Source: Haloprofundus halobius (GTDB taxonomy: Archaea > Halobacteriota > Halobacteria > Halobacteriales > Haloferacaceae). From it: 64,000 nucleotides of DNA. Below, piece after piece: positions 1 to 64,000 of the stretch; position 1 is the first letter of the stretch; every line of letters starts with the position of its first letter. A program made the translations under genes and the position numbers. The notes under the pieces are model-generated. The model ran no database searches. It saw nothing but the letters and a program-made list of their open reading frames with translations, and had not been told where the DNA came from. The stretch spans positions 2,418,001 to 2,482,000 of the forward strand of contig NZ_CP083666.1 of NCBI RefSeq assembly GCF_020097835.1, written 5' to 3'.

Positions 1-605
1 TTGCCCGTCGGTTCGTCGGCGAGCAACACTCGCGGCTGGTTGACGAGCGCGCGAGCGATGGCGACACGCTGTTTCTGCCCGCCCGAGAGTTCGGTCGGTG
101 TATGGTCGAGGCGGTCACCGAGGCCCACCCGGCGGAGTAAGTCGCGCGCTCGGTCCGTCGCCCCCGGGTCGTTCTCGAAGATGGTCGGTAGTTCGACGTT
201 CTCGGTCGCCGTCAACGTCGGGATGAGATAGAAGTCCTGGAAGACGAAGCCGATCGCCTCTTTTCTGGCGTTCGTCTGAGCCTCGTCGTCCAACGTCGTC
301 ACGTCCCGTCCGAGCAGATAGCGCTCGCCGGCGGTCGGTTCGTCGAGGAGGCCGAGCATGTTCAGCAAAGTGGACTTGCCGCTGCCGCTCGGGCCGACGA
401 TGGCGACGAACTCGCCCGGTTCGACCGAGAAGTCGATCCCGGCCGGTTCGTCGTCCCGTGCGTCCCGCCCGCCGAGTGCGACGACCGTCTCGCCACCCGT
501 CTCGTACTCCTTTCTCACCCCTCGCAGTTCGAGCGTGGGGCCGTCGTGGGCGTTCACGGCCGTCGCGTCGAAGGCGGTCCCGAGAGACTGCGACTGCTCT
601 GTCAT
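1..605 (-). CDS. ABC transporter ATP-binding protein (3' end outside window)
   Basis: The gene runs off the left edge; about 201 codons are visible. Read on the minus strand it has a Walker A segment (GPSGSGKST, near residue 83), a Q-loop (FVFQDFY), the ABC signature [15 protein letters not shown] and the start of Walker B (LLADEP). The order and spacing match the MacB/LolD class of ATPases, which power FtsX-like permeases at the membrane. The ATG overlaps the stop of the preceding secreted-protein gene by four bases (ATGA), so the two are translated as one operon. A permease gene would be expected beyond the window; this is inference. Confidence 0.93.
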
Positions 606-1924
606 CGGCGACGGCGGACGGCAGCGAGTGCCGCCACCGCCGCGAGACTCACCCCCGTGAGGGCGACGAGTGACCCGACGTTCGTCGAGAGCGGCGAGAG
701 GATACCCCGCTCGCGCTCTGGCGGCGACAGCGACCGGTCGTACGGCAGTTCGACCGTCTCCGAGTAGCGAACGCCGTTCGCCACGTAGGTCACGTCGACG
801 GGGACGACAGTAGCGTTCTCTCTATCGACTTCGGCGGTGAGGTCGAACGGCGCGAACTCGTTGCCGTCGACGGTGCCGACGAAGTAGTCGCGGATAGGGT
901 ACGTCGGCGTGACGTGTTCGGTGTCGCCGACGGAGACGGTGACGCCCGTCACCGGCCCGTCGTCGGGGTTGCCCGCGTTGCCGGTGATGCGTAGCACGCC
1001 GTCGGGACCCATCGAGAGGTTGACGTTCGTCAGCACGATCGACCCGGAGGCGGGGTCGTAGGGGAACTCGGTTCGGGCAGTACCATCGCGCTCGCCGATA
1101 CGGTATCGCGTCTCGAACGTGACGCCGTTCTGCTGGCCAACGAAGCGCAGGTCGACGGTCGTCCGCGCAGAGTCGCCGGGGGCGAGCGGTCCGGAAACCG
1201 ACTGTCGCGGGAGTTCGGTGCCGTTGCTCACCGGGACGACGACGACGTCGCGTATCGGCGCGTTCCCGAAGTTCGTCACGACCACGTCTATCCGTCCGGG
1301 TTGTACCTCGTCGTCGCCGCTCTGCTGGAGTGCGCCCTCTCCGCCGCCACCGCCGAGCAGTACGCCGAGTTGTCCCTGGGCGCCCTCTTGGCCGTCGCCG
1401 CTCCGGACCGACTCGACGCGGACGGCCACGTCGTCGACGAGCGGTCTGACCGGCACCGACTGGCGGTAGCGCGTCGTCGCTTCTTCGCCGTCGGCGGTAT
1501 AGGAGGCGCGAACCGTCACGCGCCGGTCGCCCGCCTCGCGCGGCAGGAGGACGAACGGCAGTTCTTCACTTGCGCCGGCGTCGAGAACGGGGACGGTCTG
1601 GCGGGCGACGACGGCGTCACCGCCCCGAATCGCGGCCGTCACGGTGACGTTTCGAATCGGCGTCGTCGTTGGGTTCGACAGCGTTACCGTCGCGCGGTTC
1701 TGCGTCTCGGCGACGAAGTCGGTGGCGTTGAGTTCGATCTGGGGTTCGGAGTCGGCGACCTGCAGCGGTGGACCGTCGACCTGTGCGGGCGCGGGGAGGG
1801 GCAACACCTCCGAGGCGGCCGCGGAGTCGAACGCGGTGCCACCGGATCCGATCGCTGCCGCTCCGGCGGGAACCACGGAGACGACGAGCAGGAGACACGT
1901 GAGAAGCGCGACGGGTGCCTTCAT
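602..1924 (-). CDS. Secreted, membrane-anchored CARDB/NEW3-like protein
   Basis: A 440-residue protein with an N-terminal Sec-type signal (MKAPVALLTCLLLVVSVVPAG), at least two beta-rich repeats of the NPTTTPIRNVTV / NFGNAPIRDVVVV type seen in CARDB/NEW3 adhesion-like domains, a Gly-rich insert near residue 190, and a C-terminal membrane helix followed by RRRR. The ATG at 1924 is preferred to a TTG 27 bases upstream because the signal peptide starts there. It overlaps the downstream ABC ATPase gene by four bases. The likely role is the extracytoplasmic partner of a MacB-like exporter; the substrate is unknown. Confidence 0.82.
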   Translation of the reverse strand: MKAPVALLTCLLLVVSVVPAGAAAIGSGGTAFDSAAASEVLPLPAPAQVDGPPLQVADSEPQIELNATDFVAETQNRATVTLSNPTTTPIRNVTVTAAIRGGDAVVARQTVPVLDAGASEELPFVLLPREAGDRRVTVRASYTADGEEATTRYRQSVPVRPLVDDVAVRVESVRSGDGQEGAQGQLGVLLGGGGGEGALQQSGDDEVQPGRIDVVVTNFGNAPIRDVVVVPVSNGTELPRQSVSGPLAPGDSARTTVDLRFVGQQNGVTFETRYRIGERDGTARTEFPYDPASGSIVLTNVNLSMGPDGVLRITGNAGNPDDGPVTGVTVSVGDTEHVTPTYPIRDYFVGTVDGNEFAPFDLTAEVDRENATVVPVDVTYVANGVRYSETVELPYDRSLSPPERERGILSPLSTNVGSLVALTGVSLAAVAALAAVRRRR

Positions 1925-2052
1925 TACGACGGTGAAGGACGCGACCGGCAAATAGGTTGTCGCGGCCGTGAAATCCCGCTGAGCGGCCGACGACTGAATC
2001 CGCGTTGGGACTGTCGTGTCGGACGGGGACGACGGCGCTGCGGAGTGCTCGT

Positions 2053-3405
2053 CTACGCGCCGTCGTTCTCCCCACCGAACTCGCCTGTCGACTCTTCGCT
2101 CTCGTCGGCCTCGTTTCCATCATCCTCGTCCTCGTCGACGACGACGAGGCCGCGGTTGTTGACTGCGTAGGGGTCGAGACCGACTTCCTGCATGAACTGC
2201 TTGTAGAGACGTTCGGCCGTCTCCCCGTCTTTCTGCTTGTCGGAGGCGCGGTCGCAGAGTTCGACGAGGTCCTCGGGGACGTCGTTCTCGTGGACGATCC
2301 AGTGGTTGATGAGGTCCGAGAGCCGTCGGATGGGCGAGGTGAAGTGACCGTAGATGTCGAAGTTCAGCGCGTGGTGGCCGCCGAAGGGGTCGTTCATGTA
2401 CTTCGCCCGGGGCATCACCTTCAGCACGGCGCGCTGAATCTTGTTGAGCATCCGCGGTGGGGCCTCTTCGAGCGCCGCGTTGACCGCCTTCCGGGGGTCG
2501 TCCCACGAGCCGCCGGGTATCTTCACGCCGTCGAGTTCGGCGATCTCTCGCAGGGCTTTGTCCCACTGGTCGGGCGTCGGCTGCGGGTGGACACGGTACA
2601 TCGCCTCGACGCCGCGACCCCACATCAGTTCGTGCGTGACGGCTTTGTTCGCCTTCAGCATGCACTCTTCGATGATGGTGTGCGCGTGGTCACGACTCGG
2701 GTTCAGGACGAGCGAGCCGTCCTCTTTTCGCTGCTCGTGCATCCGGTCGGCGAGTTCGTAGGAGAGCGTGATCTCGTCGTGCAGCGGCGCGTCGGGGTCG
2801 TCGAGTCGTTTCTCGCACTGGCTGTAAGTGAGTCGCTCGTCGCTCTCGATGACCGATTTGTAGATGTCGATAGATTCGTAACCGAGGTTCTCTTTGTCGA
2901 GGCGCATCTCGACGGTGTGCGCGAGCCGTTCCTCGTTCGGCACGAGAGAGCAGACTGTCTCGGCGAGAATCGGCGGCAGCATGTGGACGGTGTAGGCGGG
3001 GAGGTAGACGGTGTTGCCGCGTTTGACCGCCTCGGCCCACATCTCCGAACCCGGGTGGACGTAGTGGCTCACGTCGGCGATGTGGACCCACAGCGTGTAC
3101 GCCTCGTCGTCCTCTTCGATGCTGATGGCGTCGTCGAAGTCCTGGGCGTCGGCGGGGTCGGTCGTCCACGTCGTCATCTCGCGGAGGTCACGGCGGTCGT
3201 CGACGGCGTCGCGAATCTCCTCGGTGACGTTCTCGGTTCGTTCCTTCGCTTCGCGGCGGACTTCTGGAGGGAACTCGTCGCGGATTTCGAACTCCTCGAA
3301 CAGTTCCTCGCGCTTGTTCCGCAGGTGGCGGTCGAGTTCGGGGTCGATCTCGACGGGACCCTGGCCCTCGGCGGTGCCAGCCTGCGCTTGTGCGTCGTTC
3401 GACAT
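2053..3405 (-). CDS. RNB-domain exoribonuclease (RNase R-like)
   Basis: A 450-residue protein made almost entirely of the RNB catalytic domain. The metal-binding block DPADAQDFDDAIS near residue 83 carries the clustered Asp residues of RNase II/R, followed by LWVHIADVSHYV and the FTSPIRRLSDL block near residue 355. Bacterial RNase R is nearly twice as long because of cold-shock and S1 domains, which are absent here; this compact form is usual in haloarchaea. The C-terminus is an acidic tail. Predicted to degrade RNA 3' to 5' in the cytoplasm. The stop lies 128 bases from the start of the preceding gene, so it is probably an independent transcript. Confidence 0.93.
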   Translation of the reverse strand: MSNDAQAQAGTAEGQGPVEIDPELDRHLRNKREELFEEFEIRDEFPPEVRREAKERTENVTEEIRDAVDDRRDLREMTTWTTDPADAQDFDDAISIEEDDEAYTLWVHIADVSHYVHPGSEMWAEAVKRGNTVYLPAYTVHMLPPILAETVCSLVPNEERLAHTVEMRLDKENLGYESIDIYKSVIESDERLTYSQCEKRLDDPDAPLHDEITLSYELADRMHEQRKEDGSLVLNPSRDHAHTIIEECMLKANKAVTHELMWGRGVEAMYRVHPQPTPDQWDKALREIAELDGVKIPGGSWDDPRKAVNAALEEAPPRMLNKIQRAVLKVMPRAKYMNDPFGGHHALNFDIYGHFTSPIRRLSDLINHWIVHENDVPEDLVELCDRASDKQKDGETAERLYKQFMQEVGLDPYAVNNRGLVVVDEDEDDGNEADESEESTGEFGGENDGA

Positions 3406-3476
3406 ACGCGAGAAATTGGGCGAGAGGTAGTTAGTCGTGTCGGGGTCCGACGACGGGTTCTCGCGCGACCCGCGAA

Positions 3477-3770
3477 TCAGTCCTCGGGTCGTCCGTACCG
3501 GTCTTCGACCGCGTGCAGATAGCGCGTGAGAAACTCCGCCTGCGGGAGTCCGTCCTGTTCGATGTCGAGGATGAGCGATTCGAGTTCGCCCCGGGGTTGC
3601 CAGCAGAGTTCTCGGTGACAGTCTTTACAGAGATACTCGAACTGTTTGCCGTGGCGGTTCCAGCGGTCACCCTCCTTGTCGTACTCGCGGGCCTCCGACC
3701 GGAGCACCGACGAGCCGCAGGCGATGCAGACGACGGTCTTCCGGTCCCGACCCGTGCGGGAGCGCCACAT
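3477..3770 (-). CDS. Small zinc-binding protein, two CxxC pairs
   Basis: A 97-residue protein with CIACGSSVLRS near residue 15 and CKDCHRELC near residue 48, which together could bind one zinc ion in the manner of HNH or zinc-ribbon proteins. A segment of basic residues precedes the first pair. It lies 71 bases upstream of the RNase R gene on the same strand, so co-transcription is possible. I do not recognise a function; the compact length and conserved Cys pairs are typical of haloarchaeal small zinc-finger proteins. It is transcribed divergently from the PUA gene at 3955. Confidence 0.8.
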   Translation of the reverse strand: MWRSRTGRDRKTVVCIACGSSVLRSEAREYDKEGDRWNRHGKQFEYLCKDCHRELCWQPRGELESLILDIEQDGLPQAEFLTRYLHAVEDRYGRPED

Positions 3771-3954
3771 GAATGAGTGGTTGGCCGGTGTCTACTTAGC
3801 GTTTGTGCGGCGTCAGACGCCCGTCCGCGGCCGAGACAGTCAAAATCGGAGGAACGAGTAAATCGGAGGTTTACGCCGCGGCGACGACGAGCGATTCGGC
3901 CGCCGCGGAAGGCAGAGCGGGCGATTTATTCCCTCTGAACGTCAGGGAGGGCGT

Positions 3955-4434
3955 ATGGACGTCAAATCGCGTCACCACCTCCGGAGCGACGACATCAAAT
4001 CGCTGGAGACGACGCTCTCGGAGTCTCTCGGCGTCGAACTCGACGGCGACACCTACGAGTTCGTCGAACTCACCGGCACCGAGTTCGACCTCGTGTTGGT
4101 CGACGGCTCGCCGGCGGTCCTCTACGTCGACGACGAACCGTTTCTCACGGTTCGAGGCGCCAACGAGTACCCGCCGCAGGACCACGTCGTCACCGTCGAC
4201 GCCGGGGCCGTCTCCTTTGTCAGCGGCGGCGCGGACGTGATGCGACCGGGCATCGTCGATGCCGACGAGGACATCGAATCCGGCGACCTCGTCGCCATCG
4301 CCGAAGAGACCCACGGAAAAGTGCTCGCCGTCGGACGGGCGCTCGAAGACGGCGCGAACCTCGTCGGCGACGCGGGAAAGGTCGTCGAGTCCGTCCACCA
4401 CGTCGGCGACGACCTGTACCAGTTCAGCGTCTGA
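3955..4434 (+). CDS. PUA-domain RNA-binding protein
   Basis: A 159-residue protein with an N-terminal alpha/beta region (residues 1-75) and a C-terminal PUA domain (about 76-155) recognisable from HVVTVDAGAVSFVSGGADVMRPGI and GDLVAIAEETHGKVLAVG. This is the architecture of archaeal MCTS1/Tma20-like proteins, which are linked to tRNA or ribosome function in related systems. The TATA-like GATTTATTCC at 3922-3931 sits about 28 bases before the ATG, pointing to a leaderless transcript. The family call is firm; the precise RNA target is not known from sequence. Confidence 0.9.
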   Translation: MDVKSRHHLRSDDIKSLETTLSESLGVELDGDTYEFVELTGTEFDLVLVDGSPAVLYVDDEPFLTVRGANEYPPQDHVVTVDAGAVSFVSGGADVMRPGIVDADEDIESGDLVAIAEETHGKVLAVGRALEDGANLVGDAGKVVESVHHVGDDLYQFSV

Positions 4435-4459
4435 GCGCGTCCGGCCGTTCTCGTGTCGG

Positions 4460-5188
4460 TCACTCTTCGCCGGTTGCATCGGCCGAACTGTCGCTTTCCG
4501 GGTCGTCCTCCGCGTCTTCCTCGTGACGTTCGAGCACTATCTCGTAGCCCCGCTTCGCCTCCTCGTACGTGGTCCGCAGGTCCGCGACGGGCGTCTCCGT
4601 GGCGTCGACCCGCAGGTCGTCGGTGAAGCCGTCGGGTTCCGTCCCCGTTCGTTTCACGAGCAACGCGGCGCTCTGCACCGGCAGTTCCTCCCGCTTGTCG
4701 CCGCCGACTTCGTGGCCCGCTTCCAGGGCGTCGATAAGTCGCTCGGCCAGCGGCGCGTCGCCGTTGGCGTCCGACTCGTACGCCTCTGCGGTCGCCTCGA
4801 CGACCTCCTCGCCGACGAGCAGATTGCCCGCGACGGTGTAGTTCTCGCCTTCGACGTGCCCGTACCAGCCGTTGCACGCCTCGCCGGAGAACGCGAACGT
4901 CCCCTCGGCGTCGACGCCGTGGAGCTGTCGCTGTTCGCTGTCCTCGTCGGCGTTCAGAAGCGACTGCAGCGCGTCCTCGACGGCGAGGCCGTCGTCGACG
5001 TACTCGACACCTCTTCGACCCAACTCGACGTTGACGAGGCTCTGCGTCGCCACCGCGCCGTTCTCGCTGGCGAACGGACAGAGCGTGCCGACGCCGGGCA
5101 GGCGGGTCGTCACCGCGACGCCGAATCGCAACTGCTCGTCGCCGTCGCCGTCCTCGTACTCCTCGCGGACGCAGATGCTGAACGTCAC
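4460..5188 (-). CDS. DUF1028 family putative Ntn-hydrolase
   Basis: A 242-residue protein beginning with VTFSICVRE, the conserved N-terminus of DUF1028 proteins (usually MTFSI). It continues with FGVAVTTRLPGVG, GAVATQS and a CNGWYGHV segment. A GTG at 5188 is chosen over a TTG 27 bases upstream because it matches the family start and lies about 27 bases after an AT-rich GCTTTTTGCG box (5210-5219), consistent with a leaderless GTG start. The family has an Ntn-hydrolase fold and is of uncertain activity. Convergent with the PUA gene, 25 bases away. Confidence 0.87.
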   Translation of the reverse strand: MTFSICVREEYEDGDGDEQLRFGVAVTTRLPGVGTLCPFASENGAVATQSLVNVELGRRGVEYVDDGLAVEDALQSLLNADEDSEQRQLHGVDAEGTFAFSGEACNGWYGHVEGENYTVAGNLLVGEEVVEATAEAYESDANGDAPLAERLIDALEAGHEVGGDKREELPVQSAALLVKRTGTEPDGFTDDLRVDATETPVADLRTTYEEAKRGYEIVLERHEEDAEDDPESDSSADATGEE

Positions 5189-5249
5189 GGTGGGCGGGTC
5201 GCGGTGTCGGCGCAAAAAGCTCCGTGTACCGGCACGGTGGCGACTCGAA

Positions 5250-6605
5250 CTACTCGTCGAGCCGACTCGTGACGTACACCGACGGTCGGCGGAGCACGAA
5301 CTCGTCGAGGAACGCCGCGAGCACCACCACGCTCTGCAGCGCGAAGTACGCCGGAAGCACCAGCGGGGCCGCGTACTCGCGGACGCCGTGGTGGTGACCG
5401 TCGACGGCGTCGCGAAGGAAGAGCGCGTACGGAACCGAGAGCGAGAACAGCGAAGAGAGCGAGAGCCACCGGAGCACGGAGTCGGAGGCCGCCAGTTCGA
5501 CAGTCGCGACCGACCCGGGGACGACGACAGGGGAGATCAAGAAAACAGGAGAGAGGAGGACGACGACGGGAAGCGACAGCAACGCGGCGAACGTGTACGC
5601 GGCGTCGAGACGCGTGACCACGGGGGCGTCCGGACTGCGGAGCAACCCGGTGAGCGACCGCCGCGCAACCTGCATTCCGCCGCGCGCCCACCGCCGTCGC
5701 TGCCCGGCCCACACCGACAGCGTCGTCGGGTTGCGCTCGGTGGCGACGATGGACGGGTCGACCCGAACGCGCCCGCCGCGAGCGTGGATGCGCGTCGACA
5801 TCTCCACGTCTTCGAGCAGCACGTCCTCGTCGAACGGCCCGAGCGCCGCCAGCGTTTCGGCGCGGAAGAACGCCTGCCCGCCGGTGAAGAGCGAAAACCA
5901 GCCCAGACGCGAGCGGGCGACGAACATAATCCGTTCGGCCAGGTGGCGCTCGACGGTCGCACAGAGCGCGATGAGCGACTCGTCCGCGTTACGTCCGTAG
6001 CTTCGACCTTTGACGCACCACGTCTCCGCGTCGGCGACGAGCCATCGGACCGCCCGCGAGAGCGACCCCGGCGCGAGCCGTTGTCCGGCGTCGAGACTCG
6101 CGACAACGTCGACGTCGCCGTCGACGTGAGAAAGCAGGTGGTTCACCGCCGCCGCCTTTCCCGCGGGGGGTTCCGAGCGTTCCACGGCGCGAGTTCGAGA
6201 GTCGGCGGCCGCCGCGCGTCGGGCGGCCGCGACCGTCCCGTCGGTGGACGCCGCCTCGTAGCCTACGAGGACGTTCACGCGGTCGGAGGGATAGTCGAGT
6301 TCGGCGCAGGCGTCGAGCGTCCCACGGAGGGCATCGGCGTCGTTGTAGGCGGTGACGACGACGCTCACCGCCGGGGGGTCCGCCGGCAGCGGCGGTGGGT
6401 CCGGGTTTCGCAGACACGCGACGCCGGTCGCGAGAACCGCCCTGAACGTCACTCCGGAGGCCACGAGCACGCATAGCACGGCGATAAGCGGTCCGTACCA
6501 CGAAATGACGAGTACAGGCGAACAGAGGGCGACCGAAAGGCCGAGCGCCGCCGCGGCGGTCGCGACCGTCCGGCCGTCCTCGCCGCCCGGCGTCTCGACC
6601 CGCAT
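5250..6605 (-). CDS. Membrane-bound family 2 glycosyltransferase
   Basis: A 451-residue protein with two N-terminal membrane helices, a GT-A domain (about residues 90-320) and at least three C-terminal helices. Visible motifs are VSVVVTAYND, the SLDAGQ position where a DxD motif is usual, FTGGQAFFR, LLEDVEMS with the catalytic-type ED, and GQRRRWARGG, the QxxRW signature of processive or cellulose-synthase-like enzymes. It probably builds a surface or secreted glycan at the membrane. Its ATG shares one base with the stop of the upstream gene (TGATG), so they form an operon. A long open frame extends upstream of 6605, but it crosses the neighbouring genes and lacks the family pattern. Confidence 0.9.
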   Translation of the reverse strand: MRVETPGGEDGRTVATAAAALGLSVALCSPVLVISWYGPLIAVLCVLVASGVTFRAVLATGVACLRNPDPPPLPADPPAVSVVVTAYNDADALRGTLDACAELDYPSDRVNVLVGYEAASTDGTVAAARRAAAADSRTRAVERSEPPAGKAAAVNHLLSHVDGDVDVVASLDAGQRLAPGSLSRAVRWLVADAETWCVKGRSYGRNADESLIALCATVERHLAERIMFVARSRLGWFSLFTGGQAFFRAETLAALGPFDEDVLLEDVEMSTRIHARGGRVRVDPSIVATERNPTTLSVWAGQRRRWARGGMQVARRSLTGLLRSPDAPVVTRLDAAYTFAALLSLPVVVLLSPVFLISPVVVPGSVATVELAASDSVLRWLSLSSLFSLSVPYALFLRDAVDGHHHGVREYAAPLVLPAYFALQSVVVLAAFLDEFVLRRPSVYVTSRLDE

Positions 6606-7090
6606 CAGCCGTCGTGCGGCTCTCGGGTCCCGAACCAGATGCCGATTGTGAGCCCGTAGACGACGTGACCCGCGTGGAAGACGACGGCCTCGTCGTGGTC
6701 GAGATCCATCCCGAGCAACCGCCTCAGCATGACCCGCGTTCCGAACACCGAGAGCGCGAGACCGTAGAGGACGCCGACGAACAGCGTCGTGGTCAACCCC
6801 CGGTCGCGGATCGTTCGCGCGACGGGGACGAAGGCGACGCCTCCGCCGATACCGTAGAGGAAATGGAGCAGAAACGCCGGCCCGATCGCGTCGGGGTCGC
6901 CGCCCGCGTACTGCTCCCAGAACGCGCCCGTCGGCGGGAGCGAGCGCGCGACGGGGAGTCGAAACAGCGTCATCACGGCGGTTCCGATGGCACCGGCCCA
7001 CACGCCGGTGACGAGCGGATGGCTTCGAAACACCCGGTCGGTTCGGTCCGCGGCGCGGTCGACGTCGGGAGATTGAGATGGGGAACTCAC
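6605..7090 (-). CDS. Small multi-pass membrane protein
   Basis: A 161-residue protein with about four hydrophobic segments (GVWAGAIGTAVMTLF, AFLLHFLYGIGGGVAFV, LFVGVLYGLALSVFG, GHVVYGLTIGIWFG). Conserved-looking HAGHVVYG near the C-terminus resembles small haloarchaeal DUF1440/DUF6789-type membrane proteins, but I would not assign the family firmly. The GTG at 7090 is chosen because the upstream extension of the frame runs into the sepF promoter and is Pro/Ser-rich. It is translationally coupled to the glycosyltransferase, so a role in the same surface-glycan process is plausible. Confidence 0.72.
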   Translation of the reverse strand: MSSPSQSPDVDRAADRTDRVFRSHPLVTGVWAGAIGTAVMTLFRLPVARSLPPTGAFWEQYAGGDPDAIGPAFLLHFLYGIGGGVAFVPVARTIRDRGLTTTLFVGVLYGLALSVFGTRVMLRRLLGMDLDHDEAVVFHAGHVVYGLTIGIWFGTREPHDG

Positions 7091-7193
7091 ACGATAGGGT
7101 CCACGAGGCGACGGAAAGGCGTTTGGTCCGTCGGTCGGCGAACCGCGACCGTCTGACGTAAGAACTATTGGGAGACCCACCGCTGTAGGTGGC

Positions 7194-7544
7194 ATGGGTA
7201 TCATGAGCAAGATTCTCGGGAACGGACAGCGCTCCACCGAGGACTACGTCGAACTCGACCTCGACGACTTCGACACCGCACAGGGCGAGGCGGGAATGAC
7301 AGTTCACATCGCCGAGATCGCCGGACAGCAGGACGTTATCGCCATCAAAGACGCGGTCTACGACGGCGATTTCGTCATCGCGGACATCACGCGACTTCGC
7401 ACGCAGGACCGAACGGTCGAGCACATCGTCGACGAACTCCAGCAGGTCGCCCGCGAGGTCGACGGCGACATCGTACAGAAGGGTGACGACCAACTCATTC
7501 TCGCGCCGACCGGCGTGAAGATCGCCCGGCAGAAACTGGACTGA
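7194..7544 (+). CDS. sepF: SepF cell-division protein (archaeal type)
   Basis: A 116-residue protein. The N-terminus MGIMSKILG is a short amphipathic membrane-targeting sequence, followed by an acidic linker and the SepF core (about residues 35-116) with VIAIKDAVYDGDFVIADITR and DGDIVQKGDDQLILAPTGVKI. Archaeal SepF anchors FtsZ1 rings to the membrane at midcell. The length equals that of characterised haloarchaeal SepF. It is divergent from the membrane-protein/glycosyltransferase operon. In Haloferax volcanii sepF is, from memory, adjacent to uvrA; here two methyltransferase genes lie in between. Confidence 0.95.
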   Translation: MGIMSKILGNGQRSTEDYVELDLDDFDTAQGEAGMTVHIAEIAGQQDVIAIKDAVYDGDFVIADITRLRTQDRTVEHIVDELQQVAREVDGDIVQKGDDQLILAPTGVKIARQKLD

Positions 7545-7562
7545 CCGACGGAACGGCCTCGG

Positions 7563-8516
7563 TCAGTCGTCGGCGACCGAGTCCGCCGCGATCTCGGTCG
7601 CTCGGTGGCCGTTGGTCGCGTCGTCGGTCGCCGTGTCGAGCGGCTTTCGGGCGTACCGACACCAGCCGGGTCCGTCGTACTCGTCGAAATAGACGTAGTG
7701 AACCGCGAGTTCGCCGTGTTCGGCCTCTTGCACGCGTTCGGTGACGAACGTGTCGAACGCGTCGTTCCACCCGACGTGCGGGGAGACGAGCACGCCACCG
7801 GGAGAGAGATGCTCCCACGCGAGGTCGAACTCGAACAGCATCCCCGTCTCCGAGTGCTCGGAGTCGTGGACGAACATGTCGATTTTACCCACCTCGTCCA
7901 GTAGGAGGGGCAGTTCGCGCTGTGGTCGTCCGGCGACGAGTGTCCAGCGGTCGCGGAGGCCCTCGGGAACGATCCAGCCGGGTTGTTTCCCCGACGGCAG
8001 GAGGTGACTGCCGTCCTCACAGCAGGAGGGTCGTCGCCGCTCGTAGTGTCGTTTCGTCTCGGGGTCGAGTTCGTCGAACTGCGTCGAACAGTCGATGGAG
8101 TACAGTCGCCCGGAGTCGTTGCGGTCGAGCGCGGCGAGCACGGCGAGCGTCGAGACGCCGCTGTAGACGCCCGTCTCGACGACGGTCGTGGGTTTCTGCT
8201 TTCTGACGAGCGCGTAGTAGCGGACGCACTCCTCCTTGTGCGAGTCGTATATCGGCTGCGAGTGCGCCTGCCACGCCTGGTAGAGCAAACCGGGGACTCG
8301 ACTCTGCTCGAACTCCTCTTCGTACGCCTCGAACTCCGCTCTGCTGTCGAAGAAGCGGTCGGCGAACGCTTCGCGGGAGCGGCTCTTTTGCTGGTAAAGT
8401 TGCCAGGACGCGCCGGGATACAGCGTGTAGAAACATCTCGTCGCCAGCGGCTTGGTCCACGAAGGAACGTTCGTGAATGCGGCGCGACGCATTCGATTGA
8501 GAGACGGGACAGACAT
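7563..8516 (-). CDS. Class I SAM-dependent methyltransferase, CmcI-like (copy 1)
   Basis: A 317-residue protein. The central Rossmann-type domain has TVVETGVYSGVSTLAVLAAL (SAM motif I, near residue 112), GRLYSID (motif II), and DMFVHDSEHSETGMLFEFDLAWEHLSPGG (motifs IV-VI). This matches the CmcI/rhamnosyl O-methyltransferase group, members of which methylate sugars or small molecules. The N-terminal 90 residues are helical and shared with its neighbour. A TATA-like CTAATTATC about 30 bases upstream of the ATG supports this start. Tandem with a paralogue at 8741 on the same strand and convergent with sepF. Confidence 0.88.
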   Translation of the reverse strand: MSVPSLNRMRRAAFTNVPSWTKPLATRCFYTLYPGASWQLYQQKSRSREAFADRFFDSRAEFEAYEEEFEQSRVPGLLYQAWQAHSQPIYDSHKEECVRYYALVRKQKPTTVVETGVYSGVSTLAVLAALDRNDSGRLYSIDCSTQFDELDPETKRHYERRRPSCCEDGSHLLPSGKQPGWIVPEGLRDRWTLVAGRPQRELPLLLDEVGKIDMFVHDSEHSETGMLFEFDLAWEHLSPGGVLVSPHVGWNDAFDTFVTERVQEAEHGELAVHYVYFDEYDGPGWCRYARKPLDTATDDATNGHRATEIAADSVADD

Positions 8517-8620
8517 GTATCTACGTCTCGTGCTTATCGGTGATAATTAGATGCTCCGTAGCAGTTCGTAACATTCGGCTTCCCGGGAGAAACGTGGCCA
8601 CCATCGAGGGACCGCCGCGT

Positions 8621-8662
8621 TAGAGTCGATTAGGTCCGAAGGTAGAGTCGGTTAGGTCCGAA
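8621..8662. repeat. Tandem 20-base direct repeat, period 22
   Basis: Two 20-base copies (8621-8640 and 8643-8662) of TAGAGTCG(A/G)TTAGGTCCGAA, differing at one base and separated by GG. They lie in the 224-base gap between the methyltransferase paralogues, about 105-145 bases upstream of the start of copy 1 on the minus strand. They could be paired regulator-binding sites or simple slippage. I see nothing else in the gap beyond the copy 1 promoter. Confidence 0.75.
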
Positions 8663-8740
8663 AACGGTCGTGTCGACCCGATAATGGCGTCCGTAACTGG
8701 GGCGCGTCGACCGTTGAGCGGCGACAGGAGAACGAACTGG

Positions 8741-9682
8741 TTAGTCGTCCGACACCGCGTACGGTTCGCCTTCCGGGACAGTTTCGGGCGTAAGCGAGGC
8801 GTTCGGCTTGCGAGCGTACTTCCCCCACCCTGGCTGACTGTGCTTGTCGAAGTGAACGTAGTGTTGGGCGACTTTGCCGTGGTCGGCCTCTGGCGCGCGT
8901 TCGGTGACGAACGTGTCGAACGCGTCGTTCCAGGCGACGTGGTGCGAGAACAGCATCCCGCCGGGGGAGAGATGCTCCCACGCGAGGTCGAACTCGAACA
9001 GCATCCCCGTCTTCGAGTGCTCGGAGTCGTGGACGAACATATCGACCGTACCCAGTTTCGAGAGGAGTTTGGGCAACTCCCGCTGGGGGCGTCCGGCGAC
9101 GAACTCCCACCGACCGTGGAGTTTCTCGGGGACGATCCAACCCGGTTCCTTGTCCTCCGGAATCAGGTGGCTGTCGCGCTGGGAACAGGAGGGACGCCGA
9201 CGTTCGTACCGTTCGAGGTCCTCCTCGTCGGTCGGGTCCAGAAGCGACGAGTAGTCGATGGAGTACAGTCGCCCGGAGTCGTTGCGGTCGAGCGCGGCGA
9301 GAATCGCGAGCGTCGAGACGCCGTGGAAGACGCCCGTCTCGACGATGGTCTGTGGTTCGTACTTTCGGATGTACGCGTAGTAGCGGACGCAGTCGTCCTT
9401 GTGGATGTCGTAGAACGTCTCGTTGCCGAGTTCGTCGTACGCTCGCTTGAGGTTCTCGGCGATGACGCCGTTCATGAACTCCGCCTCGTACGCCTCGAGT
9501 TCCGCCTCGCTGTCGAAGAACCGGTCGATGAACGCCTGGCGTGTGAGCTCTTTCTCTCTGAACGTCTCCCACGAGGCTTGAGGGTGAAGAACGTAGAACG
9601 CCTTTCGCACCGCGGGCTTCACCCAACCGGGGGCGAGTTCGAATGACATCTGTCGTGCGCGTTTGACATGCCGAACCAGCAT
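8741..9682 (-). CDS. Class I SAM-dependent methyltransferase, CmcI-like (copy 2)
   Basis: A 313-residue paralogue of the protein at 7563: both share SRxxFADRFFDS/TRQAFIDRFFDS N-terminal helices, TIVETGVFHGVSTLAILAAL, GRLYSID, GWIVPE, AGRPQRELP and VHDSEHSxTGMLFEFD. The conservation is strong across the whole length, so this is a tandem duplication, with divergence mostly at the two termini and the DPTDEEDLERYERRRPSC region. A start at 9682 is supported by a TATA-like ACTTTTGA about 25 bases upstream; an in-frame ATG at 9649 is the alternative. Probable sugar or surface-glycan methylation, by inference from the family and the nearby glycosyltransferase. Confidence 0.87.
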   Translation of the reverse strand: MLVRHVKRARQMSFELAPGWVKPAVRKAFYVLHPQASWETFREKELTRQAFIDRFFDSEAELEAYEAEFMNGVIAENLKRAYDELGNETFYDIHKDDCVRYYAYIRKYEPQTIVETGVFHGVSTLAILAALDRNDSGRLYSIDYSSLLDPTDEEDLERYERRRPSCSQRDSHLIPEDKEPGWIVPEKLHGRWEFVAGRPQRELPKLLSKLGTVDMFVHDSEHSKTGMLFEFDLAWEHLSPGGMLFSHHVAWNDAFDTFVTERAPEADHGKVAQHYVHFDKHSQPGWGKYARKPNASLTPETVPEGEPYAVSDD

Positions 9683-9978
9683 AGGAGGTACCCACGTACT
9701 TACACGTCAAAAGTACGCGCCGATGAAAACACGTGTAATTCGAGCGTTCTTTTCGTTTAATTGACTAGAACTGGGGTATGTTGTCGTTGATAGACGGACA
9801 CCGTCGGGTGAACGCCCCGTAGCCGCGAGTTTCCAAATTTCGGATCTACAGGGACTCAGTAACCCGTCCACCGGGGTCGAAAGGGATGCATAACGGCTGT
9901 ATGGCCGGCGTACTGCGCGTGCGAACGCCCCGCAGAACCGACGAGTATTCAGGCGTCCCCTGCATAGCGTAGTTCCAG

Positions 9979-12933
<2,955 letters not shown>

Positions 12934-13082
12934 GCGCGGAGGCGAGTAACGCCGCCGCTCGGAAGGGGTGAACGGCCGGCGGGACTGCGCTCTGCGCGAG
13001 AGGCTCGCCGGACACCCGCCTTGGCCCCGTCGCGGCACGACGTTACATCGAGAGCGTTTGGTCTCCTTTTCGATGATAAACT

Positions 13083-13108
13083 CTCGCCGGACCGACGGTC
13101 CGGGCGAG
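13083..13108. promoter_or_regulatory. GC-rich palindrome upstream of the BNR-protein promoter
   Basis: Arms CTCGCCGGACC (13083-13093) and GGTCCGGGCGAG (13097-13108) are complementary with one bulged base. The palindrome ends ten bases before the TATA-like CTTATCT (13120-13126), which is itself about 27 bases before the ATG at 13150. It may be an operator next to the transcription factor B site, or the terminator of uvrA, 150 bases after its stop. Confidence 0.5.
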
Positions 13109-13149
13109 TCGCCAGCGCGCTTATCTACGCCGCGGCCAAATCGCGTGGT

Positions 13150-14142
13150 ATGACAACACAGTACGCAGCGTTGCGAAACGTCCTCCTCGTCGTCCGCGGT
13201 GGGCCGGGTGAGTGGCTCGTCGACAAGCGCTTGGCCGACCACGACATCGAGTGCGTCGCCGCCGCACCCGACGGGAAGACGGCGTTCTGCGGAACGTTCG
13301 ACGCGGGGTTCTGGCGAACCGACACCGAGGGACAGACGTGGCACCGCGTCGGCGACGAGACGCTCACCGACCCGGTGATGTCGGTGGCCGTCGACCCGAA
13401 CGACCCCGACCGCGTCTGGACCGGGACCGAACCGAGCGCCGTCTATCGCTCCGACGACGGGGGAGAAACGTGGGAGCAGTGCGGGGGGCTGACCGACCTC
13501 CCCTCCGCCGACGAGTGGTCGTTCCCGCCGCGGCCCGACACCCACCACGTCCGCTGGCTTGAGGTCGACCCCTCGGATTCCGATCACCTGTACGTCGGCG
13601 TCGAGGCGGGCGCGCTGGTACAGACCCACGACGGCGGCGAGACGTGGGAGGACCGCGTGCCGTCGGCGCGGCGGGACAATCACAGCCTCGCGACCCACCC
13701 GGACGCTCCCGACCGAGTGTGGTCGGCGGCGGGCGACGGCTACGCCGAGAGCGACGACGGCGGCGAGACGTGGGACCATCCGCAGAAGGGACTCGACCAC
13801 CGCTACTGCTGGAGCGTCGCGGTGGGGCGCGAGGCGAAGAACGTGCTCGTCTCGGCGGCCAGCGGCCCTCGGTCGGCGCACAACGTTGACGCCGCGGAGG
13901 CGTACGTCTATCGGCGTCGGCCCGGCGAACCGTGGAAGCGCCTCGACGGCCTCCCCACTGGTGAGGGGGTGACGCGTCCGGTACTGTCGACGGGCGGCAA
14001 CGGGTCGTTCTACGCGCTGTCGAACCGCGGACTCTATCGGTCGCAGAACAGCGGAAAGTCGTGGACGCGCGTCGACATCCCGTGGCCGGAGGCGTACGAG
14101 TCACAGACGGCACGCGGACTGGCGGTAGTCACGGAGTCGTAG
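13150..14142 (+). CDS. BNR/Asp-box beta-propeller protein
   Basis: A 330-residue protein with repeated Asp-box motifs: RSDDGGETWEQ, QTHDGGETWED, ESDDGGETWDH and RSQNSGKSWTR, spaced 55-110 residues apart, plus an initial degenerate repeat RTDTEGQTWHR. This pattern gives a sialidase-like or YCF48-like beta-propeller. No signal peptide is visible, so it is probably cytoplasmic. The ATG at 13150 follows a TATA-like box at 13120-13126; a longer open frame upstream is not supported. No catalytic residues of sialidases can be assigned, so a binding or scaffold role is as likely as hydrolysis. Confidence 0.85.
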   Translation: MTTQYAALRNVLLVVRGGPGEWLVDKRLADHDIECVAAAPDGKTAFCGTFDAGFWRTDTEGQTWHRVGDETLTDPVMSVAVDPNDPDRVWTGTEPSAVYRSDDGGETWEQCGGLTDLPSADEWSFPPRPDTHHVRWLEVDPSDSDHLYVGVEAGALVQTHDGGETWEDRVPSARRDNHSLATHPDAPDRVWSAAGDGYAESDDGGETWDHPQKGLDHRYCWSVAVGREAKNVLVSAASGPRSAHNVDAAEAYVYRRRPGEPWKRLDGLPTGEGVTRPVLSTGGNGSFYALSNRGLYRSQNSGKSWTRVDIPWPEAYESQTARGLAVVTES

Positions 14143-14184
14143 ACAGGTCGTCGGTCCGCACACGAGCGGACCGAACCGAGAAGG

Positions 14185-14190
14185 TATATA
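14185..14190 (+). promoter_or_regulatory. TATA box of the geranylgeranyl-reductase-like gene
   Basis: TATATA at 14185-14190, one of the clearest TATA boxes in the window, is centred 29 bases before the ATG at 14217. The spacing implies transcription starting at or next to the start codon. Confidence 0.75.
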
Positions 14191-14216
14191 GTCGTCCGAC
14201 GGGTCACTCACGACCG

Positions 14217-15296
14217 ATGTACGATTTCGTCGTGGTCGGCGTCGGTCCCGCAGGCGCACGCTTCGCCCGCCGCGCCGCCGAGGATGGATACGACGTGCTC
14301 GCACTCGAAAAGGGGGAGGTCGGCACGCCGCTGGCGTGTTCGGGTCACGTCAGTACCGACATCTGGGCGTACGTCCCCGACGCGGCGAAGGAGAAACTGT
14401 TCCAAAATCGCATCTACGGCGCGAACTTCCGCGTCGGCGGCCCCGACACGGACGCGAACCCCTTCTACAAGGACGAGGAGATATCGAACGTCATCGACCG
14501 CGTCGAACTCGACCGAACGCTCGCCGCCGCCGCCCGCGACGCCGGCGCCGACGTGCGCGAGGGTCACACTGTCACCGACGTGCAAGAGCGCGCCGACGGC
14601 GTCACCATCACCGCGAGTGCCGGCGGCGAGGAAGAGACGTTCGAGGCGAAGATGGTCGCCGGCTGTGACGGCCCCGTCTCGAAGGTTCGCCGCGAAGTCG
14701 GCGTGCCGGAGCCGGGCGAGTTGCTTCACGGAGTCTTGGCCTTCGACGACGAGGCCGACCACGGCGACTTCGTCGACGTCCACCTCACCGTCCCGCGCTT
14801 CTTCGCGTGGCGCATCCCCCGCGGCGACGCCGGCGTCGAGTACGGGTTGGCTGCACCGCCGGGCAAGGAGGTCAGAGAGATGTTCGACGTGTTGACCGAC
14901 ACCTACGACGTTGAGACGAGTCACTTCTGCTCGGGCGCGATACCGATCGGTCCGCCGCCGTCGGTAACCTCTCGGCGGGTGTTCCTGATCGGGGATGCGG
15001 CCGCACAGACGAAGCCGTTCACCGGCGGCGGCATCCTCTACGGGATGACCGCCGCCGACCACGCAGTCCGCGAAATCGACCCCGACCGCCCGCGGACGCT
15101 CGGCGAGTACGAGACGGCATGGCGGACGGACCTCGAACGGGAGATTCGACTCGGCCACTGGGTTCGGCGGGCGTACTCCCTGCCCGAACCCGTCCAGCGC
15201 GCCGGTCTCAAAGCGCTCTCCGGAAAAATCGGCGTCCACATGGACCGGCCGTCGTCGCTGTTCTCCGCCGAGCAGTTGCGAGCGTTCTTCTCGTAG
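14217..15296 (+). CDS. Geranylgeranyl reductase family FAD protein
   Basis: A 359-residue flavoprotein. The N-terminus FVVVGVGPAGARFAR is the GxGxxG dinucleotide-binding fold, followed by LALEKGEVGTPLACSGHVS (the family's Cys-Gly loop) and a second FAD contact VFLIGDAAAQTKPFTGGGI near residue 265. Relatives reduce the geranylgeranyl chains of archaeal lipids or act in other isoprenoid and flavin reactions, at the membrane surface. The start is fixed by the fold beginning immediately and by a TATA box 29 bases upstream; an in-frame upstream extension overlaps the preceding gene. The exact substrate cannot be read from sequence. Confidence 0.9.
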   Translation: MYDFVVVGVGPAGARFARRAAEDGYDVLALEKGEVGTPLACSGHVSTDIWAYVPDAAKEKLFQNRIYGANFRVGGPDTDANPFYKDEEISNVIDRVELDRTLAAAARDAGADVREGHTVTDVQERADGVTITASAGGEEETFEAKMVAGCDGPVSKVRREVGVPEPGELLHGVLAFDDEADHGDFVDVHLTVPRFFAWRIPRGDAGVEYGLAAPPGKEVREMFDVLTDTYDVETSHFCSGAIPIGPPPSVTSRRVFLIGDAAAQTKPFTGGGILYGMTAADHAVREIDPDRPRTLGEYETAWRTDLEREIRLGHWVRRAYSLPEPVQRAGLKALSGKIGVHMDRPSSLFSAEQLRAFFS

Positions 15297-15305
15297 CTCT
15301 CGTTT

Positions 15306-16406
15306 CTACTCCTGCGTCGACGCCTCGTACGTCGGCACTCGCCCCGAGCGGTCGCTGCCGTCGACGAACGGGAGGTCAGTCCGTGTCGCTGCCGTCGACT
15401 CCCCCTCGACGCGAACCGAGAGTTCGGTCGGTTCGACGTCGAAGTCGACGAGTGCGAGCGCGATGGGCCGGTCGAGGGTCGGACTGTCGACGGCGCGGGT
15501 GATTTCGCCCACCGAGGCGTCGCCGTCGAACACCGCCGCGCCGGACTCCGGTAGCGCGTCGGGGAGCAGTCCGACGAGACGCTTACTCGGTCGTCCTCGG
15601 TTTTCGACCTTCGAGACGACCTCTTGGCCGACGAAACAGCCCTTCGAGAAGTCGAGCGCGTTGCGGACGCCGAGCACGTTCGGCAGTCGCCCCGAGAGTT
15701 CGCTCTCGAACAGCGGCGTTCCGGCTTCGGCGGTGAGCGTCTCCCACGTCCGGTAGCCGAACGGGACGGCGTTCAGCCCGTGGAGGAGTAGCGTCGAGAA
15801 CACGTCCGGCGCGTCGGCGGCGGCGCAGACCACCTCGTACCCCTCCTCGCCGGTCGGCGCGTCGGCAGCGACGACGGTGACGCCTGCGTCGCCCATCGAC
15901 CCGCGGACGAACGATAGATGCGGTTCCGGCGCGCCCGCGCCGTTGAGCACGGAGGCGACCTTCTCGGTCGACTGCGGGCCGTGGACGCCGAAGACGCCGA
16001 AGTCGGCGGAGGCGTCTCGAATCTCGACGTCCTGGATGAACACCTTCCCCTGCCAGTCGGCGACGAGCGACTCCGTGACCTGCGGCGGCACGAAGAGCAG
16101 CAGTCGCTCGCCGGCGTTGTAGACGTACATGTCGGCCTCGGTACGACCCTGTGGGTCCAACAGCAGTGCGTACGTTCCCTCGCCGTCCTCGCGCGGGACG
16201 CGGTTGGAGACGACGTTGTCGACGTACTCGATTCGGTCGTCGCCGGAGACGACGACGACGCCGTAGCCCATCTCGACGACGCCGACGCCGTTTCTGACCG
16301 CTTTGTGCGTGCGTTCGGGGCGACCGTAGTGGGCGACGACGCGGCGGTCGTCGCGTGTCTCGTAAGTCGCGCCGTGGTCGTCGTGGAGGTCTCCGACGAG
16401 AGTCAT
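15306..16406 (-). CDS. YgfZ/GcvT-like folate-binding protein
   Basis: A 366-residue protein of the aminomethyltransferase fold. The motif KGCFVGQEV near residue 248 is the diagnostic K-G-C-x-x-G-Q-E signature of YgfZ/IBA57 proteins, which use folate in Fe-S cluster assembly or repair rather than in glycine cleavage. The N-terminal region (GVGVVEMGYGVVVVSGDDR) matches the folate-binding barrel. It is often annotated as GcvT in archaea, but the motif favours YgfZ. Convergent with the reductase gene, nine bases away. Confidence 0.88.
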   Translation of the reverse strand: MTLVGDLHDDHGATYETRDDRRVVAHYGRPERTHKAVRNGVGVVEMGYGVVVVSGDDRIEYVDNVVSNRVPREDGEGTYALLLDPQGRTEADMYVYNAGERLLLFVPPQVTESLVADWQGKVFIQDVEIRDASADFGVFGVHGPQSTEKVASVLNGAGAPEPHLSFVRGSMGDAGVTVVAADAPTGEEGYEVVCAAADAPDVFSTLLLHGLNAVPFGYRTWETLTAEAGTPLFESELSGRLPNVLGVRNALDFSKGCFVGQEVVSKVENRGRPSKRLVGLLPDALPESGAAVFDGDASVGEITRAVDSPTLDRPIALALVDFDVEPTELSVRVEGESTAATRTDLPFVDGSDRSGRVPTYEASTQE

Positions 16407-16487
16407 CGCCGAGGCGTAGGTCGCCGGGCGGTAAAAACGGTGTCCACCTGACGGTAGCGCCCGAGTCGGCGCCGGGTTCGTGGCACT

Positions 16488-16787
16488 TCAGAGGCCGAGT
16501 CGATCTCGAACCGCGTCGAGGAGACTTCGGTCTGCGTCGGCCGCCTCGTCGGTGTCGGGGACGACGTGGTCGGCGGGCATGATGCGGACGCGCTCCTCGG
16601 TTTGGTCGACGGTGATGAGGTTGTCCTCTTTCAACTCCGCGAGCGCCGACTCCAGCGTGTCGATATCGGCGTCGACCGCCGCTCGAAGCTCCAGAACCGT
16701 CATCCCGTCGTCGGCCCTGTCGACGAGTGCGTCGAGTACCGCGACTTCCACGTCGCCTCGATTGCGATACTCCCGCTTGGCTCTCAT
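16488..16787 (-). CDS. Small winged-helix protein
   Basis: A 99-residue protein with a predicted winged helix-turn-helix (about residues 12-68): DVEVAVLDALVDR, MTVLELRAAVDADIDTLESALAELKEDNLITV. From memory it resembles the haloarchaeal DUF6432 family. A TATA-like GGTAAACC (about 16811-16818, minus strand) lies 27 bases before the ATG. It may be a local transcriptional regulator, but no target is apparent. It is divergent from the zinc-finger gene at 16957. Confidence 0.78.
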   Translation of the reverse strand: MRAKREYRNRGDVEVAVLDALVDRADDGMTVLELRAAVDADIDTLESALAELKEDNLITVDQTEERVRIMPADHVVPDTDEAADADRSLLDAVRDRLGL

Positions 16788-16956
16788 ACAGTATGCATTC
16801 TCCCCAACCGGTTTACCGTTACCGGCGAGTCGACGTGACTGTCGCCCGCTCAGGGGAGTCCGACGTCGGAACTGTGAACCGTCGGTTCCGAGGTGTCGGC
16901 CGCGCGTCAGACGCCGAGGGGGTAGTTTTTAGTCACGGAGGTCGGAATTCCCGGCA

Positions 16957-17817
16957 ATGGGACTCAGGTGTCTGCTCGGGCACGACTTCGGCGAGACGGA
17001 GTTGGAGCGCGAGCGGGAGGAGAACGGCGAAGAGATGGTCGTCACCATCCGCGAGGTGAAGACCTGCGACCGCTGCGGCGAGACGCAGATCGTCAGCGAG
17101 AACAAGGAAGTCACGGCCGTACCGGGGCCCGACTCCGCGCTCGGCGATGACGACGCGACGACGGGGGTCGCCGCCGAGACGGAGCTCACCGGTGATACCA
17201 TCGAGGAGCAGTTCGAGGGCGACGACGATTTCGAACCGCCACAGAGCGCCGAGGAGGACGACGGGATCATCCTCGACGACGAGGAGACGGCCGAACCGGA
17301 GCCCGAGCGGCAGCCGGGCGAGTGGCCGGAGGCGAACGTCGGCGACGACAGCGACGACCGGATGCCGACGGTCGAAGAGGTCGAAGGGGCCGAAGCCGCG
17401 GACGAGGGAGGGTCCGACGCCGACGCCACCGACGACCCGACGCCGTGGCCGGAGGTCGACGGCGACGACGAGGGGTTCGACGCCGAACCATCCGACGGGT
17501 CGCCCTCGGACGTGACGTTCGGCGGTCTCGCACCGGAGCGGGCCGACGACGAAACGGAGTACGAGAGCCGAAACGGCTACGACGCGGAGTTCATCGCCAA
17601 CGGCGACGAACAACTCAACGGCGCGAGCGACACCGCCGACGGCTTCACGCGCGACGAGAGCGCCGCCGTCGAACTGGAGACCCGGAGCGAGGACGTGCCG
17701 ACCGAGTACGTCTGCCCGGAGTGCGGACTCACCAGACCGTCGAACGGCAGTTCGCTCCGCGCGGGCGACATCTGTCCGGAGTGCCGTCGGGGCTACATCG
17801 CCGAACGCGAGCGGTAG
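16957..17817 (+). CDS. Haloarchaeal zinc-finger protein with acidic linker
   Basis: A 286-residue protein with ordered ends and a long disordered middle. The N-terminus MGLRCLLGHDFGE and CDRCGETQ (near residue 39) form one Cys cluster; the C-terminus has CPECGLTRP and CPECRRGY, a zinc ribbon. The central 170 residues are strongly acidic and low in complexity. A TATA-like AGTTTTTAGTC ends about 25 bases before the ATG. I do not recognise a function; the pattern suggests a nucleic-acid or protein-binding adaptor. Confidence 0.8.
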   Translation: MGLRCLLGHDFGETELEREREENGEEMVVTIREVKTCDRCGETQIVSENKEVTAVPGPDSALGDDDATTGVAAETELTGDTIEEQFEGDDDFEPPQSAEEDDGIILDDEETAEPEPERQPGEWPEANVGDDSDDRMPTVEEVEGAEAADEGGSDADATDDPTPWPEVDGDDEGFDAEPSDGSPSDVTFGGLAPERADDETEYESRNGYDAEFIANGDEQLNGASDTADGFTRDESAAVELETRSEDVPTEYVCPECGLTRPSNGSSLRAGDICPECRRGYIAERER

Positions 17818-17943
17818 TCGGTGCTTTTTTCGAGCGGAGACGGGGAGCGAGGAGCGCGCCAAAGGAACAGTCAGCGTCTGACACGGGTATATAGGGCACG
17901 CTCGGACGAAACAAGTAAACCATCCCCTCGCAAACGGTGGCGC

Positions 17944-18327
17944 ATGAAGCAGTACAAGATGCGACGCGGCGAGACGCTCGAGGAGAACGCACCGGACCTC
18001 AAAGCGACCATCGAGGGGTACTTCGGCCCGGTCACAGGGACCGAGGAACACGACGGCCACGAACTGTACGTCGTCGGCGAACCCGAAAACCCGGTGTTCG
18101 AGCGCATCATCGCCGGCGCGGCGACGTTCAGCGGCAAGAAGGACAAACTCGCCGTCCACTTCGAGGAGCGCGACGCCGCGGAGGTCATCGCGGAGGGCAA
18201 CGCCGACGCCGCACAGGACGCCGTCGACGCGAAGAACAGCTTCCTGCTCGAAGTGACGGGCCGCGACGCGAAGTCCCGCCGCAACTCGATGAAACGCGCC
18301 GTCGAGGACGACACACCCGACGTATAA
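17944..18327 (+). CDS. DUF5611-like conserved haloarchaeal protein
   Basis: A 127-residue protein, MKQYKMRRGETLEE onward, containing an alternating alpha/beta pattern with HELYVVGEPENPVFERIIAGAA and KLAVHFEERDAAEVI. From memory it corresponds to the haloarchaeal DUF5611 family; no function is known to me. The start is set by the TATA-like AAGTAAAC about 27 bases upstream of the ATG; the open frame extends further upstream but without family-like sequence. It converges on the SDR gene at 18660 across the structured intergenic element described at 18341. Confidence 0.82.
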   Translation: MKQYKMRRGETLEENAPDLKATIEGYFGPVTGTEEHDGHELYVVGEPENPVFERIIAGAATFSGKKDKLAVHFEERDAAEVIAEGNADAAQDAVDAKNSFLLEVTGRDAKSRRNSMKRAVEDDTPDV

Positions 18328-18340
18328 CGACCTTTTAACG

Positions 18341-18656
18341 CCCACCTTTTGCGCTGCGGGCTGGCTTCGCCAGCCCTCGGCAAAAGCTGGACCAAAAGCA
18401 TTCGTCGCTCAGTTCGGCGGCGAAGCCGCCTCCCTTCGCTCCTCAGCCCGCTCGCTCCCTACGGTCGCTCGCGGTACAACAGCCGAGCGACGACCGGCGG
18501 CGGAGTGTCGCCGCCAACGGTTCTACCACGAGCGAGGGCGCTAGCCCGAGGGAGTGGGCCGACGACCGAGCAGAACGAAGTGAAGCGAGGGAGGAGTGCT
18601 TTTGGTCCAGCTTTTGCCGAGGGCGCGCGAAGCGCGCCCACAGCGCAAAAGGTGGG
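18341..18656. repeat. Structured intergenic element with 60-base covarying inverted arms
   Basis: Left arm 18341-18400 and right arm 18597-18656 are inverted copies identical at 55 of 60 positions. Each arm contains its own 8-bp hairpin with a three-base loop: 18358-18376 (GGGCTGGC/GCCAGCCC) and 18621-18639 (GGGCGCGC/GCGCGCCC). Four of the five arm differences are two paired changes that keep both local hairpins perfect. The 196-base core holds further short hairpins, such as GGCGG/CCGCC around 18416-18430. The element fills the 332-base gap between convergent genes and its right end lies three bases before the SDR stop codon. It could be a bidirectional terminator, a MITE-like repeat or a structured RNA. 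No target-site duplication is visible. Confidence 0.85.
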
Positions 18657-18659
18657 GTT

Positions 18660-19397
18660 CTAGAGGGTCTCCGGAAGCCACCCGCCGTCGACTTCGACGT
18701 TCTCGCCGCTGATGTAGCCGCTGTCCTCGTCGAGGAAGAACAGCAACGCCTGCGACAGATCCTCGAAGGAGGCCGGGCGACCGCGCGGCAGTTCGTCGGG
18801 GAACTCGTCGGAGTTCTCGGCGACGTACGGCGAGACGGCGTTGACGGTGACCCCGTCGTCCTGCGTGTCGGCCGCGAGCATCCGCGTGAACATCAGCACG
18901 CCGGTTTTAGCGACGAAGTACGGGAAGTTCTTCGGGTAGACCAGCGCCTTCTCGCTGCCCGCGTAACCGACGTTGACGATGCGCCCCCAGCCCTCGTCGC
19001 GCATCGCCGGAAGCGCGCGTTTCGAGCAGAGATACGTCCCGTAGAAGTTCGTCTCGACGACGCGTTGCCACGTGTCGAACTCCATCTCCTCCCAGTGTGT
19101 CGGCGCGAAGTCGCCGACGTTGTTGACGAGTACGTCGACGGAACGGAGCGTCGATTCGACGGTCGAGAAGAGGTCGTCGACGCCCTCGGGGTCGGTCACG
19201 TCGCCCTGCGTCGTCGTCGCCGAGACACCCCGACTCTCGGCCTCCGCGGCGACGTCTTCGGCTTCCTCGGCGCTCGAATGGTAGTGGACGGCGACGTCCG
19301 CGCCGCAGTCGGCCGCCGACAGCAGGAGTTCGCGACCGATACCTTTCGCGCTACCGGTCACGAGAACAGTACGACCCGACAGGTCGGGAGAGAGCAT
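18660..19397 (-). CDS. Short-chain dehydrogenase/reductase (SDR)
   Basis: A 245-residue classical SDR. TGSAKGIGREL near residue 15 binds NAD(P), NNVGD replaces the usual NNAG motif, and YFVAK near residue 156 carries the catalytic Tyr and Lys. The C-terminus EVDGGWLPE fits FabG-like enzymes. The substrate cannot be deduced. A Ser twelve residues before the Tyr could complete the active site, though the usual NISS segment reads NVGYAG. The ATG at 19397 has a TATA-like CTTTTGC 27 bases upstream, supporting it over an upstream start. Its stop abuts the inverted-repeat element. Confidence 0.9.
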   Translation of the reverse strand: MLSPDLSGRTVLVTGSAKGIGRELLLSAADCGADVAVHYHSSAEEAEDVAAEAESRGVSATTTQGDVTDPEGVDDLFSTVESTLRSVDVLVNNVGDFAPTHWEEMEFDTWQRVVETNFYGTYLCSKRALPAMRDEGWGRIVNVGYAGSEKALVYPKNFPYFVAKTGVLMFTRMLAADTQDDGVTVNAVSPYVAENSDEFPDELPRGRPASFEDLSQALLFFLDEDSGYISGENVEVDGGWLPETL

Positions 19398-19566
19398 GCG
19401 GAGACATCGGCCGCTGCGGGCAAAAGTGTACACGCGGCGGGGGAAATATACATGACCCGTGCGAACAGTTGTCATCACAGAGCCACAGCAGAGCAGTACA
19501 AATGTTTATTCGTTATTGAGTAAATTCTTCGTCACGTTTAAGTACTGCACGCGATTACAGAAATCC

Positions 19567-20022
19567 ATGACAGTAGATACGATTCTGTTGGCAGTCGGTG
19601 CCGGAGACGCCGAACGGGTCGAACGACTCGGGGAAGTCGCCGTCGACATCGCGGGACCGACCGGGGCGAAAGTCGTCCTCGGCCACGTGTTCACGCGCGA
19701 CGAGTACGACGACACCCTCGACAACCTGTCCTTCGACCGGACCGCCGAGGAGGTGTCGCCCGACGACGTCGCCGGGAGACACGCGACGATACGCGACCTC
19801 ACGAAGACGCTCGACGGCGCCGGCGTCGACTACGAGGTTCGCGGTGCGGTGGGCAAACACGGGACGAGCATCGTCGACCTGGCGTCGAACGTCGGGTCGG
19901 ACCTGATAATCGTCGGTGGTCGCCAGCGTTCGCCGACGGGCAAAGCCGTCTTCGGCAGCACCGCCCAGGAGGTCATGCTGTCGGCGCCGTGCCCCGTGAC
20001 GTTCGTCCGGTCGGACGACTGA
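19567..20022 (+). CDS. Universal stress protein (UspA family)
   Basis: A 151-residue single-domain Usp. It begins TVDTILLAVGAGDAE and ends with GSDLIIVGGRQRSPTGKAVFGSTAQEVM, which contains the G-x2-G-x9-GS/T ATP-binding signature, followed by CPVTFVR. The TTTAAGTA at 19538-19545 is centred about 26 bases before the ATG, indicating a leaderless transcript, and excludes the longer upstream frame. Family members bind ATP and are induced under stress; haloarchaea encode many. It is divergent from the SDR gene. Confidence 0.92.
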   Translation: MTVDTILLAVGAGDAERVERLGEVAVDIAGPTGAKVVLGHVFTRDEYDDTLDNLSFDRTAEEVSPDDVAGRHATIRDLTKTLDGAGVDYEVRGAVGKHGTSIVDLASNVGSDLIIVGGRQRSPTGKAVFGSTAQEVMLSAPCPVTFVRSDD

Positions 20023-20128
20023 ACGGCGGTCGGTCGGACGGTAGAACGATGACCGACGGTGTCCGCCGAATCCGGTGAGGTGAGAGCGGGGGCGAACAGT
20101 CATCTCGCTCCATGTGGCACAGTTCCGC

Positions 20129-20821
20129 ATGGACCACGAAATCGAGTTCAGGCCGGCGTTCTCGCTTCTGACACTCTCGCTGGAGCCCGGCGAGGCGGTC
20201 CGGACCGAGGCGGGGTCGATGGTCAGCTACAGCGACGGTATCGACGTCGAGACGGGCGCGAGCGGCGGCCTCGTCGGGTCGCTCAAGCGGAGTCTGTTGG
20301 GCGGCGAGAGCTTCTTTCAGAACACGTTCACCGCCCGGGAGGCCGGAGCGGTGACGCTCGCGCCCCCGCTCCCGGGTGACATCGTCGACTGCCACCTCGA
20401 CGGCGAGACGCTGTTCGTGCAGTCGGGGTCGTATCTCGCGTCGGGCCGGGATATCGAACTCGACACCCAGTTCGGCGGCGGGCGGTCGTTCTTCGGCGGC
20501 GAGGGACTGTTCCTCCTCCGTCTCGACGGTACGGGACCGGCGTTTCTCTCCAGTTACGGCGCGATTCGGGAGAACGAGTTGGCAGACGGAGAGACGTACA
20601 CCGTAGACACCGGCCACATCGTCGCGTTCGAGTCGTCGGCGACGTTCGACGTGCGAGCCATCGGCAGCCTGCGCTCGACGCTGTTCAGCGGCGAAGGGTT
20701 GGTCTGCGAGTTCGAAGGTCCCGGTCGGGTGTGGACGCAGACGCGCAGTCAGGACGCCTTGTTGACGTGGCTGATTCCGAAACTACCGACGAGTACGGCG
20801 AACGCGGGGAGTAGTAACTAA
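20129..20821 (+). CDS. AIM24/TIGR00266 family protein
   Basis: A 230-residue beta-rich protein: MDHEIEFRPAFSLLTLSLEPGEAVRTEAGSMV matches the N-terminus of the AIM24 family, and GGxxFFxNTFTAREAGAVTLAPPLPGDI is its central motif (GGESFFQNTFTA here). The Gly-rich GLVGSLKRSLLGGES region is typical. The yeast namesake is a mitochondrial membrane-organising protein; prokaryotic function is unknown. The ATG at 20129 is chosen over a GTG 15 bases earlier. It lies 106 bases after the Usp gene without a strong TATA box, so read-through from usp is possible. Confidence 0.85.
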   Translation: MDHEIEFRPAFSLLTLSLEPGEAVRTEAGSMVSYSDGIDVETGASGGLVGSLKRSLLGGESFFQNTFTAREAGAVTLAPPLPGDIVDCHLDGETLFVQSGSYLASGRDIELDTQFGGGRSFFGGEGLFLLRLDGTGPAFLSSYGAIRENELADGETYTVDTGHIVAFESSATFDVRAIGSLRSTLFSGEGLVCEFEGPGRVWTQTRSQDALLTWLIPKLPTSTANAGSSN

Positions 20822-20957
20822 GTTCCGAGTATACTGTCACTCGCTGACGCAATCCGTGCGGTAGGGGCGGCCTACGCACAGATTAAGCGATATGATCACC
20901 GGCATCTGACGTATCGAATCTGTGCAGTTAAGTGGCGGGACGGTGCTTGTGGATACA

Positions 20958-21926
20958 ATGGCCTACTACGTGGGCGTCGACCTCGGCGCGACGAACGTCC
21001 GAGCGGTCGTCGCCGACGACGACGGAACCATCATCGGAAACACGAAACACGGAACGCCGCGCGGCCCGACCGGTATCGCGGTCACCGAGGAGGTGCTCAG
21101 CGTCGTCCGCGAGGCCTGTGACGAGGCGGGCGTCGACCCGACGGACGTCGTCGCCGCAGGTATCGGCTCTATCGGCCCGCTGGACCTCGCCGAGGGCGCG
21201 ATAGAGCAACCGGCGAACCTGCCGGACACCATCGACCGCATCCCCCTGACGGGACCGCTGTCGAAACTGCTGGAGACCGAGGAACTCTACCTCCACAACG
21301 ACACGAACGCGGGCGTCATCGGCGAGCGGTTCTACTCGGACCGCAACCCAGACGACATGGTGTATCTCACCATCTCCTCGGGTATCGGCGCGGGCGTCTG
21401 CGTCGACGGCGAGGTGCTCAGCGGCTGGGACGGTAACGCGGGCGAGGTCGGCCACATGACTATCGACCCGCACGGCTTTCGAACCTGCGGCTGCGGCCAC
21501 GACGGCCACTGGGAGGCGTACTGCTCGGGGAACAACATCCCGCGCTACGCCGAGGAACTGCACGCCGAAGACCCCATCGAGACGTCGCTTCCGATCGAAG
21601 ACCCCGACTTCTCCGCCATCGACGTGTTCGAACACGCCGGCGACGACGAGTTCGCCGACTACGTCATCGACCAGGTCGGCCACTGGAACGCGATGGGCGT
21701 CGCCAACACGATTCACGCCTACGCCCCGCTGGTCGTCTTCATCGGCGGCGCGGTGGCGCTGAACAACCCCGACCTCGTCATGGACCCCATCCGCGAGAAG
21801 ATGGGCGAGATGGTGTTCATCAACGTCCCCGACATCCAGTTGACGACGCTCGGCGACGACGTGGTGGTTCGCGGGGCGCTCGCGAGTGCGATGACCGGAG
21901 GCACGGGCGACCGCACTCGTCTGTAA
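20958..21926 (+). CDS. glk: ROK family glucokinase
   Basis: A 322-residue sugar kinase. YYVGVDLGATNVRAVVADDDG is the phosphate-1 ATP motif, HNDTNAG carries the catalytic Asp, and SSGIGAGVCVDGEVLSGWDGNAGEVGH leads into the ROK metal site. That site reads CGCGHDGHWEAY, so the third Cys of the common CxCGxxGC pattern is His. The most likely activity is ATP-dependent phosphorylation of glucose. The TATA-like AGTTAAGT is centred about 27 bases before the ATG. Its last nine codons are echoed 33 bases downstream (see 21956-21985). Confidence 0.9.
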   Translation: MAYYVGVDLGATNVRAVVADDDGTIIGNTKHGTPRGPTGIAVTEEVLSVVREACDEAGVDPTDVVAAGIGSIGPLDLAEGAIEQPANLPDTIDRIPLTGPLSKLLETEELYLHNDTNAGVIGERFYSDRNPDDMVYLTISSGIGAGVCVDGEVLSGWDGNAGEVGHMTIDPHGFRTCGCGHDGHWEAYCSGNNIPRYAEELHAEDPIETSLPIEDPDFSAIDVFEHAGDDEFADYVIDQVGHWNAMGVANTIHAYAPLVVFIGGAVALNNPDLVMDPIREKMGEMVFINVPDIQLTTLGDDVVVRGALASAMTGGTGDRTRL

Positions 21927-21955
21927 CGACGAGCGCCTTCGCTCGGGTCTCCGAA

Positions 21956-21985
21956 GGCGGGACGGGTGACCGAACGCGGCTGTAG
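21956..21985 (+). pseudogene. Echo of the glucokinase 3' end (GGTGDRTRL plus stop)
   Basis: These 30 bases encode GGTGDRTRL and a TAG stop, the same nine residues that end the glk gene at 21897-21926. Compared with the gene, all seven nucleotide differences fall at third codon positions and none changes the peptide. The preceding reading frame differs from glk. A third partial match, GAGGCACGGGCGAC, starts at 22016. This looks like the tail of a former diverged glk copy left after duplication or gene replacement. Confidence 0.6.
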
Positions 21986-22110
21986 TGTCGCGCTGATTCG
22001 CCCGGCGGAGCGATGAGGCACGGGCGACTGCGCTCGCCTCCGACGCCGAGCGACCCCAACTACCGGGTCGCAGTCGCGTCGCTTATTCGACTGCGCGCTC
22101 AGTAGTGACT

Positions 22111-23595
22111 ATGCGCAGACGTGACGTACTGCGCGGGAGCGCGGCCGCGCTCGGACTGTCGACGGCGTCGACGCTGACCACTAGCCGAGGTGCCGCTCAT
22201 CCGGGACCGTACCGCCCGTACGGGTTCGTCGACGTGAAGGGGGCGAAGGAGGCCGTCGTCGCCGACGACGGCGAGACCGCGTTCGTCGCCGCGAGCAGCG
22301 GTTACGCCGTCGTCGACGTCTCGGTCGCCGACCGACCCGAGGTGGTCGCCGACCGACGGGGCCTCCTCTCCGACCGAGAGGGCGGGCCACTCCGTCAGGT
22401 GTACGACGTGAAACTCGACGACGCCGGCGAGCGACTGCTCGTCGCCGGTCCCGCGAACAACCTCCCGGGCGCGCTCTCGGGACTGCTCGTCGAGGACGTC
22501 TCCGATCCCGGGAGCCCCAAGACGGTGGCGTTCTTCGAGACCGACTACCCGATTCACAACTGCTACGTCGACGACGACTACGCCTACCTCACCGGCAACG
22601 AGTTCGACCGCAACCCGCTCGTCGTCGTCGACCTGCAAGGCGACGACCCCGAAGAGGTCGCTCGGTGGTCGCTGCTCGACGAGGACGCCGCCTGGGACGA
22701 CGTCGCGCCGGACCGCCGGACCGTCCACGACGTGTGGGTACAGGACGACGTCGCGTACCTCGCGCACTGGGACGCCGGAACGTGGTTGCTCGACGTCTCG
22801 GAGCCGACGGAGCCGTCGGTCGTCACTCGCATCGGCGAACGCTCGCCCGCCGAACTCGCCGCGTCGGACGCGGAGATCGGGCGGCGCGAGTCGACCGTGC
22901 CGCCGGGCAACGACCACTACGTGGCGACGAACGAGGACGGGACGCTTCTCGGCATCGGCAAGGAGTCCTGGGCCGTGCGAACCGACGACGACGAACTGGT
23001 CGGCGGGCCGAGCGGCGTCGAGCTGTGGGACGTCTCCGAGCCGACGACCCCCGAACGGCTCGCGACCATCGACCCGCCGCCGACGCCGGACCCGACGTAC
23101 GGCGGCGTCTGGACCACAGCCCACAACTTCGAGATTCGAGACGACCGGCTGTACAGTTCGTGGTACCGCGGCGGCGTCAAGCGCCACGACCTCTCCGACC
23201 CGACGACCCCGCGGGAGCTCGCGTGGTGGCGCGACCCCACCGAGACGAAGTTCTGGACCGCCCGCCTCGCCGTCCCCGGCGAGACGTTCGTCGCGAGTAG
23301 TATGGGGACCGGTGACACACCCGGACGGGTGTACGTGTTCCCCGACCACGCGGGCCAGCAGACCGACCCCCCGTCGCTCGGAGCCGGCAACGACGGCGAA
23401 AACGAGAGCGGAGCCGACGTGTTGACGCCGACACAGACCGGGACGCCGAGTTCGGAGGGCGATGGCGCCGCGACCGGCGGAGACGCGAGCGACTCCTCGG
23501 CCATCACCGCGCCCGGCTTCGGCGCTGGAACGGCGGTGACGGCGCTCGGCGTCGGAGCGTGGTGGGCGAAGCGGCGACGCGAAGGGGATGATTGA
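22111..23595 (+). CDS. Tat-exported LVIVD-repeat protein with PGF-CTERM anchor
   Basis: A 494-residue protein. [16 protein letters not shown] is a twin-arginine signal. The body has about six LVIVD-type repeats, for example [52 protein letters not shown] and [18 protein letters not shown], forming a beta-propeller. A Thr/Ser/Gly/Asp-rich stalk (about 420-465) leads to APGFGAG, a hydrophobic helix and KRRR: the layout of a PGF-CTERM substrate of archaeosortase A. It is therefore probably lipid-anchored outside the cell. The ATG at 22111 has TTATTC 27 bases upstream. Confidence 0.87.
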
Positions 23596-23643
23596 GCGAG
23601 AACCCAAGCGACGGCCGGTCGGAGCCGGGGTCGGCGAGGGCGG

Positions 23644-24723
23644 TCAGTCCGAGGCCGCCACGTCGGTGTCGGCCTTCCGGTCGGTCGGGTCGCGCATCTC
23701 GCCCATTACCTCTTCGAGCGCGTCGGTCGCGGTGAGCAGTCCGACGACCTCGCCCTCGTCCTCGACGAGCGCCAGTTCCTGTTCTTCCTCCTGGAAGCGG
23801 TCGATGGCCTCGCTCACCGTCAGGTCGGCCTCGAGCGTCAGCGGCGGCGCGGCGATCCCCTCGAACGTCGCCTCGCCGGAGGAGAGGTCGTCGTACGCGT
23901 TGACGACCGTCGGCGCGTAGACGATGCCGCGGAAGTCAGAGAGCGACTCGCCGGTGAGCGGGAACCGCGTGTGCGGGTTCGCCTCGACGACGGCGAGGTT
24001 CTCCTCGACGGAGAACTCCGTCGAGAGCACGGCCACGTCGTCGACGTTGACCATCACGTCCGAGATCGGCTGTTCGCCGACTTCGAGGGCGTTCATCACC
24101 TCTTCGCGGCGCTCCTCAGAGAGGTCACCGGCTTCCAGAATCGACGCCATCTGTCGGCGGAGGTCCGCGCGGTTCTCGACGCTGTCCTCCTCGGCTTCGG
24201 TCCACGACCGGGTGAGTTCGACGCCGAACAGCCGGAGCGTCCACTTAGCGACGCCGTCGCCGAGTTTGATGATGGGGTAGATGGACATCGCGAAGTAGTA
24301 CAGCGGCGTCGCGCCGTACTTGCAGACCCACTTGCTCCGTTCGACGCCGAGGTAGGTCGGCGTCTGCTCGCCGTGAGTGAGGTGCAGCAGGTTGATGATG
24401 AGGAACGCGAGAATCGCGCCCGCACCGACCGACGCGAGGACCGTCCCCCCGAAGAGCGGCTCGAAGATGGCCGCCAACGCCGGTTCCGCGACGATACCGA
24501 CGGCGATACTCGACGCCGTGATACCGACCTGACAGCTCGTGAGATAGATTTCGAGGCGATCGGTCATATCCCACGCGCGTTCGAGCGCCTTTGAGCCCTG
24601 GAACTCGGACTCGGGGAACTGTCGGACTCTCGTGAGCGCGAACTCGATGGCGACGAAGAAACCGTTCGCCAGGATGAGTAGGAGTCCAGCGAATAGCCGG
24701 ACCGCGACGACAGGAGCTTCCAT
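23644..24723 (-). CDS. DUF21/CBS-domain membrane protein (CNNM/HlyC-CorC family)
   Basis: A 359-residue protein with an N-terminal DUF21/CNNM transmembrane domain (about 1-175; FVAIEFALTRVR, LTSCQVGITASSIAVGIVAEPALA), followed by two CBS domains (about 205-335; ISDVMVNVDDVAVLS, VEANPHTRFPLTG, LALVEDEGEVVGLLTATDALEEV). Family members are linked to Mg2+ or Co2+ transport and sense nucleotides through CBS. No C-terminal CorC_HlyC domain is present, which is common in archaea. GACAAAACAG on the plus strand gives a TATA-like TGTTTTGTC 27 bases before the ATG. Confidence 0.92.
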   Translation of the reverse strand: MEAPVVAVRLFAGLLLILANGFFVAIEFALTRVRQFPESEFQGSKALERAWDMTDRLEIYLTSCQVGITASSIAVGIVAEPALAAIFEPLFGGTVLASVGAGAILAFLIINLLHLTHGEQTPTYLGVERSKWVCKYGATPLYYFAMSIYPIIKLGDGVAKWTLRLFGVELTRSWTEAEEDSVENRADLRRQMASILEAGDLSEERREEVMNALEVGEQPISDVMVNVDDVAVLSTEFSVEENLAVVEANPHTRFPLTGESLSDFRGIVYAPTVVNAYDDLSSGEATFEGIAAPPLTLEADLTVSEAIDRFQEEEQELALVEDEGEVVGLLTATDALEEVMGEMRDPTDRKADTDVAASD

Positions 24724-24852
24724 GTACCGCTACTGTTCGTGGTGCAAGGACAAAACAGGCGGGGACGGTACAGCGTTCGTTCCGGATTATTCACCCAGAA
24801 TCGTTCGCAGCGAACCACAACATACGCATAGGTGGGGGCCCAAGCATCGGCA

Positions 24853-25179
24853 ATGAGCGACGACAGCCTCAAAGAGCAAATCGAGACCTGGATGGTCGGC
24901 CAGATGCCTATCATCCAGATGCACGGCGGCACGAGCGTCGTGCGCGAAGCGAACCCGGAGACGGGCGAAGTCGTCGTCGAACTCGGGGGGACCTGCTCGG
25001 GGTGCGGCATCAGCAACGTCACCGCGACCAACATCAAAGCCGACCTCATCCGCGACTTCGAGGACGTCCGCGACGTGACGGTGAAAGTGCCGAGCACCGG
25101 CGAGCAAGGCAGCAGCACGGTCGAAGGTGGCCGCGGCGGGGAACTGCAGTTCTCCAACGAGTCCGCCGAGCACTTCTAA
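24853..25179 (+). CDS. NifU C-terminal domain protein
   Basis: A 108-residue protein consisting of the NifU C-terminal domain: [24 protein letters not shown] carries the CxxC pair that binds a [4Fe-4S] cluster for transfer to client proteins. Acidic N-terminal residues precede it. The start [11 protein letters not shown] is preferred over a site 21 bases upstream because CATACGCATAG lies about 27 bases before it. Likely an Fe-S carrier. It converges with the FAU-1 gene. Confidence 0.92.
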
Positions 25180-25414
25180 CGCCGACGAGTCTTCGTTTTC
25201 CGTTCTTTCGTTCCGTGTGGTGGTTCTTCGCACACCGCGAGGGGGCGAACTCTCCCCCGGCTTCTTGTACGATAACGCGGCCAACACCTTCGCGTGCGCT
25301 AACCGCTGCGCGAAGACGGCCACGGCGGGAGTACGGAGCACCGCTTCGCGTCCGGAGACGTTTCGCTCCGACGTTCCACCCCCCGATGCTCCGTCTGTTC
25401 GCCCATTTCGCTCC
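25180..25414. other. Hairpin-rich convergent intergenic region
   Basis: This 235-base gap between the NifU-like and FAU-1 stops has T-rich tracts just after the NifU stop (CGTTTTCCGTTCTTTCGTT) suitable for archaeal termination. It then contains nested inverted repeats: GGGGG/CCCCC around 25226-25247, and CGGAGCA (25334-25340) paired with TGCTCCG (25387-25393), enclosing a smaller CGGAG/CTCCG hairpin. No open reading frame is convincing on either strand. It may serve as a two-way terminator or be another intergenic repeat. Confidence 0.5.
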
Positions 25415-26812
25415 TCAGAGCGCCCGCTCTAACGACGACGCGACCTGCCGCGTCTTCTCGGCCAACTGCTCGGAGACGTGACCGGCGTCGACGGCCGCGT
25501 CGAGTTCGTCGTCGTCGACGCGTTCGACGCGTCCGTCCGGATGCTTCACCACGTCGACGTGGAGGTCGACGTAGCGAATCTCGTCGGGGAAGCACTCGAC
25601 GGGCGTGCAGATGTTGACGTACGTACCCTTCCGCTCGCCGTCAGCACCCCGGTAGACCGTCGGGTACCACCATCGTCCCTCGCGGAACTTCGTGAGTGCC
25701 GTATCGCCCGCCTCGCGCTTCGTGCCGAGCGCGTCGTAGCGTCCGCCGCCCGACATCGTCCGCTCGACGGCGACCGTCCCCTCGTCGTCGCGTTCGACGA
25801 CTTCGCCCGACCCGAGCGTGATGAGTCGGCCGTTCGGCTTCCCGTGGCCGATGCGCACCGTGTCACCTTCGACGGGGCCGAACTGGTCGGCGACGACGCC
25901 GAACGGGAACTCGCCGCCGCCCTCGAACGAGCAGAGCGCTTCCGCGAGATCCACGCCCGAACTCGCCGCGTTCGCGGCGGCTTTCGTCCGATGGTGGCCG
26001 GGCATCGTCGTCGACACCTCCCTCCTGAGTGCGTCGAGCGCGAATCTGGACTCGCGGCCGAACCAGATCCACGCCCCGGCAGCGGGGACGACGATGCCGG
26101 GGTCGCCGATTGGCTCGGAGAGCGCCGCATCCATCTCCCTGGCACGGGCGCTCGCGCCGTCGAGCGCCTCCCGGAGCGCGCTCATATCCGCCTCCGTCGC
26201 GCTGTGTCGCCAGCGGATGCCCCACCCTTCGGGAACGTCGGGGTCCAGGAGGTCGGTCATTCCCGCGAGTTCCCGACCGGCCGCGTCGTCGTGCGTCGCC
26301 ACCGTGATTTCCTCCTGTCCGGGGACGAGTGTCACGAGGCCGTCGTGGGCGCGGACTTCCGTACCCAATTGCGGTCGGTCGTCGTCCCACGGCGGCGTCG
26401 ATGCCGTTACCTGGACGCGGAGGGCGTCGCCGGTCTCGACGTGGTCGGCGGCGTTCCGGTAGGGGAGATATCCCTCGGTTGCGCCGAGGTCGACGACCGC
26501 CCCGCCGCCGAGCGTCTCGATCACTCGGCCGTCGAACACCGCGCCTTCGGGTGCCGGGTCGGCCCACGCGAACGCGTCGATGCCGACCGCCCGGAGTCGC
26601 TCGCGGGCGCGGTCGACGGCCGCCTCGTCGCTGGTGAGGCCGACACCCTGTCGGTCGTCGGTCGTCTCGACGGCCACGTCGTGCGTCTCGGCGTCGAACT
26701 CGGCGTCGAAGCGTCGCCTGATGGGTGGCGACGCCTGCACCACGTCGTCGCCCGCGTCGAGGAACAGTCGCGTCAGCGCCGTCGTGTAGATGCCGCGAAC
26801 GCGGACCTTCAT
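25415..26812 (-). CDS. FAU-1-type RNA-binding protein / ribonuclease
   Basis: A 465-residue protein matching archaeal FAU-1 (RNA-binding protein AU-1). It starts MKVRVRGIYTTALTRLFLDAG, has an S1-like domain near 90-160 (GAVVDLGATEGYLP), and a C-terminal DUF402 domain (about 300-440; WYPTVYRGADGERKGTYVNI, DLHVDVVKHPDGRVE). The family is related to RNase E/G N-termini and has been linked to 5S rRNA maturation. Its ATG overlaps the upstream small gene by four bases, so they are co-translated. The length equals the usual archaeal size. Confidence 0.92.
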   Translation of the reverse strand: MKVRVRGIYTTALTRLFLDAGDDVVQASPPIRRRFDAEFDAETHDVAVETTDDRQGVGLTSDEAAVDRARERLRAVGIDAFAWADPAPEGAVFDGRVIETLGGGAVVDLGATEGYLPYRNAADHVETGDALRVQVTASTPPWDDDRPQLGTEVRAHDGLVTLVPGQEEITVATHDDAAGRELAGMTDLLDPDVPEGWGIRWRHSATEADMSALREALDGASARAREMDAALSEPIGDPGIVVPAAGAWIWFGRESRFALDALRREVSTTMPGHHRTKAAANAASSGVDLAEALCSFEGGGEFPFGVVADQFGPVEGDTVRIGHGKPNGRLITLGSGEVVERDDEGTVAVERTMSGGGRYDALGTKREAGDTALTKFREGRWWYPTVYRGADGERKGTYVNICTPVECFPDEIRYVDLHVDVVKHPDGRVERVDDDELDAAVDAGHVSEQLAEKTRQVASSLERAL

Positions 26813-27183
26813 AGGTCGTCGGGGTTGCGGACGAACCGCACCCGGTCGTGAACTGTCGGGCCGAGCGTCAGTTCGACGACCACGTCGGAGAGGATGCGGC
26901 CGCCTTCGACCGGAACGCCCCAGGAGTCGAACTGGAGGTAGCCGCGCAGGCTCGCGCCGTGCGTGTAGAGATCGACGTGGTCGACGACGTGTTGTTGGAT
27001 ATCGTCGCTGCTGTGTGCCAGTTCCATGTCCGAGTAGAACGTCTCACCATCGTCGAAGAAGGCCGCCAGGGCGTCGGCGTCGTTCGCGACCGATTCCGCG
27101 ACGAGGTCCGACGCGTCCCGAATCTGCTCGGCGTCGAGACCGACCTCCCGGAGCGCCGCCTGTGTGCGCGAGTCGAAGTGCAT
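26809..27183 (-). CDS. Conserved haloarchaeal protein coupled to FAU-1
   Basis: A 124-residue acidic protein, MHFDSRTQAALREVGL onward, with a helical N-terminal half and a beta-rich C-terminal half (GRILSDVVVELTLGPTVHDRVRFV). I do not recognise a characterised family. The ATGA overlap with the FAU-1 start implies translational coupling and a link to RNA metabolism by association only. A TATA-like CTGAAAACC precedes the ATG by about 27 bases. Confidence 0.78.
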   Translation of the reverse strand: MHFDSRTQAALREVGLDAEQIRDASDLVAESVANDADALAAFFDDGETFYSDMELAHSSDDIQQHVVDHVDLYTHGASLRGYLQFDSWGVPVEGGRILSDVVVELTLGPTVHDRVRFVRNPDDL

Positions 27184-27323
27184 ACCGGACGTTGGGCGGG
27201 AGGGGTTTTCAGCGTACCTCGTTCGGGGGTCGGCGAGGGCGGGGGATGGTTTCGCGCGACGGAGACCTCGCCGTCGGTGCGAGGAGGCCCAAGAAATTAG
27301 ATGCTTCCGGGAGATATAGTGGC

Positions 27324-28331
27324 ATGACGAACGAACGGGACCCTATCGAACGAGCGTCAGCGGGGTCGCTCGACCTGTACGACGTGTCGACGTGGGAGGA
27401 ACGCAGTTCTCTCGACGGTCTCTCCGTCGCGATCTGGAGCCTCGCGACGACGGTGTTTCGCGTCGCCATCGTCCTCGTCGCGCTGTTGTTGCTCATCGGT
27501 ATCGGGGGACTCACGATGTTTTCGACGCCCGAGGTGGGGATGCTCACCGTCCTCTCCGTGATACCCGCGCTCGGATTGGCCGGCTACGTCTGGTACTCGG
27601 ACGTGACCAGCAGCGAACCGCTCTCGTTGCTGATCGCGACGTTCCTGCTCGGGGTACTGACGGCGAACTTCGCAGCGCTCATCAACAGCGTCTTGAACCC
27701 GTACTTCCAGTTGCTCCCCATCGTGGGGTCGGTGCTGTTCTTCTACCTCGTCGTCGGCCCCGTCGAGGAAACCGTAAAACTGCTCGCGGTACGGCTGTAC
27801 GCCTACCGGAGCGACCGGTTCAACGCCGTCATCGACGGCGCGGTGTACGGGGCGATGGCCGGGCTCGGCTTCGCGACCATCGAGAACGCGCTGTACATTA
27901 TGCAGGGCGTCGAACCGGCCCAGTTGGAGTTCGGTCTCGAACTCATCGGCGTCGGCGGCGAGATAACGGCCGTCAGAGCACTCGCCGGCCCCGGTCACGT
28001 CATCTATTCGGCGTTCGCGGGCTACTATCTCGGTCTCGCGAAGTTCAACAGCGAGAACGGCGGTCCGATAATCGTCAAGGGACTACTCATCGCGGCGTTC
28101 ATCCACGCGACGTACAACACCACCGTCGGTATCGGGTCGGGGCTCATCTGGCTGTTCATGCAGACGGTCGTTCCGTTCAGCGTGCCGCAACTGGCCGCCT
28201 ACCTCTGCTACGTCGTCCTCTACGACGGCTTCTTCGGCTACCTGCTCTACCGGAAGATCAAGCGTTACCGGAACACCTACTGGGCGGTTCACGACGACGA
28301 AACCGTCCGCGACGAGAGCGTCGTCAAGTAG
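27324..28331 (+). CDS. PrsW-like intramembrane metalloprotease
   Basis: A 335-residue protein with about eight membrane helices. Motifs of the PrsW/CAAX-protease-like superfamily are visible: GPVEETVKLLAV (paired Glu), ATIENALY, GPGHVIYSAFAGYYLG (His) and FIHATYNT (His). In bacteria PrsW cleaves anti-sigma factors; in archaea the substrate is unknown. The start is set by the TATA-like GAAATTAG ending about 24 bases before the ATG; the longer upstream frame overlaps other genes and is not coding. Confidence 0.9.
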   Translation: MTNERDPIERASAGSLDLYDVSTWEERSSLDGLSVAIWSLATTVFRVAIVLVALLLLIGIGGLTMFSTPEVGMLTVLSVIPALGLAGYVWYSDVTSSEPLSLLIATFLLGVLTANFAALINSVLNPYFQLLPIVGSVLFFYLVVGPVEETVKLLAVRLYAYRSDRFNAVIDGAVYGAMAGLGFATIENALYIMQGVEPAQLEFGLELIGVGGEITAVRALAGPGHVIYSAFAGYYLGLAKFNSENGGPIIVKGLLIAAFIHATYNTTVGIGSGLIWLFMQTVVPFSVPQLAAYLCYVVLYDGFFGYLLYRKIKRYRNTYWAVHDDETVRDESVVK

Positions 28332-28435
28332 TCGACGTAGTCGGCGGAAAGAGCGCGTTTTAGCGCGATTCGACGACTACGGCGCACCGACCCGCCCGCA
28401 AAGAATATGTACTGTCATGGCATAGCACGACCCGT

Positions 28436-28612
28436 ATGGCATCCGCACCCAGCGACGACGTGTTCGACCAGTTCTTAGCCGACCGTGGTCACGAGACGGA
28501 ACCGCAACGCTGGGACCGATCCTATAACAAGAAACAATGCCCCGACTGCGGGGCATTGCACGACGACGACGCGGTGACGTGCACCGTCTGCGGGTGGGAC
28601 CCGTACGCCTGA
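28436..28612 (+). CDS. Small zinc-finger protein (HVO_0416-like)
   Basis: A 58-residue protein: residues 35-38 CPDC and 49-52 CTVC form a zinc-binding pair (CPDCGALHDDDAVTCTVCGW). A disordered acidic N-terminus (MASAPSDDVFDQFLADRG) precedes it. From memory it matches the family named after HVO_0416 of Haloferax volcanii. The TATA-like AATATGTAC at 28404-28412 lies 28 bases before the ATG. Such two-CxxC micro-proteins are abundant in haloarchaea; some affect motility, biofilm or stress, but none can be assigned here. Confidence 0.85.
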   Translation: MASAPSDDVFDQFLADRGHETEPQRWDRSYNKKQCPDCGALHDDDAVTCTVCGWDPYA

Positions 28613-28819
28613 GTACGAAACCCTCGTCTCCCGTCGTTTTCGAGATATTTCGACGCGTCCGCTCACGCCCGCCTAGACGTGCAGGTGTCGAGTTCAAGTG
28701 ACAGTTCGACCGACGCGTCCGGGCGATGCGCAGTTCCGTGGCGAACCCCGCTGCGAGCGTGTTCGCCCCGTCGAAACAAGCCACGTGGTTTATCACACCG
28801 TAGGGCGTGAACCGGGATA

Positions 28820-30664
28820 ATGGCTGAGACAGCGCCCACCATCACCCGACTGTTCGGTGGTCCGGGCAGCGGGAAGACGACTGCCCTCCTCAATCGCGTC
28901 GAGGAGTTACTCGAAGAGGACGACGTGGAGTTTCGTGACATTCTCGTCGTCTCGTACACACGTGCAGCGGCGCAGGAGGTCAGAGAGCGGCTTGCAGAGC
29001 GACTCGACATCTCCCCCCGCGCGCTCCAAGGCAACGTCTGTACGATGCACGCGAAGGCGTACGAACTGCTCGACCTCTCGCGCGGCGACGTCGTCGGCGA
29101 GAAGAACAAAAAGGAGTTCTGCGAGGAGTTCGGCCTCGAATACGAGGACGAGTACGGCGGCAAAGGCCGACGTACCGCCCGCTCGACGACCATCGGCAAC
29201 AAAGTCATCGCGACGAGCCAGTGGCTTCAGCGCACCCAGCGCGACGTCGCCGACTGGTACGACGTCCCGTTCCAGTGGAACGTCGAGAAAGTCCGACTCC
29301 CGCCCGAGATCGACCCGAACGCCCAGGAGGGCAACAAGTACACGCCGACGTGGCCCTCTTCGGACGACCGCGTCGACATCCCAGAGGCGATTCGCGCGTG
29401 GCGAAACTACAAGGGACAGAACGGTCTCGTCGGCTTCGCCGACATGCTCCAGCGGGTGAAACAGCGCTCGCTGCTGCCGAGCGTCGACTACCTCGTCATC
29501 GACGAGTTTCAGGACATCACGACGCTGCAGTACGAGGTGTACGAGGAGTGGAAACCGCACATGAAGCGCGTCCTCATCGCGGGTGACGACGACCAGGTCG
29601 TCTACGCCTGGCAGGGCGCGGACCCCAATCTCCTGCTGGACGCCGACCGCGACGAGGACGAGGTGCTGCCGAACTCCTACCGTCTTCCGTCTCGTATCCT
29701 CCACGTCGTGAATCGAGAGATTCGACACATCGACAAGCGCCAGGAGAAGGACCTCAAACCAAGAAAGGAGGGTGGCGTCGTGGAGGCCGTCGAAAGCCCG
29801 TCGATGCTCAACCTCGTCCGCAACGTCCGTTACACGGTCCAGGAAGACGACGGCGACATCATGCTCCTGTTCCGGGCGCGCTATCAGATGTTCCAGTTCA
29901 TCGACGACTTCATCGGCGAGGGTATCCCGTTCAGCGTGCTCACCGACCAGCGGATGTGGACCGACCGCCTCACCCAGTACGTCCGCGCCGTCGAGCGCAT
30001 GGAGAACGAGGAACCCATCACCGGCCTGCAGGCGCGCCGCCTCGCCGACATGCTGCAGGAGTCGGCGTTCGGATCGAACGAGCGCGACGACCTCTACGAC
30101 CTCATCGACGACTACGAGGAGGAAGCCGACGTCGACGACCTCGCCGAAATCGAGATTCCGCTCGACGAGGTGAAGAACTTCGCGCCGTTCCTCCCCGACT
30201 CGACCTCCGCCAGCGACATGGTCCGGAAGGTGACGAGCTTCCAGCGGAAGTCCATCGACGCCTACTTCGGCGGGGAGTACGAGGGGATGGATCCCAACCG
30301 CGTCCGCATCGGCACCATCCACTCCGCGAAGGGCCGCGAGGCCGACCACGTGTTCGTCGCCACCGACCTCACCGAGAAGGTGGTCGAGCAGATGGCCGCC
30401 ACCGTCGAGCAACAGGGTATCGAGGTCAAGGGCGTCGACGAGTTCACGAAGACGACGAGTCCCGTCCCCGTGTTGACGAACAACGAACGACGCGTGTTCT
30501 ACGTCGGGATGAGCCGTGCGCGCGAGCGCCTCGTCCTCCTCGAGAACCTCGTCGGCGGCGCGCCGACGCTCCCCATCAGCGTGCTCCTCCACAACGAACT
30601 CCGCGACGAACCCGTCGAGGAGATGCTCGAGAAAGCCCAAGAGCCGCCAGCGCCGGAGCCGTAG
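28820..30664 (+). CDS. UvrD/Rep-family superfamily 1 helicase
   Basis: A 614-residue helicase. Motif I is GGPGSGKTT (13-21), Ia SYTRAAAQEVRERL, II VIDEFQDI near 226, III AGDDDQVVYAWQGAD near 254, V IGTIHSAKGREADHVFVATD near 496, and VI VFYVGMSRARERLVLL near 558. All core SF1A motifs are present; there is no extra nuclease domain. It should translocate 3' to 5' on single-stranded DNA in repair or replication. The TATA-like GTTTATCA lies about 29 bases upstream of the ATG. The M24 peptidase gene follows three bases after its stop. Confidence 0.94.
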   Translation: MAETAPTITRLFGGPGSGKTTALLNRVEELLEEDDVEFRDILVVSYTRAAAQEVRERLAERLDISPRALQGNVCTMHAKAYELLDLSRGDVVGEKNKKEFCEEFGLEYEDEYGGKGRRTARSTTIGNKVIATSQWLQRTQRDVADWYDVPFQWNVEKVRLPPEIDPNAQEGNKYTPTWPSSDDRVDIPEAIRAWRNYKGQNGLVGFADMLQRVKQRSLLPSVDYLVIDEFQDITTLQYEVYEEWKPHMKRVLIAGDDDQVVYAWQGADPNLLLDADRDEDEVLPNSYRLPSRILHVVNREIRHIDKRQEKDLKPRKEGGVVEAVESPSMLNLVRNVRYTVQEDDGDIMLLFRARYQMFQFIDDFIGEGIPFSVLTDQRMWTDRLTQYVRAVERMENEEPITGLQARRLADMLQESAFGSNERDDLYDLIDDYEEEADVDDLAEIEIPLDEVKNFAPFLPDSTSASDMVRKVTSFQRKSIDAYFGGEYEGMDPNRVRIGTIHSAKGREADHVFVATDLTEKVVEQMAATVEQQGIEVKGVDEFTKTTSPVPVLTNNERRVFYVGMSRARERLVLLENLVGGAPTLPISVLLHNELRDEPVEEMLEKAQEPPAPEP

Positions 30665-30667
30665 GCG

Positions 30668-31906
30668 ATGGCAGGCGATTCCGAGACCGACGAGGATTCG
30701 GTCGCCGACGCGCCCACGGACCCGTCGTGGCCGGAACGGCCGAGCACCGACTACGGGTTTCTCGCCGCCGCTCTCACCGAATCCGACGCTGAGGCGTTCG
30801 TCCACGTCGGCGACCGCTTCGACGACGGCACGCGGTATCTCACGCGCTTTTCGGGACCGGACCGCGACTTCGCGTTCGTCTTCGTCGGTCCCGGCGGAGG
30901 CGACGCTGGAAACGACGACTCCACGGCGACGCTCTGTGCGCCCGCCCTCTTCGAAGAACAGGCGAAACGAGAGTTCCCCGGCGACGAGGTGCGGATGGCG
31001 AACGTCGGCGACCCGGCAGGAGAACGCGCTCGTGCCGTCCTCGACGACGCCCTCGGCGGCGACGGAACCGTCCTCGTCCCGCAGGAGATTCCGCACGACG
31101 CCGCACTCTATCTCGAACGCGCGGGCTACGAACTGCGTTCGACGAGCGCCGTCGCAGACGCTCGCGCCGTCAAGACGGAGGCGGAACTCGATTGCCTGCG
31201 TCGCGTCCAGCGGGCGACGACCCGCGGAATGGCGCGTGCGGAGACGATTCTCGCGGAGGCAAGCGTGGAAGGCGACGAACTCCACTGGAAGGGCGCGCCG
31301 CTGTCGACGGAGCGGCTTCGCCGACAGGTGAACGCCACGTTGGCGAGTTACGGCGTCCGCGACGCGGGCAACACCGTCATCGGCGCGGGGCCGTCGTGTG
31401 CGGACCTGCACTTCACCGGAACGGACGACGTCGCGCCCGGCGAGACGGTCCTGTTGGACATCTCCCCACGCGGCCCGCACGGCTACTACGGCGACCTGAC
31501 GCGGACGTTCGTCGTCGACGGCGACGGCGGGTGGGAGCGACGCGCGTACGTCGCCGTCGAAGCCGCACAGCGAGCGGCGTTCGACGAACTCGACGCGGGT
31601 GCGGGCGTCACCGCGAGTACGGTTCACGAGGAAGCGGCCGCCGAAATCGCCGCCTACGGCTTCTCTGTCGGCGAGGAACCCGGCTTCACCCACGGAACGG
31701 GGCACGGCGTCGGCGTCAGTCTCCACGAAGCGCCGTCGTTGCGGGCCGGGGAACCGCTGGAGGCGGGAATGGTCGTCACCGTCGAACCGGGCGTCTACGA
31801 CTCCTCGCAGGGCGGCGTCCGCATCGAGGATCTGGTCGTGGTCACCGAGGACGGCTACGAACTGCTCGCGGAGTATCCGACAGGAATCGTCCCGCAGAAG
31901 CGCTAA
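30668..31906 (+). CDS. M24 family metallopeptidase (Xaa-Pro peptidase-like)
   Basis: A 412-residue protein. An N-terminal creatinase-like domain (about 20-165) is followed by the pita-bread domain with the five metal ligands visible: Asp in VLLDISP, Asp in YYGDLTRTF, His in GTGHGVGVSLHE, Glu in VTVEPGVYD and Glu in GVRIEDLVVV. It most resembles aminopeptidase P or prolidase, which cleave Xaa-Pro bonds in the cytoplasm. It starts three bases after the helicase stop, so the two are one operon; the link is probably not functional. Confidence 0.92.
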   Translation: MAGDSETDEDSVADAPTDPSWPERPSTDYGFLAAALTESDAEAFVHVGDRFDDGTRYLTRFSGPDRDFAFVFVGPGGGDAGNDDSTATLCAPALFEEQAKREFPGDEVRMANVGDPAGERARAVLDDALGGDGTVLVPQEIPHDAALYLERAGYELRSTSAVADARAVKTEAELDCLRRVQRATTRGMARAETILAEASVEGDELHWKGAPLSTERLRRQVNATLASYGVRDAGNTVIGAGPSCADLHFTGTDDVAPGETVLLDISPRGPHGYYGDLTRTFVVDGDGGWERRAYVAVEAAQRAAFDELDAGAGVTASTVHEEAAAEIAAYGFSVGEEPGFTHGTGHGVGVSLHEAPSLRAGEPLEAGMVVTVEPGVYDSSQGGVRIEDLVVVTEDGYELLAEYPTGIVPQKR

Positions 31907-31932
31907 TCGGCGTTGTTCCGGTCTGTTCAGCC

Positions 31933-32193
31933 CTACTCCTGCTGTTTCGACTCGTCGTTCTTCTCAGGGTTTTTGACCGCCGATCCGACGGCTTTCTCGG
32001 CGGCTTTACCGGGGATGTCGTCGGGCGTCGTCACGTACCGAGGGACGAGCACCATCGCCGCGGCGACAGCGAGGAGCGCGACGCCGAACAGCGTCTCGCC
32101 GCTCGCGAGTTGCTCGATGCCGTAAATCGCCACGGGAATGGCGAAGACGAGCGTCGCCGCCAGTCCGATGGTATCCAAGATTCCGAGCGCCAT
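31933..32193 (-). CDS. Small two-helix membrane protein
   Basis: An 86-residue protein with two hydrophobic segments (ILDTIGLAATLVFAIPVAIYGI and LFGVALLAVAAAMVLV) and a charged C-terminal tail ending KNPEKNDESKQQE. I do not recognise a characterised family. The TATA-like CACTTTTCTC on the minus strand lies about 27 bases before the ATG. It is divergent from riboflavin synthase, sharing a 114-base gap. Confidence 0.75.
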   Translation of the reverse strand: MALGILDTIGLAATLVFAIPVAIYGIEQLASGETLFGVALLAVAAAMVLVPRYVTTPDDIPGKAAEKAVGSAVKNPEKNDESKQQE

Positions 32194-32307
32194 TGCTCGC
32201 TGTATCCGGCGGGGAGAGAAAAGTGCGACGAGTGCAGTCTGGAGAGGTGTACGCCGACCGCACCGCCGAACACAACGCTTTCACGGCGTTGCCGCCAATT
32301 CGGGCGC

Positions 32308-32916
32308 ATGTTCACGGGAATCGTCGAGCGCACCGGCGAAGTGACGGCAGTCGAAGACGCCGCGAGCGGGCGTCGCCTGCGCATCAGCGCGCCGGGGTTT
32401 TCCGACTTACACCACGGCCAGTCCATCAGCGTCAGCGGCGTCTGTCTCACCGTCGAGGAGTTCGAGAACGCGGGCGACGACGCGTGGTTCTCGGTGTTCC
32501 TCGCCGCCGAGACCGTGGACAAGACGTATCTGGGAGAGATCGAGAAGGGCGACGCGGTGAACCTCGAACGCGCGTTGGCGGCGGACGGACGCTTCGACGG
32601 CCACGTCGTACAGGGGCACGTCGACGCGACGACCGAGGTGACTGCGATAGAGCAGGTCGGCGACGACTGGCGCTTCGAGTTCGCCATGCCCGAGGGGTTG
32701 GGCCAGTACGTCGTCTCGAAGGGGTCGATTACGTTGGACGGGATTAGTTTGACCGTGGCCGAGCGGACGCCGGAGTCGGTTTCTGTTGCTATTATTCCGA
32801 CGACGTACGAACTGACGACGCTCTCCGAGAAGTCCGTGGGAGATTCGGTTCACGTCGAGGTGGACGTGGTAGCGAAGTATGTGGAGAATATGTTAGAGGG
32901 ATATCAGCCGGAGTGA
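32308..32916 (+). CDS. ribE: Riboflavin synthase, alpha-chain type
   Basis: A 202-residue protein with two lumazine-binding repeats: repeat one MFTGIVERTGEVT to about 97 and repeat two from MFDGHVVQGHVDATTEV-like sequence (FDGHVVQGHVDATTEVTAI) to about 190; VSGVCLTV and LDGISLTV are the paired active-site segments. It converts two 6,7-dimethyl-8-ribityllumazine molecules to riboflavin. This is the bacterial/eukaryotic type, which haloarchaea use, rather than the unrelated RibC enzyme of methanogens. The MFTGIVE start fixes the ATG; a long upstream frame is excluded. Confidence 0.95.
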   Translation: MFTGIVERTGEVTAVEDAASGRRLRISAPGFSDLHHGQSISVSGVCLTVEEFENAGDDAWFSVFLAAETVDKTYLGEIEKGDAVNLERALAADGRFDGHVVQGHVDATTEVTAIEQVGDDWRFEFAMPEGLGQYVVSKGSITLDGISLTVAERTPESVSVAIIPTTYELTTLSEKSVGDSVHVEVDVVAKYVENMLEGYQPE

Positions 32917-32931
32917 GGGGGAGGGCGAGTT

Positions 32932-33420
32932 CTACGCCGGCTGGTGTTTTTGCTTCCACTTAGTGACTGCTGCGTAGAAGAAGAGAACGAGGGCCGTGGT
33001 GATACCAATCAGTACTGCAAGAATCCTCGCCGGATAGAAGTAGAACGCAGAGGCGAGGCAGATAAGACCGGATGCGAGGAAGGTTTCCACGCCGTATTCC
33101 AGACCGAAGAGAAACAGCGAGAGTGCGACTCCGGCAAACGTGAGCATGAGAAGCGTATAGACCACATCGAAGCTCGAAAACGTGAGTACGCTAATCACGA
33201 GAACACAGACGAAGAAAATCGGAGCGATGTACTTCCCCGCAGACCTGCCATCGCCCGGTCTGAAGGCGGCAAATACGGATACTAGAAGAAGAATAATCAG
33301 AGCGAGAGTGACCGCGATTGGATACGAGGAGACGACGAGCGCAATTGCCGAAGCGATCGCGAAGACAACTCCGACAACTCGAATAACGGCTTGAGCCTTT
33401 CTGTCGAGCGAATTAGTCAT
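32932..33420 (-). CDS. Low-GC four-to-five-helix membrane protein
   Basis: A 162-residue, almost wholly hydrophobic protein (IASAIALVVSSYPIAVTLALII, YIAPIFFVCVLVISVLTF, VVYTLLMLTFAGVALSLFLFG, AVLIGITTALVLFFYAAV), ending in a basic WKQKHQ tail. Its base composition is clearly lower in GC than its neighbours and it uses many A/T-ending codons, suggesting recent arrival or relaxed selection. No family is recognised. A TATA-like CAAATGGA precedes the ATG by about 27 bases. It sits upstream of the tandem carboxypeptidase/repeat cluster. Confidence 0.72.
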   Translation of the reverse strand: MTNSLDRKAQAVIRVVGVVFAIASAIALVVSSYPIAVTLALIILLLVSVFAAFRPGDGRSAGKYIAPIFFVCVLVISVLTFSSFDVVYTLLMLTFAGVALSLFLFGLEYGVETFLASGLICLASAFYFYPARILAVLIGITTALVLFFYAAVTKWKQKHQPA

Positions 33421-33475
33421 CTGTTACAGCTCCGAGAAATCCATTTGTGCCTCCTGCTTCAAACATCATCGTTGT

Positions 33476-33492
33476 CTGAACAGTCAGTTCAG
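33476..33492. promoter_or_regulatory. Perfect 6-bp palindrome upstream of the low-GC gene
   Basis: CTGAAC (33476-33481) and GTTCAG (33487-33492) are perfectly complementary around a five-base spacer. The site is 55-72 bases upstream of the start at 33420, about 30 bases beyond its TATA-like box, a position suited to an activator. The surrounding 33421-33600 sequence is AT-rich and I see no gene in it. Confidence 0.4.
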
Positions 33493-33612
33493 CTACTGAT
33501 AGTTACTCGGTGACTACTTCGGGTTAGTTTGGTGTCAACTGGTGCATACTTCTTGCAACTTAGCTATCAGACGTGTTTTTGAACGAGTCGAAGGCGGCTG
33601 CCGAACGCACCG

Positions 33613-33848
33613 AGATGACCGCACCGCCACCGCCCGCCTCGGTCCTCCCCACCCTCGTCGGCGACACGAGCGTCGCCGACTCCCTCGCACGGGAACGGCA
33701 CAGACGGAGCCGCGCCGTGGCGCGCGCCGGAGCGCTCCTCCGTGAGCGCGAGAACCGCGCGAGGGATGAGCGAGCGTCTGAGCGAAGCGAAGACGTGAGC
33801 GAATCGGCTGGGGAGGACGTGGCTGTCTCGGTGCGCCCGGCTACCGTG
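33613..33848. repeat. Structured intergenic element, family 2, copy A
   Basis: This 236-base element matches the one at 35559-35799 along its length, with shared blocks ACCGCACCGCCAC, GCCTCGGTCCTCCCCA, GGCGCGCGCCGGAGCGCTCC, GCGAGGGATGAGCG, AGCGAAGCGAAGACGT and TCTCGGTGCGCCCGGCTACC. Its two ends are imperfect inverted repeats (CCTCCCC near 33645, GGGGAGG near 33811). Hairpins include 33657-33680 (9-bp stem, six-base loop) and GCGCTC/GAGCGC in the centre. It begins about 65 bases after the stop of the M32 gene at 33913 in that gene's reading direction. No protein coding is evident. It fills most of the 492-base gap 33421-33912. Confidence 0.82.
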
Positions 33849-33912
33849 TCGTTACCGTGTTCCCAAAACCAGCGACGAACACCGCATCGAACCTCAAAAG
33901 ACGAAAACCAAC

Positions 33913-35418
33913 CTACAACCCGTATAACGCCTCGAACTTCTCGGTCACGTACTCGGTGAAGTACGTCGCCGTCAACGGTTCGCCCGTCGCTTCCTCAATC
34001 AACTCACCAGTGGGATAGCGCTTGCCGTGGCTGTGGACGTTCTCGGTGAGCCAGTCCCAAAGCGGCGCGAACTCGCCGTCGCGAATCATCCCGTCTACGT
34101 CGTCGAACTCCTCGCGGATGGTCGCGTCCAACTGCGCGGCGAACACGCTTCCGATGGTGTAGTTCTGGAACGACGCGAACCAGCTCGACCAGTGGATGTC
34201 CTGCAGGCAGCCTTCGGCGTCGCTGTCGGGGCGGATGCCGAGGTACTCCTCGAACGTGTCACCCCAGACCTCGGGCACGTCCTCGACGTCGATCTCGCCG
34301 GCCACGAGTTGACGCCCGATTTCGAAGCGGAGGATGATGTGCAGGTGGTAGGTCGCTTCGTCGGCCTCCACCCGAATGAGGTTGTCCGGCTTGATACGGT
34401 TGGCCGCGGCGTAGGCGCTCTCGGCGGTCACGTCGTCGGCGTCGGGCAGGTTGGAGTTGACTTCGGGGAGGAAGAAGTCCCAAAAGGCGCGGGTACGGCC
34501 AACGTGGTTCTCCCAGTAGCGCGACTGCGACTCGTGGATGCCGCTGCTGACCGACTCGCCCAGTGGTGTCGCGTACTCGTCGTCCGGCAGGCCGAGTTGA
34601 TACGACGCGTGGCCGAACTCGTGGATAGTCGCCATCAGCGCGTCGAGCGGGTCGTCGTCGTGGTAGCGCGTCGTCACGCGGGCGTCGAACTGCGTGCCGA
34701 AGGTGAAGGGGTGCGCGGAGGTGTCGAGGCGGCCGCGTTCCTCGGGGTAACCGAAGGCGTCGAGCGCCGCCTCCGAGAGTTCCTTCTGGGCCTCGTCGGG
34801 GTACGTGCTCGTGAACGGCGTCGGGAGGTCGTCGCCGTTCTCCCGGACGTCGTCGATGAGCGGAATCAGGGTCTCGCGGAGGTCCGAAAACACCTCTTCG
34901 ACTTTCGAGAGCGGGAGGTGGGGTTCGCGGTCCTCGAACATCACCTCGAACGGGTCGCGGTCGGGGTCGATGTGGCCGGCGCGCTCACGGTGGAGGTCGA
35001 GCAGGCGCTGGAGGTGCGGCGCGAACGCGTCGAAGTCGTCGTTCGCTTTGGCTTCTTGCCACGCCTCGTGCGCTTCCGCTTGGGCCTTCGTGAGGTCTTC
35101 CACGAGGTCGATCGGGACGTTCGCGGCGCGCTCGTGCTGGCGTCGAATCTCGCGGACCACGGCCTGTTGGCTCTCGTCGAGGTCGGATTCGTCGACGGCG
35201 TCGAGCGCTTCCGCGAGGTCGTCGCTCGTCAGGAGGTCGTGGTGAACCGCGGAGAGCGCGGACTGCTGCTCGGCGCGGGCGGGCGCGCCGCCCTTCGGCA
35301 TCATCACGTGCTGGTCCCACATGAGGTAGCCGGAGGCGTGGTCGACGTTCGAGATTCGCTCGTACTGGCTCAGGAGGTCGTCGTACGCCTCGGCTGTCGT
35401 CTCGTGAGTCGATGACAT
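33913..35418 (-). CDS. M32 family carboxypeptidase (tandem copy A)
   Basis: A 501-residue mostly helical metallocarboxypeptidase. IHEFGHASYQLGLP near residue 265 has the HExxH zinc motif, followed by the third-ligand region GIHESQSRYWENHVGR and the family motif IRVEADEATYHLHIILRFEIGRQL; WDQHVMMP near the N-terminus and GCLQDIHWS near the C-terminus are also conserved. Enzymes of this family remove C-terminal residues, except Pro, from peptides. The ATG at 35418 has a TATA-like TTCATACG 27 bases upstream. It has a clear paralogue next to it (35882), also followed by the same repeat element. Confidence 0.94.
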   Translation of the reverse strand: MSSTHETTAEAYDDLLSQYERISNVDHASGYLMWDQHVMMPKGGAPARAEQQSALSAVHHDLLTSDDLAEALDAVDESDLDESQQAVVREIRRQHERAANVPIDLVEDLTKAQAEAHEAWQEAKANDDFDAFAPHLQRLLDLHRERAGHIDPDRDPFEVMFEDREPHLPLSKVEEVFSDLRETLIPLIDDVRENGDDLPTPFTSTYPDEAQKELSEAALDAFGYPEERGRLDTSAHPFTFGTQFDARVTTRYHDDDPLDALMATIHEFGHASYQLGLPDDEYATPLGESVSSGIHESQSRYWENHVGRTRAFWDFFLPEVNSNLPDADDVTAESAYAAANRIKPDNLIRVEADEATYHLHIILRFEIGRQLVAGEIDVEDVPEVWGDTFEEYLGIRPDSDAEGCLQDIHWSSWFASFQNYTIGSVFAAQLDATIREEFDDVDGMIRDGEFAPLWDWLTENVHSHGKRYPTGELIEEATGEPLTATYFTEYVTEKFEALYGL

Positions 35419-35558
35419 AGCTCGTGGTTGTCTGGGGAGCGTATGAACGTCCGGACACCGGCAGTTCGCGTTCTTCGAATAGATGGATGAGAACTGTAGC
35501 GGGGGTTTCGTCACGTTCGGCTGGTCGAGAGGCAGACGACTGCTGCCGAGTCACAACG

Positions 35559-35799
35559 AGATAACCGCACCGCCACAGCCTGCCTCGGTCCTCCCCAGCC
35601 TCGTCGAGCGCATAAACGCGCCCGACTCCCTCACGCATTCGTCGGGCGGACGGAGCCGCCCTCTGGCGCGCGCCGGAGCGCTCCTTCGTGAGCGCGACCA
35701 CTCGTGCGAGGGATGAGCGGACTCGGAGCGAAGCGAAGACGTCCGCGAATCGGTTGGAGAGGCTTGAGGTGCGTTCTCTCGGTGCGCCCGGCTACCGTG
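35559..35799. repeat. Structured intergenic element, family 2, copy B
   Basis: This 241-base element is the second copy of the family described at 33613. The hairpin at 35603-35626 occupies the same place as that at 33657-33680, with the same nine-base stem and six-base loop, but the stem sequence differs at paired positions, preserving eight of nine pairs. It starts about 80 bases after the stop of the M32 gene at 35882, in that gene's direction, and lies upstream of the M32 copy A promoter. It fills most of the 463-base gap 35419-35881; the rest is the copy A promoter and the terminator region of copy B. Confidence 0.82.
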
Positions 35800-35881
35800 C
35801 GGTCGTCACTGCGCACAATCCGTCGAACCACCCCCGAAATCCGACTCCAACGAAAGAAACGAGACAGCTGACGAAAACGAC

Positions 35882-37408
35882 CTACGCCGAATCCAAGCCG
35901 TACAACTCGCCGTACTTCTCGGTGACGTAGTCGAGGAAGTAGTCGGCGACGAAATCCTCGCCGGTCGCCTCCACGACGAGGTCGTTCGTCTCGTAGCGCT
36001 GGCCGTGGCTGTGGACGTTCGCCGTGAGCCACTCGTGGAGGTCGTCGAACTCGCCGTCGCGAATCTGTCCGTGGAGGTCGTCGATGTCCTCCTCGGCCGC
36101 TGCAAACAGCTGTGCGGCCATCACGCTACCGAGCGAGTACGTCGGGAAGTAGCCGAAGTTGCCGTGGCTCCAGTGGATGTCCTGCAGGCAACCCTCCGAG
36201 TCGGTCTCGGGGCGAACACCGAGGTACTCCTCGTACTTGTCGTTCCAGACCTCGGGCACCTCGTCGACCTCGATCTCGCCCGAGATGAGCAGCCGCTCGA
36301 TCTCGAAGCGGATGACGATGTGCATGTGGTAGGTGAGTTCGTCCGCTTCGACGCGGATCAGGTTGTCCTCGTACACCTGGTTCGCCGCCTCGTAGGCCTC
36401 GTCGACGGTGACGTCCTCGGACTGCTCGAAGTGCTTCTTGAAGGTCGGGAGGAACAACTGCCAAAAGGCCTTCGAGCGGCCGACGTGGTTCTCCCACAGC
36501 CGCGACTGCGACTCGTGGACCGAGAGATCACGCGCCTCGCCGAGCGGCGTGCCGTACTGTTCGTCCGGCAGACCGTGGGTGTACGTCGCGTGGCCGAACT
36601 CGTGGATGGTCGAGAACACAGCTCCGAGAGGGTCGGACTCGTCGAAGCGCGTCGTCACGCGGGCGTCGAACATCGTTCCCGTCGAGAACGGGTGCGGCGC
36701 GACGTCGATGCGGCCGCGCTCCCACGGGTAGCCCAGCGTGTCGAGCGTGTCGCGCGAGAGTTCCATCTGCTCGTCCTCGTCGAACGTCCCCGCGAAGGCG
36801 TCCGTCGCGAGGTCGGTCTCCGACGCACGAATCTCCTCGATCATCGGGACGAGCGTCTCGCGGACTTCGTCCAGAATCGCCTCTGCCTGTTCGAGCGGAA
36901 GGTACGGCTCGAACTCGGCGAACAGCACTTCGTAGGGGTCCTTGTCAGGGTCGATGTGCTCGGCGTATTCGCGCTTGAGTTCGACGTGCCGCTCCAGAAG
37001 CGGCGCGAACGTCGAGAAGTCGTTCTCGGCTTTCGCCTCCTTCCACGCGGGCAGCGCCTCCGAGGAGGTCTCCGAGATCTCCTGGACGAGTTCCGTCGGC
37101 ACGCGCGCGGCGCGCTCGTACTCGCGGCGTACCTCGCGGACGACCGCGGCCTGCTCGTCGGAGAGGTCTTCGCCCTCCAGTTCCTCGAGCAGTTCGCCGA
37201 TGCCGTCCTCGACGAGCAGTTCGTGGCTGATCGCCGACAGCGTCGACAGCTGCTGGGAGCGCGCGGGCGTCCCCTCGTCGGGCATCATCACCTGCTGGTC
37301 CCAGCCGAGCACGCCCGCCGCGTTCTGGACGTTCGAGATCCGCTTGATCTTCTCTACGAGTTGGTCGTACGCCTCGGGCGTCGACTCGGTGGAGGCTTCG
37401 GTTGCCAT
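35882..37408 (-). CDS. M32 family carboxypeptidase (tandem copy B)
   Basis: A 508-residue paralogue of the protein at 33913. The zinc motif IHEFGHATYTHGLP is near residue 265, with SVHESQSRLWENHVGR, IRVEADELTYHMHIVIRFEIERLL and GCLQDIHWSHGNFGYFP conserved. The two proteins align without large gaps and are moderately diverged, so the duplication is not recent. The ATG at 37408 is set by TTTAATTA about 27 bases upstream; the frame stays open upstream but reads into a Cys/Arg-rich non-family sequence. Probable cytoplasmic peptide-degrading carboxypeptidase. Confidence 0.94.
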   Translation of the reverse strand: MATEASTESTPEAYDQLVEKIKRISNVQNAAGVLGWDQQVMMPDEGTPARSQQLSTLSAISHELLVEDGIGELLEELEGEDLSDEQAAVVREVRREYERAARVPTELVQEISETSSEALPAWKEAKAENDFSTFAPLLERHVELKREYAEHIDPDKDPYEVLFAEFEPYLPLEQAEAILDEVRETLVPMIEEIRASETDLATDAFAGTFDEDEQMELSRDTLDTLGYPWERGRIDVAPHPFSTGTMFDARVTTRFDESDPLGAVFSTIHEFGHATYTHGLPDEQYGTPLGEARDLSVHESQSRLWENHVGRSKAFWQLFLPTFKKHFEQSEDVTVDEAYEAANQVYEDNLIRVEADELTYHMHIVIRFEIERLLISGEIEVDEVPEVWNDKYEEYLGVRPETDSEGCLQDIHWSHGNFGYFPTYSLGSVMAAQLFAAAEEDIDDLHGQIRDGEFDDLHEWLTANVHSHGQRYETNDLVVEATGEDFVADYFLDYVTEKYGELYGLDSA

Positions 37409-37654
37409 CGCCAACCCTTTCGAATCGATACTAATTAAACAGGCGTTTCCGGTCGTCGGGGCCGGTTTCATCCGACGGCAGGTGTCGCAGTAGCGGGCGT
37501 TTCCGCGGCGGCAGCGGGCGAGGCGCTTCCGCGGCGGCGAGCGGTTCATCTCGTGACGTCCGGGCAGCGTCTGCACCTGTTGCAGTAGTCGCCGAACTGG
37601 CAGCAGATGAGCATATGACCCCCGCCGTTGGCTCTCCGCTGAGGGAGCGAGACG

Positions 37655-39049
37655 ATGGCGACTAAACCAACGAGAGACGAAGCGGACTACGAAACGCTAA
37701 CGCAGAGCGTCCACGGCGAAGTACTCCGACCCGGGGACGACGAGTACGACGACGCCCGGTCGGTCTGGAACGCGATGATCGACCGAAAGCCGGCCGTCGC
37801 CGTCCGGCCCAGCGGAGCGGCCGACGTGATGACAGCAGTTGCGTTCGCCCGCACCCACGACCTCGACTTGGCCGTCAAGGGCGGCGGACACAACGTGGCG
37901 GGGAGCGCAGTCTGCGACGACGGACTCGTCATCGATCTCTCTTCGATGTCGTCGGTTCGAGTGGACCCGGCGTCACGAACCGCCCGCGTCGGACCGGGCG
38001 CGACGATGGCGGACCTCGACCACGAGACGCAGGCGTTCGGCCTTGCCACGCCCGGGGGCGTCATCTCGACGACCGGCGTCGCCGGGGTCACGCTCGGCGG
38101 CGGAATGGGTTGGCTCAGCCGCAAGTACGGGCTGAGCGTCGACAACCTCCGGTCGGTCGACCTCGTCACCGCCGACGGCGAGCTAGTGCGGGCGAGCGAG
38201 GACGAGAACTCCGAGCTCTTCTGGGCGGTCCGCGGCGGGAGCGGGAACTTCGGCGTCGTCACCTCCTTCGAGTTCGAACTCCACGAGGTCGGCCCCGAGG
38301 TACTGTTCGGACCGATCGTCTACGACTACGAGGACGCACCCGACGTGCTCTCGCACTACGACAGATTCGCCGTCGATGCGCCGCGCGAGTGCAACGTGTG
38401 GGTGAACAGCGTGACCGCGCCGCCGCTCCCGTTTCTCCCCGAGGACGTCCACGGAACCACGGTGCTGATACTTTTAGCCTGTTACGTCGGCGACTTCGAG
38501 GCGGGTGAAGCGGTGCTCGAACCGCTTCGCGAGTACGGCGACCCGATCATCGACGCCGTCGCACCGACGCCCTACGTGGAGGTCCAGAGCAGTCTGGACG
38601 AACTCTACGCGGCGGGCGCTCGAAACTACTGGAAGGCGGCCAACTTCACGGAACTCACCGAGCGCACGGTAGACACCATGGTCGAGTACGCCGGTCGCCT
38701 CCCGACGCCGCAGTCGGAGATTCTCATCCACCAGGTCGGCGGGGCGATCAACGACGTCGCGTCGGACGCGACCGCCTACCCGCACCGGGACGCCGAGTTC
38801 GTCGTGAACGTCGCCGCTCGCTGGGAGGAGCCGTCGAAAGACGACGAGTGCGTCGCGTGGGTGCGGAAGTGTCACGACGCCCTCGCCGAGGAGGCGATCG
38901 ACGGGACGTACGTGAACTTCGAGGGCGACCGCGGGGGACGCGAACGCGACGCCTACGGGAGGAACTACGACCGACTCGCCGAAACGAAAACCCGGTACGA
39001 CCCGCAGAACGTCTTCCGGTCGACGCAGAACGTGAAGCCGGCGGACTAG
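37655..39049 (+). CDS. FAD-linked oxidoreductase (BBE-like)
   Basis: A 464-residue protein of the berberine-bridge type. The FAD_binding_4 domain (about 45-185) has VKGGGHNVAGSAV, whose His is the usual 8-alpha-histidyl FAD attachment, and GVAGVTLGGGMGWLSRKYGLSVDN; the second Cys linkage of plant BBE enzymes is absent. The C-terminal BBE motif is YVNFEGDRG...YGRNYDRLAETKTRYDPQNVFR. Family members oxidise alcohols or sugars using O2. The substrate is unknown. It is divergent from M32 copy B. Confidence 0.92.
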   Translation: MATKPTRDEADYETLTQSVHGEVLRPGDDEYDDARSVWNAMIDRKPAVAVRPSGAADVMTAVAFARTHDLDLAVKGGGHNVAGSAVCDDGLVIDLSSMSSVRVDPASRTARVGPGATMADLDHETQAFGLATPGGVISTTGVAGVTLGGGMGWLSRKYGLSVDNLRSVDLVTADGELVRASEDENSELFWAVRGGSGNFGVVTSFEFELHEVGPEVLFGPIVYDYEDAPDVLSHYDRFAVDAPRECNVWVNSVTAPPLPFLPEDVHGTTVLILLACYVGDFEAGEAVLEPLREYGDPIIDAVAPTPYVEVQSSLDELYAAGARNYWKAANFTELTERTVDTMVEYAGRLPTPQSEILIHQVGGAINDVASDATAYPHRDAEFVVNVAARWEEPSKDDECVAWVRKCHDALAEEAIDGTYVNFEGDRGGRERDAYGRNYDRLAETKTRYDPQNVFRSTQNVKPAD

Positions 39050-39170
39050 AGGCGTACGCGACGCGGAGCGGTCGCCTCTCCGTGATGCAGCCTTCGCCGT
39101 ACCCGTCGGCCCACGTTCACTTTCACTCCGCCTGGCTCGGATTGATGACGCTTGTCTGAGACGATAGCGT

Positions 39171-39914
39171 ATGTTCGAAGCAGTCGTGAGCGCCGACACG
39201 CTCTCGGAGACGCTCGCCCCCGTCGGCACCCTCGTCGACGAGTGTAGAATCCACCTCGACGAAGACGGCCTCCGAATCTCGGCGATGGACCCCGCGACGG
39301 TCGGCGTCGTCGAACTCGACCTCGACGCGAGCGCGTTCGAGTCTTACGAGGCCGACGGTGGCGTCGTCGGCGTCGACGTAGACCGCTTGAACGACGTGGT
39401 CGGGATGGCCGACGCGGGCCAACTCGTCCACCTCGAACTCGACGAGGGGACGCGACAGCTCCGGATTCGAATCGGCGGCCTCGAATACACGCTCGCGCTC
39501 GTCGACCCCGACGCCATTCGACAGGAACCGGACCTCGACACGCTCGATTTGCCCGCCACCGCCGTCGTGGAGGGTCGGCAGTTCGGGCGAGCCATCACGG
39601 CCGCCGAAATGGTCTCGAACCACGTAGCCATCGGCATCGACGAAAGTGGAGAAAACCTGTACGTGGACGCGGAGGGTGACGTAGACACCGTCCGCTACGA
39701 ACTGACTTCGGAGGACCTCGTCGACCTCGAAGTCGCCCCTGCACACTCGCTGTTCTCGCTCGACTACCTCGCCGACATGAATCGGGTGGTTCCGAGCGAC
39801 GCAGCGGTGACGCTCGAACTCGGCGAGGAGTTCCCGATGCGACTGAGTTACGAGTTCGCCGACGGTAGTGGGGCGGTGCTGTACTTCCTCGCGCCGCGGA
39901 TACAGAGTCGGTGA
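39171..39914 (+). CDS. pcn: PCNA, DNA polymerase sliding clamp
   Basis: A 247-residue clamp subunit with two PCNA repeats: the N-terminal domain (FEAVVSADTLSETLAPVGTLVDECRIHLDEDGLRISAMDPATVGVVELDL) and the C-terminal domain (about 120-245) ending SGAVLYFLAPRIQ, the conserved C-terminal tail. It forms a homotrimeric ring that tethers DNA polymerase, ligase and FEN1. The interdomain loop RIGGLEYTLALVDPDAIRQEPDL is typical of halophile PCNA. Strong conservation makes this call firm. Confidence 0.98.
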   Translation: MFEAVVSADTLSETLAPVGTLVDECRIHLDEDGLRISAMDPATVGVVELDLDASAFESYEADGGVVGVDVDRLNDVVGMADAGQLVHLELDEGTRQLRIRIGGLEYTLALVDPDAIRQEPDLDTLDLPATAVVEGRQFGRAITAAEMVSNHVAIGIDESGENLYVDAEGDVDTVRYELTSEDLVDLEVAPAHSLFSLDYLADMNRVVPSDAAVTLELGEEFPMRLSYEFADGSGAVLYFLAPRIQSR

Positions 39915-39934
39915 GCGTTCTGGGGTTCGTTACG

Positions 39935-41044
39935 TCACCCTGACACCGACTCCGCCGCGTTCCGGTAGATACGATAACACCGCTCCAGCACGTCGATTCC
40001 AACACTTTCGGACTTCGTGTGCGCCTCGCCGGGCTCCGACGCGCCGCAGACGACACAGGTCGTTCCGGCTTGCGTCAACCACCCGGCGTCCGTCGCGTGC
40101 GGCTTCGTCACCAACTCCGGTTCACCGTCCTGCGCGTCCCTCGCCGCCTGTAACACGGTATCAGCGAAGTTCTCGTCGTCGCAGTCCATCGGCGGCAGGT
40201 CCTGGTCGACGGTCCACTCGACGCCCTCGATCTCTTCGACGCGCGCCAGTTCGGCGCGGACGCCCGGGACAGTTCGCTCGTCGACGGTAACCTCGCACTC
40301 GTCGGGGATGACGTTCCACGCCGTACCGCCGTCGATGCCGGTGACGGCGACGGTTCCTCTGAGTTGCTCACCGAACACCTCGACCTCGGGGAACTCCAGT
40401 TCGCGCACGACGTCGATGGCGTCCGATGCCCGGTAGATGGCGTTTACTCCCGCCTCGGGTTCGCTGGCGTGCGCCGCCGACCCGCGTGCGACGACGGTGC
40501 TCGCGCGGCGACCTTTGTGTGCGACCACCACGTCGGTGACGCCCGGTTTCGAGTAGTTGGTCGACCCCTCGGCGACGATGGCGTAGTCGGGCGCGAACCC
40601 TGCCTCGATGGCCGCGCGTGCGCCCGTGCCGCCGATTTCCTCGCCGACGAAACTCGCGAAGACGAGTTCGCAACTCGGGTCGGCGTCGCGGAACGCGAGC
40701 ATCGACGCGGCGACCGCACCTTTCATGTCCGCCGCCCCGCGGCCGTACAGCCGTCCGTCGCGCTGTTCGACGACGTACTCCCCACCCTCGTGCTGGGAGG
40801 GTGCGGGCGGGACCACGTCGTGGTGGCCGACGAGCGCCAGCGACAGTGCGTCGTCGCGTCCGGTAGTTGGCTCTCGCCGGGCGATGACGTTCCCCGTGTC
40901 GTCGCGGGTCACCTCACTGTCGGTATGGTCGCGGAGCCACGCCTCGATGGCGTCGCCCGCGGCCGTCTCGTCTTCGTGGCTGGCTATCGAGACGAGTTCC
41001 CGCGTCAGCGTCGTCACGTCGGTCGCGTCGTCCATGTCGTCCAT
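39935..41044 (-). CDS. M20 family zinc peptidase (ArgE/DapE-like)
   Basis: A 369-residue protein. Metal ligands of the di-zinc site are visible: LVGHHDVVP (His, Asp), GRGAADMKG (Asp), VGEEIGGTG with the catalytic Glu pair, VAEGST (Glu) and EAHTKSE (His). The dimerisation lid lies near 180-290. The family removes acyl groups from amino acids; lysine or arginine biosynthesis (DapE/ArgE) is the likely role. Two in-frame ATGs, 41044 and 41035, lie in a repeated ATGGACGAC; the first is about 27 bases after an AATAAGG box. Confidence 0.88.
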   Translation of the reverse strand: MDDMDDATDVTTLTRELVSIASHEDETAAGDAIEAWLRDHTDSEVTRDDTGNVIARREPTTGRDDALSLALVGHHDVVPPAPSQHEGGEYVVEQRDGRLYGRGAADMKGAVAASMLAFRDADPSCELVFASFVGEEIGGTGARAAIEAGFAPDYAIVAEGSTNYSKPGVTDVVVAHKGRRASTVVARGSAAHASEPEAGVNAIYRASDAIDVVRELEFPEVEVFGEQLRGTVAVTGIDGGTAWNVIPDECEVTVDERTVPGVRAELARVEEIEGVEWTVDQDLPPMDCDDENFADTVLQAARDAQDGEPELVTKPHATDAGWLTQAGTTCVVCGASEPGEAHTKSESVGIDVLERCYRIYRNAAESVSG

Positions 41045-41127
41045 GTCGTGCGGTAGCGGGTGACGACGTAATAAGGGGTTGTGTGTGACGGCAAAGCGGC
41101 TAACAGTATGGAGACGAAGGTCCACGT

Positions 41128-41409
41128 ATGGGTGACGAGACCGACCGGGCCGACGAACCGGACGAACGGGAGACGGAGAAAAGCGAAGCGGCGGAAGCGA
41201 CCGGCGAAATCGACCATCCGCCAAGCGAGGAACGCAGCAACTCGCCCGTCGAACAGACGATGATGGACTCCGACGCCGAGACCCAAGACGCCGCGGAAGT
41301 CGAACCGGGTGAACGCGTCGAGGGCGAAGCCGAGGAGGGAGCGGCAGTCGAACCCGGCGATACCGTCGGCGAGGACGACGGCGAGGGGAACGAACCCGAC
41401 GAGGGGTGA
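41128..41409 (+). CDS. Very acidic disordered protein 1
   Basis: A 93-residue protein in which 36 residues are Asp or Glu, with no hydrophobic core, membrane segment or Cys. It contains HPPSEERSNSPVEQTMMDSDAE. The short VEQT-M-D segment recurs in the next gene, hinting at a common origin or binding site. I do not recognise a family. The start is plausible but not supported by a strong TATA box. Confidence 0.6.
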   Translation: MGDETDRADEPDERETEKSEAAEATGEIDHPPSEERSNSPVEQTMMDSDAETQDAAEVEPGERVEGEAEEGAAVEPGDTVGEDDGEGNEPDEG

Positions 41410-41512
41410 CTGCGAGTCGAAAACGTCGAGCGAGACGTTCGGAACTGACTCGCACGACGTTGTAAGAACCAGCATCGTCACTAACTGACTGCTCACCGTC
41501 GATTTTCACGCT

Positions 41513-41812
41513 ATGAGCGACGACAATAGCGACGAGCGTCGGAACGACGAGGAGGAGACACAGGGCGACTACGGCGGCGACGAAGACACCCAGTACGACG
41601 AGGACGACCAGAACCAGTACGGCGGCGACGACGACGATGTCGACGCCGTCGAACAGACCGAGATGCGGATGGGCGACCAGAGCGACGACGAAAGTTCGGA
41701 CGAGTCGGGAGCGCAGGAGGACGAAGACGAAGACGAATACGAAGACGAGGCGTCGAGCGAGGAGTGGGTGGAGTCCGAACACGAGAACCCCGACGACGCA
41801 GAGGACGGCTGA
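41513..41812 (+). CDS. Very acidic disordered protein 2
   Basis: A 99-residue protein with 48 Asp or Glu residues, three Arg and no Lys. It has short repeats (DYGGDEDTQYDEDD, QYGGDDDD; EDEDEDEYEDE) and a VEQTEMRMGDQ segment similar to the VEQTMMDSD of the gene upstream. It is encoded partly by GACGAA-type microsatellite sequence. The stop is one base from the GTG of the DUF2243 gene, so they are probably one operon. No function can be assigned. Confidence 0.65.
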   Translation: MSDDNSDERRNDEEETQGDYGGDEDTQYDEDDQNQYGGDDDDVDAVEQTEMRMGDQSDDESSDESGAQEDEDEDEYEDEASSEEWVESEHENPDDAEDG

Positions 41813-41813
41813 C

Positions 41814-42383
41814 GTGGCCGAATCACAGGAGTCCGGTCGCATCGAGCGACGGAACGGGACCGCAGAACGTCCGGCCCGAATCCAGGCCGGCGTCGAAGAG
41901 ACGACGGACCGGCCGCTGCTCCGCGCGGGTGTCGTGCTGGGCGTCGGTCTCGGCGGCCTCGTCGACGTGCTCGTCTTCCATCTCGTGTTGCAGATGCACC
42001 ATCTCATCTCGGGGTGGGTGCCGCCGACGACGCCGGAAGCACTACAGTTGAATCTCGTCGCCGACGGTCTGTTCTCGATGCTGATGCTCGCCATCATGGC
42101 CGTCGGCTTCTGGATGCTGTGGAAGACGGCCGACAGACCCGACGTGCCGTGGTCCGCCGGGCTCTACGCGGGCGCCGTCGTCGTCGGGATGGCGCTCTTC
42201 AACCTTTACGACGGCACCGTCGACCACTACATCTTGGAGATGCACCACGTGACACAAGGACTCCAGCCGGACGTGTTCGACCTGCTGTGGCTCGTCGGGA
42301 GCGTCGTGTTGCTGGTCGCGGGGTTGCTCGTCGTCCGCGTGGAGCGCAGAGAGGACGGGACGCCGCCGGCCGAGGGGATGTGA
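41814..42383 (+). CDS. DUF2243 membrane protein
   Basis: A 189-residue protein. After a polar N-terminus it has four membrane helices: GVVLGVGLGGLVDVLVFHLVLQMHHL, LFSMLMLAIMAVGFWMLW, LYAGAVVVGMALFNLYDG and VFDLLWLVGSVVLLVAGLLVV. LVFHLVLQMHH and LFNLYDGTVDHYILEMHHV, with paired His residues, are the DUF2243 signature, suggesting a metal or haem site in the membrane. The GTG start at 41814 lies one base after the stop of the acidic-protein gene. Function unknown. Confidence 0.88.
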   Translation: MAESQESGRIERRNGTAERPARIQAGVEETTDRPLLRAGVVLGVGLGGLVDVLVFHLVLQMHHLISGWVPPTTPEALQLNLVADGLFSMLMLAIMAVGFWMLWKTADRPDVPWSAGLYAGAVVVGMALFNLYDGTVDHYILEMHHVTQGLQPDVFDLLWLVGSVVLLVAGLLVVRVERREDGTPPAEGM

Positions 42384-42393
42384 GCGAGTCGGG

Positions 42394-42600
42394 TTAGGGT
42401 GTTTGACTCGCTTCGTGGTCGTCGCCACGCGAACGCAAAGTGGCCGCCGTATCGTTGAGAATCGCGAGGATGGCTATCGTTGCGCCGAGAATCACGATCA
42501 GATCTCCGCGATACGCCCCTAAGTCGAGCAGTTGACGAGAGAGACCGAACGCGATGACGACGATACCGAGTCTGTATCCGTTTGCTTCGAGGGGACCCAT
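42394..42600 (-). CDS. Small two-helix membrane protein
   Basis: A 68-residue protein with two hydrophobic stretches (YRLGIVVIAFGLSRQLLDLG and LIVILGATIAILAILN) and a charged tail. It is convergent with the DUF2243 gene. No family is recognised. The A/T-rich sequence at about 42610-42650 could hold its promoter. The call rests on composition and membrane pattern only. Confidence 0.55.
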   Translation of the reverse strand: MGPLEANGYRLGIVVIAFGLSRQLLDLGAYRGDLIVILGATIAILAILNDTAATLRSRGDDHEASQTP

Positions 42601-42671
42601 CGACTACGTCTGTCTATCCTCACAGCATCAAGCTACTGAAAAATCAAAGCAGTAGTGGACGAGCCCACCGA

Positions 42672-43493
42672 CTACTCGCCGCTCGGACTGTTGTACATCT
42701 CGTCGATCACTTCTTCGAGATCGGGCATCCCGCCGCCGGGTTGCTCCGCACGGAAGGAGAACTCGCCCTTCCCGTCGGGCGACTGGCCCCGCGTCCAGCG
42801 CTGGTCGGGGTCCTCGCGCTGCTCGCGGAACGTGGACATGAAGTCGTAGTTCACGTCCTGATTCTCTTTCTCCTGCGGGAAGCTCGCCGGCACCGGAATG
42901 TGGTCCTCCATCGTTTCCAGGGCCGCGTGCCACTGATTCTGGTGCATCGTGTCGCGGGCGATAAGGTACGACAGCATGTCCTTCATCCCCGGGTCGTCGG
43001 TCATCTCGTACAGTCGCGTCGCGAGCAGACGACCCGTCGACTCCGCCATGACGTTCGCGTACATGTCGGCGGCGAGGTTGCCGGAGGCGACGACGTAGTT
43101 GCCGGAGAACGGGACGCCGTTGCTGTCGACGGGCATCGCGTGCAGCCCCGCCGAGAGCGCCTGTCGAGGCTGGCCGCCGCTCATCATCGCGTCGATGACG
43201 GCGTCGTTCTCGCGGGCCTCCTCGCGCATGTGCTGAGGCGCTCCTTCGAGGTTCTTCGCGACTGCCGTCGCGAGCATCTCGATGTGCCCCAACTCTTCGG
43301 CGGCCGTCTCCATCAACAGGGTCCGGTACTCCTGCTTGTCCGACGGGACGGCGAACGCCTGAAACATGTACTGCAGCGCGACGCGCATCTCGCCCTCCGC
43401 GCCGCCGATGGCCTGCTGAAGCATCTTCGCGAAGTACGGGTCCGGTTCCTCGACTTCGACTTCGTACTGGAGTTCGGGTTCGTGATAGAACAC
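42672..43493 (-). CDS. Manganese catalase
   Basis: A 273-residue di-manganese catalase. Metal ligands visible are Glu in GGAEGEMRVALQY (residue 33 or 35), EELGHIE (Glu, His), Glu in NVMAESTGRL and His in ARDTMHQNQW. The GTG at 43493 gives the family N-terminus FYHEPELQYEVEVEEPDP and lies about 27 bases after an AT-rich GTTTGTTGTTAC, whereas an upstream GTG would add a non-family extension. It disproportionates hydrogen peroxide in the cytoplasm. A disordered C-terminus follows residue 220. Confidence 0.93.
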   Translation of the reverse strand: MFYHEPELQYEVEVEEPDPYFAKMLQQAIGGAEGEMRVALQYMFQAFAVPSDKQEYRTLLMETAAEELGHIEMLATAVAKNLEGAPQHMREEARENDAVIDAMMSGGQPRQALSAGLHAMPVDSNGVPFSGNYVVASGNLAADMYANVMAESTGRLLATRLYEMTDDPGMKDMLSYLIARDTMHQNQWHAALETMEDHIPVPASFPQEKENQDVNYDFMSTFREQREDPDQRWTRGQSPDGKGEFSFRAEQPGGGMPDLEEVIDEMYNSPSGE

Positions 43494-43719
43494 ACGGTGG
43501 GAGCCACGAGCAGTAACAACAAACTGTAGCTTGTACACTCCACGAGTTCGCAGGACGAAATCCGCGGGACGTGAGGAGTTCCGGTGCGGAAGTGGGCCGG
43601 CTTCGCGGCGTTACAACGGCGAGAGTCGGGCGCGGTGATTCAGACTCCGCTGACGACGGAGAGGAGGACGACACCGTCCGCTTAAACACTCTTATGACGC
43701 TCCCGAACGGAGTGGGGAT

Positions 43720-45615
43720 ATGAACATCGTCCCGGACACGAGCGCGGTCATCGACGGCCGCGTGTCCGAACGAGTAGAGAGTGGGGCGTACGACGGCGTC
43801 ACCGTCCTCGTCCCCGAGGCGGTGGTCGGCGAACTGGAGTCGCAGGCCAACGCCGGTTACGACAGCGGGTGGGAGGGGCTCGAAGAGCTACAGAGACTCG
43901 CCGCGTACGTCGACGACGGCACCATCGACGTGGAGTTCGTCGGCCGCCGTCCGTCCGTGGACGAGCAGGACGCCGCCCACGAGGGCGACATCGACGCGCT
44001 CATCCGCGACCTCGCCGACGACCACGGGGCGACGCTGCTGACCAGCGACGTGGTGCAGGCGGAAGTCGGCCGCGCGAAGGGACTCGAAGTCGAGTACGTC
44101 GAACCGCGCATCCGCGGCGGGGAGAGCCTCGCCATCGAGGAGTTCTTCGACGACGAGACGATGAGCGTCCACCTGAAGGCGGGGACGAAGCCCAAAGCCA
44201 AACGCGGCGCGCTCAAGGAGATGCACTACGAGATCATCTCCGACGAGGTGTCCGACGAAGTCCAGATGAAGGAGTGGGCCGACGACATCGAACAGAGCGC
44301 CCGCTCCAGCAACCAGGGCTTCATCGAACTGTCGGAGCCGGGGATGAAGATCGTCCAGTTCCGCAACTACCGCATCGCCGTCGCCCGCCCGCCCTTCTCC
44401 GACGGCATCGAGATTACGGCCGTGCGACCCATCGCGAAGACGAGCCTCGAAGATTACGAGTTCGTCGACGAACTCAAAGACCGTCTGCTCGAACGCCAGC
44501 GCGGCGTCCTCATCTCCGGGTCGCCCGGCGCGGGGAAGTCGACGTTCGCGCAGGCCGTCGCGGAGTTCCTCAACGAGAACGACTACGCGGTCAAGACGAT
44601 GGAGAAACCCCGCGACCTGCAGGTCGGCCCCGAAATCACGCAGTACACCGCCCTCGGCGGCCAGATGGAGAAGACAGCCGATTCCTTACTCCTCGTCCGT
44701 CCCGACTACACCATCTACGACGAGGTGCGCAAGACGAACGACTTCTCCGTCTTCTCGGACATGCGACTGGCGGGCGTCGGCATGGTCGGCGTCGTCCACG
44801 CGACGCGCGCCATCGACGCGCTCCAGCGACTCATCGGTCGGGTCGAACTCGGCATGATTCCGCAGGTCGTCGACACCGTCGTCTACATCGAGGCGGGTGA
44901 GGTCGACACCGTCTACGACGTAACGACGGAGGTCAAGGTCCCGGAGGGCCTCACCGCCGAGGACCTCGCCCGGCCCGTCATTCAGGTGCGGAACTTCGAG
45001 ACCGGACGGCCCGAGTTCGAGATTTACACGTTCAACCGCCAGGTCGTCACCGTGCCGCTGGGCGAAGACGGCGGCGGTCAACGTGAATCGGGCGTCGGTC
45101 GCATCGCCAAACAGGAGATAGAGCGCGAGATTCGCTCTATCGCCCGCGGCCACGTCGATGTCGAGCTGAAAGGGCAGGACCGCGCGGCGGTGTACGTCGA
45201 GGAGGACGACATCTCCTACGTCATCGGGAAGGGCGGCGGCCGCATCACCGACATCGAGGAGCGCCTCGGCATCAGCATCGACGTGCGGACCCACGACGAG
45301 AACCCGAAGATGGGGTCGTCGGCGGGGTCGGCGGGAAACGGTAGCGGCGGTGCGAGCGGCGCGAGCGGCGCAGGCGGCCGCGTCGGCGAACCCGAGGGTG
45401 AGGTCGTGACGCCCGAGATAACCTCGCGGCACATCGTCGTCCGGATGGACGGCCACGTCGGCGAGACGGTAGAGGTCCGCGCCGGCGGCGAGTACCTGTT
45501 CACCGCGACGGTGGGCCGCGGCGGCGACATCCAGGTGTCGCGGGGCAGCGCCATCGCCGACGAGTTAGAGGACGCTATCGACCGGAAGCAGCAGATCACT
45601 GTAGTGCCCGCGTAG
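43720..45615 (+). CDS. PIN-domain ATPase with C-terminal KH domain
   Basis: A 631-residue protein with three parts: an N-terminal PIN nuclease-like domain (1-150; VPDTSAVIDGR, PEAVVGELE, DIDALIRDLA, LLTSDVV), a PilT/VirB11-like RecA ATPase (about 250-440; Walker A SGSPGAGKST near 265, YDEVRKTNDF, VVHATRAIDALQRL), and a KH domain (VIGKGGGRI near 500) with a Gly/Ser-rich linker before a beta-rich C-terminal region. This architecture is conserved in archaea and its role is thought to involve RNA processing. Its TCTTATGAC box lies about 27 bases upstream of the ATG. Confidence 0.93.
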   Translation: MNIVPDTSAVIDGRVSERVESGAYDGVTVLVPEAVVGELESQANAGYDSGWEGLEELQRLAAYVDDGTIDVEFVGRRPSVDEQDAAHEGDIDALIRDLADDHGATLLTSDVVQAEVGRAKGLEVEYVEPRIRGGESLAIEEFFDDETMSVHLKAGTKPKAKRGALKEMHYEIISDEVSDEVQMKEWADDIEQSARSSNQGFIELSEPGMKIVQFRNYRIAVARPPFSDGIEITAVRPIAKTSLEDYEFVDELKDRLLERQRGVLISGSPGAGKSTFAQAVAEFLNENDYAVKTMEKPRDLQVGPEITQYTALGGQMEKTADSLLLVRPDYTIYDEVRKTNDFSVFSDMRLAGVGMVGVVHATRAIDALQRLIGRVELGMIPQVVDTVVYIEAGEVDTVYDVTTEVKVPEGLTAEDLARPVIQVRNFETGRPEFEIYTFNRQVVTVPLGEDGGGQRESGVGRIAKQEIEREIRSIARGHVDVELKGQDRAAVYVEEDDISYVIGKGGGRITDIEERLGISIDVRTHDENPKMGSSAGSAGNGSGGASGASGAGGRVGEPEGEVVTPEITSRHIVVRMDGHVGETVEVRAGGEYLFTATVGRGGDIQVSRGSAIADELEDAIDRKQQITVVPA

Positions 45616-45718
45616 CCGGGTCGGAACCCTCGACACCTCAGTAACGGTGTTCGCGGTCGACAGTCGCTAAAAGCGGAAGATAGTGGGGGAGAAACCGACG
45701 TTCAGCCCGGTTCGCCGA

Positions 45719-46000
45719 TTACTGTTCCGCGGTGCAGGCTTCCGACCCACCGTCGACCGCCGCCTTCGGTTTCTCGGTGAGTTGGTAGAGGTTCTGCCGC
45801 GCGTCGGCGAAGTAGACGTCCTCGTCGACGACGCCGATGCCTTCGAGTCGTTCGAGAGCGTAGCGGACGGTCCGGGCGGAGAGCATCGACTCCTGGACGA
45901 TGCCTTTCTGCGTCAGCGGGCCGTTGTATTCGAGTACTTTGAAAACAAGTTTCGCGCTTGGGGGGAGGTCGTCGAGACTCTCCTGTTCTGTTCCAGCCAT
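45719..46000 (-). CDS. Winged-helix transcriptional regulator
   Basis: A 93-residue protein with a winged helix-turn-helix (about 12-70): SAKLVFKVLEYNGPLTQKGIVQESMLSARTVRYALERLEGIGVVDEDVYF. The recognition helix is SARTVRYALERL. A Lys/Ala-rich tail with one Cys follows. The start ATG at 46000 has CCTTTATGCC on the minus strand about 30 bases upstream, so the longer open frame is rejected. It is divergent from the EMC6-like/RLI operon and could regulate it, by position only. Confidence 0.83.
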   Translation of the reverse strand: MAGTEQESLDDLPPSAKLVFKVLEYNGPLTQKGIVQESMLSARTVRYALERLEGIGVVDEDVYFADARQNLYQLTEKPKAAVDGGSEACTAEQ

Positions 46001-46214
46001 CGTTACGAATCGAAACGGTGCACGGGCATAAAGGTTCATGGAATGGTACGCGTCAACTCGGTGCAACGAGACGCAGCATTGGTGACAATTAGAGTAGAAT
46101 TCCTCGCTCGTGGGTCGTGTGACGTCCGGCTGGCCGCGCTCCGCGCCGGTGAGTCGACGCGGGAGCGACACCCAGAGCGAACGGCTTTTGACGCCTCATA
46201 TCAGACGTTCGGGT

Positions 46215-46529
46215 ATGGCGACCGAAACAGCGACCGGTCTCTCCGGCCACATGCGGGGGGTGACCGTCACGACGCTCGCGTGTCTCGCGGGTATCGGGGC
46301 GGCCGTCGTCTCCGGGATCGTGGTCGGGACGACCGCCGACGACGCCGCGAACTCGCTCTCGTTGCTCGTGTTCGGGGCGTTCGTCCTCGTGCAGTTCCCC
46401 CTGTTGCGCCTCCTCGGCGTCGACATGGACGGGTTCGGCGCGAAAGACTACCTCTACGTCGTGTTCATGACGTTCGCGCTCTGGTTCATCAGCTACACCG
46501 TCTTCCTGAGCACGGGTGTGACGTTCTAA
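46215..46529 (+). CDS. EMC6-like membrane protein
   Basis: A 104-residue protein with three hydrophobic helices (TTLACLAGIGAAVVSGIVVG, LSLLVFGAFVLVQFPLLRLLG, YVVFMTFALWFISYTVFLS) and the conserved FGAKDYLYVVFMTF segment. It matches archaeal relatives of EMC6, a subunit of the eukaryotic ER membrane insertase. Its stop TAA shares a base with the ATG of RLI (TAATG), making the two co-translated. The TATA-like CTTTTGACG is about 27 bases before the ATG. Confidence 0.85.
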   Translation: MATETATGLSGHMRGVTVTTLACLAGIGAAVVSGIVVGTTADDAANSLSLLVFGAFVLVQFPLLRLLGVDMDGFGAKDYLYVVFMTFALWFISYTVFLSTGVTF

Positions 46530-48346
46530 TGGCCGACGACAGTATCGCCGTGGTCGACCTCGACCGCTGCCAGCCCGACCGCTGCAACTACGAGTGCGCG
46601 AACTACTGCCCGCCGAACCGCACGGGCAAGGAGTGCATCACCACTCGCGGCGAGGACACCGAAGAGGGCGACCCCGACCAGATCCGCATCTCAGAGGAGA
46701 TCTGTCTCGGCGAGACCTGCGGCATCTGCGTCGAGAAGTGTCCGTTCGACGCGATCGAGATCATCAACCTGCCGCAGGAGCTCACCGAGGATCCGACCCA
46801 CCGCTACGGCGAGAACGCGTTCGCGCTGTACGGCCTCCCGGTCCCGGAACCGGGGAAGGTGACGGGGATCCTCGGACCGAACGGTATCGGTAAATCCACC
46901 GCCGTGCGGATTCTGGCCGAGGAGATCACGCCGAACCTCGGCGACTACGGCGCGGAGCCCGACTGGGAGACGGTGCTGGACCGCTACCGCGGCACAGAGC
47001 TACAGAACTACATCGAGCGCCTGATGGAGGGCGACATCGAAGTCGCCCGCAAGCCGCAGTACGTCGACCAGATTCCCAAGCAGTTCGACGGGAAGACGCG
47101 CGACCTGCTCGAACACACCGACGAGCGCGGCGAACTCGACTACCTCGTCGACGAACTCTCCATCGCACCGGTGATGGACCAGTCCATCGACTCCATCTCC
47201 GGCGGCGAACTCCAGCGCGTCGCGCTGGCCGCGACGCTCGCGCGCGACGCCGACTTCTACTTCCTCGACGAGATAACGCCGTATCTCGACATCGGCCAGC
47301 GGATGAAAGCCGCGCGCCTGATTCAGGAACTCGCCGAGGACGACGAAGACCGCTCGATGCTCGTCGTCGAACACGATCTGGCGATTCTCGACCTGCTGAC
47401 GGACACGCTCCACATCGCCTACGGTGAGCCGAGCGCGTTCGGTGTCGTCACCGCCCCCAAATCGGTTCGCAACGGCATCAACGAGTACCTGAAAGGCTAC
47501 CTCACGAACGAGAACATGCGCATCCGCCCGAACGCCATCACGTTCGAGGAACACGCGCCGAGAGAGACGGCCAAGAGCGCGCCGCTCGTCGAGTACCCCG
47601 ACCTGACGAAGTCCTACGGCGAGGGCGAGTTCTCGCTCGACGTCGAGAGCGGCACCATCCACCACGGAGAAGTGCTGGGCGTCGTCGGTCCCAACGGTAT
47701 CGGGAAGTCGACGCTCGCGAAGATGTTCGCCGGACAGCTCGACCCCGACGAGGGCGAACTCGACTTCCTCTTGGACATCGCCTATAAGCCGCAGTACATC
47801 GAGATCGACCAGCCGATGCGCGTCGATGTCTTTCTGTCGTCGATCACCGACGAGTTCGGCTCCTCGTACTGGAACACGGAGGTCGCCCAACCGCTCCAGC
47901 TCAATCGCATCATGGAGCAGAACCTCACCGACCTCTCCGGCGGTGAGCGTCAGCGCGTCGCCATCGCGGCCTGTCTCTCGAAAGACGCCGACCTCTACGT
48001 GCTCGACGAGCCGTCGGCGCACCTCGACGTCGAACAGCGCGTGCAGGCGACGACGGCCATCCGCCACTACGCCGAGAACCACGACGCGACGGTACTGGTC
48101 ATCGACCACGACATCTACATGATCGACCTGTTGGCGGACCGCCTGATGGTGTTCGACGGCGAACCTGCCCAGCACGGCCACGCCTCGATGCCGCAGGAGA
48201 TGCGCGCGGGGATGAACGACTTCCTCTCGGATCTCGAAATCACGTTCCGCCGCGACGAGCGGACGGGACGCCCGCGCATCAACAAACCCGGCAGCCAGTT
48301 GGACCGCGAGCAGAAGAAACAGGGCGAGTACTACTACGCGCCGTAA
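46529..48346 (+). CDS. RLI/ABCE1 ribosome-recycling ATPase
   Basis: A 605-residue protein with the complete ABCE1 layout: an N-terminal Fe-S domain (DRCQPDRCNYECANYCP and CLGETCGICVEKCPFDAI), NBD1 (Walker A GPNGIGKST near 115, signature SISGGELQRVA near 222), and NBD2 (Walker A GPNGIGKST near 388, signature LSGGERQRVA near 469). It splits ribosomes after termination and acts with aRF1, whose gene is at 53706. The upstream EMC6-like gene overlaps it by one base. Confidence 0.97.
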   Translation: MADDSIAVVDLDRCQPDRCNYECANYCPPNRTGKECITTRGEDTEEGDPDQIRISEEICLGETCGICVEKCPFDAIEIINLPQELTEDPTHRYGENAFALYGLPVPEPGKVTGILGPNGIGKSTAVRILAEEITPNLGDYGAEPDWETVLDRYRGTELQNYIERLMEGDIEVARKPQYVDQIPKQFDGKTRDLLEHTDERGELDYLVDELSIAPVMDQSIDSISGGELQRVALAATLARDADFYFLDEITPYLDIGQRMKAARLIQELAEDDEDRSMLVVEHDLAILDLLTDTLHIAYGEPSAFGVVTAPKSVRNGINEYLKGYLTNENMRIRPNAITFEEHAPRETAKSAPLVEYPDLTKSYGEGEFSLDVESGTIHHGEVLGVVGPNGIGKSTLAKMFAGQLDPDEGELDFLLDIAYKPQYIEIDQPMRVDVFLSSITDEFGSSYWNTEVAQPLQLNRIMEQNLTDLSGGERQRVAIAACLSKDADLYVLDEPSAHLDVEQRVQATTAIRHYAENHDATVLVIDHDIYMIDLLADRLMVFDGEPAQHGHASMPQEMRAGMNDFLSDLEITFRRDERTGRPRINKPGSQLDREQKKQGEYYYAP

Positions 48347-48469
48347 CACTTTCGAACGATTTTCCCGGACGAAGCTATCGTTTCGACGCACCGAAACCGG
48401 GGAGTGATAACTCTTCGCCAGACGGTTTATTCGGATAGTCGTGGCACTTCGACCCGAGATGAGACGTCG

Positions 48470-49462
48470 ATGAGCGACGAGGAAGCCAACGAGAACAGCG
48501 ATTCGCTGAACAGCGTACAGCAGTGGCTGTATCTGAGGGGGAGTCGACGAATCATCACACTCGTCATCGTCCTCGGGGTGTTCGTCATCGTCCGTCTGCT
48601 GACCGAGGCGGGTGTCCTCCACGTCGCGAGTGGGAGTTACCTCGCGACGCTGATGGGCAGCGGGACGTTCTCCGGGCTGCTCACGCTCGTGACTGTCGTA
48701 CTCTCTATCAACCAACTCATCCTGTCACGGGTGTTCGGGTCGCCGTCGGACCTCTCCGACCAACTGGAGGGGAACCTCGACTTCCGGCGCGGCATCGAGG
48801 ACGTGGTCGGCGCGCCCAACAGTCCGAACGAACCGGGTCCGTTTCTGGCGTTCGTCGGCGAGGCGCTCCAGCGGGAGGCGGCCGGCCTGCAGGAACGACT
48901 CGGCGAGGAAGATGGGGAACTGGCCGACGAAGTCGAAGAGTACACGTCGAATCTCGTCGACTACGGCGACCACCTCACCGAGGCGCGGACCACCCAGAGC
49001 ACCGTCGACGTGCTGCTCATCTGCCTCGGCGAGGAGTACGCGAACTACCTCGACACGACGCGGAAACTCAAGCGTCGCCACCACGACCGACTCTCGGAGG
49101 AGGCGTCCGAGCAGTTCGACGACATCCTCGAACTGCTGAAGGGCGTCGCCACCGTCCGGCAGTTCTTCAAGACGCTCGCGATTCAGCAGGACCTCGCGCG
49201 ACTCTCGCGGCGACTCATCTATCTGGGCCTCGGGGCGCTCTTGGTCGTCTACTGCTTCACGCAGGTGTACAGGAGCCCGTCGTCGATGTCGCCGACGCTC
49301 GCCGCGTCGACGCTGCGGTGGGTGTCGAGCACCGTCGCCGCCGTCGTGTTCGCGCCGGTGGCGCTTCTGATGTCGTACCTCCTCCGGGTCGCGACGCTGA
49401 CGCTGTACACCGTCTCCGTCGGGTCGTTCGTTCCTCCGGAGGAGCGACTGGAGAGTCCGTAG
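48470..49462 (+). CDS. Four-helix membrane protein with coiled-coil centre
   Basis: A 330-residue protein. Two helices follow residue 25 (IITLVIVLGVFVIVRLL; FSGLLTLVTVVLSINQLIL), then a long charged, helix-rich central region (about 100-240; LQREAAGLQERLGEEDGELADEVEEY) and two C-terminal helices (LIYLGLGALLVVYCFTQVY; VAAVVFAPVALLMSYLLRVATLTLY). I recognise no characterised family; it is known as a haloarchaeal hypothetical protein type. The ATG at 48470 has TTTATTC about 43 bases upstream, allowing a short leader. Confidence 0.75.
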   Translation: MSDEEANENSDSLNSVQQWLYLRGSRRIITLVIVLGVFVIVRLLTEAGVLHVASGSYLATLMGSGTFSGLLTLVTVVLSINQLILSRVFGSPSDLSDQLEGNLDFRRGIEDVVGAPNSPNEPGPFLAFVGEALQREAAGLQERLGEEDGELADEVEEYTSNLVDYGDHLTEARTTQSTVDVLLICLGEEYANYLDTTRKLKRRHHDRLSEEASEQFDDILELLKGVATVRQFFKTLAIQQDLARLSRRLIYLGLGALLVVYCFTQVYRSPSSMSPTLAASTLRWVSSTVAAVVFAPVALLMSYLLRVATLTLYTVSVGSFVPPEERLESP

Positions 49463-49571
49463 TTCGTCGTTCGACGGCGTGTCGTCGAGCGGTAACAGGT
49501 CCCCGGTGTGACCCTCCAGGGCGTGCGAACGTGTGACAATAGTATTGTCCGAGCGCGTCGAACGCAAGCGT

Positions 49572-50033
49572 ATGTCACTTCGGCTCACGAGTCCGGCGTT
49601 CGGGGACGGCGAGGCGATACCGACGCGGTACGGCTACCGTAACCGAAACGTCAACCCGCCGTTGCGCGTCGAGGGGGTGCCCGACGAGACGAAATCGCTG
49701 GCGCTCGTCGTCGACGACCCGGACGCCGAGAAACCGACCGGAAAGGTGTGGAACCACTGGCTCGTCTGGAACGTCGACCCGACGGTCGCGAAGATTCCCG
49801 AGACGTGGTCACCGGGACGCGACGGCGCGATAGAGGGAAAGAACGACTACGGCGAACTCGGCTACGGCGGCCCGAACCCACCGGACCGCAGACACCGATA
49901 CAGGTTCCGACTCTGGGCGCTCGACCGGGAGCTCTCGCTCGTCGCCGGCGCGACGCGTCGCGAACTGGACGCGGCGATGGACGGACACGTGCTCGAAGGC
50001 GCGTCGCTGTCGGGGACGTACGAACCGGAGTGA
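49572..50033 (+). CDS. YbhB/YbcL family (PEBP-like) protein
   Basis: A 153-residue protein with the phosphatidylethanolamine-binding fold: NVNPPLRVEGVPDETKSLALVVDDPDA, WNHWLVWNVDP and YGGPNPPDRRHRYRFRLWALD carry the conserved His, Asp and CGP-like residues (here GGPNPP). In bacteria these are called Raf kinase inhibitor-like proteins; the function in archaea is unknown. The ATG at 49572 is preferred to an upstream start because the family starts here. Convergent with archaemetzincin. Confidence 0.9.
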   Translation: MSLRLTSPAFGDGEAIPTRYGYRNRNVNPPLRVEGVPDETKSLALVVDDPDAEKPTGKVWNHWLVWNVDPTVAKIPETWSPGRDGAIEGKNDYGELGYGGPNPPDRRHRYRFRLWALDRELSLVAGATRRELDAAMDGHVLEGASLSGTYEPE

Positions 50034-50071
50034 AAAGTGGAGAGGAGAAGCCGGACGGGACGCGTCGGCGC

Positions 50072-50593
50072 TCAGCCGAACGTCCGACTGCAGGTGCCGC
50101 AGAGGTTCTCCTCTTTCACGTCGACTTCGCGGACCGTCGGGGAGAAGCTCATCACGCACTTCGAGTTGTCGCAGTGTTCGAGGCCGAACGTGTGCCCGAT
50201 CTCGTGGACGACCTCCTTTCGAACGCGGTCGGCGAACACCTCCGAGGCGGGTTTCGTCGAGATACCGCCGTCAGAGGAGGTCTGGAGGCGGTACGTCGAG
50301 ATGACGGAGCCGTTGCCGTTGAGATAGGCGAGACCGAACACGTAGTTTCGCCGACGGTAGTAGAGGTCCATCGGCGTCACGCCGATGTTCTTGTCGCCGT
50401 TGCCGACTCGACTCGCCAACTCGATAAACTGCTCTGCCCGGTACTGGTTTCGGCCGCGGTCGTACGCACCTTCGGGAATACCCTGCTCGTCGTGGACTGC
50501 CACGTCGCAACTGTAGACCGAGCGCAACGCGGCGGAGGCCTCGCGCTTGACCTGCGCCGGCACGTCCCCGATAGGCACGATGTCGACAAGCAT
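50072..50593 (-). CDS. Archaemetzincin, zinc metalloprotease
   Basis: A 173-residue protein. HEIGHTFGLEHC is the HExxHxxGxxHC zinc motif, followed by SKCVMSFSP, the Met-turn region, and LCGTC, a second Cys pair binding structural zinc. This is the diagnostic archaemetzincin arrangement. The start MLVDIVPIGD fixes the ATG at 50593; GTTTATGA on the minus strand is about 30 bases upstream, so a long upstream frame is rejected. Probable peptidase of unknown substrate. It shares a 39-base divergent promoter with the UPF0146 gene. Confidence 0.92.
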   Translation of the reverse strand: MLVDIVPIGDVPAQVKREASAALRSVYSCDVAVHDEQGIPEGAYDRGRNQYRAEQFIELASRVGNGDKNIGVTPMDLYYRRRNYVFGLAYLNGNGSVISTYRLQTSSDGGISTKPASEVFADRVRKEVVHEIGHTFGLEHCDNSKCVMSFSPTVREVDVKEENLCGTCSRTFG

Positions 50594-50632
50594 GAAAGCG
50601 GTTAAGACGGGCCCTCTCATAAACTTCCCGAC
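50594..50632. promoter_or_regulatory. Interlocked divergent promoters
   Basis: Only 39 bases separate the starts of archaemetzincin (ATG at 50593, minus) and UPF0146 (GTG at 50633, plus). The minus-strand TATA-like GTTTATGA lies near 50619-50626 and the plus-strand GTTAAGAC near 50601-50608. Each box therefore sits between the other promoter's box and its start site, so the two leaderless promoters cannot easily be occupied together. Confidence 0.6.
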
Positions 50633-51070
50633 GTGAAACATCGGGGAGAAGAGACACTCGTCGCCCGACTGTCGACGTACGACTCGCTCGTCGAGGTCGG
50701 TGTCGGCAGGCGTCCCGACGTCGCGGCGGCGCTCGCCGACGCGGGGTGCGCCGTGACGGCGACGGACGTCCACGAGTTTCCGGTTTCCGACCCCGTCCGG
50801 TTCGTCCGCGACGACATCGTCACCGCCAGCGAGGCGACGACACCAGGCGACCACTACCGGGCCGAGGCGCTGTACGCGCTGAACCTCCCGCCGGAACTCC
50901 ACCGACCGCTGCGCGACGTGGCTCGGGCGGTCGGCGCGGACTGCCTGTTCACGACGCTCGGGTTCGACGAACCCGCAGTACCAGTTCGGTGCGAGAGTGT
51001 CGGCGGTGAGACGCTGTACGTCGCCGAAAGCGGCGCGAGAGACGGCCCTCGTCGAACCGGTGAGCGGTAG
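50633..51070 (+). CDS. UPF0146 family protein
   Basis: A 145-residue protein with a Rossmann-like pattern: [31 protein letters not shown], resembling a SAM-methyltransferase motif I, then [29 protein letters not shown]. These segments are the UPF0146 signature. The GTG start is supported by the adjacent plus-strand TATA-like box. No activity is known; a reduced methyltransferase-like fold is likely. Confidence 0.85.
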
Positions 51071-51170
51071 TCGTCGTGCCGAGCGCCGACGCGAATCCGA
51101 CCGGCCGCAGAACCGGCGAGTACGGGTGTTATCCGGAACGCATTTCCTGTCTCCGGTTCGCACGGAACGT

Positions 51171-52034
51171 ATGCAGACCGACGCGGTCGTTCTCGACGTA
51201 GATGGCGTGCTCGTCGACGTCGCCGACTCCTATCGCCGCGCCGTCGTCGAGTCCGTCGAACGGGTGTACGGACGGACCGTCCCGGTCGAGGCGCTTCAGG
51301 CGTTCAAAGACGCCGGCGGGTTCAACAACGACTGGGAGTTGACGTACGCCGTCGCGCTGTACGTGCTCGCGCGGCGGGAGGGACTGAAGATGCCGACCGA
51401 GGAGTTCGCGGCGCACGTCGCCGAGCGCGGCGGGGGCCTCGACGCGGCGCAGTCCGTCGTCGCCGACATGCCCAGTATCTCGCAGGCTCGGGTTCGCGAC
51501 AAGTGGGACACCGAACGCCTGCGCGACGTGTTTCAGGCGCTGTACCTCGGCAGCGACCGCTACCGCGAGTTCGAAGGCGGCGACCCGCCGTTCGAGACCG
51601 AGGGCTACATCAACGACGAACCGGTCATCCTCACCGAGGAAACCATCGCGGAACTCACCGAGCGCTTCGACGTCGGCGTGTTGACCGGCCGACCCGAAGC
51701 CGAGGCCGAAGTCGGCCTCGACAGAGTCGGCTTGGACCTCCCGGAGATCTACCGCTTCACGATGGACGACTGGGAGGAGGGCAAACCGCATCCGAGTGCG
51801 CTCGTGACGCTCGCCGAGCGTTTCGAGGCGGAGACGGTGACGTTCGTCGGCGACACCCTCGACGACGTACGGACGGCGGTGAACGCCGCCGAGCACGACC
51901 CCGACCGGATCTACCACGGCGTCGGGGTGCTGACCGGCGGACTCACCGGTGATGAGGGGCGAGCGAAGTACGAGACTGCCGGGGCGGCGGCCGTCGTCGA
52001 CAGCGTGAACGACCTACCCGTGCTGTTGGAGTGA
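51171..52034 (+). CDS. TIGR01548-type HAD hydrolase
   Basis: A 287-residue HAD-superfamily protein. [14 protein letters not shown] carries the nucleophile and acid/base Asp (DxD), [11 protein letters not shown] is motif II, and [17 protein letters not shown] with the acidic GDxxxD is motif IV. A long helical cap (residues 25-150) contains [16 protein letters not shown]. It matches the archaeal TIGR01548 subfamily, which is of unproven substrate and sometimes linked to histidine or sugar phosphate metabolism. A TATA-like GCATTTCCTG lies 27 bases before the ATG. A small membrane protein gene follows four bases after. Confidence 0.9.
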
Positions 52035-52038
52035 ACCG

Positions 52039-52266
52039 ATGGCCCGACCGCGCTTCCGTGCGTTTCTGCTCACGATGCTCGCGCTCGACGTAGTGGCGCT
52101 CGTCGTCGTCCCACTCGTGATACCGCCGGACCCGACGGCGCGGATGATGGTGTTCGCCGCCGTGCTGCTGACGATTCCGGCGCTCTCGTTCTGGCTGGCG
52201 TACCGCGGCGGGTGGGAGCGACTCGGCGTCTGGTCGCCCGAGTCGGAGTCCGAATCCGAGGGGTAG
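52039..52266 (+). CDS. Small two-helix membrane protein
   Basis: A 75-residue protein with two hydrophobic segments (AFLLTMLALDVVALVVVPLVI and MVFAAVLLTIPALSFWLAYRGG) and a Ser/Glu-rich tail. It starts four bases after the HAD hydrolase stop, so it is co-transcribed. No characterised family is recognised; similar small proteins are common in haloarchaea. Confidence 0.78.
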   Translation: MARPRFRAFLLTMLALDVVALVVVPLVIPPDPTARMMVFAAVLLTIPALSFWLAYRGGWERLGVWSPESESESEG

Positions 52267-52320
52267 ACCGACGGGAACCGCCAGGTCGACCACCCGCCGC
52301 GCCGCGTTCGGAACTCGCGT

Positions 52321-52815
52321 CTACGACTCGTCGTGCGCCGAGTCCAACGGCAGCAGTCGCGTCCGTCCGCCGGGGTCGAAGACGCGCGCCTCGGCTCCGG
52401 CCTCGCGGGCGCGCCGGCGCAGCGTCCGTGCGAGTTCGACCGCTTCGGCCCGTTCGTCGTTCGACCGGAACCGGAGGCGTATCTCGTCGGCGCCGTCCGT
52501 GACTCGGAGCGCCAGCGAGAATCCGGTCGGGCGGGCAAACGGCGCGAGCGCGTCGAGGTCTGCGTACCGAACGCGGCGCGTCGCGGGGTCGTGCGTCGCC
52601 TCGGTTTGGGAGACGGCGTGGGGGTCGTACAGTCCGAGCGATTCGGGGAGGTTGCCGAGCAAGCCGCCGACGGCCGCGTCGGCGAATCGGGCGATACGGC
52701 CGTGACGCGAGGGAGTGAGCAGGAACGCCTCGTCGTCGAGAAACAGTCGGCCGGGTCGGAACCGCTCGTCGGGAGTCGGCCGGAGAAGCACGTCGTACGA
52801 GGAGCGACCGTCCAT
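52321..52815 (-). CDS. Haloarchaeal hypothetical protein
   Basis: A 164-residue protein with beta-rich N-terminal (YDVLLRPTPDERFRPGRLFLDDEAFLLTPS) and a C-terminal alpha/beta part (FSLALRVTDGADEIRLRFRSNDERAEAVELARTLRRRA) that resembles a PH-like or GRAM-like pattern, but this is only a shape resemblance. The minus-strand TATA-like CCTTTATCC is about 27 bases before the ATG. It is divergent from npdG. Confidence 0.7.
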   Translation of the reverse strand: MDGRSSYDVLLRPTPDERFRPGRLFLDDEAFLLTPSRHGRIARFADAAVGGLLGNLPESLGLYDPHAVSQTEATHDPATRRVRYADLDALAPFARPTGFSLALRVTDGADEIRLRFRSNDERAEAVELARTLRRRAREAGAEARVFDPGGRTRLLPLDSAHDES

Positions 52816-52919
52816 GCGACGGGGATGTCTCTGGGGGCGGATAAAGGCCGGTGACGGCGACTCCCGACAGTTCTCACCGCTCGCGCAACGTTTAGGAGAC
52901 GGCCGGCCTCACATCCACC

Positions 52920-53588
52920 ATGCGAATCGCGTTGCTCGGCGGAACCGGCGACATCGGCGAGGGACTGGCGCTGCGGTGGGCGTACGACACCCCCCACGAG
53001 GTACTCATCGGCTCTCGCGACCCCGAGAAGGCGCGACAGAAAGCCGAGGAGTACGAGACGGAACTCGACAGCCGCGGCGTCGAGGTGAAGGTCAACGGCT
53101 TCGGCAACGAGATGGCCGCCGATCGCGCGGACGTCGTCGTCCTCGCGGTACCGCCGTACCACGTCGCCGACACCGTCGAGGCAGTCGCGCCGAAACTCGA
53201 CGACGGGGACGTGCTCGTCAGTCCGGCGACCGGGATGAAACGCGACGACGGCGGCTTTCACTACCACCCGCCGAGCGCCGGGAGCGTGACGCAGTTGGTC
53301 GCCGACAGCGCGCCCGACGGTGTGTCCGTCGTCGGCGCGTTCCACAACCTCGCGGCCGGTCGACTCGCGGATTTGGACGCCGACCTCGGTATCGACGTGT
53401 TGCTCGTCGGCGACGACTCCGACGCGAAGGAGACGGTACGGATGCTCACGGAGGAGATAGAGGGACTTCGCGCGCTCGACGTCGGTGGTATCGCGAACGC
53501 GCCGGAGGTCGAGAGCGTGACGCCGCTGTTGGTGAACGTCGCGATGAACAACGACGGGATGCACGATTTGGGCGTTCGGTTCGAATAG
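52920..53588 (+). CDS. npdG: NADPH-dependent F420 reductase
   Basis: A 222-residue Rossmann-fold protein: MRIALLGGTGDIGEGLALRWA binds NADP, IGSRDPEKARQKA includes the Ser/Arg for the 2'-phosphate, and VVLAVPPYHVADTVE and NLAAGRLADLD are family segments. It transfers hydride between NADPH and coenzyme F420, which haloarchaea make. The TATA-like CGTTTAGG is about 29 bases before the ATG. Confidence 0.93.
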   Translation: MRIALLGGTGDIGEGLALRWAYDTPHEVLIGSRDPEKARQKAEEYETELDSRGVEVKVNGFGNEMAADRADVVVLAVPPYHVADTVEAVAPKLDDGDVLVSPATGMKRDDGGFHYHPPSAGSVTQLVADSAPDGVSVVGAFHNLAAGRLADLDADLGIDVLLVGDDSDAKETVRMLTEEIEGLRALDVGGIANAPEVESVTPLLVNVAMNNDGMHDLGVRFE

Positions 53589-53705
53589 GACGAACGCCGC
53601 GCTCGCCGTGAGTCCGATTCGTTCGATGCGTTCGGTGGCGTTTCTCAGCTACTGAAACGCAGTCTCACAGCGTGAGAAAACGGAGTTAGTGCGAGAGAAG
53701 AGCGT

Positions 53706-54950
53706 TTACACGCCCGTCGAGTAGCGCAGAATCCCCGCAATACCGCCGAAGGCGTCGTACAGCTGCTCGCCCTTCTCGAAGTCGGTACTGATGAACTTCG
53801 TCTCCGTGCCGCGCTGGTCGGCGATCTCCATCAGATGCTCGATGACGTCCTCGCGTTCGACCATCTCGGCCTCGCTGCCGTCCGTGCACTCGTGCGTCGG
53901 CGTCGAGTGTCGGGCGTCGATTACCTCGTACTCTTCCTGCCCGTCGCAGTCGAAGACGACGACGTCCTTGCGGAGGTCCTCGCTGATGAGCAGGCGGTCG
54001 ACAGAGCCCATCACGAGGTTCTTGCGGGTCGCCTCGAAGCCGTAGGTGGCGAGGTCACCGGCGTGGAGGCTCTCGAAGAACTCCTCCATCTCGGCTTTGT
54101 CCTTCATCACCTCCTGGTCGGCCAGCACCTCCTGGGCGGCGTCGACGAGGTCGTAGAGCCCCGACTCGTCGGTGTAGGAGATGTCGAACTTCCCGACGAC
54201 CTTGTCCTGAATTTCGTGGTGGAGGTAGTCGCCGTCTAAGAACTCGTCTTTCGTCGGCGACGGGCCGCCGACGAGAATGCCGTCGATGTCGTGGCGCTTG
54301 GCGACGAACAGGTCGTTGGCCATCTCGGCGACCTCCTGATAGAAGTTGTCGATGGCTTCGAGGCGGAGGCGGGCGAAACGCTGGGCGGACTGGCCACCTT
54401 TGCGCTGCTTGCCCGGCACGAGCGAGGAGGCGGATTTGACGGGTTCGACGCGCTTGCCTTTCAGCCAGCCGACGTTCGCCTCGCGGCGGTCGAGGACGAT
54501 GAGGCCGAACAGCCCCTTGTCCGAGAGCATCTGCTCTAGCGGTTCGGTCAGAAACGCCGAGTCGCAGTGGTAGCGGAACGACTGGACCGGTTCGGGCGGA
54601 CTCTCCAGGGTCTTCGTCACCATCGTCGTCTGGCCGCCGCCGGAGTTGATAGCGCCCGAGAAGATGACGATACCGTTGTCCGGCGGGAACGTGTCGAAGT
54701 AGCGCAGGCGGTCTTTGATGCTCGTGAGCGCGTCCTGCACGTTCGTCCGCGTCTGCTTGGACTTGATGTTGGCCGCCTCGCTATGCTCTTGGATGACGTG
54801 GTCGACCACGTCGGAGATCTGCTTGTCGGGAGGGATGTAGATGGTGACGAGCTGGGTCCCGGAGCCTTCGTACTCCGATAACTCCTCTATGACCTTCCGG
54901 AACTCGTACTTCCGGCGGTCGTCGCTCGGCCCCTCGGCGTCAGCACTCAT
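53706..54950 (-). CDS. prf1: Peptide chain release factor aRF1
   Basis: A 414-residue class 1 release factor. NIKS at 61-64 reads stop codons, GGQ at 185-187 triggers peptidyl-tRNA hydrolysis, and the C-terminal domain (about 280-414) contacts RLI/ABCE1. The start MSADAEGPSDDRRKYEFRK fixes the ATG at 54950; a long open frame upstream overlaps the MinD-like gene and is rejected. Partner RLI is encoded at 46529. Confidence 0.97.
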   Translation of the reverse strand: MSADAEGPSDDRRKYEFRKVIEELSEYEGSGTQLVTIYIPPDKQISDVVDHVIQEHSEAANIKSKQTRTNVQDALTSIKDRLRYFDTFPPDNGIVIFSGAINSGGGQTTMVTKTLESPPEPVQSFRYHCDSAFLTEPLEQMLSDKGLFGLIVLDRREANVGWLKGKRVEPVKSASSLVPGKQRKGGQSAQRFARLRLEAIDNFYQEVAEMANDLFVAKRHDIDGILVGGPSPTKDEFLDGDYLHHEIQDKVVGKFDISYTDESGLYDLVDAAQEVLADQEVMKDKAEMEEFFESLHAGDLATYGFEATRKNLVMGSVDRLLISEDLRKDVVVFDCDGQEEYEVIDARHSTPTHECTDGSEAEMVEREDVIEHLMEIADQRGTETKFISTDFEKGEQLYDAFGGIAGILRYSTGV

Positions 54951-55097
54951 TACCTCTACTAGCCCAGTCGGGCGGTAAGTATGCTTTGACTGGTGGATGA
55001 CCGACCGCGAGCGGCTCTCAGGGCCGCACCACAGATGCGTCGGACGCTGGGGGCTACATTTATATCCCCGACATGGGAGGATGTGGATAACCCAACC

Positions 55098-56324
55098 ATG
55101 GCTCGTATATACGCGGTCGCGAGTGCGAAAGGCGGCGTCGGCAAAACTACCACGACGGCGAATCTGGCGGCGACGCTGGCGTCTTCCGGCCACGAGGTCG
55201 CTGTCGTCGACGGCGACCTCGCGATGCCGAACCTCGCGGCCGCGTTCGACGTCGACGTCTCGGGAGCGACACTCCACGACGTACTCGCCGGGCGTGCGTC
55301 CGTCGACGACGCGATGTACACCTCGGAGTCGGGCGTCACCGTCGTCCCCGGCGACGCCAGTCTCGACGCGTTCGCGACCGCCGAGCCGACGGCGCTGCAC
55401 GCCGTGTTGGCGGAACTCGAAAGCTACGACTTCGTGCTCGTCGACACGGGGAGCGGCCTGAGCCACGACGCGGTGTTGCCGCTGGGGCTGGCGGACGCCG
55501 TCTTTCTCGTCTGCAACACCGAGCGCGACGCGCTCGGCGACACCGACAAGACGCGCGAGGTCACCCAGCGACTCGGCGGGACGGTCGCGGGCGTCGTCCT
55601 GACGCGCGTCGACCCCGAGAGTCCGAACGCGGCGGAGGTCGCAGACCGCCTGGACGCGACTGTTATCGAAGCCATCCCCGACGACGACGCGGTCACCGAG
55701 TCGGTCGCGGCCTCGGTGCCGGTGTCGGCGTACGCACCCGACAGCGACGCCACCGCGGCGTACGCGGCGCTCGCCGAGGTGGTCGAAGCGTACGACTCGG
55801 ACGCAGTGACGGAGAAACCAGTCGAGAGCGGAGACGGCGAGGACAGCGTTGACGGCGGCGTGGAAGACGACGACCACGACGACTCCGAACTCGACTCGGA
55901 GGCGAGCGCCGCGGCGGGGGCGCTCTCCATCGCCAGCGCGGAGGAGAAACTCGGTGTCGAGGCGGACGACGCGGCGGTCGAAGCCGACGAGCCAAAGGGA
56001 GACGCCACGAGCGACGGGTCCGAACCGGTCGCCGACGCCATCGACGAGGCCGAGACGGCGACGGACGCGGATGCTACCTCCGAGACCGAATCGGACGGCG
56101 TCTACGACACCGCGCTCGTCGAGGAGGCGGAGAACACCGAGAGGGAGGCCGAGGAACGCGACGCGGAGGAGTCGGGGGACACAGCGGACGTCGAGGACAC
56201 CGAAGACGCCGAAGAGACCGAGGACGACGAAGAGGCCGAAAACGTCGAGGGGGCGGAGGAAGCGGCGTCCGACGAAGAGAGCGACGGAAAGAGCAGCGGA
56301 TTCCTCGGCCGACTCCTCGGCTGA
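55098..56324 (+). CDS. MinD-family ATPase with long acidic tail
   Basis: A 408-residue protein. Residues 1-235 form a MinD/ParA ATPase: deviant Walker A KGGVGKTT at 11-18, VVDGDLAMPN, and VLVDTGSGLSHDAV. Residues 236-395 are a low-complexity, mostly Asp/Glu tail, and the last residues, SSGFLGRLLG, form a possible amphipathic membrane-targeting helix. Haloferax MinD4, which positions motility and chemosensory arrays, also has an extended acidic tail; this may be a relative. TTTATAT at about 55059-55065 and a GGGAGG sequence precede the ATG. Confidence 0.88.
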   Translation: MARIYAVASAKGGVGKTTTTANLAATLASSGHEVAVVDGDLAMPNLAAAFDVDVSGATLHDVLAGRASVDDAMYTSESGVTVVPGDASLDAFATAEPTALHAVLAELESYDFVLVDTGSGLSHDAVLPLGLADAVFLVCNTERDALGDTDKTREVTQRLGGTVAGVVLTRVDPESPNAAEVADRLDATVIEAIPDDDAVTESVAASVPVSAYAPDSDATAAYAALAEVVEAYDSDAVTEKPVESGDGEDSVDGGVEDDDHDDSELDSEASAAAGALSIASAEEKLGVEADDAAVEADEPKGDATSDGSEPVADAIDEAETATDADATSETESDGVYDTALVEEAENTEREAEERDAEESGDTADVEDTEDAEETEDDEEAENVEGAEEAASDEESDGKSSGFLGRLLG

Positions 56325-56364
56325 AAACGGGAAGTTCTTTTAGGCGACCCGTCACACCAACGGT

Positions 56365-56505
56365 ATGGCCGAAGACGAACCCGTCCCCTTCTGGTGGGTC
56401 GCGTTGTTTCTCGCACTCGCACTCGGTGCGGGCGTGATAGCCGTCACATCCGTCGGCGGTAGTCTCATCGACTCCGCGGGCGTCGCGCTCCCGCTGCTCT
56501 TCTGA
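56365..56505 (+). CDS. 46-residue membrane micro-protein
   Basis: MAEDEPVPFWW leads into a single hydrophobic helix (VALFLALALGAGVIAVTSV) and a short nonpolar end (GVALPLLF). A TTCTTTTTAGG box is centred 27 bases before the ATG, the same spacing as real genes here. It lies between the MinD-like gene and argS, on the opposite strand from argS. No function is known; confidence rests on promoter spacing and coherent composition. Confidence 0.7.
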   Translation: MAEDEPVPFWWVALFLALALGAGVIAVTSVGGSLIDSAGVALPLLF

Positions 56506-56517
56506 GCCGACGCGCGC

Positions 56518-58290
56518 TCACATCGACGTCGGAGCTTCGACACCGAGAGCGTCGAGTGCGTTTGCGACCGCGTGGCGAGCACCCGCGACGAGCGCGAGTC
56601 GCGCGGCTCTGCGTTCGCCCTCGGCGGTGAGCACCGGACACTCGCGGTAGAACGCGTTGAACGTCTCCGCGAGTTCGCGCGTGTACGTGGCGACGACGTG
56701 CGGTTCGAGGTCGTCGGCCGCCTCCTCGATGACCGCCGGGAACCGGGCGAGCGTCCGGACGAGCGCGCGTTCCTCGGGTGTGTCGAGGAGGGCCACGTCG
56801 ACCGAATCGACGCCGAGCGACTCGCCCTCGGCGACGTTGACGTCCGCCTCGGCGAGGATACCGCAACAGCGCGCGTGGATGTACTGAACGTACGGCGCGG
56901 ACTGCGCCTCGAAGTCGAGCGCGCGGTCCCACTCGAACGTGATGGCCTTCGTCGGCTGTTTCGAGACGATGTCGTAGCGGACGGCCCCGATGCCGACCTG
57001 TCGGGCGATGCGCTCGATATCCTGCTCGGTGAGGTCGTCGTCGCGGATGCGCGAGTCGAGGCGGGACTCGACCTCCTCGCGGGCGCGGGAGATGGACTCG
57101 TCGAGCAGGTCGTCGAGGTCGACGCCCGTCCCCTTCCGGGTGCTCATCTTCCCCTCGGGGAGGTTGACGTACGAGTAGATGGCGTGGCGGAGTTGGGTCG
57201 TGTCGTTGCCGAGCAGTTCGAGCGCCGCGCCCAGTTGCTCGGCCTGGAGTTTGTGATCCTCGCCGAGCACCGTCACCGCTTCGTCGTAGTTCTCGAACTT
57301 CCACTCGTGGTGGGCGAGATCGCGGGTCGTGTACAGCGTCGTCCCGTCGGAGCGAAGGAACACCATCTTCTTCTCGATACCCCAGTCGGTGAGGTCCAGT
57401 TGCCAGGCGTCCTCCTCGTAGACGGCGTGTTCTGACTCCTTGAGGCGCTCGACCACGTCGTCGGCGTCGCCGTTCCGCATGAACCGCGACTCCTTGACGA
57501 ACTCGTCGAACACGGCCGGGAGACGTGCGAGCGACTGGCGCATCCCACCGAGCACCTGGTCGACGACGACTTCGACGCGCTCGTACGTCTCCTCGTTGCC
57601 CTCCTCCAGTCCCCGCATGATGGCTTCGATTTCGGCTTCCGCCTCGGACACGTCGGCGGCGTCGCCTTCCTCCAAGAACTGGTTGCCTTTGCGGTAGTAG
57701 CGCACGAGGTCGTAGTCGGCGCGGTTACGCTCGGGTTCGGGGAGGTCCGAGTCGTCGAACGTCTCGTAAGCCCACGTGAACACCGCGACCTGTCGACCCG
57801 CGTCGTTGACGTAGTAGTGGCGTTCGACGTCGTTGCCTGCGTAGTCGAGGACGCGCGCGACGGCGTCGCCGAGAATCGGGTTCCGGGCGCGACCGACGTG
57901 GACCGGTCCCGTCGGGTTTGCGCTGGTGTGTTCGACGACGACCGATTTGCCGGTGTCCGGAAGCCGACCGAACTCCTCGTCGCTCGCCGCGGCGTCGAGC
58001 GTGTCGGCGAGATAGGCGTCGGTCGGCGAGAAGTTGACGTACGGCCCCTGCGTCGTCGCGTCGGCGACGTACTCGTACTGGTCGACGTCGAGTTCGTCGA
58101 CGAGTTGGGCGGCGACCTGCGGCGGGGCCGCGCCGAGTTCGCCGGCGAGGCGGAACGCGACGCTGGAGGCGAGCACGGCGTCGACGTCTTCGGGCGGTTC
58201 CTCGACGCCGAGATCGTCTGTCGGCGCGTCGAGCGCCGACAGCGCGTCGGTCAGCGCCGACTCGACCTGACTCCGAAACTGTCTGAACAT
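56518..58290 (-). CDS. argS: Arginyl-tRNA synthetase
   Basis: A 590-residue class I synthetase. [17 protein letters not shown] near 122-138 is the HIGH-type signature (HVGR), and KMSTRKG near 385 is the KMSKS motif. The N-terminal Add-1 domain (1-105) and the C-terminal anticodon domain (about 470-590) are both present. The ATG at 58290 has CATTTATCC on the minus strand 27 bases upstream; an upstream in-frame ATG is rejected. Confidence 0.97.
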
Positions 58291-58342
58291 GCCCGTTGGT
58301 TTTCGAGGGTCGGATAAATGTATTTCCGAACTCCCGAGAGGC

Positions 58343-58363
58343 CCCGAACCCGGCCGGTTCGGG
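58343..58363. promoter_or_regulatory. GC-rich 8-bp palindrome in the argS/ribK divergent gap
   Basis: CCCGAACC (58343-58350) and GGTTCGGG (58356-58363) are perfectly complementary with a five-base spacer. It sits about 25 bases upstream of the argS TATA box and 125 bases before the HTH-RibK TATA box, so it could bind a regulator of argS or fold in an antisense leader. The remaining gap sequence has no gene. Confidence 0.45.
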
Positions 58364-58466
58364 CGGCGCACACTAACGTATCACTACAACCGATGAACTT
58401 AGATGGGTGAAGGTCGTTACGTGGAGTAGGCGCTGTGTTCTCGCAGTAGGCACCCCATAACACATC

Positions 58467-58480
58467 TGAGACGCATCTCA
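58467..58480. promoter_or_regulatory. Candidate operator before the HTH-ribK promoter
   Basis: TGAGA (58467-58471) and TCTCA (58476-58480) form a palindrome around CGCA. It ends about eight bases before the TATA-like ACTTATGC (58489-58496), which is 27-30 bases before the ATG at 58522. Such proximity to the BRE/TATA region fits autoregulation by the HTH domain of the encoded riboflavin kinase. Confidence 0.5.
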
Positions 58481-58521
58481 TATTCGTCATACTTATGCGG
58501 ACGGCGACCGGAGTGAGAGAT

Positions 58522-59220
58522 ATGCCAGAAACGGTAGTCGCCGTCGGCCACGACGAGTTGGCCGCGTTGAAGCACGTCGCCCTCGATGGCGGATTAGCCG
58601 GGCCGGTGAAGGTGTCCTGCGCCGGGCTCGCCGAGCGCCTCGACGCGTCCAACCAGACGGCGTCGCGCCGCCTCCAGCGCCTCGACGAGTCGGGCCTCGT
58701 CGAGCGCGACATCGTCAGCGACGGACAGTGGGTGTCGATAACCGACGACGGCGAGGCCGCGCTCCGACAGGAGTACGCCGACTATCGCCGCGTCTTCGAA
58801 GACGACACCGAACTCACGCTCACCGGGAGCGTTACCGGCGGGATGGGCGAGGGCCGCCACTACATCTCGCTGTCGGGGTACATGGAGCAGTTCGAGGAGC
58901 GTCTCGGGTACGAACCGTTCGCGGGCACGCTCAACGTCGAACTCACGGACGAGTCGGTTCGGACGCGCGCGGGAATGACGAACCTCGACGCCGTGCCGAT
59001 AGACGGCTGGGAGGACGACGAACGGACGTTCGGTCCGGCGTCCTGCTACGCGGCGACCGTCGAGCACGACGGGGCGACGTACGAGACCACTCACATCATC
59101 GTTCCCGAGCGCACCCACCACGACGAGCGTCAACTGGAGATCATCGCTCCGGACAAACTCCGCGACGCGCTCGGCCTCGACGACGGCGCAACCGTCACCG
59201 TCTACGTGGAGGAGGCCTGA
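58522..59220 (+). CDS. HTH-riboflavin kinase, CTP-dependent (RbkR-like)
   Basis: A 232-residue protein with an N-terminal winged helix (about 10-75; [33 protein letters not shown]) fused to the archaeal CTP-dependent riboflavin kinase domain (about 90-230; [43 protein letters not shown]). It makes FMN from riboflavin; related fusion proteins also repress riboflavin genes (RbkR). The start is placed at 58522 because ACTTATGC is 27-30 bases upstream. The ribB gene follows immediately after its stop. Confidence 0.93.
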
Positions 59221-59922
59221 ATGACCCAGCGCGCGAGCGACGAGAACGCGAGTGCGAGTGGCGGCCTCGATGCCGCCCTCGACGCCTTCCGCAGCGGCGA
59301 ACCGGTTCTCATCCACGATTTCGACGACCGGGAGGGCGAGACGGACATCGTCTACCCCGCCGGTGCGGTGACGCCGACGGCCGTCTCGCATCTGCGAAAC
59401 GACGCGGGCGGCCTCGTCTGCGTCGCCCTCTCCGACGCCGTCGCCGACGCGGTGGAGCTGCCGTTTCTCGACGACGCGCTCGACCACCCGAGCGCCGGCG
59501 ATCACGATCTCCGGTACGACAGCCGTTCGTCGTTCTCGCTGCCGGTAAACCACCGAGACACCTTCACCGGTATCACCGACGAGGACCGCGCGCTGACAAT
59601 CACGAAACTCGCCGAGGCGGCCGTCGCCGCCGAGTCCGTCGCCGTTCAATACGGCTCCGAGGAGTTCGCCGCTGAGTTCCGCTCACCCGGCCACGTCAAC
59701 CTGCTGCGCGGCGCGCCGGCGTTGCTCGCCGACAGACGCGGCCACACCGAACTCGGGCTCGCGCTCGCCGCCGAGGCCGATCTTCCCGCTGCCGTCGTCG
59801 TCTGCGAGATGCTCGACGACGAGAGCGGACGGGCGCTCTCGCCGAGCGACGCCCGCGCGTACGCCAACCGGCGCGGCTTCGCCTACCTCGACGGCGAGCA
59901 GTTAGTCGACGAACTGGCGTAG
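59221..59922 (+). CDS. ribB: 3,4-dihydroxy-2-butanone 4-phosphate synthase
   Basis: A 233-residue RibB. DFDDREGETDIV (residues 33-44) is the catalytic DREGE-type motif, AVSHLRNDAGGLVCVALSD and FSLPVNHRDTFTGITDEDRALTI are further family blocks, and PGHVNLLRG contains the conserved His. It makes the four-carbon precursor of lumazine. The ATG follows directly on the stop of HTH-ribK, so the kinase/regulator and the first committed enzyme are one operon. Confidence 0.95.
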   Translation: MTQRASDENASASGGLDAALDAFRSGEPVLIHDFDDREGETDIVYPAGAVTPTAVSHLRNDAGGLVCVALSDAVADAVELPFLDDALDHPSAGDHDLRYDSRSSFSLPVNHRDTFTGITDEDRALTITKLAEAAVAAESVAVQYGSEEFAAEFRSPGHVNLLRGAPALLADRRGHTELGLALAAEADLPAAVVVCEMLDDESGRALSPSDARAYANRRGFAYLDGEQLVDELA

Positions 59923-59945
59923 TCGGTCGTCTCTTTTCGTCTCAC

Positions 59946-60836
59946 TCACCTGCACTCGCGCCAGCTTCGCGTCGGAGTCCACCCGAGCGTCCGCGCCGCC
60001 TTCGACGTGTCGACGAGACTCTCGTGGTCTGAAACGTCGCGACGCGTCACGGCGTCGGGGTACACCTCCTCGACGAGCGTCGCCGTCGGACAGTCGACGG
60101 TCGTCTCCGCGGCCGCCGCCCAGAACGTCTCGTGGCCCGAGAAGTCGGCCGCTATGCAGCGACGAAAGAGGGCCGCGAGGTCGTCGAGGTGGACGTACGC
60201 GAACAGCGTGTTCCGCGCCGAATGGTAGAACGGCGCGTCTCGAACCGTGCCGAGCGAACGGTCCGCGTCGACGAGCGTCTCGCGCATCCGGTCGTCGTCC
60301 ATCGCGATGGGAAACCGGACCGTGCTCACCGTCTTCGGCCCGTCGTTGCGTCGGGCGATACCCTCGGCGGTCTGTTCGAGGACGCGCTTGCCGAGCGCGT
60401 ACGGGTCCCGCGGGTCGACCGGGTGCGACTCGTCGACCGGCAGGTAATCGAGCCGAACCGGGTCGGGGTCGAACCCCGCGCCGAGGGCGCTCATACTCGA
60501 CGCGACGGCGACGCTGTCGATATCGAGGTTCTGCGCGGCTTCGAGGACGTGGTAGGTAGTCATCACGTTGCTCTCGAAGGTGACGTGACCGGGGCCGGAA
60601 TCGGGTCGTGGAACCATCCCGAGGTGGACGAGGCCGTCGGCGTCGCTCGATGCGAGCGACGCATACACCTCACCTGCGTCGAGGAGGTTCGTCCGGCGGT
60701 ACTCGTCGGCGACCGATTCGCGCCGCGACCCGCGACTGAGATTCACCGTTCGGTAACCGTGTTCCTGCAGGTGTGCGAGGACGAACCGACCGACCTGTCC
60801 GTTGCCGCCGGTGACGGCGATGGTCCGAAGCGACAT
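59946..60836 (-). CDS. NAD-dependent epimerase/dehydratase
   Basis: A 296-residue extended SDR. MSLRTIAVTGGNGQVGRFVL is the TGxxGxxG NAD site, SSMSALGAG supplies the catalytic Ser region and DPYALGKRVLE the YxxxK pair near residue 152. It most resembles sugar-nucleotide epimerases or uronate dehydrogenases; the substrate is not clear. The ATG at 60836 is fixed by the fold; a large upstream open frame crosses the ilvE gene in antisense. Confidence 0.9.
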   Translation of the reverse strand: MSLRTIAVTGGNGQVGRFVLAHLQEHGYRTVNLSRGSRRESVADEYRRTNLLDAGEVYASLASSDADGLVHLGMVPRPDSGPGHVTFESNVMTTYHVLEAAQNLDIDSVAVASSMSALGAGFDPDPVRLDYLPVDESHPVDPRDPYALGKRVLEQTAEGIARRNDGPKTVSTVRFPIAMDDDRMRETLVDADRSLGTVRDAPFYHSARNTLFAYVHLDDLAALFRRCIAADFSGHETFWAAAAETTVDCPTATLVEEVYPDAVTRRDVSDHESLVDTSKAARTLGWTPTRSWRECR

Positions 60837-60950
60837 GACTCGGTGTGGGTTCTCCGCGGTCAAAGCGTCTCTCCTGTCGACGAACCGAGCACGAGGACAA
60901 ACCGTGAGGAATACGGGATGTTTTATACAGCACCCGCGAATGAGGCCACC

Positions 60951-61880
60951 ATGGGCTTCGACGAGATGGACGTTGACACCATCTGGATGAACGGCGAGTT
61001 CGTCGACTGGGACGACGCGAAGATTCACGTGCTGTCGCACGGCCTCCACTACGGAACCGGTGTCTTCGAAGGCGTCCGCTGTTACGATACCGAGAACGGC
61101 CCGGCCATCTTCCGCTGGGAGGAGCATCTCGAGCGGTTCTACAACTCCACGAAACCGTACGACATGGAGATTCCGTACGAGCCGTCGGAACTGACCGAGG
61201 CGACGCTCGAACTCATCCGCCGACAGGACCTCCAGAGCTGTTACATCCGGCCGATCGCCTACTACGGCTACGACTCGCTCGGCGTCAGTCCGGGCGACTG
61301 CCCGACGGACGTCACCATCGCCGCGTGGCCGTGGGGTGCGTACCTCGGCGAGGAGGCGCTGGAGGAAGGCATCGAGGTGATGGTCTCCTCGTGGCGCAAG
61401 CACGCCTCCAGTCAGATTCCGACGAACGCGAAGACGACTGGCCTGTACGTCAACAGCCTGCTCGCCGGTGAGGAAGCACGGCGCAACGGCTACCGCGAGG
61501 CCATCGTCCTCAACAAGGAAGGCAACGTCGCGGAGGGACCGGGCGAGAACATCTTCCTCGTCCGCGACGAGACCATCTACACGCCCGGACTCTCCCAGAG
61601 CATCCTCGACGGTATCACCCGCGACACCGTCATCAAACTGGCGCGCGAGCGCGGCTACGAAGTCGACGATACGGCAGCCATCAGCCGCGGCGAACTCCAC
61701 ACCGCCGACGAACTGTTCTTCACCGGCAGCGCCGCCGAAGTGACCCCGATCCGGCAGGTCGACAACGTCGTGATCGGCGAGGGGACGCGCGGCCCCGTCA
61801 CCGAGGAACTCCAGTCGGCGTTCTTCGACCTCGTCGAGCGGCGCACCGACGACCACGACGAGTGGTTCGACTACGTCTGA
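60951..61880 (+). CDS. ilvE: Branched-chain amino acid aminotransferase
   Basis: A 309-residue fold-type IV PLP enzyme. HGLHYGTGVFEGVRCY, RPIAYYGYDSLGV, PTNAKTTGLYVNSLLA with the PLP-binding Lys, EAIVLNKEGNVAEGPGENIFLV and ADELFFTGSAAEVTPI are the expected blocks. It converts leucine, isoleucine and valine to their keto acids and back. TTTTATAC at about 60921-60928 is 27 bases before the ATG, so a leaderless start at 60951 is well supported. Confidence 0.96.
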   Translation: MGFDEMDVDTIWMNGEFVDWDDAKIHVLSHGLHYGTGVFEGVRCYDTENGPAIFRWEEHLERFYNSTKPYDMEIPYEPSELTEATLELIRRQDLQSCYIRPIAYYGYDSLGVSPGDCPTDVTIAAWPWGAYLGEEALEEGIEVMVSSWRKHASSQIPTNAKTTGLYVNSLLAGEEARRNGYREAIVLNKEGNVAEGPGENIFLVRDETIYTPGLSQSILDGITRDTVIKLARERGYEVDDTAAISRGELHTADELFFTGSAAEVTPIRQVDNVVIGEGTRGPVTEELQSAFFDLVERRTDDHDEWFDYV

Positions 61881-62104
61881 GCGAGCAGAAGAGCCGTCTC
61901 ACGGAACAGAAAGGGCGAACAGGCGAGACAGTCGTCGTATCGGCGCGGTGCGTCGGGGCGTCTCGCGCACCCGCCTCGGCCCCGACGCGGCGGTAGTTCA
62001 GCGCACGCGGGCGGATAGTTCCGGTATCACAGTTCAACCTGCGCAGCGACGGGGCTGAGGTTCCCGTCCGGCCGCGGCGGGAATCGTGCGGGAATCGTGG
62101 AGTG

Positions 62105-62734
62105 TCAGTCGTCGTTCGACCGCTTGATGTCGTCGACCGACACCTCGTCGATGACGTCGATGTCGATGCCGGGTTCGGACTCCTCGCCGAATCCGGCGCT
62201 GAGGATGCGCGTCAGCGCCTCCTCGACGCGTTCGTCGGTCTCTTCGATGTCCTCTTCGTCGACTTCGATGACGAACCCGGAGGTGATGTTCGGAGCGGTC
62301 GGGAGAAAGAGGACGACGCGGCCGTCGTCGGTTCGTTTGCCGGTTTTGAACGCAGTCATCCGCAAGCCGTTCCACGTCTCGATTCTCACCGGCTTCTGCA
62401 GTTCTTCGGTCCCGGTGAGCGCCGTCTCGACGGCGAGTTTGGAGGCGTTATAGAGGACGCGAATCAGCGGGACCTGGTTCATCGTCGCGTCGATTCCGTC
62501 CTCGATGAGACGGCCGAACGTCGTGCGCATGAGATAGCCGACCGAGAAGACGAGCATCAGGAAGATGACGATTATCGTCAGCACGGCCAGCGCCTCGGGC
62601 ATCTGGTCGATGAGAAACGCGATGACGGGGAGTTCGGCGATCTGCTGGTAGAGCCAGTTCAGGACGAGCAGGATGACCAAAAGCGGAGTGAGGACCACGA
62701 GACCGCTCGCGAAATCGCGTTTCCACGTAGACAT
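62105..62734 (-). CDS. DUF502 membrane protein
   Basis: A 209-residue protein with two N-terminal helices (GLVVLTPLLVILLVLNWLY and AVLTIIVIFLMLVFSVGYLM) and a cytoplasmic beta-rich domain with IRVLYNASKLAVETALTG and VVLFLPTAPNITSGFVIEVDEEDIEE, the DUF502 signature. The acidic C-terminus is long. Function unknown. The minus-strand TCTTAACC is 27 bases before the ATG. The gap 61881-62104 upstream of its stop has a short direct repeat of GGGAATCGTG but no gene. Confidence 0.9.
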   Translation of the reverse strand: MSTWKRDFASGLVVLTPLLVILLVLNWLYQQIAELPVIAFLIDQMPEALAVLTIIVIFLMLVFSVGYLMRTTFGRLIEDGIDATMNQVPLIRVLYNASKLAVETALTGTEELQKPVRIETWNGLRMTAFKTGKRTDDGRVVLFLPTAPNITSGFVIEVDEEDIEETDERVEEALTRILSAGFGEESEPGIDIDVIDEVSVDDIKRSNDD

Positions 62735-62831
62735 TCTCGGTCGATACTCCGACCGGCGGGGTTAAGAGGTCTTCTACCGAGTTGCCACGTTGCGCGAGAC
62801 GGGGTGTCACGCACTCGTCCGTCGACCGCGG

Positions 62832-63671
62832 TCAGACGCCGGTGACGGCGCGGAGCGCGAACAGCGCGTTCTCCTTGCGCTCGCGGATCCGGCGGTAGAA
62901 GTAGGAGAACCACTTGTCGCCGTAGGGTGCGTACTGCCACACCTCGTAGCCCTCGGCGGCGAGTTCCCGCTGGGCGTCCTCGCGGACGCCCATCAGCATC
63001 TGAATCTCGAAGTCGGTGCCGTACTCGTCATGGAGGTCGGTCGCGTACTGGATCATCGCCGGGTCGTGGCTGCCGACGGCGATGCCGCCGTCGAACTCCT
63101 GGAACATGAACTCCAGATTCTCGCGGTACGACTCGTTGACGTCGACTTTGTCCGTGTAGGCTATCTCCTCGGGTTCGTCGTACGCGCCCTTGACGAGGCG
63201 GACCTTGCCCGGGACGTCGACGAGGCGTTCGAGGTCGGTCCGCGTCCGGCGGAGGTTCGCCTGCACGCAGACGCCGACGTTGCCGCGGGTCGCCTCGGCG
63301 AACGTCTCGTACGCCGACAGCGTCGCGTCGGTGGTGTCGTGGTCCTCCATGTCGACCCAGACGAACTCGTCGTGGTCGGCGGCCGCATCGGTGATGCGTT
63401 CGAGGTTCTCGCGGAACACGTCCTCGCCGACGTCGAGGCCGATCTGGGAGGGTTTGACCGAGACGCAGGCGTCGAGGGTCGTGCGCCCCAGGTCGGCCAA
63501 GAGGTCGACGTACGCGTCGGCGTCGGCGTCGGCGGGGTCGCGGGTGTCGTAGTGTTCGCCTAACAGGTTGAGGATGACCTTCACGCCGTCGGCGTTCGTC
63601 CGGCGGGTGTGTTCGAGCGCCGTCGCTGGCGTCTCGCCCGCGACGAACCGACTGGCGATGGGCGGAATCAT
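62832..63671 (-). CDS. putA: Proline dehydrogenase
   Basis: A 279-residue TIM-barrel flavoenzyme. VKVILNLLGEHY, VSVKPSQIGLDVG, FVWVDMEDHDTTDATL, GVCVQANLRRT, VRLVKGAYDEPEE, and near the C-terminus QMLMGVREDAQREL and YGDKWFSYFYRRIRERKEN match monofunctional ProDH. It oxidises proline to pyrroline-5-carboxylate. The minus-strand TGATAACC is about 27 bases before the ATG. A palindrome (63672-63684) touches the start codon. Confidence 0.94.
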   Translation of the reverse strand: MIPPIASRFVAGETPATALEHTRRTNADGVKVILNLLGEHYDTRDPADADADAYVDLLADLGRTTLDACVSVKPSQIGLDVGEDVFRENLERITDAAADHDEFVWVDMEDHDTTDATLSAYETFAEATRGNVGVCVQANLRRTRTDLERLVDVPGKVRLVKGAYDEPEEIAYTDKVDVNESYRENLEFMFQEFDGGIAVGSHDPAMIQYATDLHDEYGTDFEIQMLMGVREDAQRELAAEGYEVWQYAPYGDKWFSYFYRRIRERKENALFALRAVTGV

Positions 63672-63684
63672 GCAACTCAGTTGC
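63672..63684. promoter_or_regulatory. Palindrome at the putA transcription start
   Basis: GCAAC (63672-63676) and GTTGC (63680-63684) flank TCA. The site lies immediately upstream of the putA ATG, between TATA-like TGATAACC and the likely leaderless start. A repressor bound here would block initiation. Confidence 0.45.
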
Positions 63685-63773
63685 GACCATCCGGTTATCA
63701 GCGTTGTCCTCTCGAACTCGACAGGCTAACGCGACAGGAGAGAGATTAAATGCCGTCCGTGAGTGGCCGCCGT

Positions 63774-64000
63774 ATGGTCATCTCGCGATTCATCTCGCAA
63801 CTCGTCTCGGCCGCCTGGGCGATGCTGCCCGCCTACGTTCCGAACAACGCTGCGGTTCTCTCCGGCGGCGGCGACCCGATAGACGGCGGACGAATGTGGG
63901 GCGACCGCCGACTGCTCGGCGACGGGAAGACGTGGCGCGGAACGGCCGTCGGGAGCGTCGTCGGCGTCCTCCTCGCCGTCGTTCTCAACCTCGTCCGCGA
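63774..64000 (+). CDS. carS: CDP-archaeol synthase CarS (3' end outside window)
   Basis: About 75 codons are visible: [42 protein letters not shown] and a hydrophobic helix ([16 protein letters not shown]). DPIDGG and GDGKTWRG are the CarS signature, an enzyme that makes CDP-archaeol from 2,3-bis-O-geranylgeranylglycerol phosphate and CTP at the membrane. A GATTAAAT box about 27 bases upstream favours the ATG at 63774 over an in-frame ATG 24 bases earlier. Confidence 0.92.

Follow-up and report, generated by a model that had tools for sequence, protein, structure and literature searches.

A putative dispersed 3'-end hairpin cassette of haloarchaea, present in two copies between convergent genes of Haloprofundus halobius

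In the window (the whole 64,000-nt stretch of H. halobius DNA analysed here), two convergent genes are separated by a 316-nt segment with long inverted arms, each of which folds a small hairpin of its own. The original prediction took this segment for one element, and the locus thus raises the question of what the unit is, why it lies where it does and what it might do. The parts of the locus are as follows.

17944–18327, forward strand: host gene 1, encoding a DUF5611 protein of 127 aa (Pfam PF18446, E 8e-23), stop codon TAA at 18325–18327
18327–18340, forward strand: stretch ACGACCTTTTAACG, matching the start of the G001 copy at the DUF5611 gene, with a first T4 tract at 18333–18336
18341–18402, forward strand: head hairpin of the left unit (model R1, 88.1 bits, E 1.7e-19 in the window; fold)
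18342–18352 with 18380–18390, forward strand: outer stem of the left head hairpin, with the T4 tract at 18347–18350 and the inner 8-bp hairpin at 18358–18376
18403–18480, forward strand: pyrimidine-rich tail of the left unit, a tail common to copies, with a GGCGGC/GCCGCC hairpin and the end GCTCGCTCCCTACGGTCGCTCGCGGTACAAC (fold)
18520–18594, reverse strand: pyrimidine-rich tail of the right unit (sequence and fold)
18595–18656, reverse strand: head hairpin of the right unit (model R1, 85.6 bits, E 7.1e-19 in the window; fold), starting 3 nt past the stop of host gene 2
18621–18639, reverse strand: inner 8-bp hairpin of the right head hairpin
18660–19478, reverse strand: host gene 2, encoding a short-chain dehydrogenase/reductase (SDR; Pfam adh_short_C2, E 1e-44), stop codon at 18660–18662

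The unit and its build

The structural description given in the original prediction holds. Inverted arms matching at 55 of 60 positions had been reported, and we find the same count over the first 60 positions, with 87% pairing across 75 nt (18341–18415 with 18582–18656); the arm that ends at 18656 does lie three bases from the SDR stop. Each arm carries, as claimed, a perfect 8-bp hairpin with a 3-nt loop, GGGCTGGC-TTC-GCCAGCCC on the left (18358–18376) and, read on its own strand, GGGCGCGC-TTC-GCGCGCCC on the right (18639–18621), and the two differ by the paired changes T-A/G-C and G-C/C-G. Around each of these lies a larger outer stem, in which CCA.CTTTTGC is paired with GCAAAAG.TGG. The nearest named relative of the DUF5611 protein is that of Haloprofundus marisrubri (93% identity). 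A scan of the locus with Rfam 15 gave no match at E ≤ 1, scans at other loci found only tRNA and SRP RNA, and a phage origin of the segment was rejected, the phage search being without match.

Compared with its own genome, the window segment gave 50 matches, mostly to a single arm, each matching place tending to match both query strands as the query arms are inverted copies. Judged from these matches the unit is one arm, and the window holds two copies of a haloarchaeal hairpin cassette, one per convergent gene; the 316 bp proposed as one element are two single-gene 3' units, and the arms are inverted because the DUF5611 (forward) and SDR (reverse) genes converge, each with its own unit. One large bidirectional stem-loop, made or kept as a whole, for example as a recombination or replication structure, would be in keeping with the fold of the entire segment (-217.6 kcal/mol against -139.8 +/- 5.5 for shuffles, z = -14; the 62-nt arms folded alone reach -29.6 and -30.4 kcal/mol, z = -3.1 and -3.7). 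It would also fit the orientation of the segment, which between genomes G000 and G001 aligns at 83.5% over 304 nt in reverse and at 66% forward; between G000 and G003 the best alignment is forward. However, the majority of copies consist of one arm behind one gene, and the two window arms carry different tail modules; the single-arm copies largely refute the stem-loop reading, which we consider very improbable. By these alignments, the segment has been flipped between species, as expected from recombination between inverted arms.

Among the genome copies, the cassette starts as CSACCTTTTGCGCTGCGGG-hairpin-CCCTCGGCAAAAGCTSGACCAAAAGCAC and continues into a pyrimidine-rich tail, typically GGCCCGCTCGCTC...GCTCGCGGTACAAC. 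In order, it comprises a T tract within an outer stem that is capped by a variable inner hairpin, an A-rich linker, and the tail with further hairpins. The T tract is T4 in subtype A and T5–6 in subtype B, which also has the shorter tail. Optional modules are present among copies: a conserved two-hairpin insert, CTCTTCGCGGC..GCCGCGAAGGCTTAGCAGACGC..GCGTCTGCTCTC, occurs at a constant site between AGCT and GGACC (loci L201, L227, L228–L230, L238 and L241) and is possibly a separate module. No terminal inverted repeat was seen by eye, the unit starting with CSACCTTTTGC and ending with GCTCGCGGTAC. A second T-tract start (e.g. CGACCTTTTAACG) lies ahead of the cassette at 18327–18340 of the window and at L146, L149, L238 and L035. 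Each resembles the beginning of an earlier copy that a later one has truncated, and the 18327–18340 stretch before the left unit, with its T tract CGACCTTTTAACG, is probably such a remnant.

Distribution, position and persistence of copies

A covariance model and a search of haloarchaeal genomes had been proposed as a check, and these revealed many other copies with strong covariation, so that the refuting outcome named with the prediction, a lack of further copies and of covariation, did not occur. Model R1, which describes subtype A, has 28 matches in its own genome, where the cassette occurs singly and as facing pairs, and 15–29 in four congeneric genomes, a few of the matches being antisense shadows of palindromic copies. 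Subtype B, searched with its own model R2, adds roughly 8–10 copies to most of the five Haloprofundus genomes. At E ≤ 0.001, relatives of R1 turn up in 127 of the 194 Halobacteria genomes and in 49 of the 65 genera, with E-values that are rough owing to short calibration. Outside the class only short or weak R1 matches appeared, at E about 1e-5 or worse, which we treated as noise; since such chance matches reach E ~1e-5, single matches near E 1e-3 are unsafe. At E ≤ 1e-6 there are 14 copies in H. marisrubri, 11 in Halegenticoccus soli, one in Haloferax denitrificans and none in Halorubrum rubrum. These genome statistics are based on search tables, and the copies are mutually related so that counts are not independent. 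The distribution among genera is patchy and the copy number variable, and the cassette must be dispensable, as it is absent altogether from some genera. A literature search found no description of the family, which is weak evidence of novelty as most subscription papers lay outside its scope. One pattern match on a viral contig (L252) lies inside a 711-aa ORF and was dismissed as chance. In G000, six subtype-A copies fall within about 16 kb of contig C1 (374.9–390.5 kb), two of them at PhoU genes.

The position of the copies is narrowly defined. A same-strand coding stop lies between -3 and +6 nt from the cassette start in 96 of 143 distinct copies, and between -3 and +18 nt in 103, compared to 326 of 49,200 random positions (0.7%) at equivalent stop distance in the same loci; genes were called by ORF and GC-by-position heuristics, with stops counted for ORFs of coding composition. 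Subtype B behaves likewise, with 24 of 28 starts a few bases from a stop and one more behind a tRNA-like end. Nearly all sense copies have CCTTTT a few nucleotides past the stop, and ACCTTTT right behind the stop is found at none of the window's other predicted gene ends. Core functions predominate among the host genes (S8e, thermosome, DnaJ, EF-1 beta, Cdc48-like AAA, PhoU, TopA, Asd, MenB, EtfA), and some copies lie antisense behind the gene. As an aside, TGA is rare as a host stop: it ends the gene at 10 of 105 copies, compared to 97 of the 253 remaining ORFs at these loci (Fisher p ~1e-8, the copies not being independent).

A feature linked to translation only was considered and rejected, because many of the remaining copies come after RNA genes, directly behind those for tRNA-Leu, tRNA-Ser and tRNA-Ala (L182, L245, L244, L099) and 9 nt behind the archaeal SRP RNA (L249, L251). 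For the same reason, the common denominator of the sites is, as far as their layout tells, the transcript 3' end and not translation.

Many one-gene clusters have a cassette in three to five of the five Haloprofundus genomes, with inner hairpins that are quite different. Two apparent singletons were traced across species. At the DnaJ gene all five carry a cassette; at one geranylgeranyl-reductase-like gene four do, and the fifth retains a remnant. For both genes the position is constant, but the subtype is A in some species and B in others. In the cases traced, sites therefore persist and cassettes are exchanged.

Covariation and possible function

In an alignment of 37 sequences the structure score was 0.313, against 0.099 for shuffled and at most 0.074 for slid versions. 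With 115 distinct sequences the covariation score was 0.430, compared to 0.108 when shuffled (0/500) and at most 0.046 when slid; 96.6% of cells are paired and 12 of 18 pairs show changes on both sides in this larger alignment, which was fitted to the covariance model and hence leans towards it. Outer pairs vary among C-G, G-C and A-U (CCAC..CTGG, CGAC..CTCG, CAAC..GTTG) and a stem pair between G-C and A-U (CTTTTGC..GCAAAAG, CTTTTAC..GTAAAAG); the T-tract pairs are nearly invariant and so uninformative.

The original prediction saw selection on folding in the two paired changes within the window. The strong covariation among copies agrees with this, but the two changes alone are insufficient, as template switching is able to copy one stem arm onto the other, giving compensatory changes without selection (PMC8794818). 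Template switching is probably at work on these cassettes, since a few copies are now perfect palindromes: in L204 and L237/L014 the internal loop is gone and that part is perfectly palindromic, and L061 has changed likewise, in the opposite direction. Such palindromes, together with the documented process, would suit an account based on mutational bias, in which arms recopied during replication keep the hairpins and generate paired changes in the absence of selection. Unchecked arm copying would, however, erase the asymmetric GCTGC/TCG-type internal loop, which is retained in about nine-tenths of the 115 distinct sequences, and the C-C mismatch of the outer stem, retained in 84 of 102 scored; it would also leave the location at transcript ends unexplained. 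We therefore regard mutational bias as an improbable explanation, and see better evidence of constraint in the retained asymmetric loop and in the constant placement at the ends of transcripts than in the two paired changes.

On the usual view, archaea form transcript 3' ends with U tracts only and without conserved RNA structure. On balance we favour the view that the segment comprises two copies of a dispersed haloarchaeal 3'-end cassette, mobile now or formerly, which acts as a terminator or 3'-end stabiliser; this is the simplest reading because a T4–T6 tract, hairpins and a pyrimidine-rich tail lie directly behind the gene end. The roles first suggested (bidirectional terminator, structured RNA or mobile repeat) bracket it. 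RNA polymerase would read on from the gene into the cassette and be halted there by the T tract and the structured, pyrimidine-rich tail (U-tract/aCPSF1-type termination), and the hairpins would shield the new transcript 3' end; facing copies at convergent genes might insulate each gene from the other. In Haloferax volcanii, intergenic terminators are T stretches, of which T5C stopped 95% of transcription in vivo (PMC7237163); the archaeal factor aCPSF1 binds U4 tracts and prefers them doubled (PMC8716108).

Several observations speak against a terminator role. Once transcribed, the T tract is base-paired within the hairpin, and a polymerase that stopped at the T tract would leave the hairpin unmade, yet the whole hairpin covaries; as the far side of the hairpin is conserved, the structure must be important for more than its T tract, whether as RNA or as DNA. 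Some copies are antisense and whole genera lack the cassette. Nor can it be a general terminator, as only some 35–40 of the thousands of genes per genome carry one. We infer termination or stabilisation from features of the copies.

Bacterial REP/BIME elements are located in 3' untranslated regions, and integron attC sites are folded hairpins behind a stop codon, with structure conserved more than sequence. The cassette too is a hairpin behind a stop with structure kept more than sequence, but unlike attC sites it forms no arrays and its host genes are core chromosomal; an integron-like system was considered, its support being resemblance alone. The nearest known kind would be REP/BIME, which are short intergenic hairpin units, many per genome, single or in inverted pairs, with traits of mobile elements (PMC2817692). 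The cassette shares these features but differs in being archaeal, within a few bases of stops or RNA 3' ends, larger, modular and far more diverged with compensatory changes. Archaeal U-tract terminators, such as the T5C active in H. volcanii (PMC7237163), likewise have a T tract behind the gene end, but they need no conserved hairpin and form no repeat family, whereas the T tract of the cassette is part of a conserved stem and is found at a small share of genes only. If the reading is correct, a covarying repeat family at stops, tRNA ends and SRP RNA ends, with copies exchanged between sites in related species, would be an archaeal counterpart of REP elements.

Flanking duplications and possible mobility

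About a dozen cassettes are flanked by direct repeats of 21–142 nt, mostly of a gene's 3' end. Nine are mRNA-associated copies with no sense gene directly ahead (L185, L197, L205, L250:3298, L225, L161, L188, L226 and L180), with repeats of 34–142 nt; the RNA-gene-associated L179 and L175 have repeats of 28 and 21 nt. One repeat ends 0–6 nt before the cassette and the other starts at its far end, mostly being the 3' end of the convergent gene. The repeated ends belong to thiolase, citrate synthase, aminotransferase-like, Elp3-like and diphthine-ligase-like genes, to which the cassettes are mostly antisense, and at L197 the repeat also takes in part of an older cassette tail. In upstream control windows the only similar repeats were those within the long repeat of L197 and at the repeated tRNA ends of L175, and no flanking duplication was seen at sense copies of mRNAs.

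Comparison between genomes adds to this picture. The thiolase 3' end is filled in G000 and G001 and empty in G002, G003, G004 and Halegenticoccus, with a duplication of about 50 nt read by eye in G000; one genome from a different family is also filled, and its junction is closely similar. The citrate synthase site is filled in G004 and Halegenticoccus, where the duplication matches the gene of the respective genome. Remnants are left there in G000, G001 and G002, whereas G003 has an empty site. The aligned sites show presence and absence with target duplication at both genes; the polarity could be insertion or precise loss between the repeats.

We infer that the cassettes spread by a mobile mechanism with enzymes supplied in trans. 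More specifically, and tentatively, class-wide, non-autonomous mobile cassettes could insert at gene ends (stop codon, tRNA end or SRP RNA end), duplicating tens to more than 100 bases of the 3' end of the gene, and then be kept or exchanged as terminator or 3'-end stabiliser; we know of no mechanism that a gene-end-targeting mobile element leaving such long duplications would fit. It is possible, though we think it unlikely, that the cassette is instead a non-autonomous selfish DNA element at gene 3' ends, whose hairpins are folded DNA serving movement with no host benefit and whose presence behind stops reflects either a targeting rule or the places where copies survive. The long repeats around a subset of copies, the filled and empty thiolase sites, the patchy genera with variable copy number, and the REP/BIME and PATE precedents all agree with this. 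It sits less well with sense copies that lack duplications and with sites occupied across species in the cases traced, unlike random selfish turnover, nor would the missing terminal inverted repeats (by eye) and the strong sequence divergence between copies be expected. Furthermore, the genome has 15 TnpB-type matches, all more than 3 kb from any strong copy; 7 of them are on other contigs, whereas every strong copy sits on the main contig of G000. By this distance, a TnpB-linked IS605 remnant seems unlikely.

The MITEs, PATEs and SMRs of Haloquadratum walsbyi (PMC3119063) resemble the cassette in being short, non-coding, dispersed and palindromic, but none is described there as stop-codon-anchored or covarying. 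MITEs have terminal inverted repeats (PMC3119063), and as none was seen by eye the cassette does not qualify as one. SMRs have them too and target other mobile elements, mainly PATE/IS605 (PMC3119063), whereas the cassette lies behind core genes. PATEs, which have near-terminal palindromes, share with it palindromes and the lack of terminal inverted repeats, but are related to IS605 ends and make no target duplications (PMC3119063), unlike the cassette subset with 34–142-nt flanking duplications. If the preferred reading of a mobile 3'-end cassette holds, the family would tie mobile DNA to how genes end across Halobacteria. The gene-end duplications, of which the literature search found no description, offer a concrete handle on the insertion process.

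Two further arrangements were seen. The subtype-B loci L286 (G002) and L305 (G004) apparently have a gene-end duplication of the kind described above, at a gene which in L036, from another family, is followed by a sense copy. At L175 and L213, a tRNA-Leu gene is followed after about 80–110 nt by a second tRNA 3' end (about 24 nt), then by the cassette and a third, degenerate tRNA end.
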